A DNA stretch of 64,000 nucleotides from positions 1 through 64,000 of IMG/VR virus record IMGVR_UViG_3300042301_001937, one strand, 5' to 3'. Shown piece by piece: positions 1 through 64,000 of the stretch. Within the stretch, counting starts at the first letter, position 1, and each line of letters opens with the position of its first letter. Made by a program: the position numbers and the translations under genes. The notes beneath the pieces are model-generated. The model saw only the letters and a program-made list of their open reading frames with translations. It searched no databases and had not been told where the DNA came from. This DNA is from a virus.

Positions 1-1
1 T

Positions 2-241
2 TGTAAATCAGTGTATTATAAATTATTTGGATTTCATAGAGATCATGCTACAGCTTTACACCATAAGAATACTACATTATACGGAATTGAATTAGACATG
101 TATAATAAATTAGTAAATTTTATTGAAACACATAATGTAATATGGAATGAAAGAAATATTATTCAACCTGACGATTCTATTGACAGCTCAACCAGAGCTA
201 GAACAATTGAGTATCAACCAATTGCAGAAGAAGTATATTGA
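2..241 (+). CDS. DnaA C-terminal-like DNA-binding protein (5' partial)
   Basis: The frame is open to the left edge of the window, so the N-terminus probably lies outside; a GTG at 11 could be an internal start. About 80 residues are visible. The segment LFGFHRDHATALHHKNT resembles the helix-turn-helix signature of DnaA domain IV (RDHxTVxHA), which many phage proteins carry on its own. A role in DNA binding or early regulation is inferred from that likeness only. The last 95 bases overlap the next ORF in another frame, which is unusually long for this genome. Confidence 0.45.
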   Translation, partial: CKSVYYKLFGFHRDHATALHHKNTTLYGIELDMYNKLVNFIETHNVIWNERNIIQPDDSIDSSTRARTIEYQPIAEEVY

Positions 242-374
242 GGCATACGGTGAAGTATCAGAAATTGACTTGAAACAAGCAATGGATTGTATTATCTTTG
301 GGACTATACAAGACGTTCATGATTTTGCTGACGATTACGAACTTTTAACTAGATATACCAATGAAGATATGTGA
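147..374 (+). CDS. Small acidic hypothetical protein
   Basis: A 75-residue ORF with ATG at 147, rich in Glu and Asp and predicted mostly helical (LEQLSINQLQKKYIEAYGE). No family is recognised. It overlaps the end of the upstream ORF by 95 bases in the +1 frame. The sequence after 241 looks strongly coding, while the first 30 codons could be either an independent start or the product of a frameshift from the upstream gene. The 43-aa ORF downstream starts inside its last codons. Confidence 0.5.
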   Translation: MKEILFNLTILLTAQPELEQLSINQLQKKYIEAYGEVSEIDLKQAMDCIIFGTIQDVHDFADDYELLTRYTNEDM

Positions 375-492
375 ATTTTGCACCGATCCAGAATTTTGTA
401 GATTACAAAATGAATGTGACGGAGATGATCCATCTACAATTTTAGATGAGGAATTTTGGAATGCTTCCAATTTAGACGAAGACCTAGAGTAG
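361..492 (+). CDS. 43-aa cysteine-motif miniprotein
   Basis: ATG at 361, stop TAG at 490-492. It begins MKICEFCTDPEFCRLQNEC, giving Cys residues spaced C-x2-C-x6-C-x6-C, then continues with a very acidic tail. The Cys spacing suggests a tiny zinc-binding knuckle, but the fold is not recognised. It overlaps the upstream gene by 14 bases and is followed after 38 bases by the next gene, fitting the compact early operon. Confidence 0.5.
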   Translation: MKICEFCTDPEFCRLQNECDGDDPSTILDEEFWNASNLDEDLE

Positions 493-530
493 ATTAATAT
501 CTGTGTATCTGCTTAATAGGAGAAGCATAT

Positions 531-1145
531 ATGAATATACTAACAAACGTAACAGATTACACAGAGTTTTTGATTAAAAACAAGTTATCTACTAATCAGT
601 TTCTTCTGCTTTATTTACTTTATACTGAGAAAATGGTTAAACAGAAATCAGGTAAAGTAACATATTCAGAAGCAACATGTCTGTACAAATGGCAAGCTAA
701 GGGCACAGGTTGGACTCAAAAGGAAATTGAGGATCTAGTTGACAAAGAGTATGTTATGGCATTCCCTAAAAATTATACTGTTAACGACCAAAGTGTTTAT
801 GGTTATGCAGTAGACGATTTAATTCTGACTACAAAGTTTTCAGATATTATGTTTATTGCTACAGACTCAGCATTTGAAGAGATTCTGGAATTATATCCAG
901 ATACTTTTATGGTTAATGGTTCTACTGTATTTAGTAAAAGTGGTGACCTTGAAAAGTTATCTGATGTGTATGCAAAGTTAGTAAAGCATTCTATACATCA
1001 ACATGATAAAATGAAAGAAGCCATTGTTTTTGCTAAAGAAAGAGGTCTATGTGGTATGAAACTAGAGAAGTTTCTAACCAAAGGTGTTATTGATTCGATA
1101 TTTAAAATGATGGAGGAAGGATTATCAAATGGCAGAGACATTTAA
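531..1145 (+). CDS. Hypothetical early protein upstream of the DnaB helicase
   Basis: A 204-residue soluble protein. Its start is well marked by AGGAG at 518-522, eight bases before ATG, which is unusual in a genome where most leaders are A-rich without a Shine-Dalgarno. The first 90 residues (NQFLLLYLLYTEKM ... GWTQKEIEDLVDKEY) look like a winged-helix arrangement, and the C-terminal half is helical. It overlaps the start of the DnaB-like helicase by 17 bases. A helicase-loading or origin-binding role would fit this position, but nothing in the sequence proves it. Confidence 0.6.
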   Translation: MNILTNVTDYTEFLIKNKLSTNQFLLLYLLYTEKMVKQKSGKVTYSEATCLYKWQAKGTGWTQKEIEDLVDKEYVMAFPKNYTVNDQSVYGYAVDDLILTTKFSDIMFIATDSAFEEILELYPDTFMVNGSTVFSKSGDLEKLSDVYAKLVKHSIHQHDKMKEAIVFAKERGLCGMKLEKFLTKGVIDSIFKMMEEGLSNGRDI

Positions 1146-2196
1146 TGAGATCTTAGACAAACTAAGATTAAACAAGAAACTAAAAGAAGAAGGTAAGGTT
1201 ACATCTATTCTTTATCCATTTCAAAGATTTTCTAAAGTGTTCCCAGGGTGGGAAAAAGGTACCCAAAGTATTATAACAGCATCATCAGGTGTAGGTAAAA
1301 CTAAGTTAGCAAAGTTTTTATCGGTAACATCTGTATATGAGTTTGTTAAGAATAAGCCAGAAATTACAGCTAAGATTTTCTATTTTGCATTAGAAGAAAG
1401 TGTTGAAAACTTCTGGTTAGGTACCATTTCTACTTTGTTATATGAGAAATATTCCGTATCTTTATCCCCCAATCAATTGAAATCGTTAGGTGAATTTCAT
1501 CTGACAGATGATGTTTTACAGAAAGTCGAAGAGTGTAGAGAAACCATTGAAGATATGCAGAAATATATCGAAGTAGTTGATTATATATTTAATCCATACG
1601 GTATTTATAAATACGTTGACACTTTCTTTAAAAATCCATTAGTTGGACACGAAGAATTTGATGTAGAACATGCTGAAAAAGTATCTAAAAAATATGTATA
1701 TAACAATCCTAATCTATGGGTTTTTGTTATTACGGATCACATTAGTCTTCTTACCCCTGAGAAAGGTGAGACATTACATGAGGCTATGGGTAGATACAGT
1801 AAGCAATTTTGTCTCAAAGGTTTCACTAAAAAATATAATTGTGTTACTATCAACATCCAACAGCAAGAAGCATCTAAAGAAAAATTAGAATATTTCCAAG
1901 GTCAATCTATTGACGAAAAGCTAGAACCATCATTAGATGGTCTTGCTAACAATAAGGAGACTCAAAGGGAATGTAATTTAATTCTAGGTGTATTTGCTCC
2001 AGAAAGATATAACATAGGTAAGCACAGAGGTTATGACATTAGAAAATTAGGTAACAAGTATCGTAGTCTAAAGATATTAAAAGACAGGGATAATGGTCTT
2101 GTTAACTATTACATAGGTATGTATTTTAATGGTGCAGCTAATTATTTTGAAGAATTACCAACAGCAGATTCAATAGATTATAATAAATATCAATAA
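1129..2196 (+). CDS. DnaB-type replicative helicase (RecA-fold ATPase)
   Basis: A 355-residue protein with only the RecA-like motor of DnaB/SF4 helicases and no clear N-terminal domain. Walker A is ASSGVGKTKLA near residue 50. A Walker B-like strand VFVITDHISLL follows near residue 200, then the arginine/glutamine-rich TINIQQQEAS segment typical of SF4 helicases. It should unwind the fork ahead of the family A polymerase. A purine-rich GGAGGAAGGA lies just before the ATG, and the gene starts inside the upstream ORF, suggesting translational coupling. The next gene follows after one base. Confidence 0.85.
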   Translation: MAETFNEILDKLRLNKKLKEEGKVTSILYPFQRFSKVFPGWEKGTQSIITASSGVGKTKLAKFLSVTSVYEFVKNKPEITAKIFYFALEESVENFWLGTISTLLYEKYSVSLSPNQLKSLGEFHLTDDVLQKVEECRETIEDMQKYIEVVDYIFNPYGIYKYVDTFFKNPLVGHEEFDVEHAEKVSKKYVYNNPNLWVFVITDHISLLTPEKGETLHEAMGRYSKQFCLKGFTKKYNCVTINIQQQEASKEKLEYFQGQSIDEKLEPSLDGLANNKETQRECNLILGVFAPERYNIGKHRGYDIRKLGNKYRSLKILKDRDNGLVNYYIGMYFNGAANYFEELPTADSIDYNKYQ

Positions 2197-2197
2197 T

Positions 2198-2632
2198 ATG
2201 ACAGACATACAGAAAACAGAAATTAGGGAAATGCCTAAATCAGAAATGGAACAATTACAGATTCTAATTGAAAGTAAGAGTCTTCCAGCAAACATTAAAA
2301 CTATTGAACAAGCTTTTACCATAGCACAATTTGGTAAAGACTTAGGTATGAAACCTATGCAAGCTTTTCATCAAGTTTACAACATTCAAGGTAGATTAGC
2401 CTTGTCATCTAAAGGTCTAGGTGCTTTGTTATGGGCCAATGGTATTGGTTACAAAACAATCCAAGACTTTGATTTAGTAGTTAGAGGTAAAGACAAAGAT
2501 GGTAATGACATCAAAGATAGAGTTACTACCATTGAATTTTACCGTAACCAGATTGTAGATAGAGCATCTTTCTTTTGGTCAGATGCAGTAAAAGCAGGTT
2601 GGACTACAAAAGACAATTGGATTAAAATGCCT
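2198..2632 (+). CDS. RecT-like ssDNA annealing protein, exon 1
   Basis: The first 145 codons of a recombinase split by a group I intron. The text (GKDLGMKPMQAFHQVYNIQG, then RLALSSKGLGALLWANG) matches phage RecT-family annealing proteins, which pair single strands during recombination. Unspliced, translation would end at a TAG (2636-2638) just inside the intron, giving a 146-residue truncated product. Splicing after CCT at 2632 joins this exon to 3424-3579 and yields 196 residues with the conserved junction WIKMPRHMMYARCLALGA. The PD-(D/E)XK exonuclease and SSB in the same arm are its expected partners. Confidence 0.75.
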
Positions 2633-3423
2633 AAATAGTTTGGGCATGTAAAATTGGGTGAATTGCTGGAAACCTAACCCTTGAAAGACAGGTATGGCAA
2701 TCAGCAGCTAAGCTATGGAAAACTATAAAAGTACATAGAAAGTTCAACGCATAGATAATGAGCAAGTTAAGCAATAATTTATCCACGAGTGCCCAACATT
2801 GAATATATTCTATTATCTTTGCTATATGGAAGATGTAGAAATTTGGAAACCTGTTGTAGGTTTTGAACAATTGTATGAAGTGTCAAATTTTGGAAGAATA
2901 AAAACTTTACCAAAAAAAGGATTTAAAAAAATAGTTATTAGAAAAACAGGTACAGATGTTAGAAATGGGTATGTGACAATAACATTAAGAAAAAACAATA
3001 TTCCTATTACTAAAAGAATACATAGTTTAGTTGTAGAAGCTTTTTTAAATACTAAAACGACAAGAAAACTGGTGTGTAATCATAAAGATGGTAATAAAAC
3101 AAATAATAAATTATCTAATCTAGAAATTATTACACAAAAAGAAAATGTACTTCATGCAATAGCTATAGGTAAAACTAAAATACCTTTAAAAGATGAAAGA
3201 TATAATTCAAAAATTAAAGAAAAAGATTTTCAACTTTTAAAAGATTTATTTAAACAAGGTTTAACTTCTAAAGCTATTGCAAAACAATTTAATGTTTGTC
3301 CTACAACAATAAGCCGAATAAGAAAAGGTGAAAGAAGACCTTATTTATTCAATGATGATATATGCTGAACTTATAGGAAACTATAAGAAGTAAAGGATAA
3401 AAAGCCTTTACGGTAACAAATTG
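2633..3423 (+). ncRNA. Group I self-splicing intron in the recT-like gene
   Basis: Boundaries come from three agreeing signs. Exon bases ATGCCT (2627-2632) pair with GGGCAT (2642-2647), with the expected U.G wobble at the 5' splice site (P1). Exon 2 bases AGAC (3424-3427) pair with GTTT (2638-2641) as P10. The intron ends in G (3423). Between them lie group I core-like stretches: AATTGCTGGAAACC (P4 side), AATCAGCAGCTAAGC (P4/P6) and GTTCAACGCATAG (P7 side). Removing 791 bases restores the RecT reading frame exactly. The core precedes the endonuclease ORF. Confidence 0.85.
2826..3368 (+). CDS. NUMOD4/HNH homing endonuclease inside the intron
   Basis: A 180-residue product from ATG 2826. The order is a NUMOD4-like start (EIWKPVVGFEQLYEVSNFGR), an HNH nuclease core with CNHKDGNKTNNKLSNLE, and a C-terminal helix-turn-helix (GLTSKAIAKQFNVCPTTISR) likely used for target recognition. 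This is the usual build of phage intron-borne HNH enzymes. It would cut intronless recT-like alleles and so spread the intron. The longer frame from TTG 2799 is less likely, because ATG 2826 gives the canonical N-terminus. TATCTTTG, a Bacteroidota -7-like box, lies four bases upstream of the ATG. Confidence 0.85.
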   Translation: MEDVEIWKPVVGFEQLYEVSNFGRIKTLPKKGFKKIVIRKTGTDVRNGYVTITLRKNNIPITKRIHSLVVEAFLNTKTTRKLVCNHKDGNKTNNKLSNLEIITQKENVLHAIAIGKTKIPLKDERYNSKIKEKDFQLLKDLFKQGLTSKAIAKQFNVCPTTISRIRKGERRPYLFNDDIC

Positions 3424-3579
3424 AGACACATGATGTATGCTAGATGTTTAGCTTTAGGTGCCCAACGTATTGCACCAGACAAAATTCTAGGTCTATATAC
3501 AGTTGAAGAAATGGTAGATATCACCCCTACCAATAACGTTAAAATTAACGAAGAAGGTGAAGTAACAATTTTAAATTAA
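3424..3579 (+). CDS. RecT-like ssDNA annealing protein, exon 2
   Basis: The last 51 codons plus stop of the annealing protein. It has no start codon of its own at its 5' end, which supports it being an exon. RHMMYARCLALGAQ followed by RIAPDKILGLYTVEEM matches the C-terminal core of RecT-type proteins (usually RxLxxRAxxxxxRxxxPDxLxGxYTxEE). The total coding length of both exons (591 bases) is divisible by three. It ends with TAA 17 bases before the next gene. Confidence 0.75.
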   Translation, partial: RHMMYARCLALGAQRIAPDKILGLYTVEEMVDITPTNNVKINEEGEVTILN

Positions 3580-3595
3580 ATTAAAAACCAATAAC

Positions 3596-3865
3596 ATGAC
3601 AACAGAAAGAACACAAGTTCAAGTGACAAAATCATCGTTTACTGAAGCAGTAAATGCAGGTTTGACAAAATCAGAATTAGCTGAAAAGTTTCAAATTTCT
3701 AAATTAGCAGTAGCAAAGTTTGCTAAAGATTTAGGATTGAAAGTAACTATCAAACGTAAAGGTAATGCTAAATACATTTTAGTAGACGATAGTGATAATA
3801 ATATCGAAAAGTCTGTAATGGACCATTCAGAAAATTTAGAAGTATCTAATCATTCATCATTTTAA
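3596..3865 (+). CDS. Small helix-turn-helix protein
   Basis: An 89-residue protein. Residues 15-50 (EAVNAGLTKSELAEKFQIS, then KLAVAKFAKDLGLK) form a clear helix-turn-helix, and the C-terminal 30 residues are acidic and probably disordered. It sits between the recT-like gene and the ssb-like gene with short A-rich spacers. It could be a transcription regulator or a small DNA-binding replication factor. Confidence 0.6.
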   Translation: MTTERTQVQVTKSSFTEAVNAGLTKSELAEKFQISKLAVAKFAKDLGLKVTIKRKGNAKYILVDDSDNNIEKSVMDHSENLEVSNHSSF

Positions 3866-3876
3866 TTTAAAACAAT

Positions 3877-4425
3877 ATGTACGGATTTAATCAAGAAACA
3901 AAATCAGAATCACCAGTAAGCAAGCAGTTTACATCAGGTATCCATTCTAACGTAGAATTAGAAGGAGTATCATTTGAATCACCAAGAAAAGATGGAACAG
4001 GAGATCCTAGTTTGATCTTTACTTTCAGAGGTGAAAATGGAGAAATCTTCAGACACATTGAATGGGCTGTAGGTGATCAAGCTGCAGATCCAGCAAAAGC
4101 TGCTGAGAATTTGAGTAAAAGAGTTAAGCACATCTTAACTAAATTTATTCCTGAAGATCAAGCTGTATTGACAGGTAATAACTATGCTGAATTCAGCAAA
4201 GGTGTTATTGCTTTGTTAGGAGATAAACATAAAGGTGTTAAAGTAGCAATCAAATTGTTGTATAATCAGAAAAACAATTTAGTGTTTACTAAATATCTTG
4301 GATTTATTGGTAAAGATAAAACCGATTTGAGAATTTCAGGTAGTGAAACAGCTCAGTTGTCACGTGTTGAAGCAGCACCTACAGATCCTACAGTAGAATC
4401 AACAGTTGACGATTTACCGTTTTAA
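3877..4425 (+). CDS. Single-stranded DNA-binding protein
   Basis: A 182-residue protein with a beta-rich body and an acidic C-terminal tail ending DDLPF, closely matching the DDIPF tip by which bacterial SSBs recruit partner enzymes. The body shows no standard OB-fold signature that I can read. The tail, abundance-type composition and placement between the RecT-like protein and the primase support SSB function. It should coat single strands at the fork and during annealing. Confidence 0.7.
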   Translation: MYGFNQETKSESPVSKQFTSGIHSNVELEGVSFESPRKDGTGDPSLIFTFRGENGEIFRHIEWAVGDQAADPAKAAENLSKRVKHILTKFIPEDQAVLTGNNYAEFSKGVIALLGDKHKGVKVAIKLLYNQKNNLVFTKYLGFIGKDKTDLRISGSETAQLSRVEAAPTDPTVESTVDDLPF

Positions 4426-4435
4426 TTAAGAAGTA

Positions 4436-5380
4436 ATGTATACACTCCCAAATAAACCAGAGAAGATAACATTTGATTGGCTATTCGACAGAATAAACCA
4501 AGAAGATGTTTATCTTCAATATTTGGGATTTTGTGAAATCAATAGAAAATTCACAAACCCATTACGGAACGATGCTAGAGCAGACTGTTCTTTCTATTGG
4601 TATAATGGAGTATTGTTTTTCAAGGATTTTGCTCTTAATAAATCTTATACATGTGTAAGTATTCTAATGCAAATGAAACAAATAACGTTTAGTAAAGCAT
4701 TAGATGAAATTTACGAGGCATTTTTGGGGGGTCAGAAATCAGACGTAACTATTGTAAAGATTAATAGAGAGAAAAAGACTAAACAATATAAGGACATCCA
4801 AGTAAAAATCCAACAGTTTACATCGATGGATATAGAATATCTAAAATCTTTCGGTATAACATCAGAGTTATGTAAGAAATACCATGTATATAGTTTAGCT
4901 CATTATTGGGTTGATGGCATGCTAAAGTATGCATATTCTACATATAACCCTGTGTTGGGTTATTACTTTAACGGACGTTGGAAATTATACCATTACAAAG
5001 CATCTGATTATAGATTTGTTAGTAACACATCCCATGAAGATCTACAAGGTTATGACGAACTAGATTGGACTGGGGATTTATGTGTGATAACTAAATCTTT
5101 AAAAGATGTTATGTTATATAGAAGATACGGAATAAATGCAGTAGCACCACATTCTGAAGCATTATCTAATTGGAAAGAAAAGATTGAACTATTACAAAAA
5201 AGATTTAGTAAAGTAATAATTAATTTCGACAATGATAAAGCAGGAATAAGAGCTACTGATGAAGTTCAAAAACTATATCCGTTAGAATCTTTTTATATAC
5301 CAGATGAGAAAGATCTTTCTGACTACTATCGTAAATACGGAGACGTTAAAACACAAGAAATATTAAAGGGGCTGCATTAA
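4436..5380 (+). CDS. DNA primase with TOPRIM domain
   Basis: A 314-residue primase. The N-terminal 100 residues resemble a DnaG-type DNA-binding domain but lack the Cys/His zinc ligands. The TOPRIM domain spans about 210-305: the first motif reads ITKSLKDV (218-225), where the usual catalytic Glu is replaced by Lys, and the metal-binding motif is INFDNDKAG with D265 and D267. The last strand is followed by DEKDLSDYYRKYG. It would make RNA primers for the fork enzymes nearby. Its stop codon lies inside an intrinsic terminator. Confidence 0.8.
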   Translation: MYTLPNKPEKITFDWLFDRINQEDVYLQYLGFCEINRKFTNPLRNDARADCSFYWYNGVLFFKDFALNKSYTCVSILMQMKQITFSKALDEIYEAFLGGQKSDVTIVKINREKKTKQYKDIQVKIQQFTSMDIEYLKSFGITSELCKKYHVYSLAHYWVDGMLKYAYSTYNPVLGYYFNGRWKLYHYKASDYRFVSNTSHEDLQGYDELDWTGDLCVITKSLKDVMLYRRYGINAVAPHSEALSNWKEKIELLQKRFSKVIINFDNDKAGIRATDEVQKLYPLESFYIPDEKDLSDYYRKYGDVKTQEILKGLH

Positions 5381-5391
5381 GCCCCTTTTTT
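5366..5391 (+). terminator. Intrinsic terminator after primase
   Basis: GGGGCT (5368-5373) pairs with AGCCCC (5380-5385) around the loop GCATTA, followed by six T residues. The stop codon of the primase is in the hairpin. It would separate the upstream replication genes from the group starting at 5409, at least partly. Confidence 0.8.
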
Positions 5392-5408
5392 ATTTTAATC
5401 TTAAAACT

Positions 5409-5759
5409 ATGGCAAAAAACACAGAATACACAAACATATTTGCTAAGATGCTACAGCATCATAACTATACAATTGTGCCTATTTTACGTGAACTTAATTT
5501 AAGAACTGTAAAAGTAAGAAATACTAAAATAATGCGTTTGCAAGAAATTCTAGAAACTGAAGATAAAGTAGTTCTTGCAGTAGATGTATTTGCTGAATAT
5601 TTAGTAACACATCATATTATTTTACCTTTTTTAAATCAAGATCAATTAAATACTGCTTATGCATTAATAAGAACAGCTGATAAAGGAAATGTTCTTATAG
5701 GTATAAATTGTATTTACAATTTAATTGAAGAATATAAAACATCATGCAACAAAACTTAA
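5409..5759 (+). CDS. Hypothetical protein upstream of the metallopeptidase-VWA gene
   Basis: A 116-residue, mostly helical protein with no recognised family. It is the first gene after the terminator and overlaps exon 1 of the metallopeptidase-VWA gene by 16 bases, so it is probably translated together with that gene. No membrane segment or cysteine cluster is visible. Confidence 0.6.
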   Translation: MAKNTEYTNIFAKMLQHHNYTIVPILRELNLRTVKVRNTKIMRLQEILETEDKVVLAVDVFAEYLVTHHIILPFLNQDQLNTAYALIRTADKGNVLIGINCIYNLIEEYKTSCNKT

Positions 5760-5958
5760 TTTTAGATCTTAATAGGATCACTAAAAAGATTCTTATTAAC
5801 GACATGTTTTATGGTCTGTTTTTAACTACCATAAACAAAATAGAATCTAAAGAAATACCTTTGGCAGCAGTATCTGTAAACAAATCTACAATGGATTTTG
5901 CTTTAATGATTAATCCAGATGAATGGTTTAAATATTCAGATGAAGTAAAATATGGGGT
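5744..5958 (+). CDS. Metallopeptidase-VWA protein, exon 1
   Basis: The first 71 codons plus two bases. The segment INPDEWFKYSDEVKYG matches the strand and turn that precede the zinc site in DUF2201-type putative metallopeptidases. An intron follows GGGGT at 5958, and without splicing the frame ends at TAA 5981-5983. Joined to 7037-7994 it gives 390 residues, and the junction codon becomes GTA (Val), producing VLKHEALHLCMFH with the HExxH zinc motif at residues 75-79. Confidence 0.8.
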
Positions 5959-6121
5959 TAATAGTAGCTCCCTTATACAGTAATGTATATGTAAAACGTG
6001 TTAAATTGACAGGGAAGCCCTTAGAGTCTTTTATACTAAACTTATGTAGTGATATATAAGTGGTGAGAATAATTACCTCAGTATAGTAAAAAATAAAAGA
6101 ATTGGGTAATCTGCATCGAAG

Positions 6122-6152
6122 TTGGTTTTTAATTAAAAATGGTGTATATTTG
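6122..6152 (+). promoter_or_regulatory. Candidate Bacteroidota-type promoter inside the intron
   Basis: TTG at 6122-6124 and TATATTTG at 6145-6152 are separated by 20 bases, matching the Bacteroides consensus TTG-N19-21-TAnnTTTG. Transcription would start at or next to ATG 6158 of the endonuclease, giving an almost leaderless message. AT-rich sequence makes a chance match possible. Confidence 0.4.
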
Positions 6153-6157
6153 CATGT

Positions 6158-7000
6158 ATGGATACATTTAAATATAAAAACATTACAGATTTAGAAGAAT
6201 TTAAACAAGATTATGATGATTTAACTATGGAAGACATAGTTAAAAAATATAATTTAAATCCAAAAACAATATGGAGTTACGTTAAAAAATTAAAGATAAA
6301 TAGACCTACAGGATCAAAAAGAACAAATAAAGTAAATGACTTTTATTTTTCATCTTTAAATGAATGTGCTAACAAATATTATATTTTAGGATTAATTTAT
6401 ACAGACGGTAATTTACCTATTAAAAATAAAAATTCTTTTATACTTTCTAATATAGATTTAAAACTATTAGAAGATATAAAAAAAGAATTAAATTTTAGTG
6501 GTAAAATTACAATTGAATATCATAAAAAATTCAATAAATACATTTATAAATTACAAATTACATCAGCACAAATTAGAAAAGATTTAGAAAATTTTGGATT
6601 AATTCCTAATAAAACTATGACTTTAAAATTTCCAAATATACCAGAAATGTATGTAAAAGATTTTATTAGAGGGTTATGGGATGGAGATGGTGGAGTTATT
6701 ACTCCTTTATCTAAACAAAAAACATCTAAATTATTATGTTCTTATTTTGTATGTGCTAATTATGATTTTATAAATACTGTATTAAGTTTTTTACCAGTAA
6801 AAAAGAAAACTATTCAAACTAAAAAAAGAAAAACAAATTTATATTCTATTTTTTTTAGAGGCTTTGATAGTTTGGCTATTAAAAAATTTTTATATTACGA
6901 TAATTGCTTATGCATGCAACGTAAAAAAGATTTATTTTTTAGTTATAAACCAAAACGTTCAACGACTATAATACACTATCCTAATGGGATAAAGGAATAG
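6158..7000 (+). CDS. LAGLIDADG homing endonuclease inside the intron
   Basis: A 280-residue protein. Residues 10-50 hold a helix-turn-helix (LTMEDIVKKYNLNPKTIWSY). Then come two LAGLIDADG-type helices: NKYYILGLIYTDGNL near residue 75 and VKDFIRGLWDGDGGVI near residue 170, each ending in an acidic metal ligand. Two motifs in one chain indicate a monomeric enzyme. It would promote homing of the intron into intronless alleles. Its last roughly 15 codons overlap the intron's P7-side sequence, so this stretch serves both protein and ribozyme. Confidence 0.85.
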   Translation: MDTFKYKNITDLEEFKQDYDDLTMEDIVKKYNLNPKTIWSYVKKLKINRPTGSKRTNKVNDFYFSSLNECANKYYILGLIYTDGNLPIKNKNSFILSNIDLKLLEDIKKELNFSGKITIEYHKKFNKYIYKLQITSAQIRKDLENFGLIPNKTMTLKFPNIPEMYVKDFIRGLWDGDGGVITPLSKQKTSKLLCSYFVCANYDFINTVLSFLPVKKKTIQTKKRKTNLYSIFFRGFDSLAIKKFLYYDNCLCMQRKKDLFFSYKPKRSTTIIHYPNGIKE

Positions 7001-7036
7001 TCTGATCTTACATGAAAATGTAAGCTAACAAAAATG

Positions 7037-7994
7037 ACTAAAACATGAAGCACTTCATTTGTGCATGTTCCATTTGATTACTTTAGATGACTATCCAAAT
7101 CATAAGATGGATAATTATGCTACTGATATGGAGATTAATCAGTATATACCTAAAGCAAATTTACCAAGTTGGGGTATATTTCTAGATGATATGCAACAAA
7201 AGTATCCTCAGTTAGATTTGTCACCTAAGAAAGGTAGACATCATTATTATCGTGAACTAAATAAATTATCTGAAGAACAGCAAGAAGAAGCTGGTATATC
7301 TGAACAAGCACAACATGCTTGGATAGTTACAGATAAAGACGGTAATGAAGTAGACGGACTTAGTGAAGCAGAACAGAATGCTATTAAAGCACAGGTAGAA
7401 TCTACTATTGAAAGTATAGCACAGGAAATTCAAAAATCTCAAGGTAGTGTACCAAGTGAAATTGAACAGTTAGTCAAGAACTTTGTTAAACCTAAACCTA
7501 AGTTTAATTACCTAAAGTATATTAGAAACTTTGTAGGTAATTCAAATAAGTTTTTTATTAAAACAAGTAAGGTTAAAGAAAATCAAAGATTTCCAGGTCA
7601 ACCTAAGACTGTATTGAAACCAGTAGCTAAGATTTTAGTACTAATTGACGAATCAGGTTCAGTATCTGAAACAGAATTGTATGAATTTCTTAATGAGATT
7701 TACCACTTACAGAAAAAAACAGGTATTGAAATCAGAGCATTTGATACTAAAGTATCTGATATAGTAAAATACAAAGGTAACAATGAATTCCCTAGAACAC
7801 GATGTGGTGGAACTTCATTTACTGCTGCTGTAGATTATTACAATGCTTCTCAATATACTACTTGTATTATTTTTACTGACGGCCATGCAGAAGAACCACC
7901 TAGATGTAACAAGAGATTACTATGGGTAATATCTTCTAATGGTACTGAGTCTAGTATTGAAAATCATTCACAATGGGTAAAAATCCCTAATTAG
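7037..7994 (+). CDS. Metallopeptidase-VWA protein, exon 2
   Basis: It supplies the HEALH zinc motif right after the splice junction and, at the C-terminus, a von Willebrand A domain with a complete MIDAS: DESGS (D276, S278, S280 of the spliced protein), GGTSF and IIFTDGHAE. The linker (about residues 120-200) is Gln/Glu-rich and helical. DUF2201-type proteins combine these two parts and are often encoded beside MoxR-type AAA+ ATPases, as here. The role is likely remodelling or metal-dependent maturation of a target complex, but the target is unknown. Confidence 0.8.
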
Positions 7995-7996
7995 GT

Positions 7997-8248
7997 ATGA
8001 AAAATCATTCAAAAGAAGAGCTTAAAGAGAAAAGAAAACTCTTACCTAGAATGACAGCACAACAGAAAAAAGAAATGTTGTCATTTTTAAATGGGGATAG
8101 TGCATCTGTAGAGATAGGAAAACAGATGATTAAATCTTATTTAGAAATTTATCCCAAAGAACTACATTTTAAAAAAAAGTTTATGGCTAAACTTCGATTG
8201 TTAGACGCTTATAAACGAGTTAAATATTGGTCTAACATTCCATTTTAA
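7997..8248 (+). CDS. Small basic hypothetical protein
   Basis: An 83-residue Lys-rich helical protein starting two bases after the VWA gene and ending 36 bases before the MoxR-like ATPase. No family is recognised. Tight placement between the two partner genes suggests it belongs to the same functional group, perhaps as an adaptor. Confidence 0.6.
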   Translation: MKNHSKEELKEKRKLLPRMTAQQKKEMLSFLNGDSASVEIGKQMIKSYLEIYPKELHFKKKFMAKLRLLDAYKRVKYWSNIPF

Positions 8249-8284
8249 AAAAACAAATTAAACAACAAAACAATAAATAATATT

Positions 8285-9496
8285 ATGGAAAAAGTAACAA
8301 CGTATACACCTAATGAAACATTAGGAATTTTGAAAGACATTATTGCTGCTAATGACAAACTTATGGAACAAGGTAATGTACCTATTTCACTAAGTCTAGT
8401 AGGTACACCTGGTTTGGGTAAAACTACTATTTGCAGAGAATTAGCTAGAGATCTTAATAGAGATTTCTACAAGCTAAACCTAGCACAATTAACAGAACCT
8501 TCAGAATTAATCGGTTACTATAGTAAAGAATACGAAGTAGTAAAAAACAATGAGACAAGATGGGTTACTGAAAATCTATTACCGAAAGCAACAGATGCAG
8601 GTTTTAAATATACCAATAAAACTAGGACTGTACCATGTCCTCCAGATTGGATTGTTAACTTAAAAGATAACGGTATCTTATTATTAGATGACTATAGCAG
8701 AAGTAATACTTTGTTTAGTCAAGCTATTATGGAATTAATTAATGAGCAAACAATGGTAGGTTGGGATCTTAAAGATAAAAAGATTCAAATTATACTAACA
8801 GAAAATCCAGATGACGGTGAATACAATGTATCATCTATGGATAAAGCTCAACAAGATCGTATGATGAGAATCAATATGGTATGGAGTGCACAAGATTGGT
8901 CAGAACGTGCAGAAAAGATCGGCCTTGATGAGAGGTTAATTAACTTTGTATTATGGGCACCTGAATTATTGGAACAGAAGAAAGACCAAGGTATCAGTGC
9001 TAGTGGTAACGTAACTCCAAGGATGATGGATAAGTTCTTTAGCTTAGTATCTACAATAGAAGATTTTGAGAATAATCTAGATAAGATTGCATTATTCGGT
9101 GATATCTCAGTAGGTAAACATATTACAGGGCAGTTGATCAATTTCGTAAATAAGAAATTAGATAAATTACCATCTGTAGAAAAGTTATTGAAAGAATATG
9201 ATTTAGCTACAGCTAAAACTCAATTGACTATTGCTTGTGGTGATTCTGAATCAGATTCTGGTAACTGGAAAGGTGCAACAGCAGCAATCTTAACTACTAG
9301 ATTGTTTAACTACGTAAGACATCACAACAAGAAGTTAAGCAAAGATAACATTAAACAATATCTTGAGTTAATTCTTCATCCATCGTTTTCAGTAGATCAA
9401 AAGTTTTTAATGGTTAAACAAACAGTTTCTTGTGGAAGCAACTTTGCTACAATTTTAGCAGGTGACCCTAGATTCTTAAAATACATGATGTCATGA
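8285..9496 (+). CDS. MoxR/dynein-related AAA+ ATPase
   Basis: A 403-residue AAA+ protein. Walker A is GTPGLGKTT (residues 40-48), Walker B ILLLDDYSR (D135-D136), followed by a sensor-1-type strand IQIILTENPDDG and an arginine-rich stretch (QQDRMMRI). These match the MoxR/AAA_5 branch, whose members work with VWA-domain proteins to insert metals or remodel complexes. The spliced metallopeptidase-VWA protein just upstream is the obvious partner. It overlaps the next gene by four bases (ATGA). Confidence 0.85.
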   Translation: MEKVTTYTPNETLGILKDIIAANDKLMEQGNVPISLSLVGTPGLGKTTICRELARDLNRDFYKLNLAQLTEPSELIGYYSKEYEVVKNNETRWVTENLLPKATDAGFKYTNKTRTVPCPPDWIVNLKDNGILLLDDYSRSNTLFSQAIMELINEQTMVGWDLKDKKIQIILTENPDDGEYNVSSMDKAQQDRMMRINMVWSAQDWSERAEKIGLDERLINFVLWAPELLEQKKDQGISASGNVTPRMMDKFFSLVSTIEDFENNLDKIALFGDISVGKHITGQLINFVNKKLDKLPSVEKLLKEYDLATAKTQLTIACGDSESDSGNWKGATAAILTTRLFNYVRHHNKKLSKDNIKQYLELILHPSFSVDQKFLMVKQTVSCGSNFATILAGDPRFLKYMMS

Positions 9497-10317
9497 GAAT
9501 AATAATAACTTCAAATGGATCTAAATATATAGATCAAGAATTAAAAGATGCAATAGTTCTTATTAATTCTACTTACAATATGGTCATTCCAAATGACAAA
9601 AACATTTTCTTTTTAAAGAATACTACTGTACCTAGATTAGTAACTGATTACCTTGGAAAAAATATTTCCAGGGTAATCAAAAAAGAAAAAGCAGATTTCT
9701 GTATCATTAAAAAGATAGAAATTAATGATTATCCGTTATACTATGATGCTGTGTATAATTGTACAACTAAAGATGATACTAAAGAAGTAGTGTATTCTAC
9801 AAGTAATCTAAAAATAGAAGATATATTTACATTAGAACAGATTGTAGATTTTAACAACAGACAACAAATAGTAGGATTTATTAATCAGGATATCTTAAAT
9901 GAAAGTTTTAATAATGGTTTTGTTATTGACAAAGAAAATTATACTACATTAAAAGAATTAATTGATTCTAGAAATCCTGATAATTTAACTATTGCTGCTA
10001 ACATGGTTATTAATTCTGATCTAAATGCTAATTGGCAATGGTTATGCTATTTATATCTTAATAATTCTAAATTATTAACATACTATGATAAAAACGATAT
10101 TGTAGATAAATATTTTGAAACTAAACTTAATCTGTATTTTGACAACACTGTAAGTAATATAGATAGAATATTAAGTAAAGTTACTGATCAAGATGTTAAA
10201 GAATGTGTAATTCAACATGTTAGGAATTTATTCCATGAAGGTATAGAAACATACCTTAGAAGTTCAATACAAACCAGTTCTTTCGTTTTAAATAATTTCG
10301 AATTAAACCTTAAATAA
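9493..10317 (+). CDS. Hypothetical protein, paralogue A of the MoxR cluster
   Basis: A 274-residue protein, no family recognised. Near its middle it carries LKELIDSRNPDNLTIAANM, which lines up with LNELLESRNNDNVILAMET of the following gene, suggesting ancient duplication. No signal peptide or membrane segment is seen. The ATGA overlap with the ATPase gene points to coupled translation and a shared pathway. The C-terminal third is helical. Confidence 0.65.
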   Translation: MRIIITSNGSKYIDQELKDAIVLINSTYNMVIPNDKNIFFLKNTTVPRLVTDYLGKNISRVIKKEKADFCIIKKIEINDYPLYYDAVYNCTTKDDTKEVVYSTSNLKIEDIFTLEQIVDFNNRQQIVGFINQDILNESFNNGFVIDKENYTTLKELIDSRNPDNLTIAANMVINSDLNANWQWLCYLYLNNSKLLTYYDKNDIVDKYFETKLNLYFDNTVSNIDRILSKVTDQDVKECVIQHVRNLFHEGIETYLRSSIQTSSFVLNNFELNLK

Positions 10318-10318
10318 T

Positions 10319-11230
10319 ATGAATGACAATATAAAAAATTTTTATGCACCGTATTTGTTAAATAATCCATTAAATATTCCTATTCCTACTAATGTAAATG
10401 AAGTAGAAGATGCATTGTCGAATAGATATCGTTATAATCATTATACTGAATTTCATGCTCAGGAGTTTACTGATTTTATAAACAAGTTAACAGATACTAC
10501 TAATCTTACTTTTAAACCAGGTCAAAGTATTTATTGTTATGCAACAAAAGTTTCTCAAAATAAGTTAAGAGAAGCAGAATTTAAAATAACAAGAGATCCA
10601 TTAAAAGCAGATATTATTTTAATAGATGATCCTTCACATAAAAAACAATATGGGTATAATGAAAAGTATACTTTTTATGACACAAAAGCTGAAGAAGAAG
10701 TAATACCATTTATGGAATTTATTGATAATGTAGCTAAAAAGAATCTTACTGGTAGATTTGTTTTTGTAAAAGATATTTACAAAACTCTTTATAAGTACGA
10801 AGGTAATCAAACATTATTTAATACCTTAAATGAATTACTTGAGTCTAGAAACAATGACAACGTAATATTGGCAATGGAAACAATGACTAATGCTAATTGG
10901 GAAGATAACCAAGTGTATCTAGAAGAATTATTTAGTAGATTTTTTAACACAATAAAAGATTCTAATTATTACAATACTATCAGTTTTAAAGGTTTTCGTG
11001 ATTCTTTAGATTTTGCTTATAAACAGCAATATAGATTGAGAGATTCTGAAGATTATAGAGATATTTGTAAAACTAGAGAACACCATGAATTTGTCTATAA
11101 CTTGTACAAAGATAAGTTACAAGAGGCATTAAATAAATTAAGTGAAAAATTTAAAATAGCTATTACAGACTTAAAAATTGAAATTGATGAAGCAACAGAA
11201 TATGATGAAACAAAAGGATTTAAAATTTAG
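10319..11230 (+). CDS. Hypothetical protein, paralogue B of the MoxR cluster
   Basis: A 303-residue protein starting one base after paralogue A. It shares with A the helical ELxxSRNxDNxxxAxxx segment and a similar overall plan: an N-terminal beta-rich part with a DIILIDD strand, then a helical C-terminal part. The C-terminus is very rich in Lys and Glu. Function is unknown; context puts it with the AAA+/VWA genes. The next gene starts inside its last ten codons. Confidence 0.65.
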   Translation: MNDNIKNFYAPYLLNNPLNIPIPTNVNEVEDALSNRYRYNHYTEFHAQEFTDFINKLTDTTNLTFKPGQSIYCYATKVSQNKLREAEFKITRDPLKADIILIDDPSHKKQYGYNEKYTFYDTKAEEEVIPFMEFIDNVAKKNLTGRFVFVKDIYKTLYKYEGNQTLFNTLNELLESRNNDNVILAMETMTNANWEDNQVYLEELFSRFFNTIKDSNYYNTISFKGFRDSLDFAYKQQYRLRDSEDYRDICKTREHHEFVYNLYKDKLQEALNKLSEKFKIAITDLKIEIDEATEYDETKGFKI

Positions 11231-11831
11231 TCTTGTATTAGATCAATATCCAACGTCTGCAATTACTTCTAAGGCAAAAAGACCAAAGTATTATTCTACA
11301 ACATCAGGTAGAGGTAGAGTTAAAAAACTACCTAAAACCTTAGAAAAGAAAGGTTATAGTGTAGATTTAGAAGATTACTATGTAGACATGAATGGTGAAA
11401 GAATAGTAGCTAATTCCAGAACAGTAGGTAAACCAGGTACATTACCAATTAATGCACAGATATTCTATGTAGGTAAACCATTTCAACGTATGGCTATTAA
11501 GAATTTCTTGACTGAATATCTAACTCCATTTGTTAAAGCTATGCCTGTAATAGATTATCCACTATACATTGAATCTGAAGTTCATGCTCCGTATGAGCAT
11601 AGATTGATGGACATGAACAATATAGGTTATGTATGGGATAAAATCTTAACAGATATTATGGTAACAGAAGGTAAGTTAGTAGATGACGATCCATTGTATG
11701 TAACTAGACCAGGTTCTGCTCCTATGTATGTCCCTACGGACAACTTTGAAAATAGAAAATTAGTATTTAATTTCTATCAAGACAACAGACCTGAGATTTT
11801 AAAATTAAGACAATTAAAATTAAAAATATGA
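11202..11831 (+). CDS. RusA-like Holliday-junction resolvase candidate
   Basis: About 209 residues from ATG 11202; upstream TTG/ATG alternatives exist at 11178 and 11187, and 11202/11205 give the smallest overlap. The region HRLMDMNNIGYVWDKILTDI, followed by the acidic LVDDDPLYV, resembles RusA-type nucleases, where Asp residues at PDxDN and EDD bind metal. Here the first motif is weaker (DMNN). A role resolving branched DNA fits the recombination genes nearby. Confidence 0.5.
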   Translation: MMKQKDLKFSLVLDQYPTSAITSKAKRPKYYSTTSGRGRVKKLPKTLEKKGYSVDLEDYYVDMNGERIVANSRTVGKPGTLPINAQIFYVGKPFQRMAIKNFLTEYLTPFVKAMPVIDYPLYIESEVHAPYEHRLMDMNNIGYVWDKILTDIMVTEGKLVDDDPLYVTRPGSAPMYVPTDNFENRKLVFNFYQDNRPEILKLRQLKLKI

Positions 11832-12172
11832 ACATGTCAGAATTTGATTTAGTTTTAGAAGCTAGGCTTCAGAAAACTAAAGATGTATTGTATTCTAAAT
11901 CAAAAGAATATTCTAGTGATTCAGATAAACTGCATAACTTTAACAAAGGTGCTATGATGTCTGGTCACAGTAGAGAAGATGTTTTATGGGGTTTTCTTCT
12001 TAAACATTTGATATCTGTATCAGATATTGTAGAAGCTACTAATCAAGGTAAGTTTCCAAATATGGAAACAATTAATGAAAAAATAGGTGATTGCATCAAT
12101 TATTTTGTATTACTAGAAGCTTGTTTAGTAGATAGATTAAAACAAGAAGAACCTAGAAAATTACCTTTTTAG
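11828..12172 (+). CDS. DUF1599-like (nucleotide modification associated) protein
   Basis: A 114-residue all-helical protein. The pattern YSKSKEYSSDSDKLHNFNKG, later GFLLKHLISVSDIVE and EKIGDCINYFVLLEA, matches a small phage family annotated as nucleotide-modification-associated (DUF1599). The helical layout recalls the MazG/dUTPase-like NTP pyrophosphatases. A role in handling nucleotides is inferred. It starts inside the previous stop region (four-base overlap). Confidence 0.55.
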   Translation: MNMSEFDLVLEARLQKTKDVLYSKSKEYSSDSDKLHNFNKGAMMSGHSREDVLWGFLLKHLISVSDIVEATNQGKFPNMETINEKIGDCINYFVLLEACLVDRLKQEEPRKLPF

Positions 12173-12174
12173 TT

Positions 12175-12627
12175 ATGATTATCAGAGATTTATATCGGGA
12201 AGTAGTAAATAAAATACTACTTCCCTATGAAACTTGTATTGAAGAGTTAACAGAAGAATATGATTTCTATGATAATGGTAATGTTAAAATAGATGGTGTT
12301 TTTTGGTATGATTATTTTCAAGTACCAGAATTTTATCTTGATTATTTAACAGAACAATACAACTATAAAATTTCTGTAATAATGATATTACAAAATTTTA
12401 GGAAGAAAAATTTATTTCCTATGAAAATGAGGGATTTAGACCAAATTAAAGATTGGCTTTTATTAAAAGATGTAATTTATGAAAAACTTGACAAAAGTAT
12501 GGCTGAAGGATGTCATGATCGTTTTGGTAATCTTCACATTAGGAATTCTGACTGGAATTACGTTGAGAACAAAAGATCAAATAATAAGAATCCAAGAGTC
12601 AGTAGCACAGCAAAATTGTTTAGATGA
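12175..12627 (+). CDS. Hypothetical protein overlapping the lysin gene
   Basis: A 150-residue protein with many aromatic residues (YDFYDNG, FWYDYFQVPEFYLDYL), not recognised. Its last 149 bases are also read in another frame as the membrane anchor of the glucosaminidase-like gene. The C-terminal portion in the overlap is Asn/Arg-rich and looks less constrained, so it may be the passenger frame. Confidence 0.6.
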   Translation: MIIRDLYREVVNKILLPYETCIEELTEEYDFYDNGNVKIDGVFWYDYFQVPEFYLDYLTEQYNYKISVIMILQNFRKKNLFPMKMRDLDQIKDWLLLKDVIYEKLDKSMAEGCHDRFGNLHIRNSDWNYVENKRSNNKNPRVSSTAKLFR

Positions 12628-12991
12628 TAGTACACTGAGTATAGAATGTGTCAAACATCATTTAAACAAACACAAGGTTAAATTTTCACATATAGTGTTA
12701 GCCCAAGCTAAGTTAGAAAGTAAAGGATTGAAATCTAGTTTGGCCAAAGTAAACAACAATATATTCGGAATGAAAGTAGCTGCAACTAGATTTACATTTG
12801 CCGTAAATTCTTATGATTACGGTAATTATGCTAAATATGAAACTATAGAGGACTGTATTACAGACTACAAGGCATGGCAGATACAAAATGCCTTGCATAT
12901 TACAGATCCAGATAGTTATTTTGCACTACTGAAACAGCAATATGCTGAAGATCCGATGTACGTGGAGAAATTAAAGAAACTGATTAGATGA
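12479..12991 (+). CDS. Membrane-anchored glucosaminidase-like lysin
   Basis: A 170-residue protein. Residues 12-30 (VMIVLVIFTLGILTGITL) form one hydrophobic helix, either an anchor or signal-anchor. The rest matches the glucosaminidase (Bax/FlgJ-like) lysozyme fold: AQAKLESKG with the probable catalytic Glu, NNNIFGMK, then YAKYETIEDCITDYKAW and YAEDPMYVEKLKKLI. It would cleave peptidoglycan glycan strands. ATG 12479 is inside the upstream gene; ATG 12515 would still keep the helix. Unusually, it sits among replication genes and is followed by the polymerase in an ATGA overlap. Confidence 0.75.
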   Translation: MKNLTKVWLKDVMIVLVIFTLGILTGITLRTKDQIIRIQESVAQQNCLDDSTLSIECVKHHLNKHKVKFSHIVLAQAKLESKGLKSSLAKVNNNIFGMKVAATRFTFAVNSYDYGNYAKYETIEDCITDYKAWQIQNALHITDPDSYFALLKQQYAEDPMYVEKLKKLIR

Positions 12992-14847
12992 TTTACTACA
13001 TAAGTAAGAACAAACAACTATTTACTATACCGAACATAATTTCTGCCGAAATAGATGTGGTTTTTAATTTCTTTGACAAGAATAAAGTTATTGGATTTGA
13101 TACTGAAACTACAGGTTTTGACGTTTACACATGTGAACTATTATGTTACCAATTTGGGAACAGACAAGATCAATTCGTTGTAGATTCAACTTCTTATCCA
13201 ATAACCTTGTTTAAGAAATATTTTGAAGACCCTAACTATTTATTTCTGGCCCAGAATTTTAAGTTTGACGGTAGATTTTTACTGAAACAAGGTATAGACA
13301 TTTGGAAGATGAACGTGTATGATACTTTCTTAGCTGAGTGTATTATTACTACTGGTCTGGAAAACAGAGGTTTAGGACTAGATGATATTGTTTGGAAGTA
13401 TTGCAATGTAAAATTGGACAAAACTGTTAGAGGTGAAATCAATAGAATAGGTATGAGTTCTAGAGTCATTAAATATGCTGCAGATGATGTGGTGTATTTA
13501 CAAGACGTAATGAATGATCAAATGATTAAAATCAAAGATTATTCATTAGAAAATGTACTTAAACTAGAGAATGAGGTATTGAAGGTATTTACTTTAATGG
13601 AATACCACGGTGTTAAATTAGACGTTGAGAAATGGAAGACGGTAATACAAACTGTTGACGTAGAATCTGATAAGTTACATAAGCAATTGGACAACATTGT
13701 AGAGACAGATAATTTGTTTATTCCTTTTAGACCTAAATATACACAAATGCAATTGTTTGGGTTTTCAGATGGTCTAAAGATTAACTGGTCTAGTAATCAG
13801 CAGAAACTAAATATCTGTAAAACAGTAGAGCCTAGTCTAGAATCTGTAGGAGATAGAGAGCTACAGAAGATTAAAGCTAAACATCCATTGATTAAGGTGT
13901 TAATTGACTACAATAAGTTTAAGAAATTACAATCTGCTTTTGGTAAGAACTTTCTTGACTTTGTAGGTGTCGATGGTAGAATACATCCTAATATATGGCA
14001 AATCTTATCTACTGGTAGAATCAGTGTATCGGAACCAAATCTAAATCAGATCCCGTCAAAAGGAGAATTGGGTAAGGTGATCAGAAGCTGTTTTATTCCT
14101 GAAGCAGGATACAAAATAGTAGGTGGTGACTTTAGTGGTATGGAACTTAGGATTATTGCTGAATTCAGTAAAGATGAAGTCTGGTTAAATGCATTTAAAG
14201 AAGGTAAAGATTTACACAGTGTATTATGTGCAATGACTTTTGATATACCTATTACAGATGTAAAGAAAGAAACACCGTTTAAGAAAGGGGTTACCTACAG
14301 AGATGTACAAAAGACAATTAACTTTGGTTTAGCTTATGGTATGTCAGAATTTAAATTGGCCGATACTATGGAAATTCCTGTTAGTGATGCTAAAAATATT
14401 ATTAACAAATTCTTTAAAGCTGTGCCTAAAGTAGAAAAGTTTCTAAGATCCCTGGGTGAATTGGGTAAGAAAAGAGGCTATATTAAAACTTCACCACCGT
14501 ATCAACGGATTAGATGGTTTGAACAATGGCAATATGCTGTTGAACATGATGATTTTAAGATAATGGGTGAAATAGAAAGAGCATCTAAAAATAGTCCTAT
14601 CCAAGGTAGCAATGGTGATATTATTAAACAAGCCTTAATTGATGTACAACAAGAAATTTATACTAACAATTGGGACGTTAAAATAATTTTGGCGGTTTAT
14701 GATGAGATACAAACCGAGGTAAAAGCTGATCAAGCTGAAGCTTGGAAAGTTAAACTAGATGAGCTTATGGTTACAGCAGCTAAAAAAGTATTGACGGAAG
14801 TACCAGTTGTAGTAGATTGTGGTATACACGATTATTGGCAAAAATAA
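12988..14847 (+). CDS. Family A DNA polymerase with 3'-5' exonuclease
   Basis: A 619-residue replicative polymerase. The exonuclease domain shows GFDTETTG (D38, E40), AQNFKFDGRFL and YAADDVVYLQDV. The polymerase domain has motif A GGDFSGMELR (D381), motif B RDVQKTINFGLAYG and motif C AVYDEIQ (D572, E573), where Tyr replaces the usual His. There is no 5'-nuclease domain, as is normal for phage enzymes of this class. It should work with the primase, helicase and SSB encoded upstream. Confidence 0.95.
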   Translation: MIYYISKNKQLFTIPNIISAEIDVVFNFFDKNKVIGFDTETTGFDVYTCELLCYQFGNRQDQFVVDSTSYPITLFKKYFEDPNYLFLAQNFKFDGRFLLKQGIDIWKMNVYDTFLAECIITTGLENRGLGLDDIVWKYCNVKLDKTVRGEINRIGMSSRVIKYAADDVVYLQDVMNDQMIKIKDYSLENVLKLENEVLKVFTLMEYHGVKLDVEKWKTVIQTVDVESDKLHKQLDNIVETDNLFIPFRPKYTQMQLFGFSDGLKINWSSNQQKLNICKTVEPSLESVGDRELQKIKAKHPLIKVLIDYNKFKKLQSAFGKNFLDFVGVDGRIHPNIWQILSTGRISVSEPNLNQIPSKGELGKVIRSCFIPEAGYKIVGGDFSGMELRIIAEFSKDEVWLNAFKEGKDLHSVLCAMTFDIPITDVKKETPFKKGVTYRDVQKTINFGLAYGMSEFKLADTMEIPVSDAKNIINKFFKAVPKVEKFLRSLGELGKKRGYIKTSPPYQRIRWFEQWQYAVEHDDFKIMGEIERASKNSPIQGSNGDIIKQALIDVQQEIYTNNWDVKIILAVYDEIQTEVKADQAEAWKVKLDELMVTAAKKVLTEVPVVVDCGIHDYWQK

Positions 14848-14854
14848 ATACAAT

Positions 14855-15832
14855 ATGAATTATAGAGAGATTAATGCAGTTTCAGCATCTGCTTTAAAAA
14901 AGTTTGAGACTAGCCCTAAATTATACCATGATATAGTTACAGGACAAGCTAAGTCGGTTACAACAGAGGCATTATCTTTTGGGTCGTTAGTACATGATTT
15001 AGTACTAACCCCAGAAGTTGCCAGGACTAAATATGTTATTGCTAATGTACCTAAACCTACAGGTCAGATGGGTGATTTATGTGATGCATTATTTAGAAAT
15101 TGTTTATGGGATGATTTAGCTGACAAAGATGATGTATGGCAAAGATCTTATGATGAGGTAGGTTTCAAACAAAAGAAACTTGAGACAATCAAAGAAGATT
15201 TTAAAACTAAAGGTCAACCGTATTACGATTTATTGTTAGAATCTAGAGGTAAGATTTTAGTTAGTCAGGAAGAATACAACAATGCTTTCTCATACAAAAC
15301 TAGATTGATGACTCATAAAGGTTCTCTTAGACTTTTGTTTCAAAAAGATGAAGACTTTGAAGACTTTAATGAGTTAGAAATACTTTGGAAATGGAGAAAC
15401 TTAGATGCTAAATCAATGTTAGATAGAGTTAAGATAAACCATAAAGACAAGATAATTAAGTTAATAGATCTTAAAACAACTTCTAAACCTGTATATGGTA
15501 AACAATTGTTAAGAGAAACAAATCCTTATCTAAATAGATTTACTGGGTTTTTATCTGATATAATTTATTATGATTATCTTCTTCAAATGGAATTTTATAG
15601 ACAAGCATTAAAAAGTTTGTACTTAGATTATGACATTGAAGTTTATCTTATACCTATTAATGATTTTCAATGCACAGTATATCAGATTCCAGAAAGATGG
15701 TTGTATTATGCTAAAATGAAATTAGATAGAATGAAATCTGAAATTCAATTTCACCTAGATACAAATCAATGGGAACTTAGTAAAGACGATTATTACCACG
15801 GATTTATTTGTTTAAACGAAATAATGTTATAA
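14855..15832 (+). CDS. PD-(D/E)XK exonuclease (RecE/YqaJ/Cas4-like)
   Basis: A 325-residue protein from ATG 14855; an upstream in-frame TTG would run into the polymerase gene and is unlikely. SALKKFETSPKLYH and SFGSLVHDLVLTPE match the N-terminal part of phage PD-(D/E)XK exonucleases. The active site reads MLDRVKINHKDKIIKLIDLK, giving D...D-x-K, and QMEFYRQAL supplies the motif IV Gln/Tyr. Such enzymes resect double-strand ends for RecT-type annealing proteins, which this phage encodes. Confidence 0.85.
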   Translation: MNYREINAVSASALKKFETSPKLYHDIVTGQAKSVTTEALSFGSLVHDLVLTPEVARTKYVIANVPKPTGQMGDLCDALFRNCLWDDLADKDDVWQRSYDEVGFKQKKLETIKEDFKTKGQPYYDLLLESRGKILVSQEEYNNAFSYKTRLMTHKGSLRLLFQKDEDFEDFNELEILWKWRNLDAKSMLDRVKINHKDKIIKLIDLKTTSKPVYGKQLLRETNPYLNRFTGFLSDIIYYDYLLQMEFYRQALKSLYLDYDIEVYLIPINDFQCTVYQIPERWLYYAKMKLDRMKSEIQFHLDTNQWELSKDDYYHGFICLNEIML

Positions 15833-15835
15833 GAT

Positions 15836-16036
15836 ATGACAAGATATAGTGTTAAGTATAGTGTTACAATTGATGATGTTGAAACTAACTATTTTAAAAT
15901 GGTAGAAACATCTGGTAACAGACGTGAAAGCATAAAAGCTATGCTTAAAACTATGCATGTTGGGTCAAAAGTTAAGTTAATTAAGATTAAAAAAGCACAA
16001 AATGCTCAAGGAAGATTAGATGGAGGAGAGGATTAG
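15836..16036 (+). CDS. Small hypothetical protein, last gene of the early arm
   Basis: A 66-residue basic protein, beta-rich N-terminus (MTRYSVKYSVTIDDVETNYF), no family recognised. It starts three bases after the exonuclease gene. Its stop codon is in the loop of the terminator hairpin. Confidence 0.6.
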   Translation: MTRYSVKYSVTIDDVETNYFKMVETSGNRRESIKAMLKTMHVGSKVKLIKIKKAQNAQGRLDGGED

Positions 16037-16049
16037 TCCTCTCCTTTTT
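16025..16049 (+). terminator. Terminator between convergent arms
   Basis: GGAGAGGA (16025-16032) and TCCTCTCC (16037-16044) form a perfect eight-pair stem around TTAG, followed by five T residues. It stops the early (+) transcripts. Read on the other strand the hairpin persists but the following T tract is weak. The stop codon of the giant minus-strand gene lies in the T tract. Confidence 0.85.
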
Positions 16050-19000
16050 AGTCTTCTGCAGTTTTAACCACTACCTCATCAATAAATCTTAATGGTTGAG
16101 ATACTGTTGGTATTATCCTTACTAATTTTTTACCTAATTTCTTTTTAATTTTTTCAGCTTCTTCATCATTAGCTATTGTAAGCTTACCTAAATCTGTAGT
16201 TAATTTCATCCAAGATTCAATTGTACCAATTGTAGGAGCTGGTGAAATCAAAATCTTGTATTTACTTTCAATTTCAAATGGTGAGAAGAATGTTAATTCA
16301 GCTAGATATCTATCAGATATTCTTAGGAAATAAGCTAATTGCTTTTTCTTTTCTGGATCATCGTCTCCTGCTCCTTTGATAGCTAGGTACAGTAAATAAG
16401 CACCACCAATAGCAAATGTTTCTGCTAATAATTCTTTTAGATTAGCTTTTTCAATTTCATCTAACGAACTCCATTTTAAAGATTTTTTAGCTATAAAAGT
16501 AAACAAAGAATTAAATCTACCTTCTACGTAGTCTTGTAACATGTAGTCATATTTTCTATCAGAAAGATGGGCTTCTAACATAGCAGGAATCCATCCCCTG
16601 TGTTGAATTACAGCACGGCCTAAAAAGTATTTTTTTAATGCAATACGATCATCAGGATTCATGTTACCAATAGATCTACCATTAACGTGAATTGCTTTTT
16701 GTCTAAAAGCTTCTTTAATTTCATCAGTCATTTTACCTTGACCTTTATAAACCAATTTACCTTTTTCAACTTCCCATTCATTCCATTTTATTTGATGCTT
16801 ATTTGATTTGATTAATGCTAATAATCCAGCATTTTGTAAATGTTCTTCAGACCATTTCATTGCAGTAAATGGTTTAGGTATATTTTGATATAATCCAGTA
16901 CCACTTTGCAATTTGTCTAATTCTTCTTGCATCATTTCTGATGAATAAGTACTAAACATTTTAAGGAACAAATTACCTTTTTCAATGTCTTTAGAAGATT
17001 TACTAAATGGTCCAGCTGTAACTACTGCTGTAGCAAAACCATAATCTCCTGGAGAATACCATTTGTTACCTACACCAGTTAACAATTGCATTGTTTTACC
17101 ACCTAACAAGTTGGTTACAGGAGAATACAAACTATAACCCAAGTTATTTAATCCTGTATATTTTAACAATAAATCTAAAGATTTAGACCATGAAATCATA
17201 GCTTTATCACCTTTGGCCAAAGCACCAATTGCTTCAGTAAAACTATTACCTTTTACTTCAAAACCTGATTCTTTATCTTCGGTTTTACCATAAATAGCAT
17301 GGTTTATAAAATCATTAAATTGAGCTACGGTATTTTCTAAACCTTTAGATAATTTAACCATGTTAAATCCTCCTTGAGCTTGTTCACCTTTTAAGTTAAG
17401 AATCTGTTCTTTTTGATTCATTAACATATCTCTAGCAATTTGAGCTGTTTTTTCTAACTCTATTAATTCTTTGTATCTATAAGCAGATTCAAAAAATACA
17501 GCTAATGATTTACCTAAATCATAAGATTTTTCTTTTTCATTAAATTCAGCTCTTTCTTTAGCATCAAGTACTTTTCTTCCTGCAATTGGAATCTTTCTAA
17601 TAAATTCTCCAGTAAAAGCATCTACTTTATTTACTTCAGCTTCGTCTACAGGTATAGATAAACTTTCTACTAAAGATCGACCTAATTTCATATTACCAAT
17701 ACCACTATTTATGACTCTATCTAAAAATGATTTTCTAAAGTCAGCAATAAAATTAGAACGGATATCAAAAGGTAAAAGCACATCATTTTCAAGAGATTCC
17801 ATGGTTTTTGTATAAAGGTCATAGAATTTTTCTACAGCAGTACCTTTATATTTACCTTCTTTAATATCTCTCCATTTAGGATCAATCCATTTATCTTTAG
17901 GTTTATTGAAAATTACAATACTATTGTTTTGTTCTTTCCATTTTTTAATGTTAGAGTCATCGTTTTTCTTTTGCAGTTTTTCTGCAATTTCATCTATTTT
18001 ATCTTCAGCATAAGTGCCCTGGTCTTTTAGATATTCTTTTAATTTAATTAAATTAGATTTATAACTAAACTTTAACATTTCTTCATAACGTTCTAATGCT
18101 TTGTTATATCTTTCTTCATCAAATTGAGCGTTTTCTCTAAACCAAGCCATGTCAACTTCAGCTCTAGCTTTTTTACGTTTATCGTAAAATTCAGGAGAAT
18201 ATTTATCTACAACGTAACCTGTAGGTTTACCTTTATAGTATTGTATTAAAGGCTGATAAATTTTTTCTCCTGTTGCACCAGTGTATTGCTCTAATTCCTT
18301 AACTGCTTTTTTAATTTCAGTTGCCAATTCTAATGTTTTATTTCTAATTTTATTAATAGCTGTAGTATATTTTAAATACACACCAGCTACAATAGGATTA
18401 GAACTATAAGAAGAACCTTTAAATAATCTTTGATAAAGGTTAGTATCTAATGCAGGTTTTAAAATATCTTCTGGACTTTGTATAGGGCTACCTTCAAATA
18501 TTAAATTTTCTGCTATATTTTCAGCTACTTTTTCACTAGATTTATCGTATAAATCAGTGTATAGTCTAGCAGCTTTACCTTGTATTTTATCAAGTAAATC
18601 TATATCTGATTTATTTTCAGTTTTTATATAAGCTCTTAATTTTTTATACAATTCTAAATCACCACGAAATTCTATGTAGTTATTTATGTAATCAGAATTA
18701 TTTAAATATGATTCAATAGCATACAAGTCATAAGATGCGTTTTTAATAATTTCACTATCAGATTTATCTTCTTGTAGTTTAATCATTAAATCTCTTTTTG
18801 CTTTAATCAAAGCATCTACTTTGTCTGCATTTTCTTTATTATAAGAATTAGATAATTTTTCTATTTGCTTGTATAATATTTCAAGCATTTCATCTCTTTT
18901 CTTATTTTTAGAAGTTTGAAAAATAATAGGAACAGTTTCTTGCACTTTAAATTGTATAGTTTTAGTTTTCTTATTATAAAAACTAAGTATATTTAGCAAT

Positions 19001-21213
19001 GATTGATAAGTTATTTCTAAACCTCTTCTTCCTAATTTTTCATCATCTTTAGCTAAAATTTCTTTATACAAAATTTGTTGTTCAGAGTTACCTACTAATT
19101 TTTTATATTTACCTTTAACAGTACCTTTAGACATAGACGTTTTATAATCTAACATTTTAGCTTTACCGTTTTCAGTAAGTTCTAATAAGTCTAAAGTACC
19201 AGCTATTTTAGTTTGAGTGTTAGCTACAGGTAATTCAGCAATTAATACTGAACCATCTTTCATAGCTTTATCAATTAAAGGTTGTACAATACTATGTACA
19301 TTTTTAATTGTATCTTCATCTATTTCTATTTCAATAGCTTTAAAATGCTTATTAAATTCAGGAAAAGTCTGTTTAATTTTGTTAGCCGCTATAGCATGAA
19401 AAATATCTCCTAATTGTTGAGCTGTAGATGTACTTAAATTACCTAGATTAAAAGTCTTTCTAACCATTTCAGTAACACGTTTATAACCAGTTTCTCCTAA
19501 TACAACATAGCCAGCTTCACTTTTACTAATTTTACCTATAGGATTTAACATAGCATAAGTTTGCTTTTGTTTTAATAAAGTTTCTTCAGATTTAGTTTTT
19601 TTGTTAAAACTAACTTCTTCAGTTTCTGATCCTACAAATTCTTTGAATCCTTTTATATCTTGTTTAGAACCTAATATGTGAATTTGTTCTGGTTCAAACA
19701 CAGCTATTGTTTTACCTTCTTTTTGCCCAGCATCAGTACCAACTACAGAATCATAACCTTTTGTATTACTTTTAATTATTCTAGGATTAGTAAATTGATC
19801 AGTAACATGTATTTCTTTTGGTACATCTGCTAATTCTGATTGTGCATTAAATGGACTTTTTATATTTATTACAGCAGATATTATTTTTCTATTTATAGGA
19901 AATCCAAATGTTTCTGCATAATTTTTAAAATCAGTAAAATAAGTAACATATCCTTTGAACTTACCATCTTTAGGAAGCAACTGTTCCATTGCTCCATGAT
20001 AAACAATATCTTTTACTTTACTATCAGGAAATACACTATCAAGATATTGAGAGTATAGTTGTTGAGCTTGTTGTTTCTGTTCTTCAGAAATATTCATCAA
20101 GTCTATAACTTGATATTTATATCTTTGAGTTGTATCTAATAAACCCATTGTTTCGTATACAGCATTAGCTAATTCAGGATTAGATTCAAATAGTTTTTCT
20201 ACTCCTGGTTTAACATTAGTTTCTGTTTTAGGAGTTTTTAAAATTTCACCTACATTTATAGATCTTTCTTTTAAAGAAAAAATATCTGCTAATTGTTGTA
20301 AAGATGTTTCTACAGGAATAGTAGCTATTCTTAAATCTTGTCTATTAAATAAATTCTTTAATAACGTAGTTAAATACGTCATTAATTTTTGCATTGCTGT
20401 TTTAAATGGAGTACCTGTTTCTTTATCTATATTTTCTTTAGCTAATACAGTTAAAGCTCTAACACCTACTTCTTCAAGTATTTGATTTTCAGAATAATTT
20501 AAAGCTGTAACTTCTTTTAAAATCTGCTGTCCTTCTGGGGTGGCCAGTACTTGTTTCATTATAGATTCAAATAAAGGACGGTTAGATTTAGAAATAGCTC
20601 TAATAAATGCATGACCAAATTCATGGATAGTAGTATCAAAATCAATACCTTGACCTGCATCTACTACGTAAACTTTGTTTTTGTAAAAGAATCCAGGTTC
20701 ATCACCATAAGGTTGATTAGTATTTTCTAAAATACCAGCTGCTTGTGGAGGTGTAACTATCTCATAATTAATACCTAAACGTTTTTTAAACGTATCAAGT
20801 ATTTTAATAGCAGCTATGTTGGAAATAGTTTCTGATGGAGTTGTGTTGTAAACAACAAAACCTTCACTTCTACTCATCAAACTGTAGTTACCAGAGTTAT
20901 TTCTCATTAAATAATAATCAGTTCTAAATAAAGCATTATTTCTTTTAATGATTTCTCTGACATTTAATTCTGTACCATCTGATAGTTCTCTACCTTGAGT
21001 ATCTATAAAACCAGTTCTACTGATAGTTAAACCAGTAGTTCTTCTGATTTTTTCAATAATATCTTGGTTTTGATTAAAGATAGGATTATCTCCGTAATAT
21101 TGCAAAGGAACATTACCTTGAAATTTATTCCAAAGATATAAAGCTGTATCTTCTCCATTTATAGAAGATAATTCTTTCCATTGTTGTGTATTTCTATTTG
21201 GACAAGTTATCAT
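16048..21213 (-). CDS. 1721-aa polyvalent virion protein (metallopeptidase, ART-like, PD-(D/E)XK)
   Basis: A giant protein with several enzyme-like regions in order. First is a zincin motif in DTTIHEFGHAFIRAI (H197, E198, H201). An ADP-ribosyltransferase-like region follows at about 395-520, with DIVYHGAMEQL, YVTYFTDFKNYAETFG and IAVFEPEQIHIL. Next is a PD-(D/E)XK-type region with AGTLDLLE (D675) and LDYKTS (D689, K691). The rest is long helical/coiled sequence with one hydrophobic stretch near the C-terminus (FAIGGAYLLYLAIKGAG). Such polyvalent proteins are thought to enter the host with phage DNA. It overlaps the RNA-polymerase gene by ATGA. Confidence 0.75.
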   Translation of the reverse strand: MITCPNRNTQQWKELSSINGEDTALYLWNKFQGNVPLQYYGDNPIFNQNQDIIEKIRRTTGLTISRTGFIDTQGRELSDGTELNVREIIKRNNALFRTDYYLMRNNSGNYSLMSRSEGFVVYNTTPSETISNIAAIKILDTFKKRLGINYEIVTPPQAAGILENTNQPYGDEPGFFYKNKVYVVDAGQGIDFDTTIHEFGHAFIRAISKSNRPLFESIMKQVLATPEGQQILKEVTALNYSENQILEEVGVRALTVLAKENIDKETGTPFKTAMQKLMTYLTTLLKNLFNRQDLRIATIPVETSLQQLADIFSLKERSINVGEILKTPKTETNVKPGVEKLFESNPELANAVYETMGLLDTTQRYKYQVIDLMNISEEQKQQAQQLYSQYLDSVFPDSKVKDIVYHGAMEQLLPKDGKFKGYVTYFTDFKNYAETFGFPINRKIISAVINIKSPFNAQSELADVPKEIHVTDQFTNPRIIKSNTKGYDSVVGTDAGQKEGKTIAVFEPEQIHILGSKQDIKGFKEFVGSETEEVSFNKKTKSEETLLKQKQTYAMLNPIGKISKSEAGYVVLGETGYKRVTEMVRKTFNLGNLSTSTAQQLGDIFHAIAANKIKQTFPEFNKHFKAIEIEIDEDTIKNVHSIVQPLIDKAMKDGSVLIAELPVANTQTKIAGTLDLLELTENGKAKMLDYKTSMSKGTVKGKYKKLVGNSEQQILYKEILAKDDEKLGRRGLEITYQSLLNILSFYNKKTKTIQFKVQETVPIIFQTSKNKKRDEMLEILYKQIEKLSNSYNKENADKVDALIKAKRDLMIKLQEDKSDSEIIKNASYDLYAIESYLNNSDYINNYIEFRGDLELYKKLRAYIKTENKSDIDLLDKIQGKAARLYTDLYDKSSEKVAENIAENLIFEGSPIQSPEDILKPALDTNLYQRLFKGSSYSSNPIVAGVYLKYTTAINKIRNKTLELATEIKKAVKELEQYTGATGEKIYQPLIQYYKGKPTGYVVDKYSPEFYDKRKKARAEVDMAWFRENAQFDEERYNKALERYEEMLKFSYKSNLIKLKEYLKDQGTYAEDKIDEIAEKLQKKNDDSNIKKWKEQNNSIVIFNKPKDKWIDPKWRDIKEGKYKGTAVEKFYDLYTKTMESLENDVLLPFDIRSNFIADFRKSFLDRVINSGIGNMKLGRSLVESLSIPVDEAEVNKVDAFTGEFIRKIPIAGRKVLDAKERAEFNEKEKSYDLGKSLAVFFESAYRYKELIELEKTAQIARDMLMNQKEQILNLKGEQAQGGFNMVKLSKGLENTVAQFNDFINHAIYGKTEDKESGFEVKGNSFTEAIGALAKGDKAMISWSKSLDLLLKYTGLNNLGYSLYSPVTNLLGGKTMQLLTGVGNKWYSPGDYGFATAVVTAGPFSKSSKDIEKGNLFLKMFSTYSSEMMQEELDKLQSGTGLYQNIPKPFTAMKWSEEHLQNAGLLALIKSNKHQIKWNEWEVEKGKLVYKGQGKMTDEIKEAFRQKAIHVNGRSIGNMNPDDRIALKKYFLGRAVIQHRGWIPAMLEAHLSDRKYDYMLQDYVEGRFNSLFTFIAKKSLKWSSLDEIEKANLKELLAETFAIGGAYLLYLAIKGAGDDDPEKKKQLAYFLRISDRYLAELTFFSPFEIESKYKILISPAPTIGTIESWMKLTTDLGKLTIANDEEAEKIKKKLGKKLVRIIPTVSQPLRFIDEVVVKTAED

Positions 21214-24200
21214 AATTGTTTACAAAATTTGTTTATAATTTCCATTGCGTCTTCTTGACTATATTTTAGATCTATTAACATTTCTTCAGTAATGTCTTTA
21301 ACATTATATTCTTTACCATCACTAAGTTTAATTTTACTAATAGCATAAGATGCAGTAGTTGTAGGTTCAGCAGCAGGTAACCCTTTAACTTCAGGTATAA
21401 CTTCTACATAATCAATATCTGTGATGTCTTCATCTAAGTTAGTAACATTTATATTGCTGTTAATCAACGTATTATAAAATTTTAAATTTGATTTAATAGG
21501 AATTTTTTCAAATACAAAAGTATCTTTATTTTCTCCTTTTCTTTCATATAAACCTATTTTATTTTTAGACTTTTTCAATAAATAGTTAACATCATAATTA
21601 AACTCATTAGGAACTTCAATAGAATCAGGTAACCCTGATTTTTCACCTATAATGTCATTATATCTTACTGATTTAACTACACCTTTTAATGTAGGTAAGT
21701 TTTGATAAATCTGACTTAAATAAGTTAAAGTGTCTATTCGAGATTGTCTTTTAACTAATGGCCCTACTACATTTACAAAATCATCCACAGGAATGTATTT
21801 GTAAAATGATACAGGAGATTCAATTACACCAGTTTGAAATAAACTTGCTTCAATTATTTTCCTATACATTTCAGGATTTAAGTTACCAAATGATTTAAAT
21901 GATTCGTAAATTACTTTTTGCAAATCATTGTCAATTCTTACAGTATTATCAATACGTATAATATCTGGTTCATTTGGAGTTAAAGCATAATCTATAGTTA
22001 ATAAATTTTGGAATAAGTAGTTATCTTCTAACTCTTTTGAATTAATCATTTTAGAAACTTGTAATGCAATAGAATTAGAACTTAACATGTTTACATTCCA
22101 CCATTGTTCTTGATTAGTAGTAACTAAATTATTTTGTAAAATAGTGTTAGTAATAAGACCATAAATCTTATACATATTTTCTGGTTTTAATTGTTTAGAG
22201 TTAAACAATTTTTCCATAACTATATATAAAGCACTTTGAGCATCAGGTGTTCTTTCAACAATAGTTGAATTAGCATACATCTGTAATGTTAAATCTAAAA
22301 CATTAGTTTTAAATGCACTCAAGAAACTATTTTGTACTAATTCGTTTAGACCAGAAAAGAATTTTCTTTCAATTATTTTGTAATATCTAAAATTAATAAT
22401 TTTACTTTCAGGTAAATTTTTACCAGAACCTTCAGTATCAAATTTAATAGCAGCAATCTGATCACGTCTTTGTGAAGCAAATTGTTTGTAGAATAAAAAG
22501 TCATCTAAAATATTAATTTGTTGTTGACTATATTTAGTAGGGTTTTTCATAAACTCAACTAATTCTTCTTCTGTATATCTTCTATTTTCATCAGAAGCAG
22601 TTGGTATTCTTAACCCATCGTCATCTAATTGAGATGTAAAATATTCAGATACATCATAAGGTCTACCGTATTTAGATTTTAATTTTTCAAAAACTGCTTG
22701 TTCATTATTATAGATATTAAATAAAGCTCTTCTTCTTTTTGCAACTATACCTTTGTTTTGCTCCATTTCATTAACGTAATCAATAATAATAGGTTGAGTT
22801 AAAAATTTATTTACCCAAGTATCAGGTACAGTAGCAGCTATTAAATAATAGTGCACATCGTTAGTAAGTAAGTTTGCATTTAATTGGAATACAAATGGTT
22901 TACTTGCAGCATCCACGTTTGCAGATACGTGTTGGTTAGCAATTAAATCTATGATTGATTTATCAGCAGCATTGTTAATTCTACCAAAAACAATTTTATT
23001 GTCTTCAAGTATAATTTGATCTTTAGGTATGAATAACCTGTTTGAATATTTTTCTTGTACAATAGGATATAATTGAGTTAAAGCTGTAAATACAGATTGA
23101 GATGCTGCTTGACCTACCCCTGCTTTAGCTGACCAGAAGTTTTTAGCTACTTTAATATTAGTACTTGTCAAAAATTGTCTGTAGCCTTTATATTCAGTAG
23201 TCTTTTTATAAGGTGCAGTTTGAATTTGATTAATTTCTTTAGCTTGATTTTCAAGATTCTCAGCAGAGTTTGGATTAATGTAGTCAAACATCATACTAGG
23301 ATCTGTAAGCTTTTGATACATAATATCAAACAATTGTTCTTGAAGTTTAAGTTTTTTGAACTTTTTAGTTTCTTTTTCTTTTAACTCTTCAATTTTTTTA
23401 TCAAGTTTTTCAGTATCTATATCTTCAAGAGTTTCAATTTCAAGATCTTCAAGCTCTTCTAAGGTATAGTTTTCTAATACTAAGCTATCACGTTTGTCAA
23501 TTAAATCAGTTAAAAGTTTACTATAAGTAATTTCTTTTTCTTCACTAATAGGTTTTAACTCTTCATTTTGAAGAATGTAATTTCTTAAAAACGTATTTAA
23601 TTTATCCACGTCAAAGTCAGATCCTGATTGCATTGTAATTTCATAAGGAACTGCTACTAACTGGTCAGTAGATTTAGGTAAAAATCCTACAACTTTAAAT
23701 GCCAACATTGAGTTAAGACCCTGAGTTGGAATACGATAACCTAATGCTTCTAATAATTTAGGATTAATATTGTTAATATCAAAACCTGCTTCTTTAAAAT
23801 AATAAGGTAATAGAATTTCAGCTGTTACAATTTTATCTTCTTTAACATGTACAAATCCAAGTCTAGCTTCAGTGCTATCAAATTTACCATCAACAAAATG
23901 ACTACGGTAAAATTCAGAATCTTTTAATACGATACCTTTTTTAACTGCTGCTTCTAAATCTTTTTCTGTACTATATTCAAATCCTACAGAAGAACATTGT
24001 ACATAAGCTCTACCTCTCATGTTTTGCTTTAATATCTTATTATTGATAAAAGCGTTCATAAGATTTTGAACTTTATTTCTATTAGGCAATACGTCAATAG
24101 TAAGGTCTTCTTGTTTTAAGTAATCTAAACCAATGATTAAGTTATCTGATTCTTCTCTTTCAATAGCAGATTCTTTAAACATGTCTATTAATTTTGACCA

Positions 24201-27200
24201 ACTTTCATGAGATATGATACCTGATTGTAAACTTGTTAAATCTTCACCTAATTTATCAGCTAACATTTCAGCTTCTAATTGAATTAAGTCTTTAACAGTT
24301 TGTTCGTAAGAATCAATTAGTTCTTTATTTTTAACATTTTTACCAGCATCAGCACTATTTTGATTAATAAGTTTTCTGATCTGAGTACCTAATAACAATG
24401 AGAATTTATCGTATTTAGGATTGATATCTACTTGAATTTTTAAATCTTGTAAATTTAAATGGTGCATAGATTTAGGATCTACAGTATCTGTAGATGCATC
24501 ATCTAATACTTTAGGGTTACCGTCTTTTACACCACTATCAAATATGTATAAACCTGCACCTGAATCTAATAATTTCTTATTGATTTTTTCAAGATTTCTG
24601 CCTTTAATCATTGAAGGAATTAAAGGATAAACTGAAAATTTATAAAACACAGGTACAAATTCATTTTCTAATAATTGATTACCGTAATGCACCAACTTTA
24701 ATGGTGGAAATGGATAATTAGAACTTAATCCTTTTAATTCTGCTTCTACTGCTTTTTCAAATTCTTTACCGTAAAGTTGTCCAGTACGAATACCGTATTC
24801 TAAATAAAAATAGAATGTAGACATACCTTGACCATCAACAGGATTAATTTGATCGTTACCGTAAGCATCTTTACCTAAAATTTCTTTATATTCTTCTGCA
24901 TATTTAGAAGAAGCCATTTTATCTTTACCTATAATTGATTTATAGGTACCATCAATAGGCATTGCATTTTTTTGTTCTTCTGTAATGTCATATTGTTTTC
25001 TAAATTCTAAAATAGTTTCATTTACAAAATCATCTACAGATGGAACCCTACCATTAGCTCTTACTTCTGGTGTACGTTTAAATAAAGCTTTATAGAATAT
25101 AGCATTACCAAAAAACACATTCATTTGGTCTAAGTTATTTACAAATTCAGTTGTTACTACAGCTGCTACTATTTGTTTAACTTGATCAATAACGTCTACT
25201 TTATCAGATAAAGATAAAATATTATCTGGTATAATAGATTTAACATTATCTCCTTTTTTACCTATAAAATTATTTGCAAAAGGTAATGTATCTAACATAC
25301 CTTGAGTTACAATTAAAGATATGCCTTTAGCAAATTGATCTATATTCTCGTAAGGTTTATTGTTATTTACTTCTTCAAATACATCTACTGCTTTACCGTA
25401 AGTTTTTATGTTGTCTAAGACATCTGTATTTTTATCAAGTTCTTGATAATTTTTATACATATCCCATAATCTTTTTACAGCCCTGTTAGCTGAACTAAGA
25501 CTTATTGTACCATCAGGAGTTATTGTAATTTCAGAAGGATTGTAAATTAAATTTCTACTTGTATTCTTATTAACTGTCAAACCAGGTACAGATTTTTTAT
25601 CTGCCATTTGTAGAAATTGAATTGTTCCTCTAGTTGGGTCGTTAAAAAGATTTACAATTTTATTATACAACATATCTTCTTCGGTAAATTGAGATATATG
25701 AATACCTTCTTCACCTTGGCCGTTGTATTTACCACCATCTATTAAACTTACATCAATAGCATTATCTTCAATAGCTTCCCATAATACTGAGTTATTTGCA
25801 GTATTGTATTTAGCTATACCGTCTTTAATTCTTTTAATTTGTTGGAATATAAATGACGGTTTAGAATAAGCATAAACTGTTTCACCTTCTGTATTTCTAG
25901 ATTGTGCTTCAATTGTAGAATTATAATAAGGTACCTCAAGAGCTACTAAATTTTTAACTGCGTCTTTAATACCAGCTATAGCTGTAAATAAAGATTTCTT
26001 TTCAAAAGCATCAGTTAAAGTACTTAAATAATCGTCATAGTATGAATCTACTCCAAATAAAACTGGAGTTCTAACAATTACTTCTGTGTCTTTATTATCT
26101 TTTAAAAGAGTTATTCTTTTTTGAGGTAACTTATTTAAATGATTTTTTAATAATGCTACTAACCCCATTACACTTGGAGTTATTTGCCCACGAAATTCTA
26201 TACCTAAAGATTCAAAAAAAGTTTTAGGATCTTGAGCAAGTAATACATTCCAATTAGCTTCAGATATAAATCTTAATCCTTGTACGTTAGTAATATAATT
26301 AGATCTCATTACACTATTAGCCCAAGAATCTTTTATTCTTTTTTCAATAACTGATTCCATACTATTAACCACTACTGCATTACCAGTAGACGTTTTACTA
26401 GGAGCATAGTGTATAGTGGTAAGCATAGCTTGTTTTACTAATGATAAGCCTTCTTGAAATTGTATTCTAAAAGCTGTAGCACTAGGGCCAGTATCTGTAC
26501 CTTTTAATTGATACAATATTTGTTTTGCTATACCTGCATTTCTTTTTTCAAATTTTGAATTATCAGTTGAAGTTTGATTAGCTTTTTCAGTTAAAATATT
26601 AATCATTTCTTTATAGCTAAATACATCATGTAATATATCAGCCAAATAAGCTTTTACTTCAGATTTAGGTATAATTTTAAATTGATTAGTATCAGGATCT
26701 CTTTTAGAACTAACATCACTAATAATTGAAAACATTACATTAACGTTGTCATTTATTTTAGTAAATGCAGATAACCTATTAGATTCACTGTAATTTTCTC
26801 CTGAATTTTTACCTCTTTCTTCTTCAGGTAATTCTACTTCAAAATCAAATTCTGGTTGAGCTAATAAATTTTCTTTAAATCTTTTTAAAAAATATTTAGG
26901 ATCTACATTGAAAACTGAATTAGTTAAAGCTAATTGTTCTTTAGCGTATGTTTCAAAATTAGCAATTGATTCTTTAACGTCAAGATTGTATAATCTTAAC
27001 TTATTAGTTTTTAAATATACTGAAAATAAAGAATTTAGAGTTTCATCTGTTTTAAACGTTTCAGATGGAGAAAAAATATGAGCAGCATCTCTACCGAACA
27101 TATCTGTTTTACCATTGTTTATTTTCTGAATATATTTCTTTTGGTTATAATAACCTTGATTTATTTTACTAAATAACTCATTAACTGTCAATGGTTTAGC

Positions 27201-30200
27201 ACCAAAAATCCATTTAACAAAATCTAATAATTTTTGAAAAATGTTTTTTTGAACTTCAGGATAAACTACTTTACCATCAGTCATTACGTATTCTCTGAAA
27301 TCTTCAGCTAATATTTCTTCAGCTTGTTTATCAGTTAATTCTTTACCTTCTCTTTTTCTTACTTCATTGTATAATGATTGTCTTTGACTTGGAGTCAAAT
27401 ACATTCTTGAAACTAAATGGTAAGCTTCATGGTATTCTGTACCTTCTTCTAAGATATCAGATAAAGTAATAGCTCCTTGATAAAAATAACCAAATAAACC
27501 ATTATCAAAACCAGCTACTCTAATTATACCTTCAGCAATTGAAGGAGTAACTCCTAATGTTTTTTGTAACCAGTTCGATGCTGAATTAACATCACCTACT
27601 TTATAAGGTAATCCTACATTTTGTCTAGCATCAATGTCATCATCCCAATCAACTGATTCTGGTTTTTTAGGCTCTTCTTCAGGTTTAGGTTGTTTTACAT
27701 CGATTGGTTGAATTTCTACATTATCAGATTTTTCAGTTTCTTTTTCAGTAGATTCTATATCTTCAACTAATTCATTAATTTCAGAATCTACGTCTGCTAA
27801 ATTATCTGGTAATTTTGCATCAAAATCTGCATTAGTTTTAAAAGGTGAAGTTAAATCTACTACTTCTTGTTCAACGTATATTTTTTTAGCGTCTTCTTTG
27901 CGTTTAGCTATTTGTTCTAAAGCATCATCGATAATACTTTTTCTTAATATTTTTCCAAAACTAGATTTTTTAGATTTTGTTTTATTTTCATAAACATTTT
28001 TACCTTCAAAATTTATAATTCTAGATTCACTTGTTACAATAAATCTAACAGAAATTTTATTATTTTTATTTGTTCTAACTACAACAGGATATGCACCAGT
28101 TACTTTTAATTCATTGTCAATTGCAGTATCAAGATCAGCATTTACAGCAGATCTTAAATAAACTTTAGTACCATCTATACCGTAGACAATAAATTCTTTT
28201 TCTACTTCTTTACCATCTATTGATACAAGTTTTAATACCTTACTGCCTATTTTAAGATTAGTATCAGTTTTGTCTAAAAACTGAGCTGATTTAGATTTAC
28301 CTTTAGGTTTAGCACCAAACTGAGCACTAGATGTTCTAGTGTAACCTAAGAATTTTTTATATTCTTCTTCAGTTAAATTTTCTTTAGCAAATTCTAATAG
28401 GCTTGGGTAAGAAGAATCACTTTTACTTGCTTCAAATATTACATCATCATGTTTAGCCAATAAATCAGCAAATTCAGGAACAGGTGTACCAATTATATAT
28501 TCTTTTCCATACTTAGGATTTTTAAGCATGTTTTTATAATATTCAGTTTTATCTTTATCACTTAATAATCTAAACTCAATAGTATTCATTGGTTCAGTTA
28601 AAGATATTTGAAACTCTTCTGTATCTGTATCTTCGTCTGTTTTCTTAACAGGTTTTTGAGATTGTCTGGTTTTTAATGAAATTGTAGTATTAGCTTTTCC
28701 TTTAATAACAGGATCAAATACTGCATATTGATTTAACAATATATCTTTTTCAGATAACCTAGTTGTTAAAGCTGGTTCAAAAGTTGAATTAGTACCTGAA
28801 ATTAAATCTAAATAACTTAATTCCCTTAACACTGCACCACTACCTGTAAATACAGGTATAAATAAATTCTGAGATATGTTAATACTACCTTCAGTATATT
28901 TTCTAGAAATAGCACGTTTTTTAGTTTTTAAAAATTCAAGTAAAGGAGCTGTAAGTTGGTCTATGTTACTTTTATTCATTACTAACTTAGTACCATCTTC
29001 ATTAGCACCAAAACTTAAAACTCTAGTTTGGTTACCTTTACCAAAGAATATAGAATTTGCATGGTTACCAGTTTTACCAAAATATAAAAACATATCTAAA
29101 ATAGATGGTGTATTTGGGTTGTAAGATAAAATCTGCATTTCCTTACTATCTACTGTAACAGTATCATTACCATTAATGTAATTTACAATTAACGGCATAA
29201 TAATGCTTTCTATTTCAAAATCATTTAAGTTTCTAGTACCTAATTCTTCATAGGTATATATTGGATTACCTGTTTCATTAGTACCTGTTTTAACTCTTAA
29301 ATAAGGTCTACCTGACCATTTTACGTTAGCTACTTCTTTACCATTTTCTACAATAACTGGTTTTCTAGTATTCGGACTAATTACAGAAGTTTTAATTGTA
29401 GGACCATTAGCTTTAACAGATTTTAAGCCTAATACATCTTTTAAAGGTCTAGCTGATTCAGTTATATTTAAAAATCCATTAGAGATTTCTGTAATATCAA
29501 CATAAGATTCTAATCCAGAACCTTCTCTAGATATAACTGTATTTCTAAGAGTTTTTAATAACTCTAAATCTTTTTCAGGATTTGTTGAAGCAAACTGATG
29601 ATTAGATTCATTATGATGTATAACATTATAAGCACGTATACCATTTTCAGTTACAGGTTCTGCTTCATCATTTTTTGTAGCTTTATATAAATAACCTATA
29701 ATTACAGGTAAAGTTTTAGGATTAATATCTTTTTTATCTATAGGATTTCCTTCATCATCAGTAAATAATTCAGGATACATTCCTTCAGGAGCAACTTCTA
29801 ACTTTAAACTTAATTTTCCTTTAGCATCTTTAATTGTTTTGTAAAACAATTTTCTGCCTAAAGACAATCCTAAATTTTCTCTGTCTCCATTTGAATTAAA
29901 AGTATTTGGAGCTGTAGAGCTTCTACCTGCTGACGTAAATATAGTTGTTTTTTGAAACTTCCAAGGTTCTTCATCTTGTACAAAAGAATCATCTTCAATT
30001 TCTTCTTCTTCAGAATTTTCTGAAATATGACTTATTTTAAAGTCTTCTTTAGCTAATCTATAAGTAACGTCTTTTCCTGCACCATTACGTAAAATAGTTT
30101 CACCTTTAGCATTTTTAGCTATAAACAAAGGTTCATTGTAAGCGGACATTAACTTATATTCTTCTGGTATTAAATTATCAGCAGCTGCTTTTTCTTTAAT

Positions 30201-32387
30201 ATCATTTTCATATTTAGCTAATTTATTTTTAATTATAATCTGTTTTTGTTGTTTTTCAACTTCTTTATCTACTTGTGCAACTTCTTCATCTTCAGCTACA
30301 ATATCTGCAGCTTTAGGATCTTTAGCATATCCTTTTAATTCTTCATTAATAGCAGCATATTGTTTTTCAATAATTTGTTTTTTCCTATTTAAATCATCTA
30401 ACTTAGCTTGATCTAAAGCACTATATGTTTCTTTAGTTTCAACTGGTTGACTGATTACTTCAGGATTCATTTCTAAAGGATTTTTACCTTCAGTAGGATT
30501 TTCATTTAATGCTGTTTCAATAGGTGCAATTGAAGGTGCAGATACTTGAATATCAGACGGTTTAATTTCTGAAATCTTTTTATTTAAATCTACATATTGT
30601 TTTTTTAATACGTCTTGATGTACAAGTCTATTTGCAATATGACTTTTACCAGCAGCACTTAAATTAGCAAATTCTTTCATTTGAGAAAGACCATCTATAG
30701 CTTTAGCTATACTTCTAGCTTCTTCAATTTTTTGTGAAGCTATTTCTGATGGAGTCATTTTCTCATTAGTAATAGGATTTAAAGGAGCTTCACCAAAAAA
30801 GTCTTCTACTTCTTTAGGGTTCATATTACCAATAGATTTAATTTCATCAATTAAATCATTTAACCTACCAGCTTGATGACGTGATGCAACTAAATCTGCA
30901 AATTGTAATTTTTCTGCTAAATCATAACTATCTTGATCGTTTGTTTCTTTAGCAGCTTGTTTAGCAGCTTCATACATAACAAACTTTTCAGTACTGTTAG
31001 CAAATTCAGGATTGATTACTCTTTTACCTTCTGCATTAATAATATACCTATCTTTAATATCAGGGTTAGCATTTAAGTTATCTACTAATGCATTTAATCT
31101 ATTTTTTCTTTCTTTACCATTTAAAGCACTAAATGCTGCTCCTGCACCACCTCCAAGTAAAGCACCAAGTAACATAGATTTTTGACCTTCGACTGTAGTA
31201 AAAAGATCATTAGTAGCTTTGTTAAATTCACCTAAAAAGTCTTTATTTTGAGCTGCATTTTCTGCACCTTTTTGGGCTAAGAATTGAAATCCTTCTTCAC
31301 CAGCTTCTTGTAAAGCTTCTTTAAAAAAATCTTTTAATAATTCACCTTTACCTCTTTCAGCTATTGCATATTTTAATCCTTGTTTTTGTATATCTTTTAA
31401 TAATGGATTTTTACCAAACCATCTTCCAGCTTGCATAAAATCGGATACAGCTAAGAACATATTAGCACCAAAAACATTATTTCTTTGTTCTTTAGCTAAT
31501 TGTTTAATTTGATCATCTGTAAGACTTGCATCTTCTAAGTTGTCAGGTGTTTCTCCTAACATTAATTTTTGTCTAGCTTCTTCTCTTTTTTGAGTTAAAT
31601 TTTGTATAATTGTACTTTCAGCATCATTAGCTTCAATTGCAGTTTCTCCAACTCTACCTAAAATAGCACTTGTAACATCTCCTGTTTTTTCAAGACCTTT
31701 AATTAAACTAGAATATTTACCAGCTTCTGCAGCTGTAATTAATTCAGCATCTACTGCTGCTTGTAATTCAGTGGTTAATAATCCTAATTTACTTTTAGTT
31801 ATAGCATTACTTAAACGTCCAACACCTTTACTTATAATACCACCAGGTACTAAATTTGATAATAAAAATCCTACACCATTAACAAGATCTGTACCTGTAG
31901 CAGCAGATAATAAACTATTTTGTTGTTCTTGAGTATAATAGGTAGGTAATAAATCTTCTTTAATGTATTTATCTAGTTGAGAAAACCCTTTAACAACAGG
32001 GTTAGCTATAACATCATCTAATTGACTTTGATCACCATCTTCCCAAGCATGAATTGCAGCATAAGGTATTCCTCCTAATACACCTATTGTTGATCCTACG
32101 GCTGTACCAAAAGTACCTATTCCTTGTCCTACACTTCTATAAAGTTTTTCAAATCCTGATTGTCTTAATGCTCTTTTTTCATCCCAAGATTCTGGAGAAT
32201 CTGAAATAACATCTTGCCCATAGTTAGATAAATATTTAGCATATTTATCATATTCCATAGGTAAAACAGAAGATGCTCCTAAATTAGATTCATCAGAATT
32301 TTCAAATGTAGGTAAAACAGGTACATCTAATAATTCTACATTAGATCTTTCTTTTAATTGATCTATAAAACTTTTTTTCTTAGCCAT
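21210..32387 (-). CDS. 3725-aa virion RNA polymerase polyprotein
   Basis: The largest gene in the window. The motif SGSDFDVDKLN (D2924, D2926, D2928) matches the catalytic aspartate loop DFDxD of the double-psi-barrel RNA polymerase packaged in crAss-like virions. A zinc-peptidase-like site lies upstream: EYHEAYHLV (H1653, E1654, H1657) followed by AEEILAEDFREYV. The first 430 residues contain Gly/Ala-rich hydrophobic segments (GTFGTAVGSTIGVLGG, LLGALLGGGAGAAF) that may interact with membranes during ejection. Middle parts are rich in charged coiled-coil sequence. Presumed role: injected with DNA to transcribe the early arm. It follows the 660-aa gene with a one-base overlap. Confidence 0.8.
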   Translation of the reverse strand: MAKKKSFIDQLKERSNVELLDVPVLPTFENSDESNLGASSVLPMEYDKYAKYLSNYGQDVISDSPESWDEKRALRQSGFEKLYRSVGQGIGTFGTAVGSTIGVLGGIPYAAIHAWEDGDQSQLDDVIANPVVKGFSQLDKYIKEDLLPTYYTQEQQNSLLSAATGTDLVNGVGFLLSNLVPGGIISKGVGRLSNAITKSKLGLLTTELQAAVDAELITAAEAGKYSSLIKGLEKTGDVTSAILGRVGETAIEANDAESTIIQNLTQKREEARQKLMLGETPDNLEDASLTDDQIKQLAKEQRNNVFGANMFLAVSDFMQAGRWFGKNPLLKDIQKQGLKYAIAERGKGELLKDFFKEALQEAGEEGFQFLAQKGAENAAQNKDFLGEFNKATNDLFTTVEGQKSMLLGALLGGGAGAAFSALNGKERKNRLNALVDNLNANPDIKDRYIINAEGKRVINPEFANSTEKFVMYEAAKQAAKETNDQDSYDLAEKLQFADLVASRHQAGRLNDLIDEIKSIGNMNPKEVEDFFGEAPLNPITNEKMTPSEIASQKIEEARSIAKAIDGLSQMKEFANLSAAGKSHIANRLVHQDVLKKQYVDLNKKISEIKPSDIQVSAPSIAPIETALNENPTEGKNPLEMNPEVISQPVETKETYSALDQAKLDDLNRKKQIIEKQYAAINEELKGYAKDPKAADIVAEDEEVAQVDKEVEKQQKQIIIKNKLAKYENDIKEKAAADNLIPEEYKLMSAYNEPLFIAKNAKGETILRNGAGKDVTYRLAKEDFKISHISENSEEEEIEDDSFVQDEEPWKFQKTTIFTSAGRSSTAPNTFNSNGDRENLGLSLGRKLFYKTIKDAKGKLSLKLEVAPEGMYPELFTDDEGNPIDKKDINPKTLPVIIGYLYKATKNDEAEPVTENGIRAYNVIHHNESNHQFASTNPEKDLELLKTLRNTVISREGSGLESYVDITEISNGFLNITESARPLKDVLGLKSVKANGPTIKTSVISPNTRKPVIVENGKEVANVKWSGRPYLRVKTGTNETGNPIYTYEELGTRNLNDFEIESIIMPLIVNYINGNDTVTVDSKEMQILSYNPNTPSILDMFLYFGKTGNHANSIFFGKGNQTRVLSFGANEDGTKLVMNKSNIDQLTAPLLEFLKTKKRAISRKYTEGSINISQNLFIPVFTGSGAVLRELSYLDLISGTNSTFEPALTTRLSEKDILLNQYAVFDPVIKGKANTTISLKTRQSQKPVKKTDEDTDTEEFQISLTEPMNTIEFRLLSDKDKTEYYKNMLKNPKYGKEYIIGTPVPEFADLLAKHDDVIFEASKSDSSYPSLLEFAKENLTEEEYKKFLGYTRTSSAQFGAKPKGKSKSAQFLDKTDTNLKIGSKVLKLVSIDGKEVEKEFIVYGIDGTKVYLRSAVNADLDTAIDNELKVTGAYPVVVRTNKNNKISVRFIVTSESRIINFEGKNVYENKTKSKKSSFGKILRKSIIDDALEQIAKRKEDAKKIYVEQEVVDLTSPFKTNADFDAKLPDNLADVDSEINELVEDIESTEKETEKSDNVEIQPIDVKQPKPEEEPKKPESVDWDDDIDARQNVGLPYKVGDVNSASNWLQKTLGVTPSIAEGIIRVAGFDNGLFGYFYQGAITLSDILEEGTEYHEAYHLVSRMYLTPSQRQSLYNEVRKREGKELTDKQAEEILAEDFREYVMTDGKVVYPEVQKNIFQKLLDFVKWIFGAKPLTVNELFSKINQGYYNQKKYIQKINNGKTDMFGRDAAHIFSPSETFKTDETLNSLFSVYLKTNKLRLYNLDVKESIANFETYAKEQLALTNSVFNVDPKYFLKRFKENLLAQPEFDFEVELPEEERGKNSGENYSESNRLSAFTKINDNVNVMFSIISDVSSKRDPDTNQFKIIPKSEVKAYLADILHDVFSYKEMINILTEKANQTSTDNSKFEKRNAGIAKQILYQLKGTDTGPSATAFRIQFQEGLSLVKQAMLTTIHYAPSKTSTGNAVVVNSMESVIEKRIKDSWANSVMRSNYITNVQGLRFISEANWNVLLAQDPKTFFESLGIEFRGQITPSVMGLVALLKNHLNKLPQKRITLLKDNKDTEVIVRTPVLFGVDSYYDDYLSTLTDAFEKKSLFTAIAGIKDAVKNLVALEVPYYNSTIEAQSRNTEGETVYAYSKPSFIFQQIKRIKDGIAKYNTANNSVLWEAIEDNAIDVSLIDGGKYNGQGEEGIHISQFTEEDMLYNKIVNLFNDPTRGTIQFLQMADKKSVPGLTVNKNTSRNLIYNPSEITITPDGTISLSSANRAVKRLWDMYKNYQELDKNTDVLDNIKTYGKAVDVFEEVNNNKPYENIDQFAKGISLIVTQGMLDTLPFANNFIGKKGDNVKSIIPDNILSLSDKVDVIDQVKQIVAAVVTTEFVNNLDQMNVFFGNAIFYKALFKRTPEVRANGRVPSVDDFVNETILEFRKQYDITEEQKNAMPIDGTYKSIIGKDKMASSKYAEEYKEILGKDAYGNDQINPVDGQGMSTFYFYLEYGIRTGQLYGKEFEKAVEAELKGLSSNYPFPPLKLVHYGNQLLENEFVPVFYKFSVYPLIPSMIKGRNLEKINKKLLDSGAGLYIFDSGVKDGNPKVLDDASTDTVDPKSMHHLNLQDLKIQVDINPKYDKFSLLLGTQIRKLINQNSADAGKNVKNKELIDSYEQTVKDLIQLEAEMLADKLGEDLTSLQSGIISHESWSKLIDMFKESAIEREESDNLIIGLDYLKQEDLTIDVLPNRNKVQNLMNAFINNKILKQNMRGRAYVQCSSVGFEYSTEKDLEAAVKKGIVLKDSEFYRSHFVDGKFDSTEARLGFVHVKEDKIVTAEILLPYYFKEAGFDINNINPKLLEALGYRIPTQGLNSMLAFKVVGFLPKSTDQLVAVPYEITMQSGSDFDVDKLNTFLRNYILQNEELKPISEEKEITYSKLLTDLIDKRDSLVLENYTLEELEDLEIETLEDIDTEKLDKKIEELKEKETKKFKKLKLQEQLFDIMYQKLTDPSMMFDYINPNSAENLENQAKEINQIQTAPYKKTTEYKGYRQFLTSTNIKVAKNFWSAKAGVGQAASQSVFTALTQLYPIVQEKYSNRLFIPKDQIILEDNKIVFGRINNAADKSIIDLIANQHVSANVDAASKPFVFQLNANLLTNDVHYYLIAATVPDTWVNKFLTQPIIIDYVNEMEQNKGIVAKRRRALFNIYNNEQAVFEKLKSKYGRPYDVSEYFTSQLDDDGLRIPTASDENRRYTEEELVEFMKNPTKYSQQQINILDDFLFYKQFASQRRDQIAAIKFDTEGSGKNLPESKIINFRYYKIIERKFFSGLNELVQNSFLSAFKTNVLDLTLQMYANSTIVERTPDAQSALYIVMEKLFNSKQLKPENMYKIYGLITNTILQNNLVTTNQEQWWNVNMLSSNSIALQVSKMINSKELEDNYLFQNLLTIDYALTPNEPDIIRIDNTVRIDNDLQKVIYESFKSFGNLNPEMYRKIIEASLFQTGVIESPVSFYKYIPVDDFVNVVGPLVKRQSRIDTLTYLSQIYQNLPTLKGVVKSVRYNDIIGEKSGLPDSIEVPNEFNYDVNYLLKKSKNKIGLYERKGENKDTFVFEKIPIKSNLKFYNTLINSNINVTNLDEDITDIDYVEVIPEVKGLPAAEPTTTASYAISKIKLSDGKEYNVKDITEEMLIDLKYSQEDAMEIINKFCKQL

Positions 32388-34369
32388 TATTTTTTCTTAG
32401 TTTGATTATTAGCACCATAAAATTTAGGAAGTAATTTATACATACTGCTATTTTGATTTATTACTTTTCCATTAGGATCTAACATAACATAGCTACCGTC
32501 ATCTTTTAACATAATAGAATTGTTTCCATAAGATTTTTTTACAGTAGCAGCAAATCTAGAATCTTCTATTTCGTCTGCTAAATCTGCTAGTTTAACTGGA
32601 ATATTTGGATAAGCAATAGGAGTAATGCCTTTGTATATATTAGTATTTAATACATCTGAATCAGGTACTAATTTAGCTATTTCTCCTAAAATAGCTGTTT
32701 CATGTTGTTTTTTAGGCACCATTCTTACAGAACGGCCTTTACTATCTCTACCTTCAAAAGTAATACCTAGACCTCCACCATAAGGCTCTAATGTAAAATT
32801 AGTAAGTGCGTCTAATTTTCTATTTTCTCCATCTTCCCACTTACCTTCAATTATATCAAATTTATCTATAGTAAAATCTTCTCTTAATTTGTTAAATAAT
32901 TCACGTGATTGTGGATTAGTTACACTCCAACTATAAGTAGGAGTTTGTCTAGTTTGTTGCTTTTGAGTTGTAAATTGTTCAAATTGATCTTCAAAATCAG
33001 AATCTAAAATTCCTGAATTAGCAATTTTACCATAACGTTCTATTAATTTACCGACTGCATTACCAACTTTAGGATTACCTTTACCTTGAGCAGCTATTCT
33101 TAACCCATCAAGTACATTCATAACATCTTGAGCACCAGATGCTAAAAACCAATCTGATCTTCCTGCTGTAGATTTATTTAATATTGATGCATATTCAGGA
33201 TATTCTTGAGAAAATTTAAACATATCATTAGTTAAAGCTACTACTTCTTTAGCTTTAGGATCTTTTGCAGCCATAGCATGTAATGTAGACATTAATTTAA
33301 CTTTAGCTCCTTTATCTCCTAATAATGCAGAATTAAACATTACAGGAAATTCAGATCTACCTTCTGCTCCAAGAGGTTGATATTGATCTGTTGGACTATA
33401 TACACCACTTTGATTTACATTACCATTACCTGCTCCTAAATTAAAATTAGTCCATGGAGTAACATCAGCTGTTCTATCATCTTGATATTGTCTTAATAAT
33501 CCAGCAGATGCATGTATTGATGGAATAATATCGTTTTTATAAATTTTTTGTTTTACAGCTTTACCTTCTTCACTTTCAGGATCTAAATTATATAATTGTT
33601 GTACTTCTCTATTAAGATAAGCTTGAATAGTAGTATCTTCTTTTAAAGCAGGATCTAAAGCTTCTTCAATTTCTTTTTCAGTTAATTTTAATATTTTACC
33701 TGAATAAGTTTTTTTAGCAAGAATAGCTCCTGGAACTTGATTTACTTGAGTTCTAGATATTTCTTTACCTTCTGGACTTAATCCAATAATATCATAATCT
33801 TTACCTTTTGTACTAGTAGGTTTCATTACAGAACCATAATTTAAAGCTAATTTTAACGGTTCAATATCTGCAGCAGCATCGTGCATAGGAACATTTAATC
33901 CTGTAATGACTCTTTTTTCAGGGTCGTAACCTAATTTAGGAAGATTTTTTAAAAAATAATCCATTTGCCTATCTCTTGTTTTAAAGTATATAGGGTTTTT
34001 AGCTATTTCTTCTTTACGTTTTTCAATTAATTCATTTTTCTTAGCAATAGCAGTGTAGTTATTAGCAGCTTCTTGTGCTAAATTAAGAGTTTCCCATCTC
34101 ATATTGTGATAGTCACCTCTGTCGGCTACGTCTTTTAATTGATTTTCGTATTGTGAAAATATTTGTTGAGCAGCTTCTTTATCTGCTTCATTTGCTTGTG
34201 AAAGCATTTGCCTTTGGTATTCTTGGGCTTTAGTGTAGTTTTCTTTTGATTTATCATACCTGTCTTGTAAAACATCAGAAGTTTTTACAAGTGCTTCTAA
34301 GGGCAGTTGCTCAGGAGTAATTTCTATATTTGGGCTAACGTACCCAGCAAGATTCCAATTTATGGCCAT
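32387..34369 (-). CDS. 660-aa cargo-type virion protein
   Basis: A 660-residue protein whose first 150 residues are a long charged helical region (YDKSKENYTKAQEYQRQM), then mixed alpha/beta. No catalytic motif is seen. It heads the operon with the RNA polymerase and polyvalent genes, where crAss-like phages encode co-packaged cargo proteins. A cargo or ejection-channel role is inferred from synteny. It is preceded by a terminator for the upstream gene and a TAAATTTG box. Confidence 0.55.
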   Translation of the reverse strand: MAINWNLAGYVSPNIEITPEQLPLEALVKTSDVLQDRYDKSKENYTKAQEYQRQMLSQANEADKEAAQQIFSQYENQLKDVADRGDYHNMRWETLNLAQEAANNYTAIAKKNELIEKRKEEIAKNPIYFKTRDRQMDYFLKNLPKLGYDPEKRVITGLNVPMHDAAADIEPLKLALNYGSVMKPTSTKGKDYDIIGLSPEGKEISRTQVNQVPGAILAKKTYSGKILKLTEKEIEEALDPALKEDTTIQAYLNREVQQLYNLDPESEEGKAVKQKIYKNDIIPSIHASAGLLRQYQDDRTADVTPWTNFNLGAGNGNVNQSGVYSPTDQYQPLGAEGRSEFPVMFNSALLGDKGAKVKLMSTLHAMAAKDPKAKEVVALTNDMFKFSQEYPEYASILNKSTAGRSDWFLASGAQDVMNVLDGLRIAAQGKGNPKVGNAVGKLIERYGKIANSGILDSDFEDQFEQFTTQKQQTRQTPTYSWSVTNPQSRELFNKLREDFTIDKFDIIEGKWEDGENRKLDALTNFTLEPYGGGLGITFEGRDSKGRSVRMVPKKQHETAILGEIAKLVPDSDVLNTNIYKGITPIAYPNIPVKLADLADEIEDSRFAATVKKSYGNNSIMLKDDGSYVMLDPNGKVINQNSSMYKLLPKFYGANNQTKKK

Positions 34370-34391
34370 AAAGTTAATTTAAATTACAGTG

Positions 34392-34402
34392 TTACAAATT
34401 TA
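34392..34402 (-). promoter_or_regulatory. Candidate -7 box (TAAATTTGTAA) before the RNA polymerase operon
   Basis: The minus strand reads TAAATTTGTAA 23 bases before the start codon of the 660-aa gene and just after a terminator. This fits the Bacteroidota TAnnTTTG element, but no TTG is found at the -33 position. The same 11-base form occurs before other late genes. Confidence 0.4.
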
Positions 34403-34414
34403 TAGATTTTTATT

Positions 34415-34445
34415 TAAATAAAAAAGCTGGTTATTTACCAGCTTT
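34415..34445 (-). terminator. Intrinsic terminator after the 460-aa virion gene
   Basis: On the minus strand AAAGCTGGT, loop AAATA, ACCAGCTTT is followed by TTTATTT. The nine-pair stem overlaps the last codons and stop of the 460-aa gene. It separates the structural/tail operon from the RNA polymerase operon. Confidence 0.8.
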
Positions 34446-35813
34446 CTTTTTTAGTGTTCTTTTAGGAGAAGATTTTATCATACCTCCGTATTTATTTTTT
34501 TCAGTTCCTTTAACTCCTGCTTCTGTATCTTCTTTAACTCTTTTACCTTCTAACCTATTAGCATAAGCTTTCCATGATTCTAATTGATTGTTATAAGCAG
34601 TTAAGTTATTGAAAATATTAGCAACAGATTTAGACGTATCAGCAGTTACAGCATTTTTAGCTCCTGTTTTCCAAAGATTGTAATTATACAAAGCTTCTCT
34701 GTTAGCTTGGTCTATAGCTGCATTTGCTTTTGATGTTTCATTAGCAGCAGCGGCCATTTGTTTATTATACTCATTCATAGCTTGAGTATTTAAATTAGTT
34801 TCGTTTTGGAAGCTTTCACCTTTTTTCTGCATTTGTAAATTCCTCATTTTCTGGTAGTTACCAGCTTGAGTTGAATAACTACCTCCACCTAATCTAATAC
34901 CCATATTAGCTGCAGCAGTATCAGCATCAATTGCTTGACGTTGTGCAGACAAATCATATCTATTTGGAGATACACCTGCAGTAAATCCAACAGCATCAAA
35001 TGGTGTTGGAGCTTGTGTTTTATTAATACGATCTTGTTGAATTAAAGCTTGAGTTAAGTTAGTAGCTAAAGCATAAGGAGAATAAGACATTTCATCATTA
35101 AGTTCAGCAATAGCATTTGAATTTTTTCTAGGTTGTACATAATCAAATTCAGGCATAGGTAAATCATCAGGAGGAACCATTCTACGTATAGGTTGTCCAA
35201 TCATACTTTTAGGCTGAATTGTATTCATTACAACTGGAGCCATATTTCTAGAATAATTAGTTAACGTACTTTCTTGAGTTTCAGGAGCTTGCATTGTATT
35301 AACAGGAAAATAATTTGATTTACCCATTATACTTCTTGGTTTTAATGCTACAGATCCAGACATAGAATTTAATTCTTCTATTGGAGCATAATTAGGATCA
35401 CCTTCCATTAATGCTGGTCTAGGTCTTACTAAATCTGCTAAACTAGCAACAGGTGCAGTTTGTCCAACATAAGGATATGGACTTACTAATGGATCATTAT
35501 TATACATTAATGATCTGTAAGGATCGTTGTTAGCAAACATAACTTCTTGATCATTAGTAATAGGTGAAACTGTATTTCCGTTTGCATATTTTACCAATCC
35601 ACCATTACGATGCATTGATAAATTCATATTGTTGCTAGGATATAATGCTCTAGGTACATTCATTTCTGCCCCAAATTTAGGAAATTGAACTGCTCCACCT
35701 TCTGCCATTACTGACATAGGATCTGTACCAGCATTAATTGCCTGTCTTACAGACGATTCTAAATGTTTAGGTACTTTAATTGTTTTACCTGTTTTTGAAT
35801 GTTTTATTTTCAT
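34431..35813 (-). CDS. 460-aa virion protein with double-glycine motifs
   Basis: Low-complexity, Asn/Pro/Met-rich protein, mostly extended in the first 250 residues, then helical and Ala/Asn-rich (MNEYNKQMAAAANETSKANA). It carries three short GG boxes: MAEGGAVQFPKFG, HRNGGLVKYANG and the C-terminal KYGGMIKSSPKR. The same boxes recur in the two genes upstream in the operon. The C-terminus is strongly basic. It is presumably an internal or ejected virion protein; no enzyme motif is seen. Confidence 0.6.
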   Translation of the reverse strand: MKIKHSKTGKTIKVPKHLESSVRQAINAGTDPMSVMAEGGAVQFPKFGAEMNVPRALYPSNNMNLSMHRNGGLVKYANGNTVSPITNDQEVMFANNDPYRSLMYNNDPLVSPYPYVGQTAPVASLADLVRPRPALMEGDPNYAPIEELNSMSGSVALKPRSIMGKSNYFPVNTMQAPETQESTLTNYSRNMAPVVMNTIQPKSMIGQPIRRMVPPDDLPMPEFDYVQPRKNSNAIAELNDEMSYSPYALATNLTQALIQQDRINKTQAPTPFDAVGFTAGVSPNRYDLSAQRQAIDADTAAANMGIRLGGGSYSTQAGNYQKMRNLQMQKKGESFQNETNLNTQAMNEYNKQMAAAANETSKANAAIDQANREALYNYNLWKTGAKNAVTADTSKSVANIFNNLTAYNNQLESWKAYANRLEGKRVKEDTEAGVKGTEKNKYGGMIKSSPKRTLKKKAGK

Positions 35814-35814
35814 G

Positions 35815-38800
35815 TTAGTCTTCGATTATTTCCCAAGAACCTATAGTACCACCTTGAGCAAACTGTTGTGCAAAGTTAGCATCTCTTTGTGATTTATACT
35901 CTTCTTGAGTGTTAAATAAATTATTTAATTGTTGATTGAACAACATTTCAGTATTAGCTTTAGCTACACTATCAGGTTTTCTATCTAAACTTCTAATTTT
36001 ATTGTTAATCTTTTTAGCATGTTCAGCATAAGTTTTACCGTTTAATTTTAACCTGTCACTAAATACTTTAGTTCCTTCAGGTAAAGCTACTTCTATACCA
36101 CCTTCATCGTGACTAGGACCATTAACTTGTCCTACTTCACCACCAGGTAACATAAACTGTTCGTTTAATTCTAATTCTGCATTAGCACCTTCTTGATCAG
36201 TATTGATAGAACCACCATAAGGATATAATTGTGTACCCATTGTTTGAGTTAAACCAGCAGATTCATTAGCTTTTCCTCTAATACGTTTTAACGAAATTCT
36301 ATTGTTAGATTCTACTTGAGCTTTTTTAGCTGCTTCTTCTTCTTCTGCAGAATTAAAATAACCCATAGCTCCTCCTATAACTGCACCAGCAAGAGCACCA
36401 TAAGGTCCTAAAGCAGCACCAGTTGCAGCACCTTGAGCAGCACCTTTACCTATACCTGCCCAAGTATTAGTAGATGAACCTACAACATTACCTTCATCAT
36501 CAGTATATTCGTTATTTGGAACTTTACTTAAAGCTAATTCTGCAATTTGAGCACCAGCACCAATACCAGCTGAAGCTAAATTAGGATTTTTCCAACCTTT
36601 ACCTTTACCTACTACTTCAAACATTCCATTACTAGTAGTTTGAGGATTTGTAGCATCACCAGCAGTAGTTACTGTACCAGCATCACCATATTTTTTTAAA
36701 CTTCTACCTATAGTTCCACCCATAGCTTTAGTTGCTAAAGGTACTCTTCTTGTTAACATATCATTTGCTAATGTACTAGCTACTGCAGAACTATCTGCTT
36801 TTTTAGGTAAAACTTTTACAGTTCCGTCTCTACCTGTTAATACGGTATTACCATTAGCGTCTATACTTTTAGTCCATGTTTGACCGTAACCATTAGGTTT
36901 AGAAGGATTTGCTATGTTGTCATTTTGAATTAAATATTGTGTTCTAGCACCTAAAATACCATCATCATATTTTCCTGCTTTTGTAGCTCCAAAAGTACTA
37001 TTCATTTTATCTAACAATGCTTGTCCTTGAGGAGTACCTTGTAACATTTTTAATTGAGCACTTTGGAAATTTGCATTATTATCTGTAGGTAAATTGTGTT
37101 GTTTAGCATAATCAGTTACTAATTTATCAGTTAAGTTAAATTGATTATTAGAAAATGCATTGCTTTGACCTGTTGGAGTTTTTTGCATTCCTCCTTGATA
37201 TGTAGTTAATCCTGTTTTTGGAGTAGTAGTAGCTGGGGTTGTAACTTTTGCAGCTTCAATATCTTTAAGTGTTGGTCCACCCATATCATATTTCATCAAA
37301 CCTCCTTCGGCAAAATCTAATCTACCGTAAGATTTATGTTTAGGTCCTCTTCCACAACCATTAGTGTTACCACCATCTCCAATATTATATCTTACACCAG
37401 CATTAAAATAAGGTTGATCATTAACCATATCATATCCACCTTCACCTGAAAATCCAAATTTACTTCTATAGCTAGGTTTTAAATTAACGCCTAACCCAGC
37501 TCTGCCCATAACAGCTGAAGCATTTGGATCCATTAGATTTTTTTCTAAAGCAGCCATTTGATTAGGATCAGCATAGTATTTACCTGCAGCTACACCATAA
37601 ACATTTCCTTGAGGTCCTCTACGAGATCCAAAAGAACCTAAACTTGGAGTTATTTGACCTTCAAGAAAAGGCATATCTTTACCCATCATATTACCGTAAC
37701 CTACACCTAACATTACAGGATTTAAATTTAAACCTGCACTTGCATTATAACCAAGACGGTTAACATCACCTTTTAAATAACCTCCACCAAAAACACCCCC
37801 TTTAAAACCAGGTCCTCCTTGACTATCGTAATAAGATTGTAATAGACCTGTAGATCCACCGTCAGGATATTGAACCATTCCACCTACAGCAAATTTTTTC
37901 TTATAACTAACTTCAGCGTTAATACCTTGATTCATAGGATTATAGTTAAAGTTACCACTAAAGTTACTATTGTTTCTATCGTAGTTTAAATTTAATCCTA
38001 CATTAGCATCAGGACGAATCATAGGAGCACCATTAAATCCATCAGTATTTAAAGGTAAAGTATGGTTAAATCCTAAGTTAGCATTTAAACCAGCATTAAA
38101 ATTACCAAGTTTTCTTTGGTAATCAGCAGCTAATTTATAGTTAGACTCTACAGCTTTAGGATTAGGGTTTCTAGAATAGTTACCTGTTAAACCAAAAGTA
38201 TTATTAGGTTCAACTTCACCACCTTCTGCATGTTTAAACTTAGCAGCATTTTTAGCAAAGTTAGCACGTTTAACTATGGTAGAAGAATATTTACCTTTAT
38301 TAGCCATAACATGACTAGCAGCTTCTTGCACACCCATACCATGAGATTTTGCCCAAGCTGTAAATTTACCTTTGTTTTCAGGTTTAATGTGGATACCACC
38401 GTATTTATATTCTTTAAAGTTTTTCATCATTGGAGCTATTTCTTTATAATGTTGTGCAAAATATTCTGCATCTTCAGGAGATTCAAACCTCATATCTTCT
38501 TTAGATGGAGTCATACCGTCTACTAAACGTAAATTAGCATCTCCAAAATCTTGTAATAATGGAATTGCATAATTACCCATACTAGTCATATAATGAGTAC
38601 CTATACCTTCTGGTGTCATTCCTGTTTTAGGATTAGCTGATACCATTCTTTTAGCAGCAGGATTACCAAAATGAGCATCTAAAGCCATACGTGCTTTCAT
38701 CATTCCAGTTTTACCTCCATCGGCATATTGATCAAATTCATCATCAATTTCTCCACCTTCAGCCCAAGTCTTTCTAGCAAATGCTCTAAAGTAAGGATTG

Positions 38801-39651
38801 TTAGCTAAGTTATGTTTATGTCTAGCATAGAAAGCTTTCTTTCTTTCTGGATCATTAGGATGTTGACCTAAATTACTATCACCAAAATATTTCTTAGTGC
38901 CATCAGGACCAATAACGACATGGGTTTTACCTTTACGTTCACTTGAACGTTTAACTACATAACCACCACCACCGTATTCATTTGAAGTTGAATCCATTTC
39001 ATCATGCATATCATCTAAAATAGGTAATACTCTTCCTATAGGTACATTTTTTGTAGTTTTTAAACTTTTAATTCCTTGACCAAATTTACCTACCATTGGT
39101 AAACTACCTAATATTTCAATAGGTAAATTATTCCAATCTTTATTTTCAATAGTTTTAATTAAATCAGGATAATTTGTTGTTCCAGTAGGATCTAACCATG
39201 AGATTAAATTAGCAGAAATGTTTGAACCTCCATAAGGAGAATTTTTAACACTAGTATATGAATTTAAATTATCAGAATTAGGCCTAATAACTTCTGTATT
39301 TAATTTTATTTTTTTAGAGTTTTTAGGTGGTTTAGTGCTATAATTATTTTTGTCTAAAGATAAATCGTCAGTAATATAACCTCCTTCTTCATGTTGAGCT
39401 TTAATCTTAGCTTCTTGTTCTAACATTTGTTTAGTAGGTTTCTTTCCAGAACCACGATTAGCACGAATATTATCCCAAAGACCACGTTGAGAATAACTAC
39501 CATCTGCTCTTTTAATCATACCACCATTTTTGTATTCATGCAATGCATTGTAATCTTCTGGATGGGCAGCAGCAAAAGATTCTTCTGTTGGGTATTTTTT
39601 ATGGAATTGATCCATAGTTAACCCGTGTTTTTTTAATATTTTATTTATCAT
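35815..39651 (-). CDS. 1278-aa virion protein with beta-barrel-like segments and GG boxes
   Basis: A modular protein. At least ten GG boxes are spread through it (YKNGGMIKRADG, FAVGGMVQYPDGG, FAEGGLMKYDMGG, FAQGGTIGSW). A basic module near residues 417-473 (GGIHIKPENKGKFTAWAK, then GMGVQEAASHVMANKGKY) resembles a small domain seen in other large viruses and phages. Residues about 482-758 alternate polar/hydrophobic residues like outer-membrane beta-strands (NAGLNANLGFN, NVGLNLNYDRN, FNAGVRYNIG). A Gly/Ala-rich hydrophobic stretch (GAATGAALGPYGALAGAVIGG) and a GPSHDEGGIEVALPEGTKVF module lie near the C-terminus. It is likely ejected or part of the entry channel. It overlaps the upstream gene by ATGA. 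Confidence 0.65.
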   Translation of the reverse strand: MINKILKKHGLTMDQFHKKYPTEESFAAAHPEDYNALHEYKNGGMIKRADGSYSQRGLWDNIRANRGSGKKPTKQMLEQEAKIKAQHEEGGYITDDLSLDKNNYSTKPPKNSKKIKLNTEVIRPNSDNLNSYTSVKNSPYGGSNISANLISWLDPTGTTNYPDLIKTIENKDWNNLPIEILGSLPMVGKFGQGIKSLKTTKNVPIGRVLPILDDMHDEMDSTSNEYGGGGYVVKRSSERKGKTHVVIGPDGTKKYFGDSNLGQHPNDPERKKAFYARHKHNLANNPYFRAFARKTWAEGGEIDDEFDQYADGGKTGMMKARMALDAHFGNPAAKRMVSANPKTGMTPEGIGTHYMTSMGNYAIPLLQDFGDANLRLVDGMTPSKEDMRFESPEDAEYFAQHYKEIAPMMKNFKEYKYGGIHIKPENKGKFTAWAKSHGMGVQEAASHVMANKGKYSSTIVKRANFAKNAAKFKHAEGGEVEPNNTFGLTGNYSRNPNPKAVESNYKLAADYQRKLGNFNAGLNANLGFNHTLPLNTDGFNGAPMIRPDANVGLNLNYDRNNSNFSGNFNYNPMNQGINAEVSYKKKFAVGGMVQYPDGGSTGLLQSYYDSQGGPGFKGGVFGGGYLKGDVNRLGYNASAGLNLNPVMLGVGYGNMMGKDMPFLEGQITPSLGSFGSRRGPQGNVYGVAAGKYYADPNQMAALEKNLMDPNASAVMGRAGLGVNLKPSYRSKFGFSGEGGYDMVNDQPYFNAGVRYNIGDGGNTNGCGRGPKHKSYGRLDFAEGGLMKYDMGGPTLKDIEAAKVTTPATTTPKTGLTTYQGGMQKTPTGQSNAFSNNQFNLTDKLVTDYAKQHNLPTDNNANFQSAQLKMLQGTPQGQALLDKMNSTFGATKAGKYDDGILGARTQYLIQNDNIANPSKPNGYGQTWTKSIDANGNTVLTGRDGTVKVLPKKADSSAVASTLANDMLTRRVPLATKAMGGTIGRSLKKYGDAGTVTTAGDATNPQTTSNGMFEVVGKGKGWKNPNLASAGIGAGAQIAELALSKVPNNEYTDDEGNVVGSSTNTWAGIGKGAAQGAATGAALGPYGALAGAVIGGAMGYFNSAEEEEAAKKAQVESNNRISLKRIRGKANESAGLTQTMGTQLYPYGGSINTDQEGANAELELNEQFMLPGGEVGQVNGPSHDEGGIEVALPEGTKVFSDRLKLNGKTYAEHAKKINNKIRSLDRKPDSVAKANTEMLFNQQLNNLFNTQEEYKSQRDANFAQQFAQGGTIGSWEIIED

Positions 39652-42600
39652 CTTTTACCTAATAAATTAGTTTGCATAGGTTCAGGTGTTATAAATACAC
39701 TATCTCCTACATTTATGTTAGCGTCATTTTTATCTAACCAACCAGTTGGAATGTTAATACAGCCATAAGAAAATAACTTTTGTTTAATTTTAGGGTCATT
39801 AAGAATAGCCATTCTTCTTGCATATTCTTCATCGTCATTTCCTTTACCCCAAGCATCATGTAAAGCTGTAGCTGTACCTGCTTCATTAGGTTGACCGTAT
39901 ATATAAGTTTTGTTACCGTAACCTGATTTTGGACTGTTTTTTCTTTCTTCCCAAATAGCATAAGAACCAGCTGGAGTAGTAGCTTTTAATTTATTACTTT
40001 TTGCCGATTTATGTGCATCAGCTGTATTAGGAAAATCACCTTTAGCCATACCTCTACCTGCAACAATTTGATCAACTAATTTATGGTTGTTGTCAAATAA
40101 ATATAACGTACTATTTTCTTTAGAATAAATACTATACTTACCTTTAAAACTTGCCCAAGCTGGATTTTTAGATTTTTCTTCTAATACTTGTAAAGCATCC
40201 GAAGGTAATTTAGAAGTAGATTTAGTAATATTAGTTACAGTACTTTTTTGCAAAGGTTTAACAGGTGTAGATTCTATTTTAGTTTCTACTTTATGTGCTG
40301 ACTCTACAATAGGTTTAACTGTTTTAGGTAAAGTTCTTTTATCAACTGCAGATGGTGCCGCAATATGAGTACCACTAGTAGTATTTAGTAAAGGTTGTTT
40401 TACAGGTTTTGCAGATGGAGCAGTTGGTATTGGAGCAGCAATAGTAGGTTCAACCATTTCTACAGTTGGATCAGGTAATCTACTTGGTGCCATTTCTGGA
40501 GCAACTTCTGTATTATTATCAGTACTATATAAAGGAACTTGGTTAGCCATAAATTGAGGAGGTCTTTGAGATATCAAAGGTCTACCTTGTATTCCACCTT
40601 CATCAAATTTATTTAAATGAGTTAATAATTCTTCTTCATCATTAATAGATGTAAGATAATCACTAACTTCTTTATTAAAGTTACCTAAATTTAAATTTTC
40701 ATACAACTGCATAACATGATTAGATGTTGCTTTTTCTTTAGGTTTTAAATTTAATTGAGACCTTAAATTAGATACAACTCCACCTTTAGCATAAGTATCT
40801 AAATTTGGATTGTTTGATATATAGCCTCCAAACGGTTTCATTACACCATATACAGTTTTTGGATCACCATAATAACCAACTGCTCTACCTGAATTAACAA
40901 AATTTTCCCATGCTCCTTTTGAAGACGATGTTTGAGAATTAAAACCAGGTTTTACTCTACCTAAATTTAATTCTTTAAGATACTCATTTATAGATTCATA
41001 AGCTTTTGTACCTTTTCTTGGAGTTCTATCTGCAAATACAGTTCCTGTAGTATTAGTCATTTCTAAACCAGGTATTTGTTGAAAATAACTTTGATTAGCA
41101 ATATCTTCTACATCACCTTTCCATTGTCCAGGTTTTAATCTAATTCCCCAATTAGAAGTACCTGCATCTAATTTATATTCAGGAGATAATTTTTGATATA
41201 TAGTAGCTTTTAATACATCTTCAGCATGTTGTCTTTCATTAAATCTTGAATTATTTAAACTTATATCTCCAGTAGTAAATCTCCATTTACCGTCTTCTTG
41301 TTTTAATCCTAAATGATTATTAATATAATTATCATAATCATTATGATACATATCCCAATGTTGTTGTTGAGAAGGAGTTAAATTTCTTTTTAAAGTTTGT
41401 TCTGGTGTTTCAAAAATTAAGTAACCATGTTCGTTTGATCCTTTTTGTAATCCTTTTATTTTATATTGTACCCCTGATTTGTTATTTTTAGCTACTATTT
41501 CATTTAGTTTATCTACATTTTGATTAAATAAATCAATATATTCTTCATTAGTTAAATCAGTTAAATTATCTAATTTATAAGAATTATTTGGAATGTAATT
41601 TACAATATCTCCGTTAGGTTTTAAAACTGTATTTTTAAATTCATTTTCTGACATTTTAGAAACAACATCTTTATTTTTAGATAATGTTTTTTCTAATAGT
41701 TCTTCTTTAGTTAACCCTGATTTATTAATTAATGCAGGTTTTACTAAAGTTTCTGTTCTTGGAATTAAAACATTATTATAACTAGGTTGATTTGCTATAC
41801 GTGAACTTAAACCATTTAAAAAAGTTTGTATTCTACTAGAATTATCAATATTTCTAGGAATATTTTGAATAGCGTAATCATTAATATTTCTATTTACAAG
41901 TCTATTTCTAGCATAACTATTATCAGCAAGTCTATTTCTTGTATAATCAGAAGCATTTTGAAGGCTATTAAATGATGATGGATAATCATCAATATTACCT
42001 ACCCCATGTAATTTTAATAAATTTGCTTCTTCAAGATTTAATCTATCGTCCGAAGTATGGTAAATATTTCTTGCACGTTCTAACGGTAAATGTTCAGGAT
42101 AAGGTATTTGAACATCATCTGCAAAATCACTAATAAAATCTCTTACATTTTCAGTTCTTTGTCTTTTTAAAAGATTTGGATTATACATATTAAGGTTATA
42201 TATATCTGATCTAACGGGTATTTGAGTTAAAGCATTACCTGCACGTTCATAATTTTGTGGTAACCCTGCTCCAAATTCTGTTAAAATTCTTTTTTCAGGA
42301 CGAGTTAATAATCTATCAGAATTATGATAAATATTTCTAATTTCTTCTAAATTATTTGAAGCTTTATTTTTTAATAAATTTGAAGCAGTTTTTTTAAATG
42401 CGGCTTTACCTAAAACTTTACCTACAGTTAAAGGTATATTTAATGCTTCTATAGCATCTAGTACTTCAAGACTTGCGTCTTGTAATCCACCTCTACCAGT
42501 AGTTTGACCAGTTTTAGAATTTATTTCATACTGCTCAGGAGACGTAGCAAAATTTCTACCTTGAAGAATATCTTTAGGTTTTTGAAAAGTAGGTGTATAA

Positions 42601-42674
42601 TTAGTCCTTGTTGCATCTTGTGGTGCAGTAGTAGAAGGATATTTAGGACCTTTAAATTTCTCTAACCAAGCCAT
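39648..42674 (-). CDS. 1008-aa virion protein with C-terminal L,D-transpeptidase-like domain
   Basis: The C-terminal 170 residues fit a YkuD-type domain: TPAGSYAIWEER, TALHDAWG (H939) and FSYGCINIP with nucleophile C972, matching the HxnS(H/Y)GC pattern. It may remodel or cut peptidoglycan cross-links during entry. The N-terminal half has two related segments beginning NIYHNSD and NIYHTSD (near residues 110 and 205), then Asn/Arg-rich helical sequence. Central GG boxes (TYAKGGVVSN, KFDEGGIQG) link it with its two neighbours. A Pro/Thr/Lys-rich linker precedes the enzyme domain. Start and stop overlap neighbours by one to four bases. Confidence 0.75.
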   Translation of the reverse strand: MAWLEKFKGPKYPSTTAPQDATRTNYTPTFQKPKDILQGRNFATSPEQYEINSKTGQTTGRGGLQDASLEVLDAIEALNIPLTVGKVLGKAAFKKTASNLLKNKASNNLEEIRNIYHNSDRLLTRPEKRILTEFGAGLPQNYERAGNALTQIPVRSDIYNLNMYNPNLLKRQRTENVRDFISDFADDVQIPYPEHLPLERARNIYHTSDDRLNLEEANLLKLHGVGNIDDYPSSFNSLQNASDYTRNRLADNSYARNRLVNRNINDYAIQNIPRNIDNSSRIQTFLNGLSSRIANQPSYNNVLIPRTETLVKPALINKSGLTKEELLEKTLSKNKDVVSKMSENEFKNTVLKPNGDIVNYIPNNSYKLDNLTDLTNEEYIDLFNQNVDKLNEIVAKNNKSGVQYKIKGLQKGSNEHGYLIFETPEQTLKRNLTPSQQQHWDMYHNDYDNYINNHLGLKQEDGKWRFTTGDISLNNSRFNERQHAEDVLKATIYQKLSPEYKLDAGTSNWGIRLKPGQWKGDVEDIANQSYFQQIPGLEMTNTTGTVFADRTPRKGTKAYESINEYLKELNLGRVKPGFNSQTSSSKGAWENFVNSGRAVGYYGDPKTVYGVMKPFGGYISNNPNLDTYAKGGVVSNLRSQLNLKPKEKATSNHVMQLYENLNLGNFNKEVSDYLTSINDEEELLTHLNKFDEGGIQGRPLISQRPPQFMANQVPLYSTDNNTEVAPEMAPSRLPDPTVEMVEPTIAAPIPTAPSAKPVKQPLLNTTSGTHIAAPSAVDKRTLPKTVKPIVESAHKVETKIESTPVKPLQKSTVTNITKSTSKLPSDALQVLEEKSKNPAWASFKGKYSIYSKENSTLYLFDNNHKLVDQIVAGRGMAKGDFPNTADAHKSAKSNKLKATTPAGSYAIWEERKNSPKSGYGNKTYIYGQPNEAGTATALHDAWGKGNDDEEYARRMAILNDPKIKQKLFSYGCINIPTGWLDKNDANINVGDSVFITPEPMQTNLLGKR

Positions 42675-43072
42675 TACTTCAAGTTTTTAAGTTTATATAA
42701 AGCAGCATATATTTCTTTTTGAATAGTATCAAGTTCATTTTGAACCCAACTATCTGGAAACATAGTATAGCTATCTTCTACAAATTTAGCTAATTCTTCT
42801 AAAAAAGTCACTATGGTATTGTATTCACTTTGAGGAACAATGATTTCTACTATACCATATTTACCTTGCCATGATTCAATTAATCCGTCAGTTAAATCCA
42901 ATAATTCGTCATAAAGATCGTTTAAAACCTTATGTTCCCATCCAGATCCTAATTGGCCAGGACTTGTAGGACGTAAATGACGTGTATGTAAAATATCACG
43001 TGCTTGAAATAATTTGCCAAAAAACATGCTTGGGGTACTTTTTGGTGTTGATTTTTTTAATAGAATTGCCAT
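42674..43072 (-). CDS. Dps/ferritin-like four-helix phage protein (DUF5856-like)
   Basis: A 132-residue helical protein. The segment ARDILHTRHLRPTSPG, then HKVLNDLYDELLDLTDGLIE and SWQGKYG, resembles a widespread phage family with a Dps-like four-helix fold. In that family a helix rich in His and acidic residues could bind metal. Its function in phages is unknown. It is locked by one-base overlaps between the muzzle-like gene and the transpeptidase gene. Confidence 0.55.
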   Translation of the reverse strand: MAILLKKSTPKSTPSMFFGKLFQARDILHTRHLRPTSPGQLGSGWEHKVLNDLYDELLDLTDGLIESWQGKYGIVEIIVPQSEYNTIVTFLEELAKFVEDSYTMFPDSWVQNELDTIQKEIYAALYKLKNLK

Positions 43073-46000
43073 TATCTTATATTTTTAATTTTAATGCCTG
43101 AAATATCTAATAGATTTAATTTAGGTTTTTTAGTTACAATGCTAGCTGCTGTTATAGTAGTATTAGTACCTAAACTTGCAGAAGTAAAAGGTAAAGTATT
43201 ATAAAATTTCATACCGTAACTACTACCTCCTCCATAAATTACAACACCATAAATTACAAAATCTTGTCCTAATAAATCACAACTAAATTTTAAAACGTCT
43301 CCTATATTTATTGTTTCAGCTATATTTAAAACTATATCTGAAGTAGAACTAATGTTATCTTGAGCTACATCATTTGGTACAATATAAGAAGAAGACATTA
43401 TAGTTAATGGTGTTTCTTTAGACAAAACATATTTAAATCTAATTCCAAACCAGTAATCTACCAGACGTTTTAATTTAGTCCAATGTTTATTAACAACTAT
43501 ATTAGCATCTATAAACGGTCTGTACCAAACATTATTATTGACCACTTTAGTAGAATTGTTTAAAGTATAATCTCTAAAATCGTTATTAGACCAATAACCT
43601 TCTACGTTTCTAGAATTACTTTGATTAACGATATTTGAGATTTTACTTATTTGATAACTATCATAAGCTTGTAAAGAATCAAATGTTTGTAGCACTTCTT
43701 CATTACTTGCAATGTCTAAAGCTTTAGTTTTCCATTGTACAGACATTAATCTGCTAACTTCTTTACCGTTTATAATAGGTTCAATAGTTAACGTGCCTCT
43801 AGAATCAGTAATGTTTTCTAATGCTTTGCTACCACCGTAACTTAATAAATAAGGATACTCTTTCTTGTTTTGTTCAAAAGCTACTTTATTGTGTTGAGAC
43901 CAAAACTTCAATTGATTAGAAAAATAGGTATCTTGAGAATTTTCATACCAGCTTACAAAACCATCATATTCAGGATAATAAGCTAAAGTAAATCTATCTT
44001 CTGTAAAATATGTAGGGTTGTTAAAATATATTTCACTTCCATAACATAAAGTAGTACCGTCAGTATAAAATTGTACGATATCTGTACCTGCACCTGCAGC
44101 TTTAGCATATAGTTTTCCTTCAAACATAAACAAAGCTCCTACACCCCAATCATTTTCAAAATTATCAATATCAAAATAACCATAGAAATTTGTAGTAAAT
44201 GTCGATGTTACAGTAATATCTTTTTTAGTCAACAAAAACCTTTTGTATAAAGGATCAAATCCAGATATGTAACCATAAAATATAGAATCTTGACCATCAA
44301 AATAAAAACCATCGTAATTATATATTTTAAGCCAATTGTCTGAATTAGTAGGATTAGCTGTATTGGCATTTACAAGTGATAAATAAATAGCATTATTATA
44401 GACAACAGAAGAACCTTGAATATAAGTAGATCCTGAAACATAATTACTGGTTAAAGTAAAAATCCGATCTCTTAAATAATTTTCAAAATTTAATTTAATG
44501 TTAGTTAAAGAAAATATTTTAACACCATTATTCGAAATAGCTGAAACTTTTTCTCCGTAAAGTATAATACTTGCTGAATTTACGTCAACATAAAATACCC
44601 CGTATTGGTTGGTAATAGAAGAAAACTGATGTTTTAATCCTGCATAACCAGTATCAGTTAAAATAACATCTTTAGCTGGATAGTCAAATAAATCTCCTGC
44701 ACCTAAATAAGCTTCAGAAGAATCTGTTTTCATCCTATCTTTAGTAGCTGTTCTTTTTAAAGTATGGCTATGTTGAATAACTAAAGCGTTACCAAAATTA
44801 GTAATGTTATTAATTTCACCTTTAGATTTTTCTACATCCGTATATTCATTAGGTAAGAAAATCCTAAGATTATCTTGTACAGATTCTGGATTGTCTACTG
44901 CAGATCTAGCTATTCTGGTAGGAAAACTGTCTATTTTAGTAGATAAAAATGAATGAATAATAGGAGCACGTAAATCGTTAACTGAAGTGTAATCTCTATT
45001 ATAACCGTAGTAGTTAGCAAAACCGTTAGGTAATAAAGGTACTCTTAAAACTGAAACATAATCAGATTTAGGATAGTAAATATCGTAAGTACCTGTTCCT
45101 TGATGTTTATAATTAACATTTGAAACTGTTTCTAAATATGCTGAATACAAAGTAATAAACTGCATAGAAGTATAAATAGTACTAGGTGTAAAATATCCTT
45201 GATTATAAGCATATACTAAATCACTAGCAGATCTGTAAGAATCTAATGATTGAAATGTATCTCCACCATAAAAATGACTTGATGGATCAAATCCTGTACT
45301 AAAAGCAGATGCGTCTAATGTTTCAATGTATCCAGTATCTACTAATTCTTGAGTATAATAACTAGGATACATATTTGGTTTTAATGAACAAATATTACCT
45401 TTTAAAATAGAAGAATCATAAGGATCTTCTGAAGGAAGTGTAAAATTTAATTGTTGATTACCAGTATAACAATTTGCTTCTATGTTATTTGCCGTTTCTA
45501 TACTTACACAAGTTTCTCCAAGATAATGAGTTGTATCATAAGTAAAATCTAATAAACCTGCATTAGGGGGATGATGTCCACTACCTGTAGTCCAAGTAGA
45601 ATCTGGATTATATATAGGTAAGCTTTCAGTTAATTTAGCATTAGTAAATCTTCTAATGTAAGAAGATTTTTTCTGATCAGCTACTGATTCTTCAAAACAA
45701 TAAAATCTAGCATCTGCTGCTCTAGGATCATTACCTATATTATTATTCCAAGCTGAAGTTCCTACAGATCCCCAATAATCTAATTGTGTAGATACATTTT
45801 TAAATGCTTTAAAATGTGTAGCTGAAGATACATCTAAATTAGAAGAAGAAATATCAAAAGGACTCATTCTAAATCTATTTAACCGTCTATACATAAATCT
45901 ACTAACTGAAGGAGAGTAATCAGAATAAAACTCCATTGAATTATTAAACGATAAACTAAATACACCTTCTTCAAGTCTATCTTGTCCATCATAAGTTAAA

Positions 46001-48162
46001 TAAAAATCATGTATTATTAATGATTGTCCTAAAACACTCCTATTTAAATTAGTTCTTTTAGCGTAATATATTTTAATTTTATCTATTTCATTTTCAAGTT
46101 CTGCAGGTAAAATTATATTAGAAATCTTTAATCCTAAATTAGCTGTTTGATAAATTTGAGCTGATTGCTGAATGTTTTCAGGACCAGGCATTTTATGATG
46201 TCTAATTTTTTGATTTTTAAAAGAAGCTGTATTACTACCACTTGAATTTTTTACATCCCAATCAGTAGTGTTGTCATAAGTTTCATCAGCATTTTCCCAA
46301 AACCCTAATTTTAAAGGAAGTGATAAAAGATTACCTTCTCCACAATCAAAAGCATGAAATACTTTAGAGTCAGAATTAATACTATATATTTCTCCAGCAG
46401 GTGAAATATCAGTAGAAGTTAATCCGTTAGTTACGTAATCATCTATAATAGGAGGTACGTAAAAAATACCAGGTAAATTATAACCTGATGAAATATTCCA
46501 TAAAGTTATAACTCCTAAATTAGCACCATTTACATATTTAACTGCTTCTACAGTATGAGTGTATGTAAAAAGTGGGGCTGTACCTGTTATATCAGTACTT
46601 AACACTTTTACGTAATAATACGATTCTGTACCTGCTAGATCATATTGTTTTAATAAAGCAATATCATTAGTAGCTAAACCACTACCATTAGCTGCATTTA
46701 CGTTATAAATTAATTGCAACGTAGTAGTATTAAAGGTGCCCCCTTCATTAGAAATATCAGTTAAACTACTAGAAAATCCTTCATCTTCATTTAATCTGTA
46801 AGTAGCTTGAATTGTATCAAGTCTTTCATCTTCATCAAACCTAAGTCTTATTCCAGCTGAATCACGTGCTATTACTCCACCTGTAATATCAGGTGCAGAA
46901 GCAGTTCCATCATAACTAACTCTTTCAGCTTGACGGCCTGGAATATGAAATGCTTCACTTTCCGTACCATCTTTATAAACTAATGTAGCATAAAGAGCAT
47001 ATACCTCATCATATTGAAAACAACGTTTAGTAAAGATTGCAGTTTCTGAGTGAAATGAAGTATTAAAAACACTTCTATCTTGAATTTCAATATAAGGTTC
47101 TACTTGAATATTGTTAATCCAAGGTTGAAGATTAGTTTTTAATTGTTCTTTTAAATTACCAATATATAATCTATTGTCTAATTGAGTAATAGTTTTAGCT
47201 ACCCAAGTAATTTTATTAATTAAAATATCTGTACTTGTTGTAGCTGCATTATCTAAAGATATAATTTCTCTAGTAAAAGTTCCAGTTGTATTAGGAAAAT
47301 ACCCTAAATCATAAGCAGCTAAAACTTGATTAATTTTAGTTATAACGTATAATTTTACATTAGGAAAATTAATGTCTGAACTAAAACTAATAGTAAAACT
47401 TTTACCTGTTAAGGTATTTGGTGGGCATCCATCATAGTTTTCAAGAGGAAATGGAGTTAACTCATTAACTATAGAAATAGGGTTAGATGGAAATGAAAGG
47501 TTAGTTTCATTAAAATTCTCATCTGCATAAGATGCTAATACGTAGTAAACTCCTGATTTTAAGTTACCTCCATTTTGAACTGAATCTAAATTAATCTTAA
47601 ATTGTTCAAAAGGTTTTAAAACGTATAATTTATTAAACTCATCAATGTCTGTACATTGAAAGTTAAGATCTACAACAGGTTCTGGAATATCAACATTTAT
47701 ATATCTTAATGGGTTTCTAAAATCTACCCAATAAACGGAAAATGTATTATCCGAGTTAATTTTATAACTACCTTGTATTTGTGTATTAAGATTCCAATTA
47801 AAATCAGTAACTCCTACTTTGTCTCTAATTAATACTCTGTAAGAATTGTCTGATGATATTACTCCAATTTCTCCTCTACAAAATCTACCTACAAGTTGTG
47901 TAGTTGGATCATTAGGGTCATAAAATTTAGATTCCCCTTCAATTACAGAAAATAATACCACAGAACCATTGCTAAGTGGAATTTTACCAATGCATGTAGC
48001 ACCTGGAGTTATTAACGTAGGATAATTAAAAAGTGGATAATTACCGTCTTCATTAGTAATACTTCCAACTTCTGAATTAATGTTTACATTAATATTCAAC
48101 CTTGATGTTTTATCAGGTTGATTTTGTGGATCACCATCTGTATTTAATAAAAAAGGCTGCAT
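43072..48162 (-). CDS. 1696-aa tail protein, probable crassvirus muzzle/stabilization protein
   Basis: A very long, beta-rich protein that begins MQPFLLNTDGDPQNQPDKTS and continues with many short strands rich in Tyr, Asn, Ser and Thr and almost no charged helices. This composition, the size and the position between ring-type genes and the cargo genes match the large distal tail protein of crAss-like phages (older name: tail stabilization protein). It has no signal peptide or enzyme motif. It likely forms the end of the short tail that holds and releases the ejected proteins. It shares one base with both neighbours. Confidence 0.6.
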   Translation of the reverse strand: MQPFLLNTDGDPQNQPDKTSRLNINVNINSEVGSITNEDGNYPLFNYPTLITPGATCIGKIPLSNGSVVLFSVIEGESKFYDPNDPTTQLVGRFCRGEIGVISSDNSYRVLIRDKVGVTDFNWNLNTQIQGSYKINSDNTFSVYWVDFRNPLRYINVDIPEPVVDLNFQCTDIDEFNKLYVLKPFEQFKINLDSVQNGGNLKSGVYYVLASYADENFNETNLSFPSNPISIVNELTPFPLENYDGCPPNTLTGKSFTISFSSDINFPNVKLYVITKINQVLAAYDLGYFPNTTGTFTREIISLDNAATTSTDILINKITWVAKTITQLDNRLYIGNLKEQLKTNLQPWINNIQVEPYIEIQDRSVFNTSFHSETAIFTKRCFQYDEVYALYATLVYKDGTESEAFHIPGRQAERVSYDGTASAPDITGGVIARDSAGIRLRFDEDERLDTIQATYRLNEDEGFSSSLTDISNEGGTFNTTTLQLIYNVNAANGSGLATNDIALLKQYDLAGTESYYYVKVLSTDITGTAPLFTYTHTVEAVKYVNGANLGVITLWNISSGYNLPGIFYVPPIIDDYVTNGLTSTDISPAGEIYSINSDSKVFHAFDCGEGNLLSLPLKLGFWENADETYDNTTDWDVKNSSGSNTASFKNQKIRHHKMPGPENIQQSAQIYQTANLGLKISNIILPAELENEIDKIKIYYAKRTNLNRSVLGQSLIIHDFYLTYDGQDRLEEGVFSLSFNNSMEFYSDYSPSVSRFMYRRLNRFRMSPFDISSSNLDVSSATHFKAFKNVSTQLDYWGSVGTSAWNNNIGNDPRAADARFYCFEESVADQKKSSYIRRFTNAKLTESLPIYNPDSTWTTGSGHHPPNAGLLDFTYDTTHYLGETCVSIETANNIEANCYTGNQQLNFTLPSEDPYDSSILKGNICSLKPNMYPSYYTQELVDTGYIETLDASAFSTGFDPSSHFYGGDTFQSLDSYRSASDLVYAYNQGYFTPSTIYTSMQFITLYSAYLETVSNVNYKHQGTGTYDIYYPKSDYVSVLRVPLLPNGFANYYGYNRDYTSVNDLRAPIIHSFLSTKIDSFPTRIARSAVDNPESVQDNLRIFLPNEYTDVEKSKGEINNITNFGNALVIQHSHTLKRTATKDRMKTDSSEAYLGAGDLFDYPAKDVILTDTGYAGLKHQFSSITNQYGVFYVDVNSASIILYGEKVSAISNNGVKIFSLTNIKLNFENYLRDRIFTLTSNYVSGSTYIQGSSVVYNNAIYLSLVNANTANPTNSDNWLKIYNYDGFYFDGQDSIFYGYISGFDPLYKRFLLTKKDITVTSTFTTNFYGYFDIDNFENDWGVGALFMFEGKLYAKAAGAGTDIVQFYTDGTTLCYGSEIYFNNPTYFTEDRFTLAYYPEYDGFVSWYENSQDTYFSNQLKFWSQHNKVAFEQNKKEYPYLLSYGGSKALENITDSRGTLTIEPIINGKEVSRLMSVQWKTKALDIASNEEVLQTFDSLQAYDSYQISKISNIVNQSNSRNVEGYWSNNDFRDYTLNNSTKVVNNNVWYRPFIDANIVVNKHWTKLKRLVDYWFGIRFKYVLSKETPLTIMSSSYIVPNDVAQDNISSTSDIVLNIAETINIGDVLKFSCDLLGQDFVIYGVVIYGGGSSYGMKFYNTLPFTSASLGTNTTITAASIVTKKPKLNLLDISGIKIKNIR

Positions 48163-48887
48163 TATCTATTATATCTTAAATTAATAAAGTGTTCACCAAT
48201 TGAATCTGAATAGAAGAAATCTCTTGCTGTAGAAATATTAGGAATAAGTCTAACCCATTGATTCTTAAATGATTCCATTCTTGGAATGTCAAACATAGCC
48301 AATAAGTTTTCAGCTTGTCCTCTGTATCTCATGTAATGGTTTTCAGCATAACTTAAAGTCATTTCTCTATTAGGATGTTCAAAACCTCCTAACATTAACA
48401 TGTAAGTTAACTTCCAAAATAAACATTGAGTTACTGCTTCTTTGTCTGGAATTAAAGGAAACCCTTCTTCATCAACAGGAAAAGCTTGATAAGATACACA
48501 TATAATCTCATCATCAGGCACATTGGTATTGATATAGTTAGGATTAACAGTGTAGCTATAATCTGTATGCAAAATAGATGTATTAATACAATCGTCACAA
48601 TGCATGTCGTAGTTAAAAGTTTGAGATCCATATCTTAAAAAAGTGCTTTTATATGCTACCGATTTAATTAAATATAAATCACATGGTATTACGGCTTTAC
48701 CATTTTTAATAGTTAGAAATGCAGTTTTATCTAATAACTGTTCTGTACAACCAATAGCTTCAAGTGCATCTCCAATCCAATCAACAGCTTCTCCAATAAG
48801 TCTATCAGAATGCTGAGATAGCAAAGTACCGTATGCTCCAAAAGCTCTGTTTATTATTCTTTTACAAGAAACTGATCTATAATTCAT
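48162..48887 (-). CDS. Tail/ring connector-type protein
   Basis: A 241-residue protein. A helical start (CKRIINRAFGAYGTL), a beta middle and a helical C-terminus (HYMRYRGQAENLLAMFD) give the layout of head-tail adaptor or tail tubular proteins of the P22 gp4 kind. The crAss-like gene order places such a protein right before the large tail protein. The assignment rests on layout and synteny. Confidence 0.55.
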   Translation of the reverse strand: MNYRSVSCKRIINRAFGAYGTLLSQHSDRLIGEAVDWIGDALEAIGCTEQLLDKTAFLTIKNGKAVIPCDLYLIKSVAYKSTFLRYGSQTFNYDMHCDDCINTSILHTDYSYTVNPNYINTNVPDDEIICVSYQAFPVDEEGFPLIPDKEAVTQCLFWKLTYMLMLGGFEHPNREMTLSYAENHYMRYRGQAENLLAMFDIPRMESFKNQWVRLIPNISTARDFFYSDSIGEHFINLRYNR

Positions 48888-48902
48888 GTTTTTAGCTTTG
48901 TA

Positions 48903-49409
48903 TTACAAAGATACTGGAATTTTATCAAATCTTAGATAATATTCAGAATCCGATTTAAGTCGTTCAGTAAGTTTATTCTTAGCTCCAGATTTACATTTAG
49001 TACCATTTGTCCTAGAAGAATCAAACTTATACATAGTGCTACCTTTTATATTACAATTTTTCTTATTCCAATGAAACCCTACGTAATATTTATCGGTATA
49101 GTATATAAACTTGTTATCGTCTAATTTACCTTCTTTTCTTAACTTCTTAGTTTGACCCCAATTTACAGGTGCTATTAAACGGTCATTTTTAACCTTAAAA
49201 GATCTGTCAAACCTAAGTACCTGAATTTCACCTAGATGAAAAGGCACTTTAAATTTACGGTTTCCTCCTAAAAGAAGATAATCCACAACGTAGTTGTTTA
49301 ATTCAAGGATTATCTTTTTATACAGTTTAAAAGGAATCTGTTTTTCATAATTAGCATTATACCAATTATGACTGTTGGTTAATGTTGTTGTTGTGTGACA
49401 CTGCGTCAT
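48903..49409 (-). CDS. Conserved-type basic protein of the ring region
   Basis: A 168-residue, Lys-rich protein with no recognised family (KYYVGFHWNKKNCNIKG). Its start lies 44 bases inside the preceding gene. It may be a small virion or assembly component because it sits between two connector-type genes. Confidence 0.55.
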   Translation of the reverse strand: MTQCHTTTTLTNSHNWYNANYEKQIPFKLYKKIILELNNYVVDYLLLGGNRKFKVPFHLGEIQVLRFDRSFKVKNDRLIAPVNWGQTKKLRKEGKLDDNKFIYYTDKYYVGFHWNKKNCNIKGSTMYKFDSSRTNGTKCKSGAKNKLTERLKSDSEYYLRFDKIPVSL

Positions 49410-50046
49410 TTTCTTTATCTTCAGTTGTTCCTAATAAGAATTTCAATTCTGTTCCTAATATATCTTTTGTAATCAAATCTAGCAAATCTGCTGTCAACGG
49501 GTAATCTGAATTGTCAGTGTAACATAAACCGTCATCACAAGTAAAAGTCCTTGCATCTTCTGGTTCTTCTAAAATTGCCCTAACATTAATTACTTTAAGA
49601 TCCAAGGTAGTCGGAAAATAAAGATAATCGTTTAAAAAATAAAACGGTAATGTCATTCCAGGATATTTTCTTTCTGAATAAAATGGACTTCTTTCAGGAA
49701 GAATTAAACTGAATCTAGATTGTCTATCTATAGCAGATACTTTTAAAGCATATCTTTCTTTGAATCTAATAGTTTTAGGAATAGTAAATTCAGTTCTAAG
49801 AATGTCACAATCCACATTAAATTCACAACATTCAGCTTTATCTACTTTAATTAATGGAATACAACCTAAATCTTGATAAAATAGATCGTTGTCAAAATAG
49901 TTTTTATTTTGATCTTGACGTATATATTGAGCACGTTTATAGTCTATAATAAACGATAACTGTGATACTGAAGGTGCAAAGTCGTCATTAATACGTCCAG
50001 CCGACATTAAGTTCAGTAAATTATAGACTATCTCATTTTTTGTCAT
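49366..50046 (-). CDS. Ring/connector-type structural protein
   Basis: A 226-residue protein, helical at the N-terminus (TKNEIVYNLLNLMSAGRIND) and then beta-rich (LPFYFLNDYLYFPTTLDLK). This plan resembles small adaptor proteins stacked below the portal. No enzymatic motif is seen. It overlaps the next gene by 44 bases and the upstream gene by 14 bases. Confidence 0.5.
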   Translation of the reverse strand: MTKNEIVYNLLNLMSAGRINDDFAPSVSQLSFIIDYKRAQYIRQDQNKNYFDNDLFYQDLGCIPLIKVDKAECCEFNVDCDILRTEFTIPKTIRFKERYALKVSAIDRQSRFSLILPERSPFYSERKYPGMTLPFYFLNDYLYFPTTLDLKVINVRAILEEPEDARTFTCDDGLCYTDNSDYPLTADLLDLITKDILGTELKFLLGTTEDKENDAVSHNNNINQQS

Positions 50047-50248
50047 TTCTATCTGTTTTAAAAAATGTATGATTATGGCATAACTTTACATTATTACTAT
50101 TGTAATGTTTTATAGATCCATCTTCCTCTAAAGCTACAACAAATATCAAATTTTCATGTGGGCCGTAATCTATTAAAAATAGAACTTGTCCGTGACCATG
50201 AGGAGTTGTAACCCAAAGAAAGTTGTTTACTTCTTTAATGTCAGCCAT
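50033..50248 (-). CDS. Small hypothetical protein
   Basis: A 71-residue protein from ATG 50248 (MADIKEVNNFLWVTTPHGHG). A longer frame to 50290 would add a hydrophobic leader overlapping the spanin-like gene and is less likely. The beta-strand pattern GQVLFLIDYG ... LIFVVALEEDG suggests a compact SH3-like barrel. Function unknown. Confidence 0.55.
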   Translation of the reverse strand: MADIKEVNNFLWVTTPHGHGQVLFLIDYGPHENLIFVVALEEDGSIKHYNSNNVKLCHNHTFFKTDRNDKK

Positions 50249-50673
50249 AATACCAATACAAAGATAGCAATTAATACCCAAAAATACCATACAGGGTATC
50301 CTTGTTTTATCTCAATAGTTTTAGGAACGTCTATCTTTACAGTATCTACAATGTTAACCAGAATAGAATCACGTACATAAATGGGCCTCCTAACAACCGT
50401 AGTTTTGACTTTATTAAGGCTATCAATTGACTGATATACAGTCGTAAAGCTATCACTAAATACCTTGTTGAAGGAATCACGATAAAATAAGGTAAATTGA
50501 AAACTACTATCACCAGGTATAGTATCGTATATCTTAATAAGAGTATCTTTTTTAAAAATAACTGTTTTATATGTGCTGTCACCGTATTTAGGGTTTTTCT
50601 TTATTGCTTGTTTTAAATGCCACTCTGCTGTGCAAGAGGTTATTAAAAATAATATAAAAATTAAATATCTCAT
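50227..50673 (-). CDS. Unimolecular spanin candidate (lipoprotein with C-terminal membrane helix)
   Basis: A 148-residue protein. It starts with MRYLIFILFLITSC, a lipoprotein signal whose lipobox is ITSC with C14 as acylation site. It ends with one hydrophobic helix (VWYFWVLIAIFVLVLWL) and KK. Between them is a beta-rich periplasmic part of about 105 residues. Lipid anchor in the outer membrane plus helix in the inner membrane is exactly the plan of u-spanins, which fuse the two membranes at lysis. It lies in the lysis cassette next to small membrane proteins and an M15 peptidase. Confidence 0.7.
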   Translation of the reverse strand: MRYLIFILFLITSCTAEWHLKQAIKKNPKYGDSTYKTVIFKKDTLIKIYDTIPGDSSFQFTLFYRDSFNKVFSDSFTTVYQSIDSLNKVKTTVVRRPIYVRDSILVNIVDTVKIDVPKTIEIKQGYPVWYFWVLIAIFVLVLWLTLKK

Positions 50674-50963
50674 CTTAGTCCTTCATAAACAGCAATGAAT
50701 ACTATATTGCCTATAGTGTATAATAATAACGTTCCTACTATAGTACCTGAAGCTAACCAAGCTACCATTAATACCTGCAATGTAGTAGATAAATGCCACA
50801 TGTCATAAAACATTGGAAAGTACTTTTGCAGAAACGTACGTTTAGGTCCTTCTGCAGTTTCTCTCCAAAAGAACTTATGACAACCTAGTTTTTTAAAACT
50901 ATCATGATGAGAAATCGAATCCATCACGGCTTTTAGAACAACAAAGACAATTACATATATCAT
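50670..50963 (-). CDS. Small membrane protein of the lysis cassette
   Basis: A 97-residue protein with an N-terminal hydrophobic segment (IYVIVFVVLKAVM) and a longer pair near the C-terminus (TTLQVLMVAWLASGTIVG, TLLLYTIGNIVFIAVY). The loop is basic and aromatic. Holin or holin-accessory function is possible. It overlaps the spanin-like gene by ATGA. Confidence 0.55.
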   Translation of the reverse strand: MIYVIVFVVLKAVMDSISHHDSFKKLGCHKFFWRETAEGPKRTFLQKYFPMFYDMWHLSTTLQVLMVAWLASGTIVGTLLLYTIGNIVFIAVYEGLR

Positions 50964-50968
50964 CGGTA

Positions 50969-51112
50969 TTACTGATTAGATTGTTTAGTTTTCTTTTTAG
51001 AAACAGCTTTACGTTTTTCGTTAATTTTCTTAATTTGTTCATGACTATCATACTCTAAGTAGGCAATTAATAATGCTACAAAAATACTGAAAATTACGAT
51101 TAACTCTTTCAT
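50969..51112 (-). CDS. 47-aa single-pass membrane miniprotein
   Basis: ATG 51112, stop TAA at 50971-50969. The N-terminal helix is ELIVIFSIFVALLIAYLEY and the remainder is a very basic tail (KKINEKRKAVSKKK). It lies between the M15 peptidase and the 97-aa membrane protein, so a small holin, antiholin or regulator is possible. It fills what otherwise seems a 168-base gap. Confidence 0.55.
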   Translation of the reverse strand: MKELIVIFSIFVALLIAYLEYDSHEQIKKINEKRKAVSKKKTKQSNQ

Positions 51113-51131
51113 GCTATTTATTTTTATTTAA

Positions 51132-51536
51132 TCATTTTATCACTAAAACTTGTTTTCTATTTCCTGCAGATTTATATGAGATATGTATCCATGAAAAATC
51201 GTACTCATTAATCAATTGATCATAATCCAAAGTCTTTGCCAATTCAAACAACTTTTTATTCTCTTCTTTATTTTTACCAGTAATATCAATAGCTTGACCT
51301 TTTGTATGTTGACTTCCTTTTTGGCCTTTAACAAGTTGATTCAATTCTTCTGACCTGAAAAATGAATTCACCTTGATTGGTTTTCCATACATTTTCCTCA
51401 ATGGTTCAAATATATTCTCAGCTAATTGCTGCATATTATGCAACTGCTCTTCATTTGGTTGATTACTTATACCATTTCTTATAGCAGTAGGAGATAATGT
51501 AGCTTCTTCATAGCTAATATGTTTACTTATTTTCAT
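51132..51536 (-). CDS. Peptidase M15 endolysin (D-Ala-D-Ala type)
   Basis: A 134-residue enzyme of the M15A/VanY-like class. Zinc-site signatures are SQHTKGQAIDI (His and Asp ligands) and WIHISY (final His); VNSFFRSEELNQLVKG precedes them. No signal peptide is present, so it needs a holin to reach peptidoglycan. It would cut peptide stems at lysis. The upstream membrane gene overlaps its start by ATGA. Confidence 0.8.
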   Translation of the reverse strand: MKISKHISYEEATLSPTAIRNGISNQPNEEQLHNMQQLAENIFEPLRKMYGKPIKVNSFFRSEELNQLVKGQKGSQHTKGQAIDITGKNKEENKKLFELAKTLDYDQLINEYDFSWIHISYKSAGNRKQVLVIK

Positions 51537-51757
51537 ATATTCTCTTGTTTACCTGTATTTCCGTTGCCAAAAAAATTAGATAGAAACATACCAATTACTC
51601 CGATAATACCTATAACCATGGCTACTTTTTCTTGTTCAAAATATACAAATGTACCAGCAGCTGCTGAACAGGTTGTAAATAAAGCTAACCCAAACCTAGC
51701 AATATTTTTAGGTGTGGGTTTAAAGAACTGATTTAAGCCATAGCTGTACTTTTTCAT
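51533..51757 (-). CDS. Two-helix membrane protein, holin candidate
   Basis: A 74-residue protein with two hydrophobic helices (IARFGLALFTTCSAAAGTFV and VAMVIGIIGVIGMFLSNFF) and a polar C-terminus. Directly upstream of the M15 endolysin and overlapping it by ATGA, it fits a class II holin. The neighbouring 63-aa protein is an equal candidate. Confidence 0.6.
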   Translation of the reverse strand: MKKYSYGLNQFFKPTPKNIARFGLALFTTCSAAAGTFVYFEQEKVAMVIGIIGVIGMFLSNFFGNGNTGKQENI

Positions 51758-51945
51758 TTTAAGAATCTTTTAATTAGGGTAATTACTTTGGGTAGTCCTA
51801 AGATGATACTAATAAGAGAACTTACAATTGCCAAGAAAACGGCAAATACCTGAAGTTCAGGTAAAAAATGAGCCATTTTACTGATTAGCAAGAAAACCCA
51901 GCTAACCAAAGCAACTCCAAATTCAGATTTTAATTCATGTGTCAT
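51754..51945 (-). CDS. Two-helix membrane protein, holin or antiholin candidate
   Basis: A 63-residue protein with helices ALVSWVFLLISKM and LQVFAVFLAIVSSLISIIL and a basic C-terminal end (KVITLIKRFLK). It is paired with the 74-aa membrane protein by ATGA overlap. Such tandem two-helix proteins often act as holin and antiholin. Confidence 0.6.
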   Translation of the reverse strand: MTHELKSEFGVALVSWVFLLISKMAHFLPELQVFAVFLAIVSSLISIILGLPKVITLIKRFLK

Positions 51946-51963
51946 AGTTATATTTACGTTTTA

Positions 51964-52092
51964 TTATTTGCCTTGACCACGGTATTCTTTTACCGATTCA
52001 TGTTTATTTCTTTTTTTCTTCTGGACACCTTCTTTTTTTCTTCCAAAAGATGTCTTTTTTATTGCCGAGTTTTTACCTGTTACTTTTACCAT
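51964..52092 (-). CDS. 42-aa highly basic miniprotein
   Basis: ATG 52092, stop TAA at 51966-51964. The sequence is strongly basic (GRKKEGVQKKKRNK; well over a third Lys/Arg) with no hydrophobic segment. It sits between the surface-protein gene and the lysis cassette, in a gap that otherwise seems empty. Nucleic-acid binding is a reasonable guess from composition only. Confidence 0.5.
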   Translation of the reverse strand: MVKVTGKNSAIKKTSFGRKKEGVQKKKRNKHESVKEYRGQGK

Positions 52093-52094
52093 CA

Positions 52095-52940
52095 TTATAA
52101 CGAATTAAAATAAATAGTCATTGCAGCATCAAATCCAAGTGATTGGTCACTAGTAAAACTTTCACCTGCAAAAAAACTTCCAATACCTCCTAAATATGTA
52201 CTAGGCAATGCTCCTGCTATTGGAGCATAAGCAAAAACACTATAATTACCTGATGTTAAAGCTTCGTTTTCAGTATCTCTAATTTGATATGCTCCTCCAG
52301 AATAAAAAGCAAAATTATTAGTACCTCTAACTGTAGGTGATCCAGTGTTATTTAATTTATTAGCAATCAATAATCCAGTAGCTTGATTATTTACACCTGT
52401 TTGCACTGCACCAACAAAAGTATTAAATGTCATAATTCTTACAGCTGCTGATGCTCCACTATCACCTGGAGTATTATTAAACGATCCTGAGTTTCCGTAC
52501 ATAAACTTTGTTGCAGTATTATTGTTTAAAAACTTCCAAATACCAGCAGAAGCACTATCTGTTTTATATTTTACTCCGTTTGTAACAGGATTATAATTTG
52601 TATCTATATAACTACTTGCAGCACCTGTAAATCCAAGATTACCAAAAGTTAAACTACCTGTAATTGTAGATAAAGAAACATTAGGGTTTTTCCAATTTAT
52701 TAAAGCAAAATTACTACTTGCAGCTCCATTACCATAGATATATAATACATCTAATTTATCCCAAGTTCCTGCTGCTTTTAAATTAAAAACTAATTGATTT
52801 TGTTTAATTTGTGTATCAGCACTTGGTAAAGTATATCCAAGAGCTGTTCCTCTTGCTAAAATAGCCTGATATTCTGTAGTAAATGCTGCAGATAAACTAA
52901 TTGTATTATCAATACCTAACCCTAATCCTAATTTTGGCAT
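52095..52940 (-). CDS. Beta-rich surface protein, LamG/jelly-roll-like adhesin candidate
   Basis: A 281-residue protein. The N-terminal helical part (FTTEYQAILARGTALGYTLP, then IKQNQLVFNLKAAGTWDKLD) followed by beta-rich Ser/Thr/Asn-rich sequence recalls a family common in Bacteroidota phages that ends in a concanavalin/LamG-like fold. FTGAASSYIDTNYNP is typical. It may be a head or tail surface protein that binds the host. No catalytic motif is seen. Confidence 0.55.
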   Translation of the reverse strand: MPKLGLGLGIDNTISLSAAFTTEYQAILARGTALGYTLPSADTQIKQNQLVFNLKAAGTWDKLDVLYIYGNGAASSNFALINWKNPNVSLSTITGSLTFGNLGFTGAASSYIDTNYNPVTNGVKYKTDSASAGIWKFLNNNTATKFMYGNSGSFNNTPGDSGASAAVRIMTFNTFVGAVQTGVNNQATGLLIANKLNNTGSPTVRGTNNFAFYSGGAYQIRDTENEALTSGNYSVFAYAPIAGALPSTYLGGIGSFFAGESFTSDQSLGFDAAMTIYFNSL

Positions 52941-52942
52941 AA

Positions 52943-53275
52943 TTATATAGTTGTATTGATTCCACCATATAGTCTTACTGTAGTACTACCTCCAAGAGTT
53001 ATACTAGTAATTTGACCATATATAATTACTCCTTGATTTAAAGTAATAGTACTTAATGAAGTAACATTTGTAACTCCATCTAATGTCATTGAAGCAATAG
53101 TACCTGTAGGAGATAATATTTGAACTGCAGTCCAGTTACCTGTTGTAAGATTTGTAGTATTAAGGATTAAATTAGGTGAACCTTGTCCTAACGAAGCTGC
53201 TCTAAGAAAAGTTGAAAGTCTTGAAGTACTTAACAACGAATCCATTAAACTTTCTAATTTTGAAAAACCTGACAT
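52943..53275 (-). CDS. Small beta-rich structural protein
   Basis: A 110-residue protein, helical first 30 residues (FSKLESLMDSLLSTSRLSTF), then repetitive Thr/Ser/Leu/Ile strands ending VRLYGGINTTI. The form suggests a stalk or trimeric fibre piece joined to the surface protein encoded two bases downstream. Confidence 0.5.
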   Translation of the reverse strand: MSGFSKLESLMDSLLSTSRLSTFLRAASLGQGSPNLILNTTNLTTGNWTAVQILSPTGTIASMTLDGVTNVTSLSTITLNQGVIIYGQITSITLGGSTTVRLYGGINTTI

Positions 53276-53279
53276 AATT

Positions 53280-53528
53280 TTAGTATTTTTTAGTTATTTG
53301 TTGAACATTAATATAAATAGCATTGTACTGATCTTCAGTAAGAAATTCATTTTCGTCAAAAGTTCTTTCTTGAAGAACACGTTTGTAAAGATACAATAAT
53401 TTTCCTTCACAACAATCACAGCAACCGTTGATAAAACCAAACACTAATTTATTAGCATAGATATTACTTATCTTTTGCAGTACTAAATTAATGTTTTCTA
53501 TTACTATTTGATTTTGTTCGTTAGTCAT
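53280..53528 (-). CDS. Cysteine-cluster small protein
   Basis: An 82-residue helical protein with the cluster GCCDCCEGK in its centre. The neighbour upstream ends in a similar Cys-rich tail (CTDSDCKCND) and overlaps this gene by eight bases, so the two may bind metal or each other. No family is recognised. Confidence 0.55.
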   Translation of the reverse strand: MTNEQNQIVIENINLVLQKISNIYANKLVFGFINGCCDCCEGKLLYLYKRVLQERTFDENEFLTEDQYNAIYINVQQITKKY

Positions 53529-54351
53529 TGCATTTACAATCTGAATCTGTACAGTAATTGGTTAAGATATCAAAAATATATTGAGCTTTAGTAGGGTTAC
53601 CATTTTCTGCATTAATCATCATTCCATCATAAAGCATACACATGTTCATTAATTTGTTTACCTGTTTTTCTTTACAAGGACAATTTGAATTAGGTAATGC
53701 AGCTATCTTTTCATCTAAACAATGTCTAATAGCTCTAGCTGAAACAAAATATTTAACAGCTGAATATCCTACTCTGTATTCAGTATAGGTTTTAACGCCA
53801 CTTAAATCAAGCCCAGATAAATAAATTTTATTTGAACTCATTGTTACAGGAGTAGTTATTGGAAACAATTTTGTAGCATCAAAAGATCCTCCAAAAGTTG
53901 TAGCTATATATAAATAACCTGTATTAGCAAATTTTAAATAATCAGTAGGAGCAGTATAAGTTGCATAACCATTAGTACTGTCTAAAGTAATAGACACTCC
54001 TGAAGGGTTAGCAAAAAATGTAATATATTCTGATTTCCATACACCATCTTCAATAGGGTCATCTGTAGCCGCTTCTCCTAAATTAGTATTAAGAGTAGTC
54101 CAAGTTTGAGCTGATAATATATCTGTATAACAATCAAATGGAGTAAGATTAAACGGATATTCAGCTAAAGAAGGAGAAGTAAATATTAATCTTCCTCCTA
54201 ATATATCAGTACCGACACCATTTGCTTCTCTATAACCTGCAGGATCTTGATTATTACCGTATCCAGTAATTCCTGTTCCAGTAGTGTCAGATGATACTAC
54301 GGATTTATAATCAGAAGCTACTATGGTTTTTAATTTCGTTATTAAAGCCAT
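53521..54351 (-). CDS. Virion structural protein with Cys-rich C-terminus
   Basis: A 276-residue protein, beta-rich for the first 200 residues and helical after that. The C-terminal part contains NCPCKEKQVNKLMNMCMLYDG and the tail YCTDSDCKCND. It is the first gene after a terminator and a TATATTTG box, so it may head its own transcript with the fibre-type genes. Role on the virion surface is inferred from context. Confidence 0.5.
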   Translation of the reverse strand: MALITKLKTIVASDYKSVVSSDTTGTGITGYGNNQDPAGYREANGVGTDILGGRLIFTSPSLAEYPFNLTPFDCYTDILSAQTWTTLNTNLGEAATDDPIEDGVWKSEYITFFANPSGVSITLDSTNGYATYTAPTDYLKFANTGYLYIATTFGGSFDATKLFPITTPVTMSSNKIYLSGLDLSGVKTYTEYRVGYSAVKYFVSARAIRHCLDEKIAALPNSNCPCKEKQVNKLMNMCMLYDGMMINAENGNPTKAQYIFDILTNYCTDSDCKCND

Positions 54352-54368
54352 ATTTTAAATATTATCTA

Positions 54369-54376
54369 CAAATATA
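54369..54376 (-). promoter_or_regulatory. Candidate -7 box (TATATTTG) before the fibre/lysis operon
   Basis: TATATTTG on the minus strand 17 bases before the 276-aa gene, immediately after the terminator hairpin. It matches TAnnTTTG, but the -33 TTG is absent. Confidence 0.3.
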
Positions 54377-54410
54377 ATAAAAAAGGGAAGTATTTTTATA
54401 CTTCCCTAAT
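54376..54410 (-). terminator. Intrinsic terminator after the 448-aa structural gene
   Basis: The minus strand reads AGGGAAGTAT, a short A-rich loop, ATACTTCCCT, then TTTTTTATT. The stem and T tract are strong, suggesting that the 448-aa gene ends a heavily transcribed unit. Confidence 0.85.
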
Positions 54411-54433
54411 TTATTTAATTGTTTAAGTTAAGA

Positions 54434-55780
54434 TTAAGCTATATAAGCGGCTAAACCAGTTCTTACAGCAGCAAATCCAGTTAAACTTCCTGTTAAACCA
54501 AAAACAATTAATTCATGGTCTTCTTCTCTTCCATAACCTGCATTTGCAGCATCAATTGGAGAAGATTTGTATTTAACAGTAAAACCTGAATAAGTAGCAG
54601 TTGCAGAAGCATAATATTCTACAGGATAAGGTAAGAAACTTCTATTAGTATTTCCAATATAACCTTGTGATTCAAATTCTTGTTTTTGTGCTTGCCATCC
54701 TTGACCATAACCTACTTTGGCAACACCACTAGAAATAGTAAGACCTGTGCTATATGATTGAGCAGTTACACCATTATGAACAATAGGAGTTCCAATAGGA
54801 CCTGTACCACTTACACCAGCAGCAATTGAATAGTTAGGATACTTTTCTTTAAAAGCAGAACCGTTAAACCAGTTACCAAAACTAGTCAATCTTACACCTG
54901 CAAGAGTTGAACTTGTTACACTAGCAGCAGCAATGTAAGTAATTTGAGAATTAGCAGTAGTTGCACTACCTGTAAAAGTAGTTGTAGCACCTATAGCTAA
55001 TGATGGGTCTACAAATGGAGTGGTTAAAGTAATTTGAGTTGTTGAATCAAAACTTGCAATTTTGTAAACTGGAGTTGTAGTATTAGTTGCACCTGCAGGT
55101 CCAAATCTAATATAATTACCTGCTGCGTAATTTGTTGCTCCTAAAGTAGCACTTGTAGTTACTATAGTACTACCATTAGTAGTAATTGCAGTTTCAGCAC
55201 CAGGAGTACCACCACCAGCAGCAGTATTAAGTAATACTTGAGCCATTACAAATCTGTCATAAGGTTGTAATGAAGAATTTAAAGTTTTAGAATTAATTGC
55301 TCTAGTCCAATCTAAAGCTACAGCAGCTGGAGTTGCAGCAGCATTTGTAGTATAAGATAAAGAAGCAAAATTAAAAGGTAATGGAGGAGCAGTTTTACTA
55401 GTGTTAGTTGCAGTTAAATTGTAAGTACCAGCAAGGTTGGCAAGAATAGTACTATTATCACCACTTGCACCAGTGTAACCTACAATATCAACATTAGGTA
55501 CAGGAGCAACAGTTGCTTGAGTAGCTCCTACTAAATAAGGAACAGCTCCAAAATTAGAATTTTTAGGCTGGAAAATAAGTGTACGTGGATTGCCACTTAG
55601 GCCACCTACAGCTACCATTAAAGGTAATGCAAGTTGACCTGAAGTAGGAGAACCAGTTAATACGGTAAGTGCACCATTTGCGGCAATTGAATACATACCA
55701 ATTTGACCATCAGATAAGTTTTGAGGTAAAGTAGCAGTACCAAGAGCATCTACGTTTGCGATTAAAACGGTTTTAGACAT
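54434..55780 (-). CDS. 448-aa virion protein, auxiliary capsid candidate
   Basis: A beta-rich protein dominated by Ala, Gly, Thr and Ser with few charges (TTNGSTIVTTSATLGATNY), plus one more charged C-terminal part (GWQAQKQEFESQGYIG). This is the look of abundant capsid decoration or tail-surface proteins. It lies close to the capsid genes and has its own strong terminator, consistent with high expression. Auxiliary capsid protein is the favoured reading; tail fibre is the alternative. Confidence 0.45.
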   Translation of the reverse strand: MSKTVLIANVDALGTATLPQNLSDGQIGMYSIAANGALTVLTGSPTSGQLALPLMVAVGGLSGNPRTLIFQPKNSNFGAVPYLVGATQATVAPVPNVDIVGYTGASGDNSTILANLAGTYNLTATNTSKTAPPLPFNFASLSYTTNAAATPAAVALDWTRAINSKTLNSSLQPYDRFVMAQVLLNTAAGGGTPGAETAITTNGSTIVTTSATLGATNYAAGNYIRFGPAGATNTTTPVYKIASFDSTTQITLTTPFVDPSLAIGATTTFTGSATTANSQITYIAAASVTSSTLAGVRLTSFGNWFNGSAFKEKYPNYSIAAGVSGTGPIGTPIVHNGVTAQSYSTGLTISSGVAKVGYGQGWQAQKQEFESQGYIGNTNRSFLPYPVEYYASATATYSGFTVKYKSSPIDAANAGYGREEDHELIVFGLTGSLTGFAAVRTGLAAYIA

Positions 55781-55817
55781 TTTGTTTTTTATTTATTTGT
55801 TATTAATTAAGAAAAAT

Positions 55818-56927
55818 TTATTCATTAGTTAGTACCATTTCTGTTTGAGTTTTAAATCTATCACCAGCTTGTGTTACCTCAAGTAAATAATTAGCTGACA
55901 TGCTAACAATTTCTTGATGAGTAGCGTCTGGTAAATCACAATCTTGTTCTAGATAATAAGACACAACATTTGGTTTACGAATATAAGATAAAATTACATC
56001 AGTTACAACAAAATTAAAATTTCCTGTTTTTTGATAGTAAATATTAAAATGATTTTCTGAGAAAAAATACAATGGAAACTCAGCCGATGTTTTATTAAAC
56101 GGATCAGCCTGCATTGCATAGATATCATCTTCTTGTGTTAATTTACCAGAAGTAGTTAAAGTTGTTCCATTACTATAAAAAGAAATATTATATTCTTCAT
56201 TAGTTAATTCTGTAGGCCCTTCTTCAGTTTCATCTAATAACTTATACTCGTACTCAAAAACATAAGAAGGATTTGTTTCTTTAATTAAAATTATAATAGA
56301 ATTTTGGAAATAAAGATCTTTATACGATTCCCAGAAAAATTCTATTAACGGATAATTAGCAAATGCTTTAGTTAACTTTTGCATTAAAATACTAGCTATT
56401 AAACTAGTATCTTCAGGAAAAGAATAATTTACACCTGCAGCAGGAAACTCTACTGTAATATTAGTATCCTCTGTTTCAGTTATTTTAATTGTTCCTATAT
56501 CAGTATTAGAAGGAAAATCACTCATATTTAATACAGCGTAGTTATACAACTGTGTAGTTGCTGTAGGTACAATACTACCACATTGATTATGAGCTACTCT
56601 AAATCTAGCAGCTACAGCATGGTAATAATTTCCAGGTAATTCAAAATTAACTTTTTCATTTACATCTGGATCTGTACTTGGAGGAATAGTTGCTTTTCCA
56701 ATATAATTAGATACGACAAGTGCACGTAAGTCGTCAATACGTTTTTGACTCATCTCAAATCCTCTCTTCATAAGATTAGATTTAGATGAATATTTTTGGT
56801 TTAAAAATCTTAGAATACTCCTATTAATAGCAATGTCAACTTCTTGACGAGAAAAGGTATCAAACAAAAATGAATTCATTTTATTCATCTCAGCTTGAAT
56901 CTCTGTATGCATTTGTGTTATATTCAT
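55818..56927 (-). CDS. Connector/ring-type structural protein
   Basis: A 369-residue protein with a helical N-terminus (QAEMNKMNSFLFDTFSRQEVD, then IAINRSILRFLNQKY), a beta middle and a helical end. This plan recalls head-completion or ring proteins of crAss-like phages. Its place just after the capsid genes supports that. A hairpin precedes its start. Confidence 0.5.
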   Translation of the reverse strand: MNITQMHTEIQAEMNKMNSFLFDTFSRQEVDIAINRSILRFLNQKYSSKSNLMKRGFEMSQKRIDDLRALVVSNYIGKATIPPSTDPDVNEKVNFELPGNYYHAVAARFRVAHNQCGSIVPTATTQLYNYAVLNMSDFPSNTDIGTIKITETEDTNITVEFPAAGVNYSFPEDTSLIASILMQKLTKAFANYPLIEFFWESYKDLYFQNSIIILIKETNPSYVFEYEYKLLDETEEGPTELTNEEYNISFYSNGTTLTTSGKLTQEDDIYAMQADPFNKTSAEFPLYFFSENHFNIYYQKTGNFNFVVTDVILSYIRKPNVVSYYLEQDCDLPDATHQEIVSMSANYLLEVTQAGDRFKTQTEMVLTNE

Positions 56928-56939
56928 ATTTTTAAAAGT

Positions 56940-56958
56940 AGGGGGCTATTAACCCCCT
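56940..56958. terminator. GC-rich hairpin between structural genes
   Basis: AGGGGGCT and AACCCCCT flank a short loop, in a spacer of only 35 bases. On the minus (coding) strand the T tract after it is weak, so it may attenuate rather than stop transcription. Read on the plus strand it is followed by TGTTTTTATTT. Confidence 0.55.
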
Positions 56959-56962
56959 GTTT

Positions 56963-57835
56963 TTATTTAGCTTTTTTAACTTCCTTAGTTTTCATACCAA
57001 GGTCTAATTGTTTCAATTTTGCCAACATAATAGCATAAGATTCAGAGTTATTAGGACTCTTTAAGTATGCAATTGTTTGGTTTAATTCTCCAAGTGGCTC
57101 AGAACCATAGATATAGTTATTACCTACTTTTTGAATTATTTTAGCTTCTACAAATGAAGCTATTTGTGCTTTGTATTCAAGATCTGGATCAGATACGATT
57201 TCTAGTAATAAACCAGGTTTCTTTTCGTAAGCTTCTTCCATTTTCAAATCTTTTTCTTGTTTTTTCAGATTTGAAAGAGAAGTAACTGAACCAAGTTCTG
57301 GCATTTCTACTGTTAATCTTCTTAATACCCAATCTTGTTTTACTTCGTCTTCAAGTAATTTAGCAAATTCCAACACAGCTTTAGTTTTAGTCATAAGCTT
57401 TTTGCTTCTGTTGTCTAACTCTAATTGCTCATCTTCAATGTAATACATCTTAGTTTGTGTTGAATCTGAAGTTATTTTATTCTCTGCCACTAAAGGATGA
57501 GACATTGCAAACTTGTATTTAATGTAATCCATGAGGTCATAAGGCTCATTTAATTCTTCATCAAATCCAATGTTCAATAACTTTCCTTCGTAAGGAATAG
57601 GGATTGCAATGTTGTTAAAATACTTTTCAACTTCCAATCTAAATTTAGGGTCTGTAGGTTCTACTCCAATAATTGATGGCATCCATTTTTTGACTTCATC
57701 AAATGTTAAACCTGTTCCTACTGAACCACTTCTTGTCAAATAACTACCTAAAGTAGCTGTTCTTTCTTGTGTTAAAGAAAGATGTACTCCGTGTCTACGG
57801 ACTTCTTTTCTGTGAATTTTAATCTTTTTTTCCAT
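56963..57835 (-). CDS. Structural protein next to the capsid gene
   Basis: A 290-residue charged helical protein (RRHGVHLSLTQERTATLGSY, then EEAYEKKPGLLLEIVSD). It follows the major capsid gene, where crAss-like phages encode a conserved virion component of unclear role. It has no enzyme motif. It is transcribed after a terminator-like hairpin. Confidence 0.5.
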   Translation of the reverse strand: MEKKIKIHRKEVRRHGVHLSLTQERTATLGSYLTRSGSVGTGLTFDEVKKWMPSIIGVEPTDPKFRLEVEKYFNNIAIPIPYEGKLLNIGFDEELNEPYDLMDYIKYKFAMSHPLVAENKITSDSTQTKMYYIEDEQLELDNRSKKLMTKTKAVLEFAKLLEDEVKQDWVLRRLTVEMPELGSVTSLSNLKKQEKDLKMEEAYEKKPGLLLEIVSDPDLEYKAQIASFVEAKIIQKVGNNYIYGSEPLGELNQTIAYLKSPNNSESYAIMLAKLKQLDLGMKTKEVKKAK

Positions 57836-57861
57836 GTCTTTATTCTATTAATCAATTTTTT

Positions 57862-57903
57862 TAATTTAAAAAATTAAGGGTAGTGTATTTCAACTACCCT
57901 TAA
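57862..57903 (-). terminator. Strong terminator after the major capsid gene
   Basis: The minus strand forms TTAAGGGTAGT / ACTACCCTTAA, an 11-pair perfect stem with an eight-base loop, then AATTTTTT. It likely lets the capsid gene be made in excess over downstream genes. Confidence 0.85.
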
Positions 57904-57914
57904 TCGTAATATTA

Positions 57915-59363
57915 CTACAAACCAGCAGTACAAGCTAAGTCGATAGAAGTGTTAAATCTTCTAAGAACAACTTGTCCAGCTTTCAAGAAGTGTACTGAAC
58001 TACCATCTTTATCAGTTGCAATGATATCGTTAGCAGTAAAGTCAGTTCCTGATGGTGCTTCGTTAATACCTTTTACCATACCACGTAACATTGCACGGCC
58101 TTTCTTAGAAACCATAGACAAGTTACTCATACCATCATAAGTAGATGTATCTACAAATGCCATACGGAAAGATTCCAATGGAAGGTTAGGGTAGTTAGGG
58201 TGTTTAGGAGAAGCCAAAGCTTGAGGACCGTTATCAAAAATAGAAGCAGTTTTGATAATCACCTTGTAACCATCAACGTGTTGATAAGTATCAAAGTATC
58301 CACCTAATCCCAAATTGTATCCATCACCAGTAACGAATTTGTTATCTGATAATTTGATGTACTGTTTAGAACTAAGTTCATTTTTCATAGCTTGGTCAAA
58401 CATTAAACGACCACCAATACCTGTGAACAAAGTGATAACTTTATTTTCAGCATCTGACATACCATAAAATACGTCACGAATGGTTTGATCAATTTTATCA
58501 GCTGTTAATGCACCATAGGTATCTTTGTTAGTGATTTGTTCGAACAAACCAGATCCACGTACAATTGGATTACCTTGTTCATCACGTTCGTTGATAACAC
58601 CATAAGCATCACGATTTGATTTAGAATACCAGTAGTTAGTTTCACATTCTACACGGAAACTTAAATTGTGTTGGTATTCTTCGTAAGGCCAATACATTTC
58701 ACGGTTACCTCCACCTTTGGTGTCTAACTGTACAGTTTTAGCTTTACGATATTTGATGTTACCTTCGTAAGCATAACCTTTACGAATAGTACCTACGTCA
58801 CCACGAACTTTAACTGGAGCAGTTGAAGTAGACAAGCTACCAAAAGATCCAAATGAAGCTACCGAGTTCCAACCCAATGCATACAATGAACCAGCAGCAA
58901 CTTCACTTGCAGGTAAAAATTCAGATGCATTTTTAGCAACTAATCTTACACTGTAAGCCCATTGACCGTTAGTTTGAATACGGTTAGTAATACGTAATTG
59001 GTAACCTTGAGGTGACAAGATAGTGTAACCTACAGGGAAAATACCTTCAGCAAAATACAAAGTAGCTTCTGAGTAACCAATACCGAAGTTAGCTGCATAA
59101 GAACCTGAAGGAGGTGATTGAAGAGATACTGCCTTGAACAAACGTCCAATTACATCATACTCGTATTCGTCACCATCAATTTCTTGAATAGCGTTCATAC
59201 CTTCTGAAAGGTACATTAAAGGAAAACGAGAAGATTCATTACCCATCATACGAGTAAGAACTGGTGCGATTTTGTCAGGCTGTGCATTAATCAGACGAGA
59301 GAAAGAAGCATCATTACTTTTCATGCTTTCATTCCACACTTGATCCATTAAAAATTGTGCCAT
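57915..59363 (-). CDS. Major capsid protein (HK97 fold, crAss-like)
   Basis: A 482-residue protein that I recognise as the crAss-like capsid type: DKIAPVLTRMMGNESSRFPL, the TKGGGNREMYWPYEEYQHNL core, and DTYGALTADKIDQTIRDVFY. HK97-fold capsids share this mixed layout. Codon use is enriched for the common codons of highly expressed genes, and both a scaffold-like gene upstream and a strong terminator downstream fit. It forms the icosahedral shell. Start ATG 59363 has an A-rich leader. Confidence 0.85.
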   Translation of the reverse strand: MAQFLMDQVWNESMKSNDASFSRLINAQPDKIAPVLTRMMGNESSRFPLMYLSEGMNAIQEIDGDEYEYDVIGRLFKAVSLQSPPSGSYAANFGIGYSEATLYFAEGIFPVGYTILSPQGYQLRITNRIQTNGQWAYSVRLVAKNASEFLPASEVAAGSLYALGWNSVASFGSFGSLSTSTAPVKVRGDVGTIRKGYAYEGNIKYRKAKTVQLDTKGGGNREMYWPYEEYQHNLSFRVECETNYWYSKSNRDAYGVINERDEQGNPIVRGSGLFEQITNKDTYGALTADKIDQTIRDVFYGMSDAENKVITLFTGIGGRLMFDQAMKNELSSKQYIKLSDNKFVTGDGYNLGLGGYFDTYQHVDGYKVIIKTASIFDNGPQALASPKHPNYPNLPLESFRMAFVDTSTYDGMSNLSMVSKKGRAMLRGMVKGINEAPSGTDFTANDIIATDKDGSSVHFLKAGQVVLRRFNTSIDLACTAGL

Positions 59364-59393
59364 AGTTTATTTGTTGTTTTTTTAGAGAATTGT

Positions 59394-60515
59394 TTATTTA
59401 ATTGAGAAATCAATATCATCTTCTGCTGAACTTGAATAGCCTCCACCACTTTTCATCTTTGGTGTTACTCCTTTAAGTTTATCCCTTAAAGTTGAAGCTT
59501 TCTGACTTGCAGCAGCAGTTGATATGTATTTATTTAAGTTACCTTTATTTTTTAAGAATATAGCTAAAGCAACTCTGTCTTCTACACTAAGATTTTTTAA
59601 ATCTTCTTGCATTTGTGAAGCATTGTTTTTAGTTGGTCTAGACATATAGTCCATTATTGCTCTTTGCTCAGTAGTTGGAATGTTAAAGTTTTGTACTCTA
59701 CCTTTTTTAATAGTAGTATCAACTTCACCCCAAAATCTTTGCAATTGTTGTCTTCTTTGAATATCAGCTGCTCTTTGTTGTTCTAACAATACAGCACGTT
59801 GACGATCTTGCATTTTAGTAAGTTTACCTGCTGCAATTTGTGCTTGTTTTGCTAAAGTACCAGAGATTTCTAAATCTTCTAAAGACTCTTTAATTTCTTC
59901 ATCCGTGTAATCCATTTCTCTGTATAATGTTCTCATTACAGATTTTTGTACTGATTCATCTTTCAAATCAATAGTTGAAAAGTCAACTTCTGGATTAGCT
60001 GTAGTAAAGAATTGTTTAATGTTTTCTTCTGTTGCATCGTCACCTAGCATTTGAAGATAATCAAAAAATTCTCCTGCAATTGGAGGAAGAGATTCAAAGT
60101 ATCCATTCAATTTTGCGTCAGCAACTTTATCCGAAGCATTGGTAATAAACTGTGCAAGTCCATCCTCTGTTTCTTCATAAGTTTCATCTTCATCGAATTG
60201 ATAACCTAATTTTTCTGCTAATGTTTCAAAGAGCGTTGATTCAGATCCTTCACCTTCTAAGTTTAATTCTTCTTCAGGTTCTGGTTCTGGATCAGGTTGT
60301 TTTTTAGATGTTTTTTTAGGCTCAGGTTCTGGTTCTAAAATGTCATCTACAGGTTCAACCTTTTTTTCCTTTCCAACTTTTTTCTTTTCAGGTTGTGGTG
60401 TTGGTTCCACATCATCTACCACAATATCTTTTGTGGTTTCTGTTTGAGTTGATTCTCCGACTTTAGTTAAGTCAAACTCTAATTCCTCAAATCCTGCTTC
60501 TTTTTCATTACTCAT
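59394..60515 (-). CDS. Scaffold-like acidic assembly protein
   Basis: About 373 residues from ATG 60515; the in-frame TTG at 60521 is unlikely. The N-terminal 110 residues are Pro/Glu/Lys-rich repeats (LEPEPEPKKTSKKQPDPEPE), then acidic helices, then a coiled coil with MQDRQRAVLLEQQRAADIQR, and a basic C-terminus. Acidic, helical and located between portal and capsid genes, it matches scaffolding proteins that guide shell assembly and then leave. Confidence 0.7.
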   Translation of the reverse strand: MSNEKEAGFEELEFDLTKVGESTQTETTKDIVVDDVEPTPQPEKKKVGKEKKVEPVDDILEPEPEPKKTSKKQPDPEPEPEEELNLEGEGSESTLFETLAEKLGYQFDEDETYEETEDGLAQFITNASDKVADAKLNGYFESLPPIAGEFFDYLQMLGDDATEENIKQFFTTANPEVDFSTIDLKDESVQKSVMRTLYREMDYTDEEIKESLEDLEISGTLAKQAQIAAGKLTKMQDRQRAVLLEQQRAADIQRRQQLQRFWGEVDTTIKKGRVQNFNIPTTEQRAIMDYMSRPTKNNASQMQEDLKNLSVEDRVALAIFLKNKGNLNKYISTAAASQKASTLRDKLKGVTPKMKSGGGYSSSAEDDIDFSIK

Positions 60516-60521
60516 ATTCAA

Positions 60522-60532
60522 TTACAAATTTA
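60522..60532 (-). promoter_or_regulatory. Candidate -7 box (TAAATTTGTAA) before the scaffold gene
   Basis: The minus strand reads TAAATTTGTAA nine bases before the ATG (60515-60513) of the scaffold-like gene, inside a 66-base spacer. It matches TAnnTTTG, though the -33 element is missing. The same 11-mer occurs before the 660-aa gene. Confidence 0.35.
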
Positions 60533-60581
60533 AAATGTTATTTAATAACTTTATTTATAGATTTCGTTCTTTAATTGTATA

Positions 60582-62927
60582 TCACTTACTTGATGGCTTT
60601 TTAGCTGCAGTTTTCTCACGTGATTTAATTTCCATTTCTTTCATCTTCATTTCAGCTGCTTTCATTTCTTTTTCATGATCCATTCTCTTATTATCATTAA
60701 ACTGATTAGCTTGCATTTCCTGCATTTTTAAATTAGTAGTGGTAGCCAATTTAGTTTGTTCAAGAGATAATTTAGCTTGATCTAAAATAGTATCTGCATT
60801 AGGACCTTCATCAATAGCTAAAGCTGTAAGTTCAGTACGTTTAATATCCCACATACCTTTTCTGTCAATTTGCTCTAATACATATTGTTGTTGAAGATGT
60901 AAAGCTTCTTGTTTCTTATCTTCTAATTGTATAGCAGCTTGGTTCTGACTTTGTTGTTGTGCTTGTTGATATTCTTGTAATTTCTTTTCAGCAACTTTTA
61001 ATTTAGTTTTAGCTTCAGCAATTGTATTAACATCTAAAGCATCAACTACAGCAGAAGCTGGAGTACCATTTTGCAACATAGGTTGAGTCAAAGAATGAAT
61101 TAATTGTAATCTTTCTTGTTCCCTGTTACTATCAGATACAGCAATACCATATTCAGTTTCCATGTGAGTAAGTACATCCATATCCATATAAATTACATCA
61201 GTAGAATTAGGCATAACAAACGTAGCTGCTTTACCGTTAATCCAAGCTAATTTAGAATAATCTATAATTCCTTCGTACTCACGTTTTCTAAATTCATCAA
61301 ATTTAGTAAAATACATTTCTGTAATAAGTGATGATTGTAATACAGATCTTTCAACTCCACCTACAGTTTCTGATGATGAAATCTGACCTTCTCTTTGTTT
61401 AGAGATACCACATACCTCATCCCATTCTGATTTGATGAAACCTAAAAGATCAATATACATCTTAATAGTCTGTGATGCTAATTGTAATCTAGTTTGATGG
61501 GTAGCATTCATTTTAACAGTATCTTTTGAATAGTCAACAAACATCATACTTACCTGATCAGCATATAATAACCATTTATCCATGCTCCAACCTTGAGGTT
61601 TCCAGTTAATGTCAATTAAAGCCATATCATCTTTCATTTTAGCCATAGCTAATTTAAGACGATGGAATGTAGCATTATATAATACCTGGAAAGGAATACC
61701 TCTTGAAACTAAAGATACACTCTTTGAGTTAATGTTAGACATAATCCTACCATTATAAGGTAACTTACATTTTGATGGATTATCTAAACTACCTCTTTGT
61801 GTTGGTACAGGACGCATTCTTTTATATAATGCAGTACCTAATTTATAACCTTCCCATACTTCATTAACCCAATACCATTCTATTTTCTGTCCTTTTTCTG
61901 GAGTATAAGTTTCATCTACTTCTAAAGTTTGAGTCATACCCATTTCGTCTACAAAATCGACAAAACCGATTTTCTTCCTTGACTTCCAAACAACGTGCAT
62001 TACTTCTATTAATCTAGACCATTGTTTAAACCCTACACTTCTATCGTAATAAACGTTAGAGTTAGAGTTAATAGCTGGACCTTGAATAGCTAAAGAATCA
62101 ATTAATTTAATTTCTTTTTCATCTAGCTCATCATAGAACATGTCAATGACAGTAGACGGATGCATATATTTTCTTCTAACTACCCAGTCACCGTCTTCTA
62201 CAAACTGAACATCTGGGTCTTTATCAAAATCTATGTCAAGTGGATTTACTACTTCTACAACAGGTTCGTTATGTTCTATTCCTTTTAATGTATAAGTTTC
62301 TCCTGTAACTAACCAATGGAAAAAAGCTAAGTTATATTTTTCATCTAATTTTTGAGTAGACTTAATATAGTCTATTGCTTTTTGACCAGCAATAGCTCTT
62401 TTATCTCTATAAGTAGCTTCAAATTCTTCTTTAACTTTCTCAGGTACAGGTACTTCTTCTGAAGCTACACCTGTCTGAACACCTTGAGCATTAAGTTCAT
62501 TAATAAACATTTGCTCTAAGGTCTGGTTAATTTTTTGATTTAACTCTTCATCTTTTTTAGTAACAACATCATCATTTACTACGTACACCATTTCTTTCTT
62601 AGGGCGTTTAGCATATTCTGATGATAAAAGATCTACTTTAGTATTAATGATAGGATAGTTCTGAACATCTGACCAATCTCCTTCAATAGGAGTACCGAAT
62701 GGTTCAGTAATTAGTTTATAATCTTCTAAGAAGATATTACCGTTATAGTAATCGTAAAGCTTTTTTAATTTAAGCTTCCAAGTGTTAGTAGTAAAAGTAG
62801 ATCTAGCTATGTAAGCGTTCATGGTGAACTTTACCATAGCATAATCATTTCTTATCTTATCTTTATACGATACGTTTTGATTTGGAATATCAAAAGTCAT
62901 ATCTACTCCTGCTGCTGGATTACTCAT
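60582..62927 (-). CDS. Portal protein
   Basis: A 781-residue protein of the crAss-like portal type. Features include WKLKLKKLYDYYNGNIFLED, PIINTKVDLLSSEYAKRPKK and the long helical C-terminus with a Gln-rich coiled coil (KLQEYQQAQQQSQNQ) expected of the barrel and crown. It forms the dodecameric DNA gate between terminase and tail. It lies between terL and the scaffold gene, the standard order. Confidence 0.85.
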   Translation of the reverse strand: MSNPAAGVDMTFDIPNQNVSYKDKIRNDYAMVKFTMNAYIARSTFTTNTWKLKLKKLYDYYNGNIFLEDYKLITEPFGTPIEGDWSDVQNYPIINTKVDLLSSEYAKRPKKEMVYVVNDDVVTKKDEELNQKINQTLEQMFINELNAQGVQTGVASEEVPVPEKVKEEFEATYRDKRAIAGQKAIDYIKSTQKLDEKYNLAFFHWLVTGETYTLKGIEHNEPVVEVVNPLDIDFDKDPDVQFVEDGDWVVRRKYMHPSTVIDMFYDELDEKEIKLIDSLAIQGPAINSNSNVYYDRSVGFKQWSRLIEVMHVVWKSRKKIGFVDFVDEMGMTQTLEVDETYTPEKGQKIEWYWVNEVWEGYKLGTALYKRMRPVPTQRGSLDNPSKCKLPYNGRIMSNINSKSVSLVSRGIPFQVLYNATFHRLKLAMAKMKDDMALIDINWKPQGWSMDKWLLYADQVSMMFVDYSKDTVKMNATHQTRLQLASQTIKMYIDLLGFIKSEWDEVCGISKQREGQISSSETVGGVERSVLQSSLITEMYFTKFDEFRKREYEGIIDYSKLAWINGKAATFVMPNSTDVIYMDMDVLTHMETEYGIAVSDSNREQERLQLIHSLTQPMLQNGTPASAVVDALDVNTIAEAKTKLKVAEKKLQEYQQAQQQSQNQAAIQLEDKKQEALHLQQQYVLEQIDRKGMWDIKRTELTALAIDEGPNADTILDQAKLSLEQTKLATTTNLKMQEMQANQFNDNKRMDHEKEMKAAEMKMKEMEIKSREKTAAKKPSSK

Positions 62928-62942
62928 TAATTTTAATTATTA

Positions 62943-62977
62943 TTGCAAATTTAATGGAACAATTTGTTAATCCCAAA
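62943..62977 (-). promoter_or_regulatory. Candidate Bacteroidota-type late promoter before portal
   Basis: TTTG (62977-62974) and TAAATTTG (62953-62946) are separated by exactly 20 bases on the minus strand, meeting TTTG-N19-21-TAnnTTTG in full. Transcription would begin about ten bases before the portal ATG. The promoter overlaps the 3' end of terL. Confidence 0.5.
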
Positions 62978-64000
62978 CTTTGTGTCCATCCGAGTAAAGA
63001 ACTCCTCATCATAAGGTGAGGTTCTTTTTTCTTCTGGGGGTGGCTTTAAAAGAAGTTCTTTCTTATAAAGCATAGCTACAAACATAGCTGAAACCCTATC
63101 AAAGTTTCCATCATAACTAAATTTGATCAATTCCTCTAACAAAGGTACGGAATAAATTTTATGTAAATTCAATAATTGTTCTCCGTCTTCTGTTACTTCC
63201 CTTTTTTGTAACAACCAGTCTCTGAGATAACTAGCTGCTTGTTTTTTAGTTTCTATACTAGACATAGATACACCGTAGCTTCTACCTAACTTTCTTTTAG
63301 GAGCATCATTCATATCGTACACCGTTACCTCTTCTTCTAATCGATGGAATAGTTTATGTATTCTAGCATAAGCTAAAATGTCTCCGTCCCTATCATTTTC
63401 AAATACAATCTTAGCATTATAATAATGAGCTAACAAAAATAAATTCTTGTTGTAGTCATCTTGAAGATTAGGTCTGCCTACATATTCAGCTACAATCATG
63501 TCGTAAGGCTTTGAAAAGTTATTAACACGTTTAAATACAAAAGTAGCACCTAAAGAGTCACGTTTAGTTATTTTCTTATCTTTACCTTTATCTATAGCAT
63601 AAGGGTCAGTAGCTATAAAGTACAGATTATCAGGAGCTACGTCATTAATCTGAAAGGGTTGCTGATAAATAATAACAGCACCTTCTCCGTCAACATCTGG
63701 TTTTAAAGGAAAGTTATTAATAGGTTTAACGTCATCTCTAGGTTCAAATTTTACCTTACCGTGACTATCTGTAAATAAGATTCCTGGTGTACCCAAATAC
63801 TGTAAGGCTTTTTGAGATCTAATGTTATTGATCTGTTGGTTTAACTCAGCTTTAGGAAATATATTAGTACCTATCTTAATAAAAGCTTCTGATGGTTTAC
63901 GTGGAAATTCAGCTAAATAAGCATCAACCTCATTTGGATTTTTAGATTTACGTTTTAAATTCTCTACTTGTTGTTCAATAAATAACTCAGCTTCTGTTGT
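62951..64000 (-). CDS. Large terminase subunit, nuclease part (5' partial)
   Basis: The frame is open to the right edge, so the ATPase half lies outside the window; about 349 residues are visible. The segment AEFPRKPSEAFIK and then YFIATDPYAIDK, FENDRDGDILAYARIH and the acidic region after DRVSAMFVAMLY match the RNase H-like terminase nuclease, which cuts concatemeric DNA at packaging. It precedes portal, as in crAss-like phages. An apparent start at 63796 is a TTG within the conserved body, not the true start. Confidence 0.85.
   Translation of the reverse strand, partial: TTEAELFIEQQVENLKRKSKNPNEVDAYLAEFPRKPSEAFIKIGTNIFPKAELNQQINNIRSQKALQYLGTPGILFTDSHGKVKFEPRDDVKPINNFPLKPDVDGEGAVIIYQQPFQINDVAPDNLYFIATDPYAIDKGKDKKITKRDSLGATFVFKRVNNFSKPYDMIVAEYVGRPNLQDDYNKNLFLLAHYYNAKIVFENDRDGDILAYARIHKLFHRLEEEVTVYDMNDAPKRKLGRSYGVSMSSIETKKQAASYLRDWLLQKREVTEDGEQLLNLHKIYSVPLLEELIKFSYDGNFDRVSAMFVAMLYKKELLLKPPPEEKRTSPYDEEFFTRMDTKFGINKLFH

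What the first reader, a model, noticed from the sequence alone, without database searches (positions are those of the whole stretch)
5959..7036. A second group I intron interrupts the metallopeptidase-VWA gene just before its HExxH zinc site
P1 (5954-5958 with 5967-5971), P10 (7037-7040 with 5962-5965) and G7036 agree. Splicing creates VLKHEALH, so the enzyme has its zinc site in the mature frame only after splicing. The intron therefore controls activity of a whole MoxR-VWA set.
Basis: partly seen in the sequence, partly recalled or inferred. Interest (0 to 1): 0.8.

Follow-up and report, generated by a model that had tools for sequence, protein, structure and literature searches.

The report
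Group I intron in phage peptidase gene
A crAss-like bacteriophage carries an ordinary-looking self-splicing intron, with its own homing endonuclease gene, inside a metallopeptidase-VWA gene; the splice points proposed from sequence alone are right, but nothing shows that the intron regulates the gene.

Summary
Window 5959-7036 is a group I intron in a DUF2201-type metallopeptidase-VWA gene (exons 5744-5958 and 7037-7994; 390 aa spliced). Thirteen IMG/VR loci carry the uninterrupted gene through this exact junction, the nearest 80% identical. Four contigs carry an allelic intron at the same site. A distant phage (L037) carries a homologous intron 16 nt further on, inside HExxH itself. With the ORF removed, P1-P9 of three introns align: 97.7% of pair cells are standard and 12 pairs change on both sides (0/500 shuffles as high). 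The intron carries a LAGLIDADG gene in L6 whose 3' end runs through the core and stops inside P7'. The phage is crAss-like by its capsid protein.

"Zinc site in frame only after splicing" is right. "The intron controls activity of the MoxR-VWA set" is unsupported: presence is patchy (nearest relative L014 lacks it), and homing endonucleases typically target active-site codons. This is a new member of a known kind: group I introns abound in some crAss-like groups, and MoxR plus peptidase-vWA pairs are known in phages. Splicing itself was not tested.

The parts
5744..5958 (+). Exon 1 of the metallopeptidase-VWA gene (codons 1-71 and two bases of codon 72)
   Evidence: 67-86% identical to the start of continuous homologues
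5959..7036 (+). Group I intron, 1078 nt
   Evidence: Empty sites in 13 loci, allelic introns in 4 contigs, covarying core
5954..5971 (+). P1: GGGGU 5954-5958 with GCUCC 5967-5971, U.G at the 5' splice site
   Evidence: Identical strands in L008
5962..5965 (+). P10 strand UAGU, pairs with ACUA 7037-7040
   Evidence: Direct reading; weak (3 bp, shifted) in L008, 5 bp in L037
6158..7000 (+). LAGLIDADG endonuclease ORF, 280 aa, in L6; its end overlaps P6', P7, P3', P8, and the stop codon lies in P7'
   Evidence: Pfam LAGLIDADG_3 3.9e-8, PHROG 4645 7e-40
6914..7024 (+). 3' half of the ribozyme core (P6', P7, P3', P8, P7', P9)
   Evidence: Rfam RF00028 24.2 bits; pair counts
7037..7994 (+). Exon 2, beginning A-CTA-AAA-CAT-GAA (VLKHEALH); rest of the peptidase and the VWA domain
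   Evidence: 63-80% identical to continuous homologues; Pfam DUF2201_N and DUF2201 on the spliced protein
7044..7058 (+). HEALH zinc motif, wholly in exon 2
   Evidence: H75, E76 and H79 invariant in alignments
8285..9496 (+). MoxR-type AAA ATPase gene, partner of the peptidase-VWA gene
   Evidence: Pfam AAA_5 5e-11; 90% identical neighbour gene in intronless L001

Best explanation
Window 5959-7036 is a mobile group I intron of a crAss-like phage. After transcription the ribozyme core (P1-P9) removes it at U5958 and G7036 by the usual guanosine-started reaction, joining GGG-GT|A-CTA-AAA-CAT-GAA so that one 390-aa metallopeptidase-VWA protein is made. The LAGLIDADG protein encoded in L6 cuts intronless alleles in the DNA coding for the conserved zinc-motif segment, and repair copies the intron in. 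Shown here by sequence comparison: exact boundaries, restored frame, covarying core, endonuclease family, patchy presence. Inferred from the known families: catalysis of splicing, endonuclease activity, homing. The position beside HExxH is best explained by homing into the most conserved codons, not by regulation.
For: Exact empty sites in 13 loci; allelic intron at the same base in 4 contigs; homologous intron in the same gene of a distant phage, 16 nt downstream; core pairs with 12 double changes; LAGLIDADG_3 above cutoff in all three endonucleases; window groups with intronless L014 at 93/98; literature that homing sites often encode active sites (PMC2988022).
Against: No RNA data and no assay. 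Rfam score is below its gathering threshold. P10 of L008 is short and shifted. Recent transfer is not shown: the synonymous-codon test is not significant once the core-overlapping part is removed.
Confidence: 0.95

Rival explanations
1. Regulatory intron: splicing is conditional and gates production of the active metallopeptidase, so the intron controls the MoxR-VWA set.
For: Without splicing no HExxH protein can be read. The endonuclease frame runs through P6', P7, P3' and P8, so its translation could compete with folding. Some group I introns are domesticated as regulators (PMC3984707).
Against: Intron absent from most relatives with the same genes, including the nearest; no aptamer-like or other regulatory element recognised (Rfam); a selfish element explains all observations.
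Confidence: 0.04
2. No effective splicing: the gene is split or dead, and a VWA-only protein is made from TTG 7059 or ATG 7065.
For: A 309-311 aa open frame follows the motif.
Against: Both exons are conserved at the protein level and the core is intact with compensatory changes; intact LAGLIDADG frame.
Confidence: 0.04
3. Another kind of insertion: an intein or a free-standing endonuclease gene.
For: Rfam does not reach its threshold; LAGLIDADG genes also occur in inteins.
Against: Stops close the reading frame on both sides, which excludes an intein; P3-P9 core, U.G at the 5' site and terminal G in all three introns; exact frame restoration against 13 empty sites.
Confidence: 0.01

Closest known systems
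Group I introns with endonuclease genes in crAss-like phages (Yutin et al. 2021, PMC7886860)
   Same: Phage order, LAGLIDADG-type endonucleases, insertion in conserved core genes
   Different: Host genes named there are MCP, PolB, primase, ATP_43b and others; a MoxR-associated metallopeptidase-VWA gene is not mentioned (the word MoxR is absent)
Group I introns of Jug phages (PMC12363816)
   Same: Many group I introns in essential genes of phages of Bacteroidota; splicing supported by RNA reads for 37 of 76
   Different: Other phage clade and host genes; mostly HNH endonucleases
T4 td/nrdB/nrdD introns (Edgell et al. 2010, PMC2988022)
   Same: Phage group I introns that home by endonuclease cutting; target sites often encode active sites
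   Different: Other endonuclease families, host genes and phages
Phage MoxR plus metallopeptidase-vWA pair (Iyer et al. 2021, PMC7824862)
   Same: Same gene pair: AAA ATPase next to a vWA protein with an N-terminal metallopeptidase domain
   Different: Described in jumbo phages, without an intron mentioned in the passages read

Membership tests
Group I intron | P1 with U.G at the 5' splice site and guanosine as last intron base | tested here: met
   U5958.G5967 and G7036; same in L008 and L037
Group I intron | Conserved core P3-P8 with P7, plus P9 | tested here: met
   97.7% of cells paired, 12 pairs changed on both sides, 0/500 shuffles; only three sequences, structure drawn from them
Group I intron | Score above the Rfam RF00028 gathering threshold | tested here: not met
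   24.2 against 50 bits, 3' half only; core split by an ORF. This is a detection threshold, not a structural feature
Group I intron | P10 pairing of 3' exon with the internal guide | tested here: met
   4 bp in window, 5 bp in L037, only 3 bp with a shift in L008
Group I intron | Exact removal restores the host gene | tested here: met
   13 empty-site homologues
Group I intron | Guanosine-dependent self-splicing | not testable with these tools
   Needs RNA or in vitro assay
LAGLIDADG homing endonuclease | LAGLIDADG motifs and family profile match | tested here: met
   Pfam LAGLIDADG_3 3.9e-8, above cutoff; motifs LGLIYTDGN and RGLWDGDGG conserved in L008
LAGLIDADG homing endonuclease | Cuts the intronless site | not testable with these tools
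   Needs assay; AlphaFold model was poor, pLDDT 46.9
MoxR / metallopeptidase-vWA pair | HExxH metallopeptidase plus VWA domains in one protein, next to a MoxR-type AAA gene | tested here: met
   DUF2201_N 8.6e-7, DUF2201 4.9e-10, AAA_5 5e-11
Regulatory (domesticated) group I intron | Conditional splicing or conserved regulatory element | tested here: inconclusive
   No element recognised and patchy presence; conditional splicing itself cannot be tested here
crAss-like phage (Crassvirales) | Capsid protein related to crAss-like phages | tested here: met
   Major head protein 27-29% identical to crAss002, cr127_1 and others, E to 1e-42

The most novel reading that the evidence does not exclude
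The zinc-motif codons of phage MoxR-associated metallopeptidase-VWA genes are a recurrent intron target (two sites 16 nt apart in distant phages), and splicing there serves as a timing switch for the peptidase during infection, for example through translation of the endonuclease frame across the ribozyme core.
Probability: 0.04. Interest if true: 0.6.

Novelty: new member of a known kind. Interest (0 to 1): 0.25.

Why it matters
It gives the correct protein for a fragmented gene and shows that the metallopeptidase-VWA protein of this crAss-like lineage is intact once spliced. Empty sites, allelic introns and a related intron 16 nt away form a natural series for asking how LAGLIDADG introns settle in active-site codons. 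It does not change what is known about introns in phages.

Tried and rejected
A Bacteroidota-type promoter (TTG-N20-TATATTTG, 6122-6152) before the endonuclease start: the pattern occurs 9 times in the window against 13.6 expected, so not significant, and by eye it is not kept in L008. Recent horizontal transfer from synonymous divergence: endonuclease dS is lower than exon dS (0.57 vs 1.64), but the excess of shared codons is not significant once the part overlapping the core is removed (p=0.17); inconclusive. P1/P10/terminal-G matching as sole proof: rejected, other combinations exist by chance. PDB sequence searches with the endonuclease and peptidase alignments: nothing. AlphaFold model of the endonuclease: too poor to search with. 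A broader profile search found no further intron-bearing alleles. A scan for the 3' core motif found 11 other contigs, none with a match to the peptidase or the endonuclease, so the core motif is generic.

Full report
What was checked. Reading the sequence confirms each position. Joining 5744-5958 to 7037-7994 gives an open frame of 390 aa that matches Pfam DUF2201_N (putative metallopeptidase) and DUF2201 (VWA-like) above their cutoffs. A scan showed that such pairing arithmetic is not unique on its own: other combinations nearby meet similar rules. Comparative evidence was therefore needed.

Empty sites. IMG/VR searches found 13 loci whose gene runs uninterrupted through the proposed junction, for example L001/L014 at 80% identity, with SDEVKYG-VLKHEALHLCMFH identical to the spliced window protein.

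Allelic introns. Four contigs (L008-L011, one intron sequence) carry a 1142-nt insertion at the same nucleotide position, with the same GGGGT exon end, the same GCTCC P1 strand, a terminal G and a 66-67% identical endonuclease. A far more distant phage contig (L037; peptidase 34% identical, followed by a MoxR-type gene) carries a related intron of 1150 nt with a 33% identical endonuclease. It lies in the same gene but 16 nt further on, inside HExxH (HEV|LH), with its own P1 (GGUU/GACC) and a 5-bp P10 (CUUCA/UGAAG).

Ribozyme core. With the ORF removed, the three introns align and share P1 to P9; P9 is capped by a GNRA loop. Of 130 pair cells 97.7% are standard, 12 of 44 pairs change on both sides, and none of 500 shuffles reaches this; slid controls fall to 33-50%. 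Caution: there are only three sequences and the structure was drawn from them. Rfam sees only the 3' half, at 24.2 bits against a cutoff of 50; the ORF in L6, which separates the halves of the core, is the likely cause. I did not assign a subgroup.

The endonuclease. ORF 6158-7000 encodes 280 aa with two LAGLIDADG motifs (Pfam LAGLIDADG_3 3.9e-8, PHROG 4645 7e-40). It reads through P6', P7, P3' and P8, and its UAG stop is part of P7' (read). ORFs that extend into core sequence are known (PMC3984707). Distant relatives in other phages, including crAss-like ones, lie next to pieces of AAA ATPase, Mre11-type and DNA polymerase genes.

Function of the position. In unspliced RNA the exon-1 frame ends at 5983. 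The exon-2 frame has a TGA spanning the 3' splice site (7035-7037), and its first start codon (TTG 7059) comes after HEALH (7044-7058), so no HExxH protein can be read without splicing. The conclusion that the intron controls the MoxR-VWA set is not supported. The protein tree puts the window beside intronless L014 (93/98) and most relatives lack the intron. Homing sites often encode active-site residues, which spreads the element and penalises imprecise loss (PMC2988022). No regulatory element was seen.

Exon fit. The glycine codon just before the splice site is GGG in both intron-bearing alleles and GGT in all 12 intronless loci with glycine there; GGG is 37 of 992 glycine codons in the window genes examined. 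GGG turns a U-U mismatch in P1 into G.U. Co-conversion during homing or selection on P1 could each explain it; two alleles are too few to decide.

Mobility. Patchy presence fits a mobile element, but direction and age of movement are not shown. The endonuclease gene looks synonymously less diverged than the exons (dS 0.57 vs 1.64), yet after control for codon usage and removal of the part overlapping the core the excess is not significant.

Comparison with the known. Dense group I introns and inteins are described for some crAss-like groups (PMC7886860) and introns for Jug phages, with splicing supported there by RNA reads (PMC12363816). The MoxR plus peptidase-vWA pair is described in jumbo phages, with a proposed role in virion assembly (PMC7824862). 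The window's phage is crAss-like by its capsid protein. The finding is a well-supported new member of a known kind, with a precise gene model as its main value. Splicing and endonuclease activity remain inferred.

Noticed in passing
window 2633-3423: A first group I intron interrupts a RecT-like gene (exons 2198-2632 and 3424-3579, 196 aa spliced; P1 AUGCCU/GGGCAU; NUMOD4-HNH endonuclease; Rfam 42.6 bits). Intronless in L001/L014/L019/L021 and others; an 81% identical intron sits at the same site in L018, which lacks the second intron.
   Followed up: partly
L037:2762-3911: Homologous intron in the same gene of a distant phage, 16 nt downstream, splitting HExxH (HEV|LH). Its endonuclease frame has an in-frame TAA (3727-3729), so it may be decaying.
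   Followed up: partly
window 5954-5956: Synonymous GGG codon before the splice site in both intron-bearing alleles, GGT in 12 intronless loci; it improves P1.
   Followed up: partly
window 6998-7000: The endonuclease stop codon UAG is part of the P7 3' strand, and the last codons double as ribozyme core; the L008 and L037 frames end in the same way.
   Followed up: partly
PHROG 1314; phage records such as NC_031039, NC_043027, NC_027381: The metallopeptidase-VWA protein is labelled 'HNH endonuclease' in PHROGs (phrog_1314, E 9.6e-51) and in many records, although Pfam finds DUF2201_N/DUF2201 and no HNH; probably a spread annotation error.
   Followed up: no
window 6122-6152: Bacteroidota-type promoter-like TTG-N20-TATATTTG directly before the endonuclease start; the pattern is not commoner than chance in the window.
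   Followed up: yes
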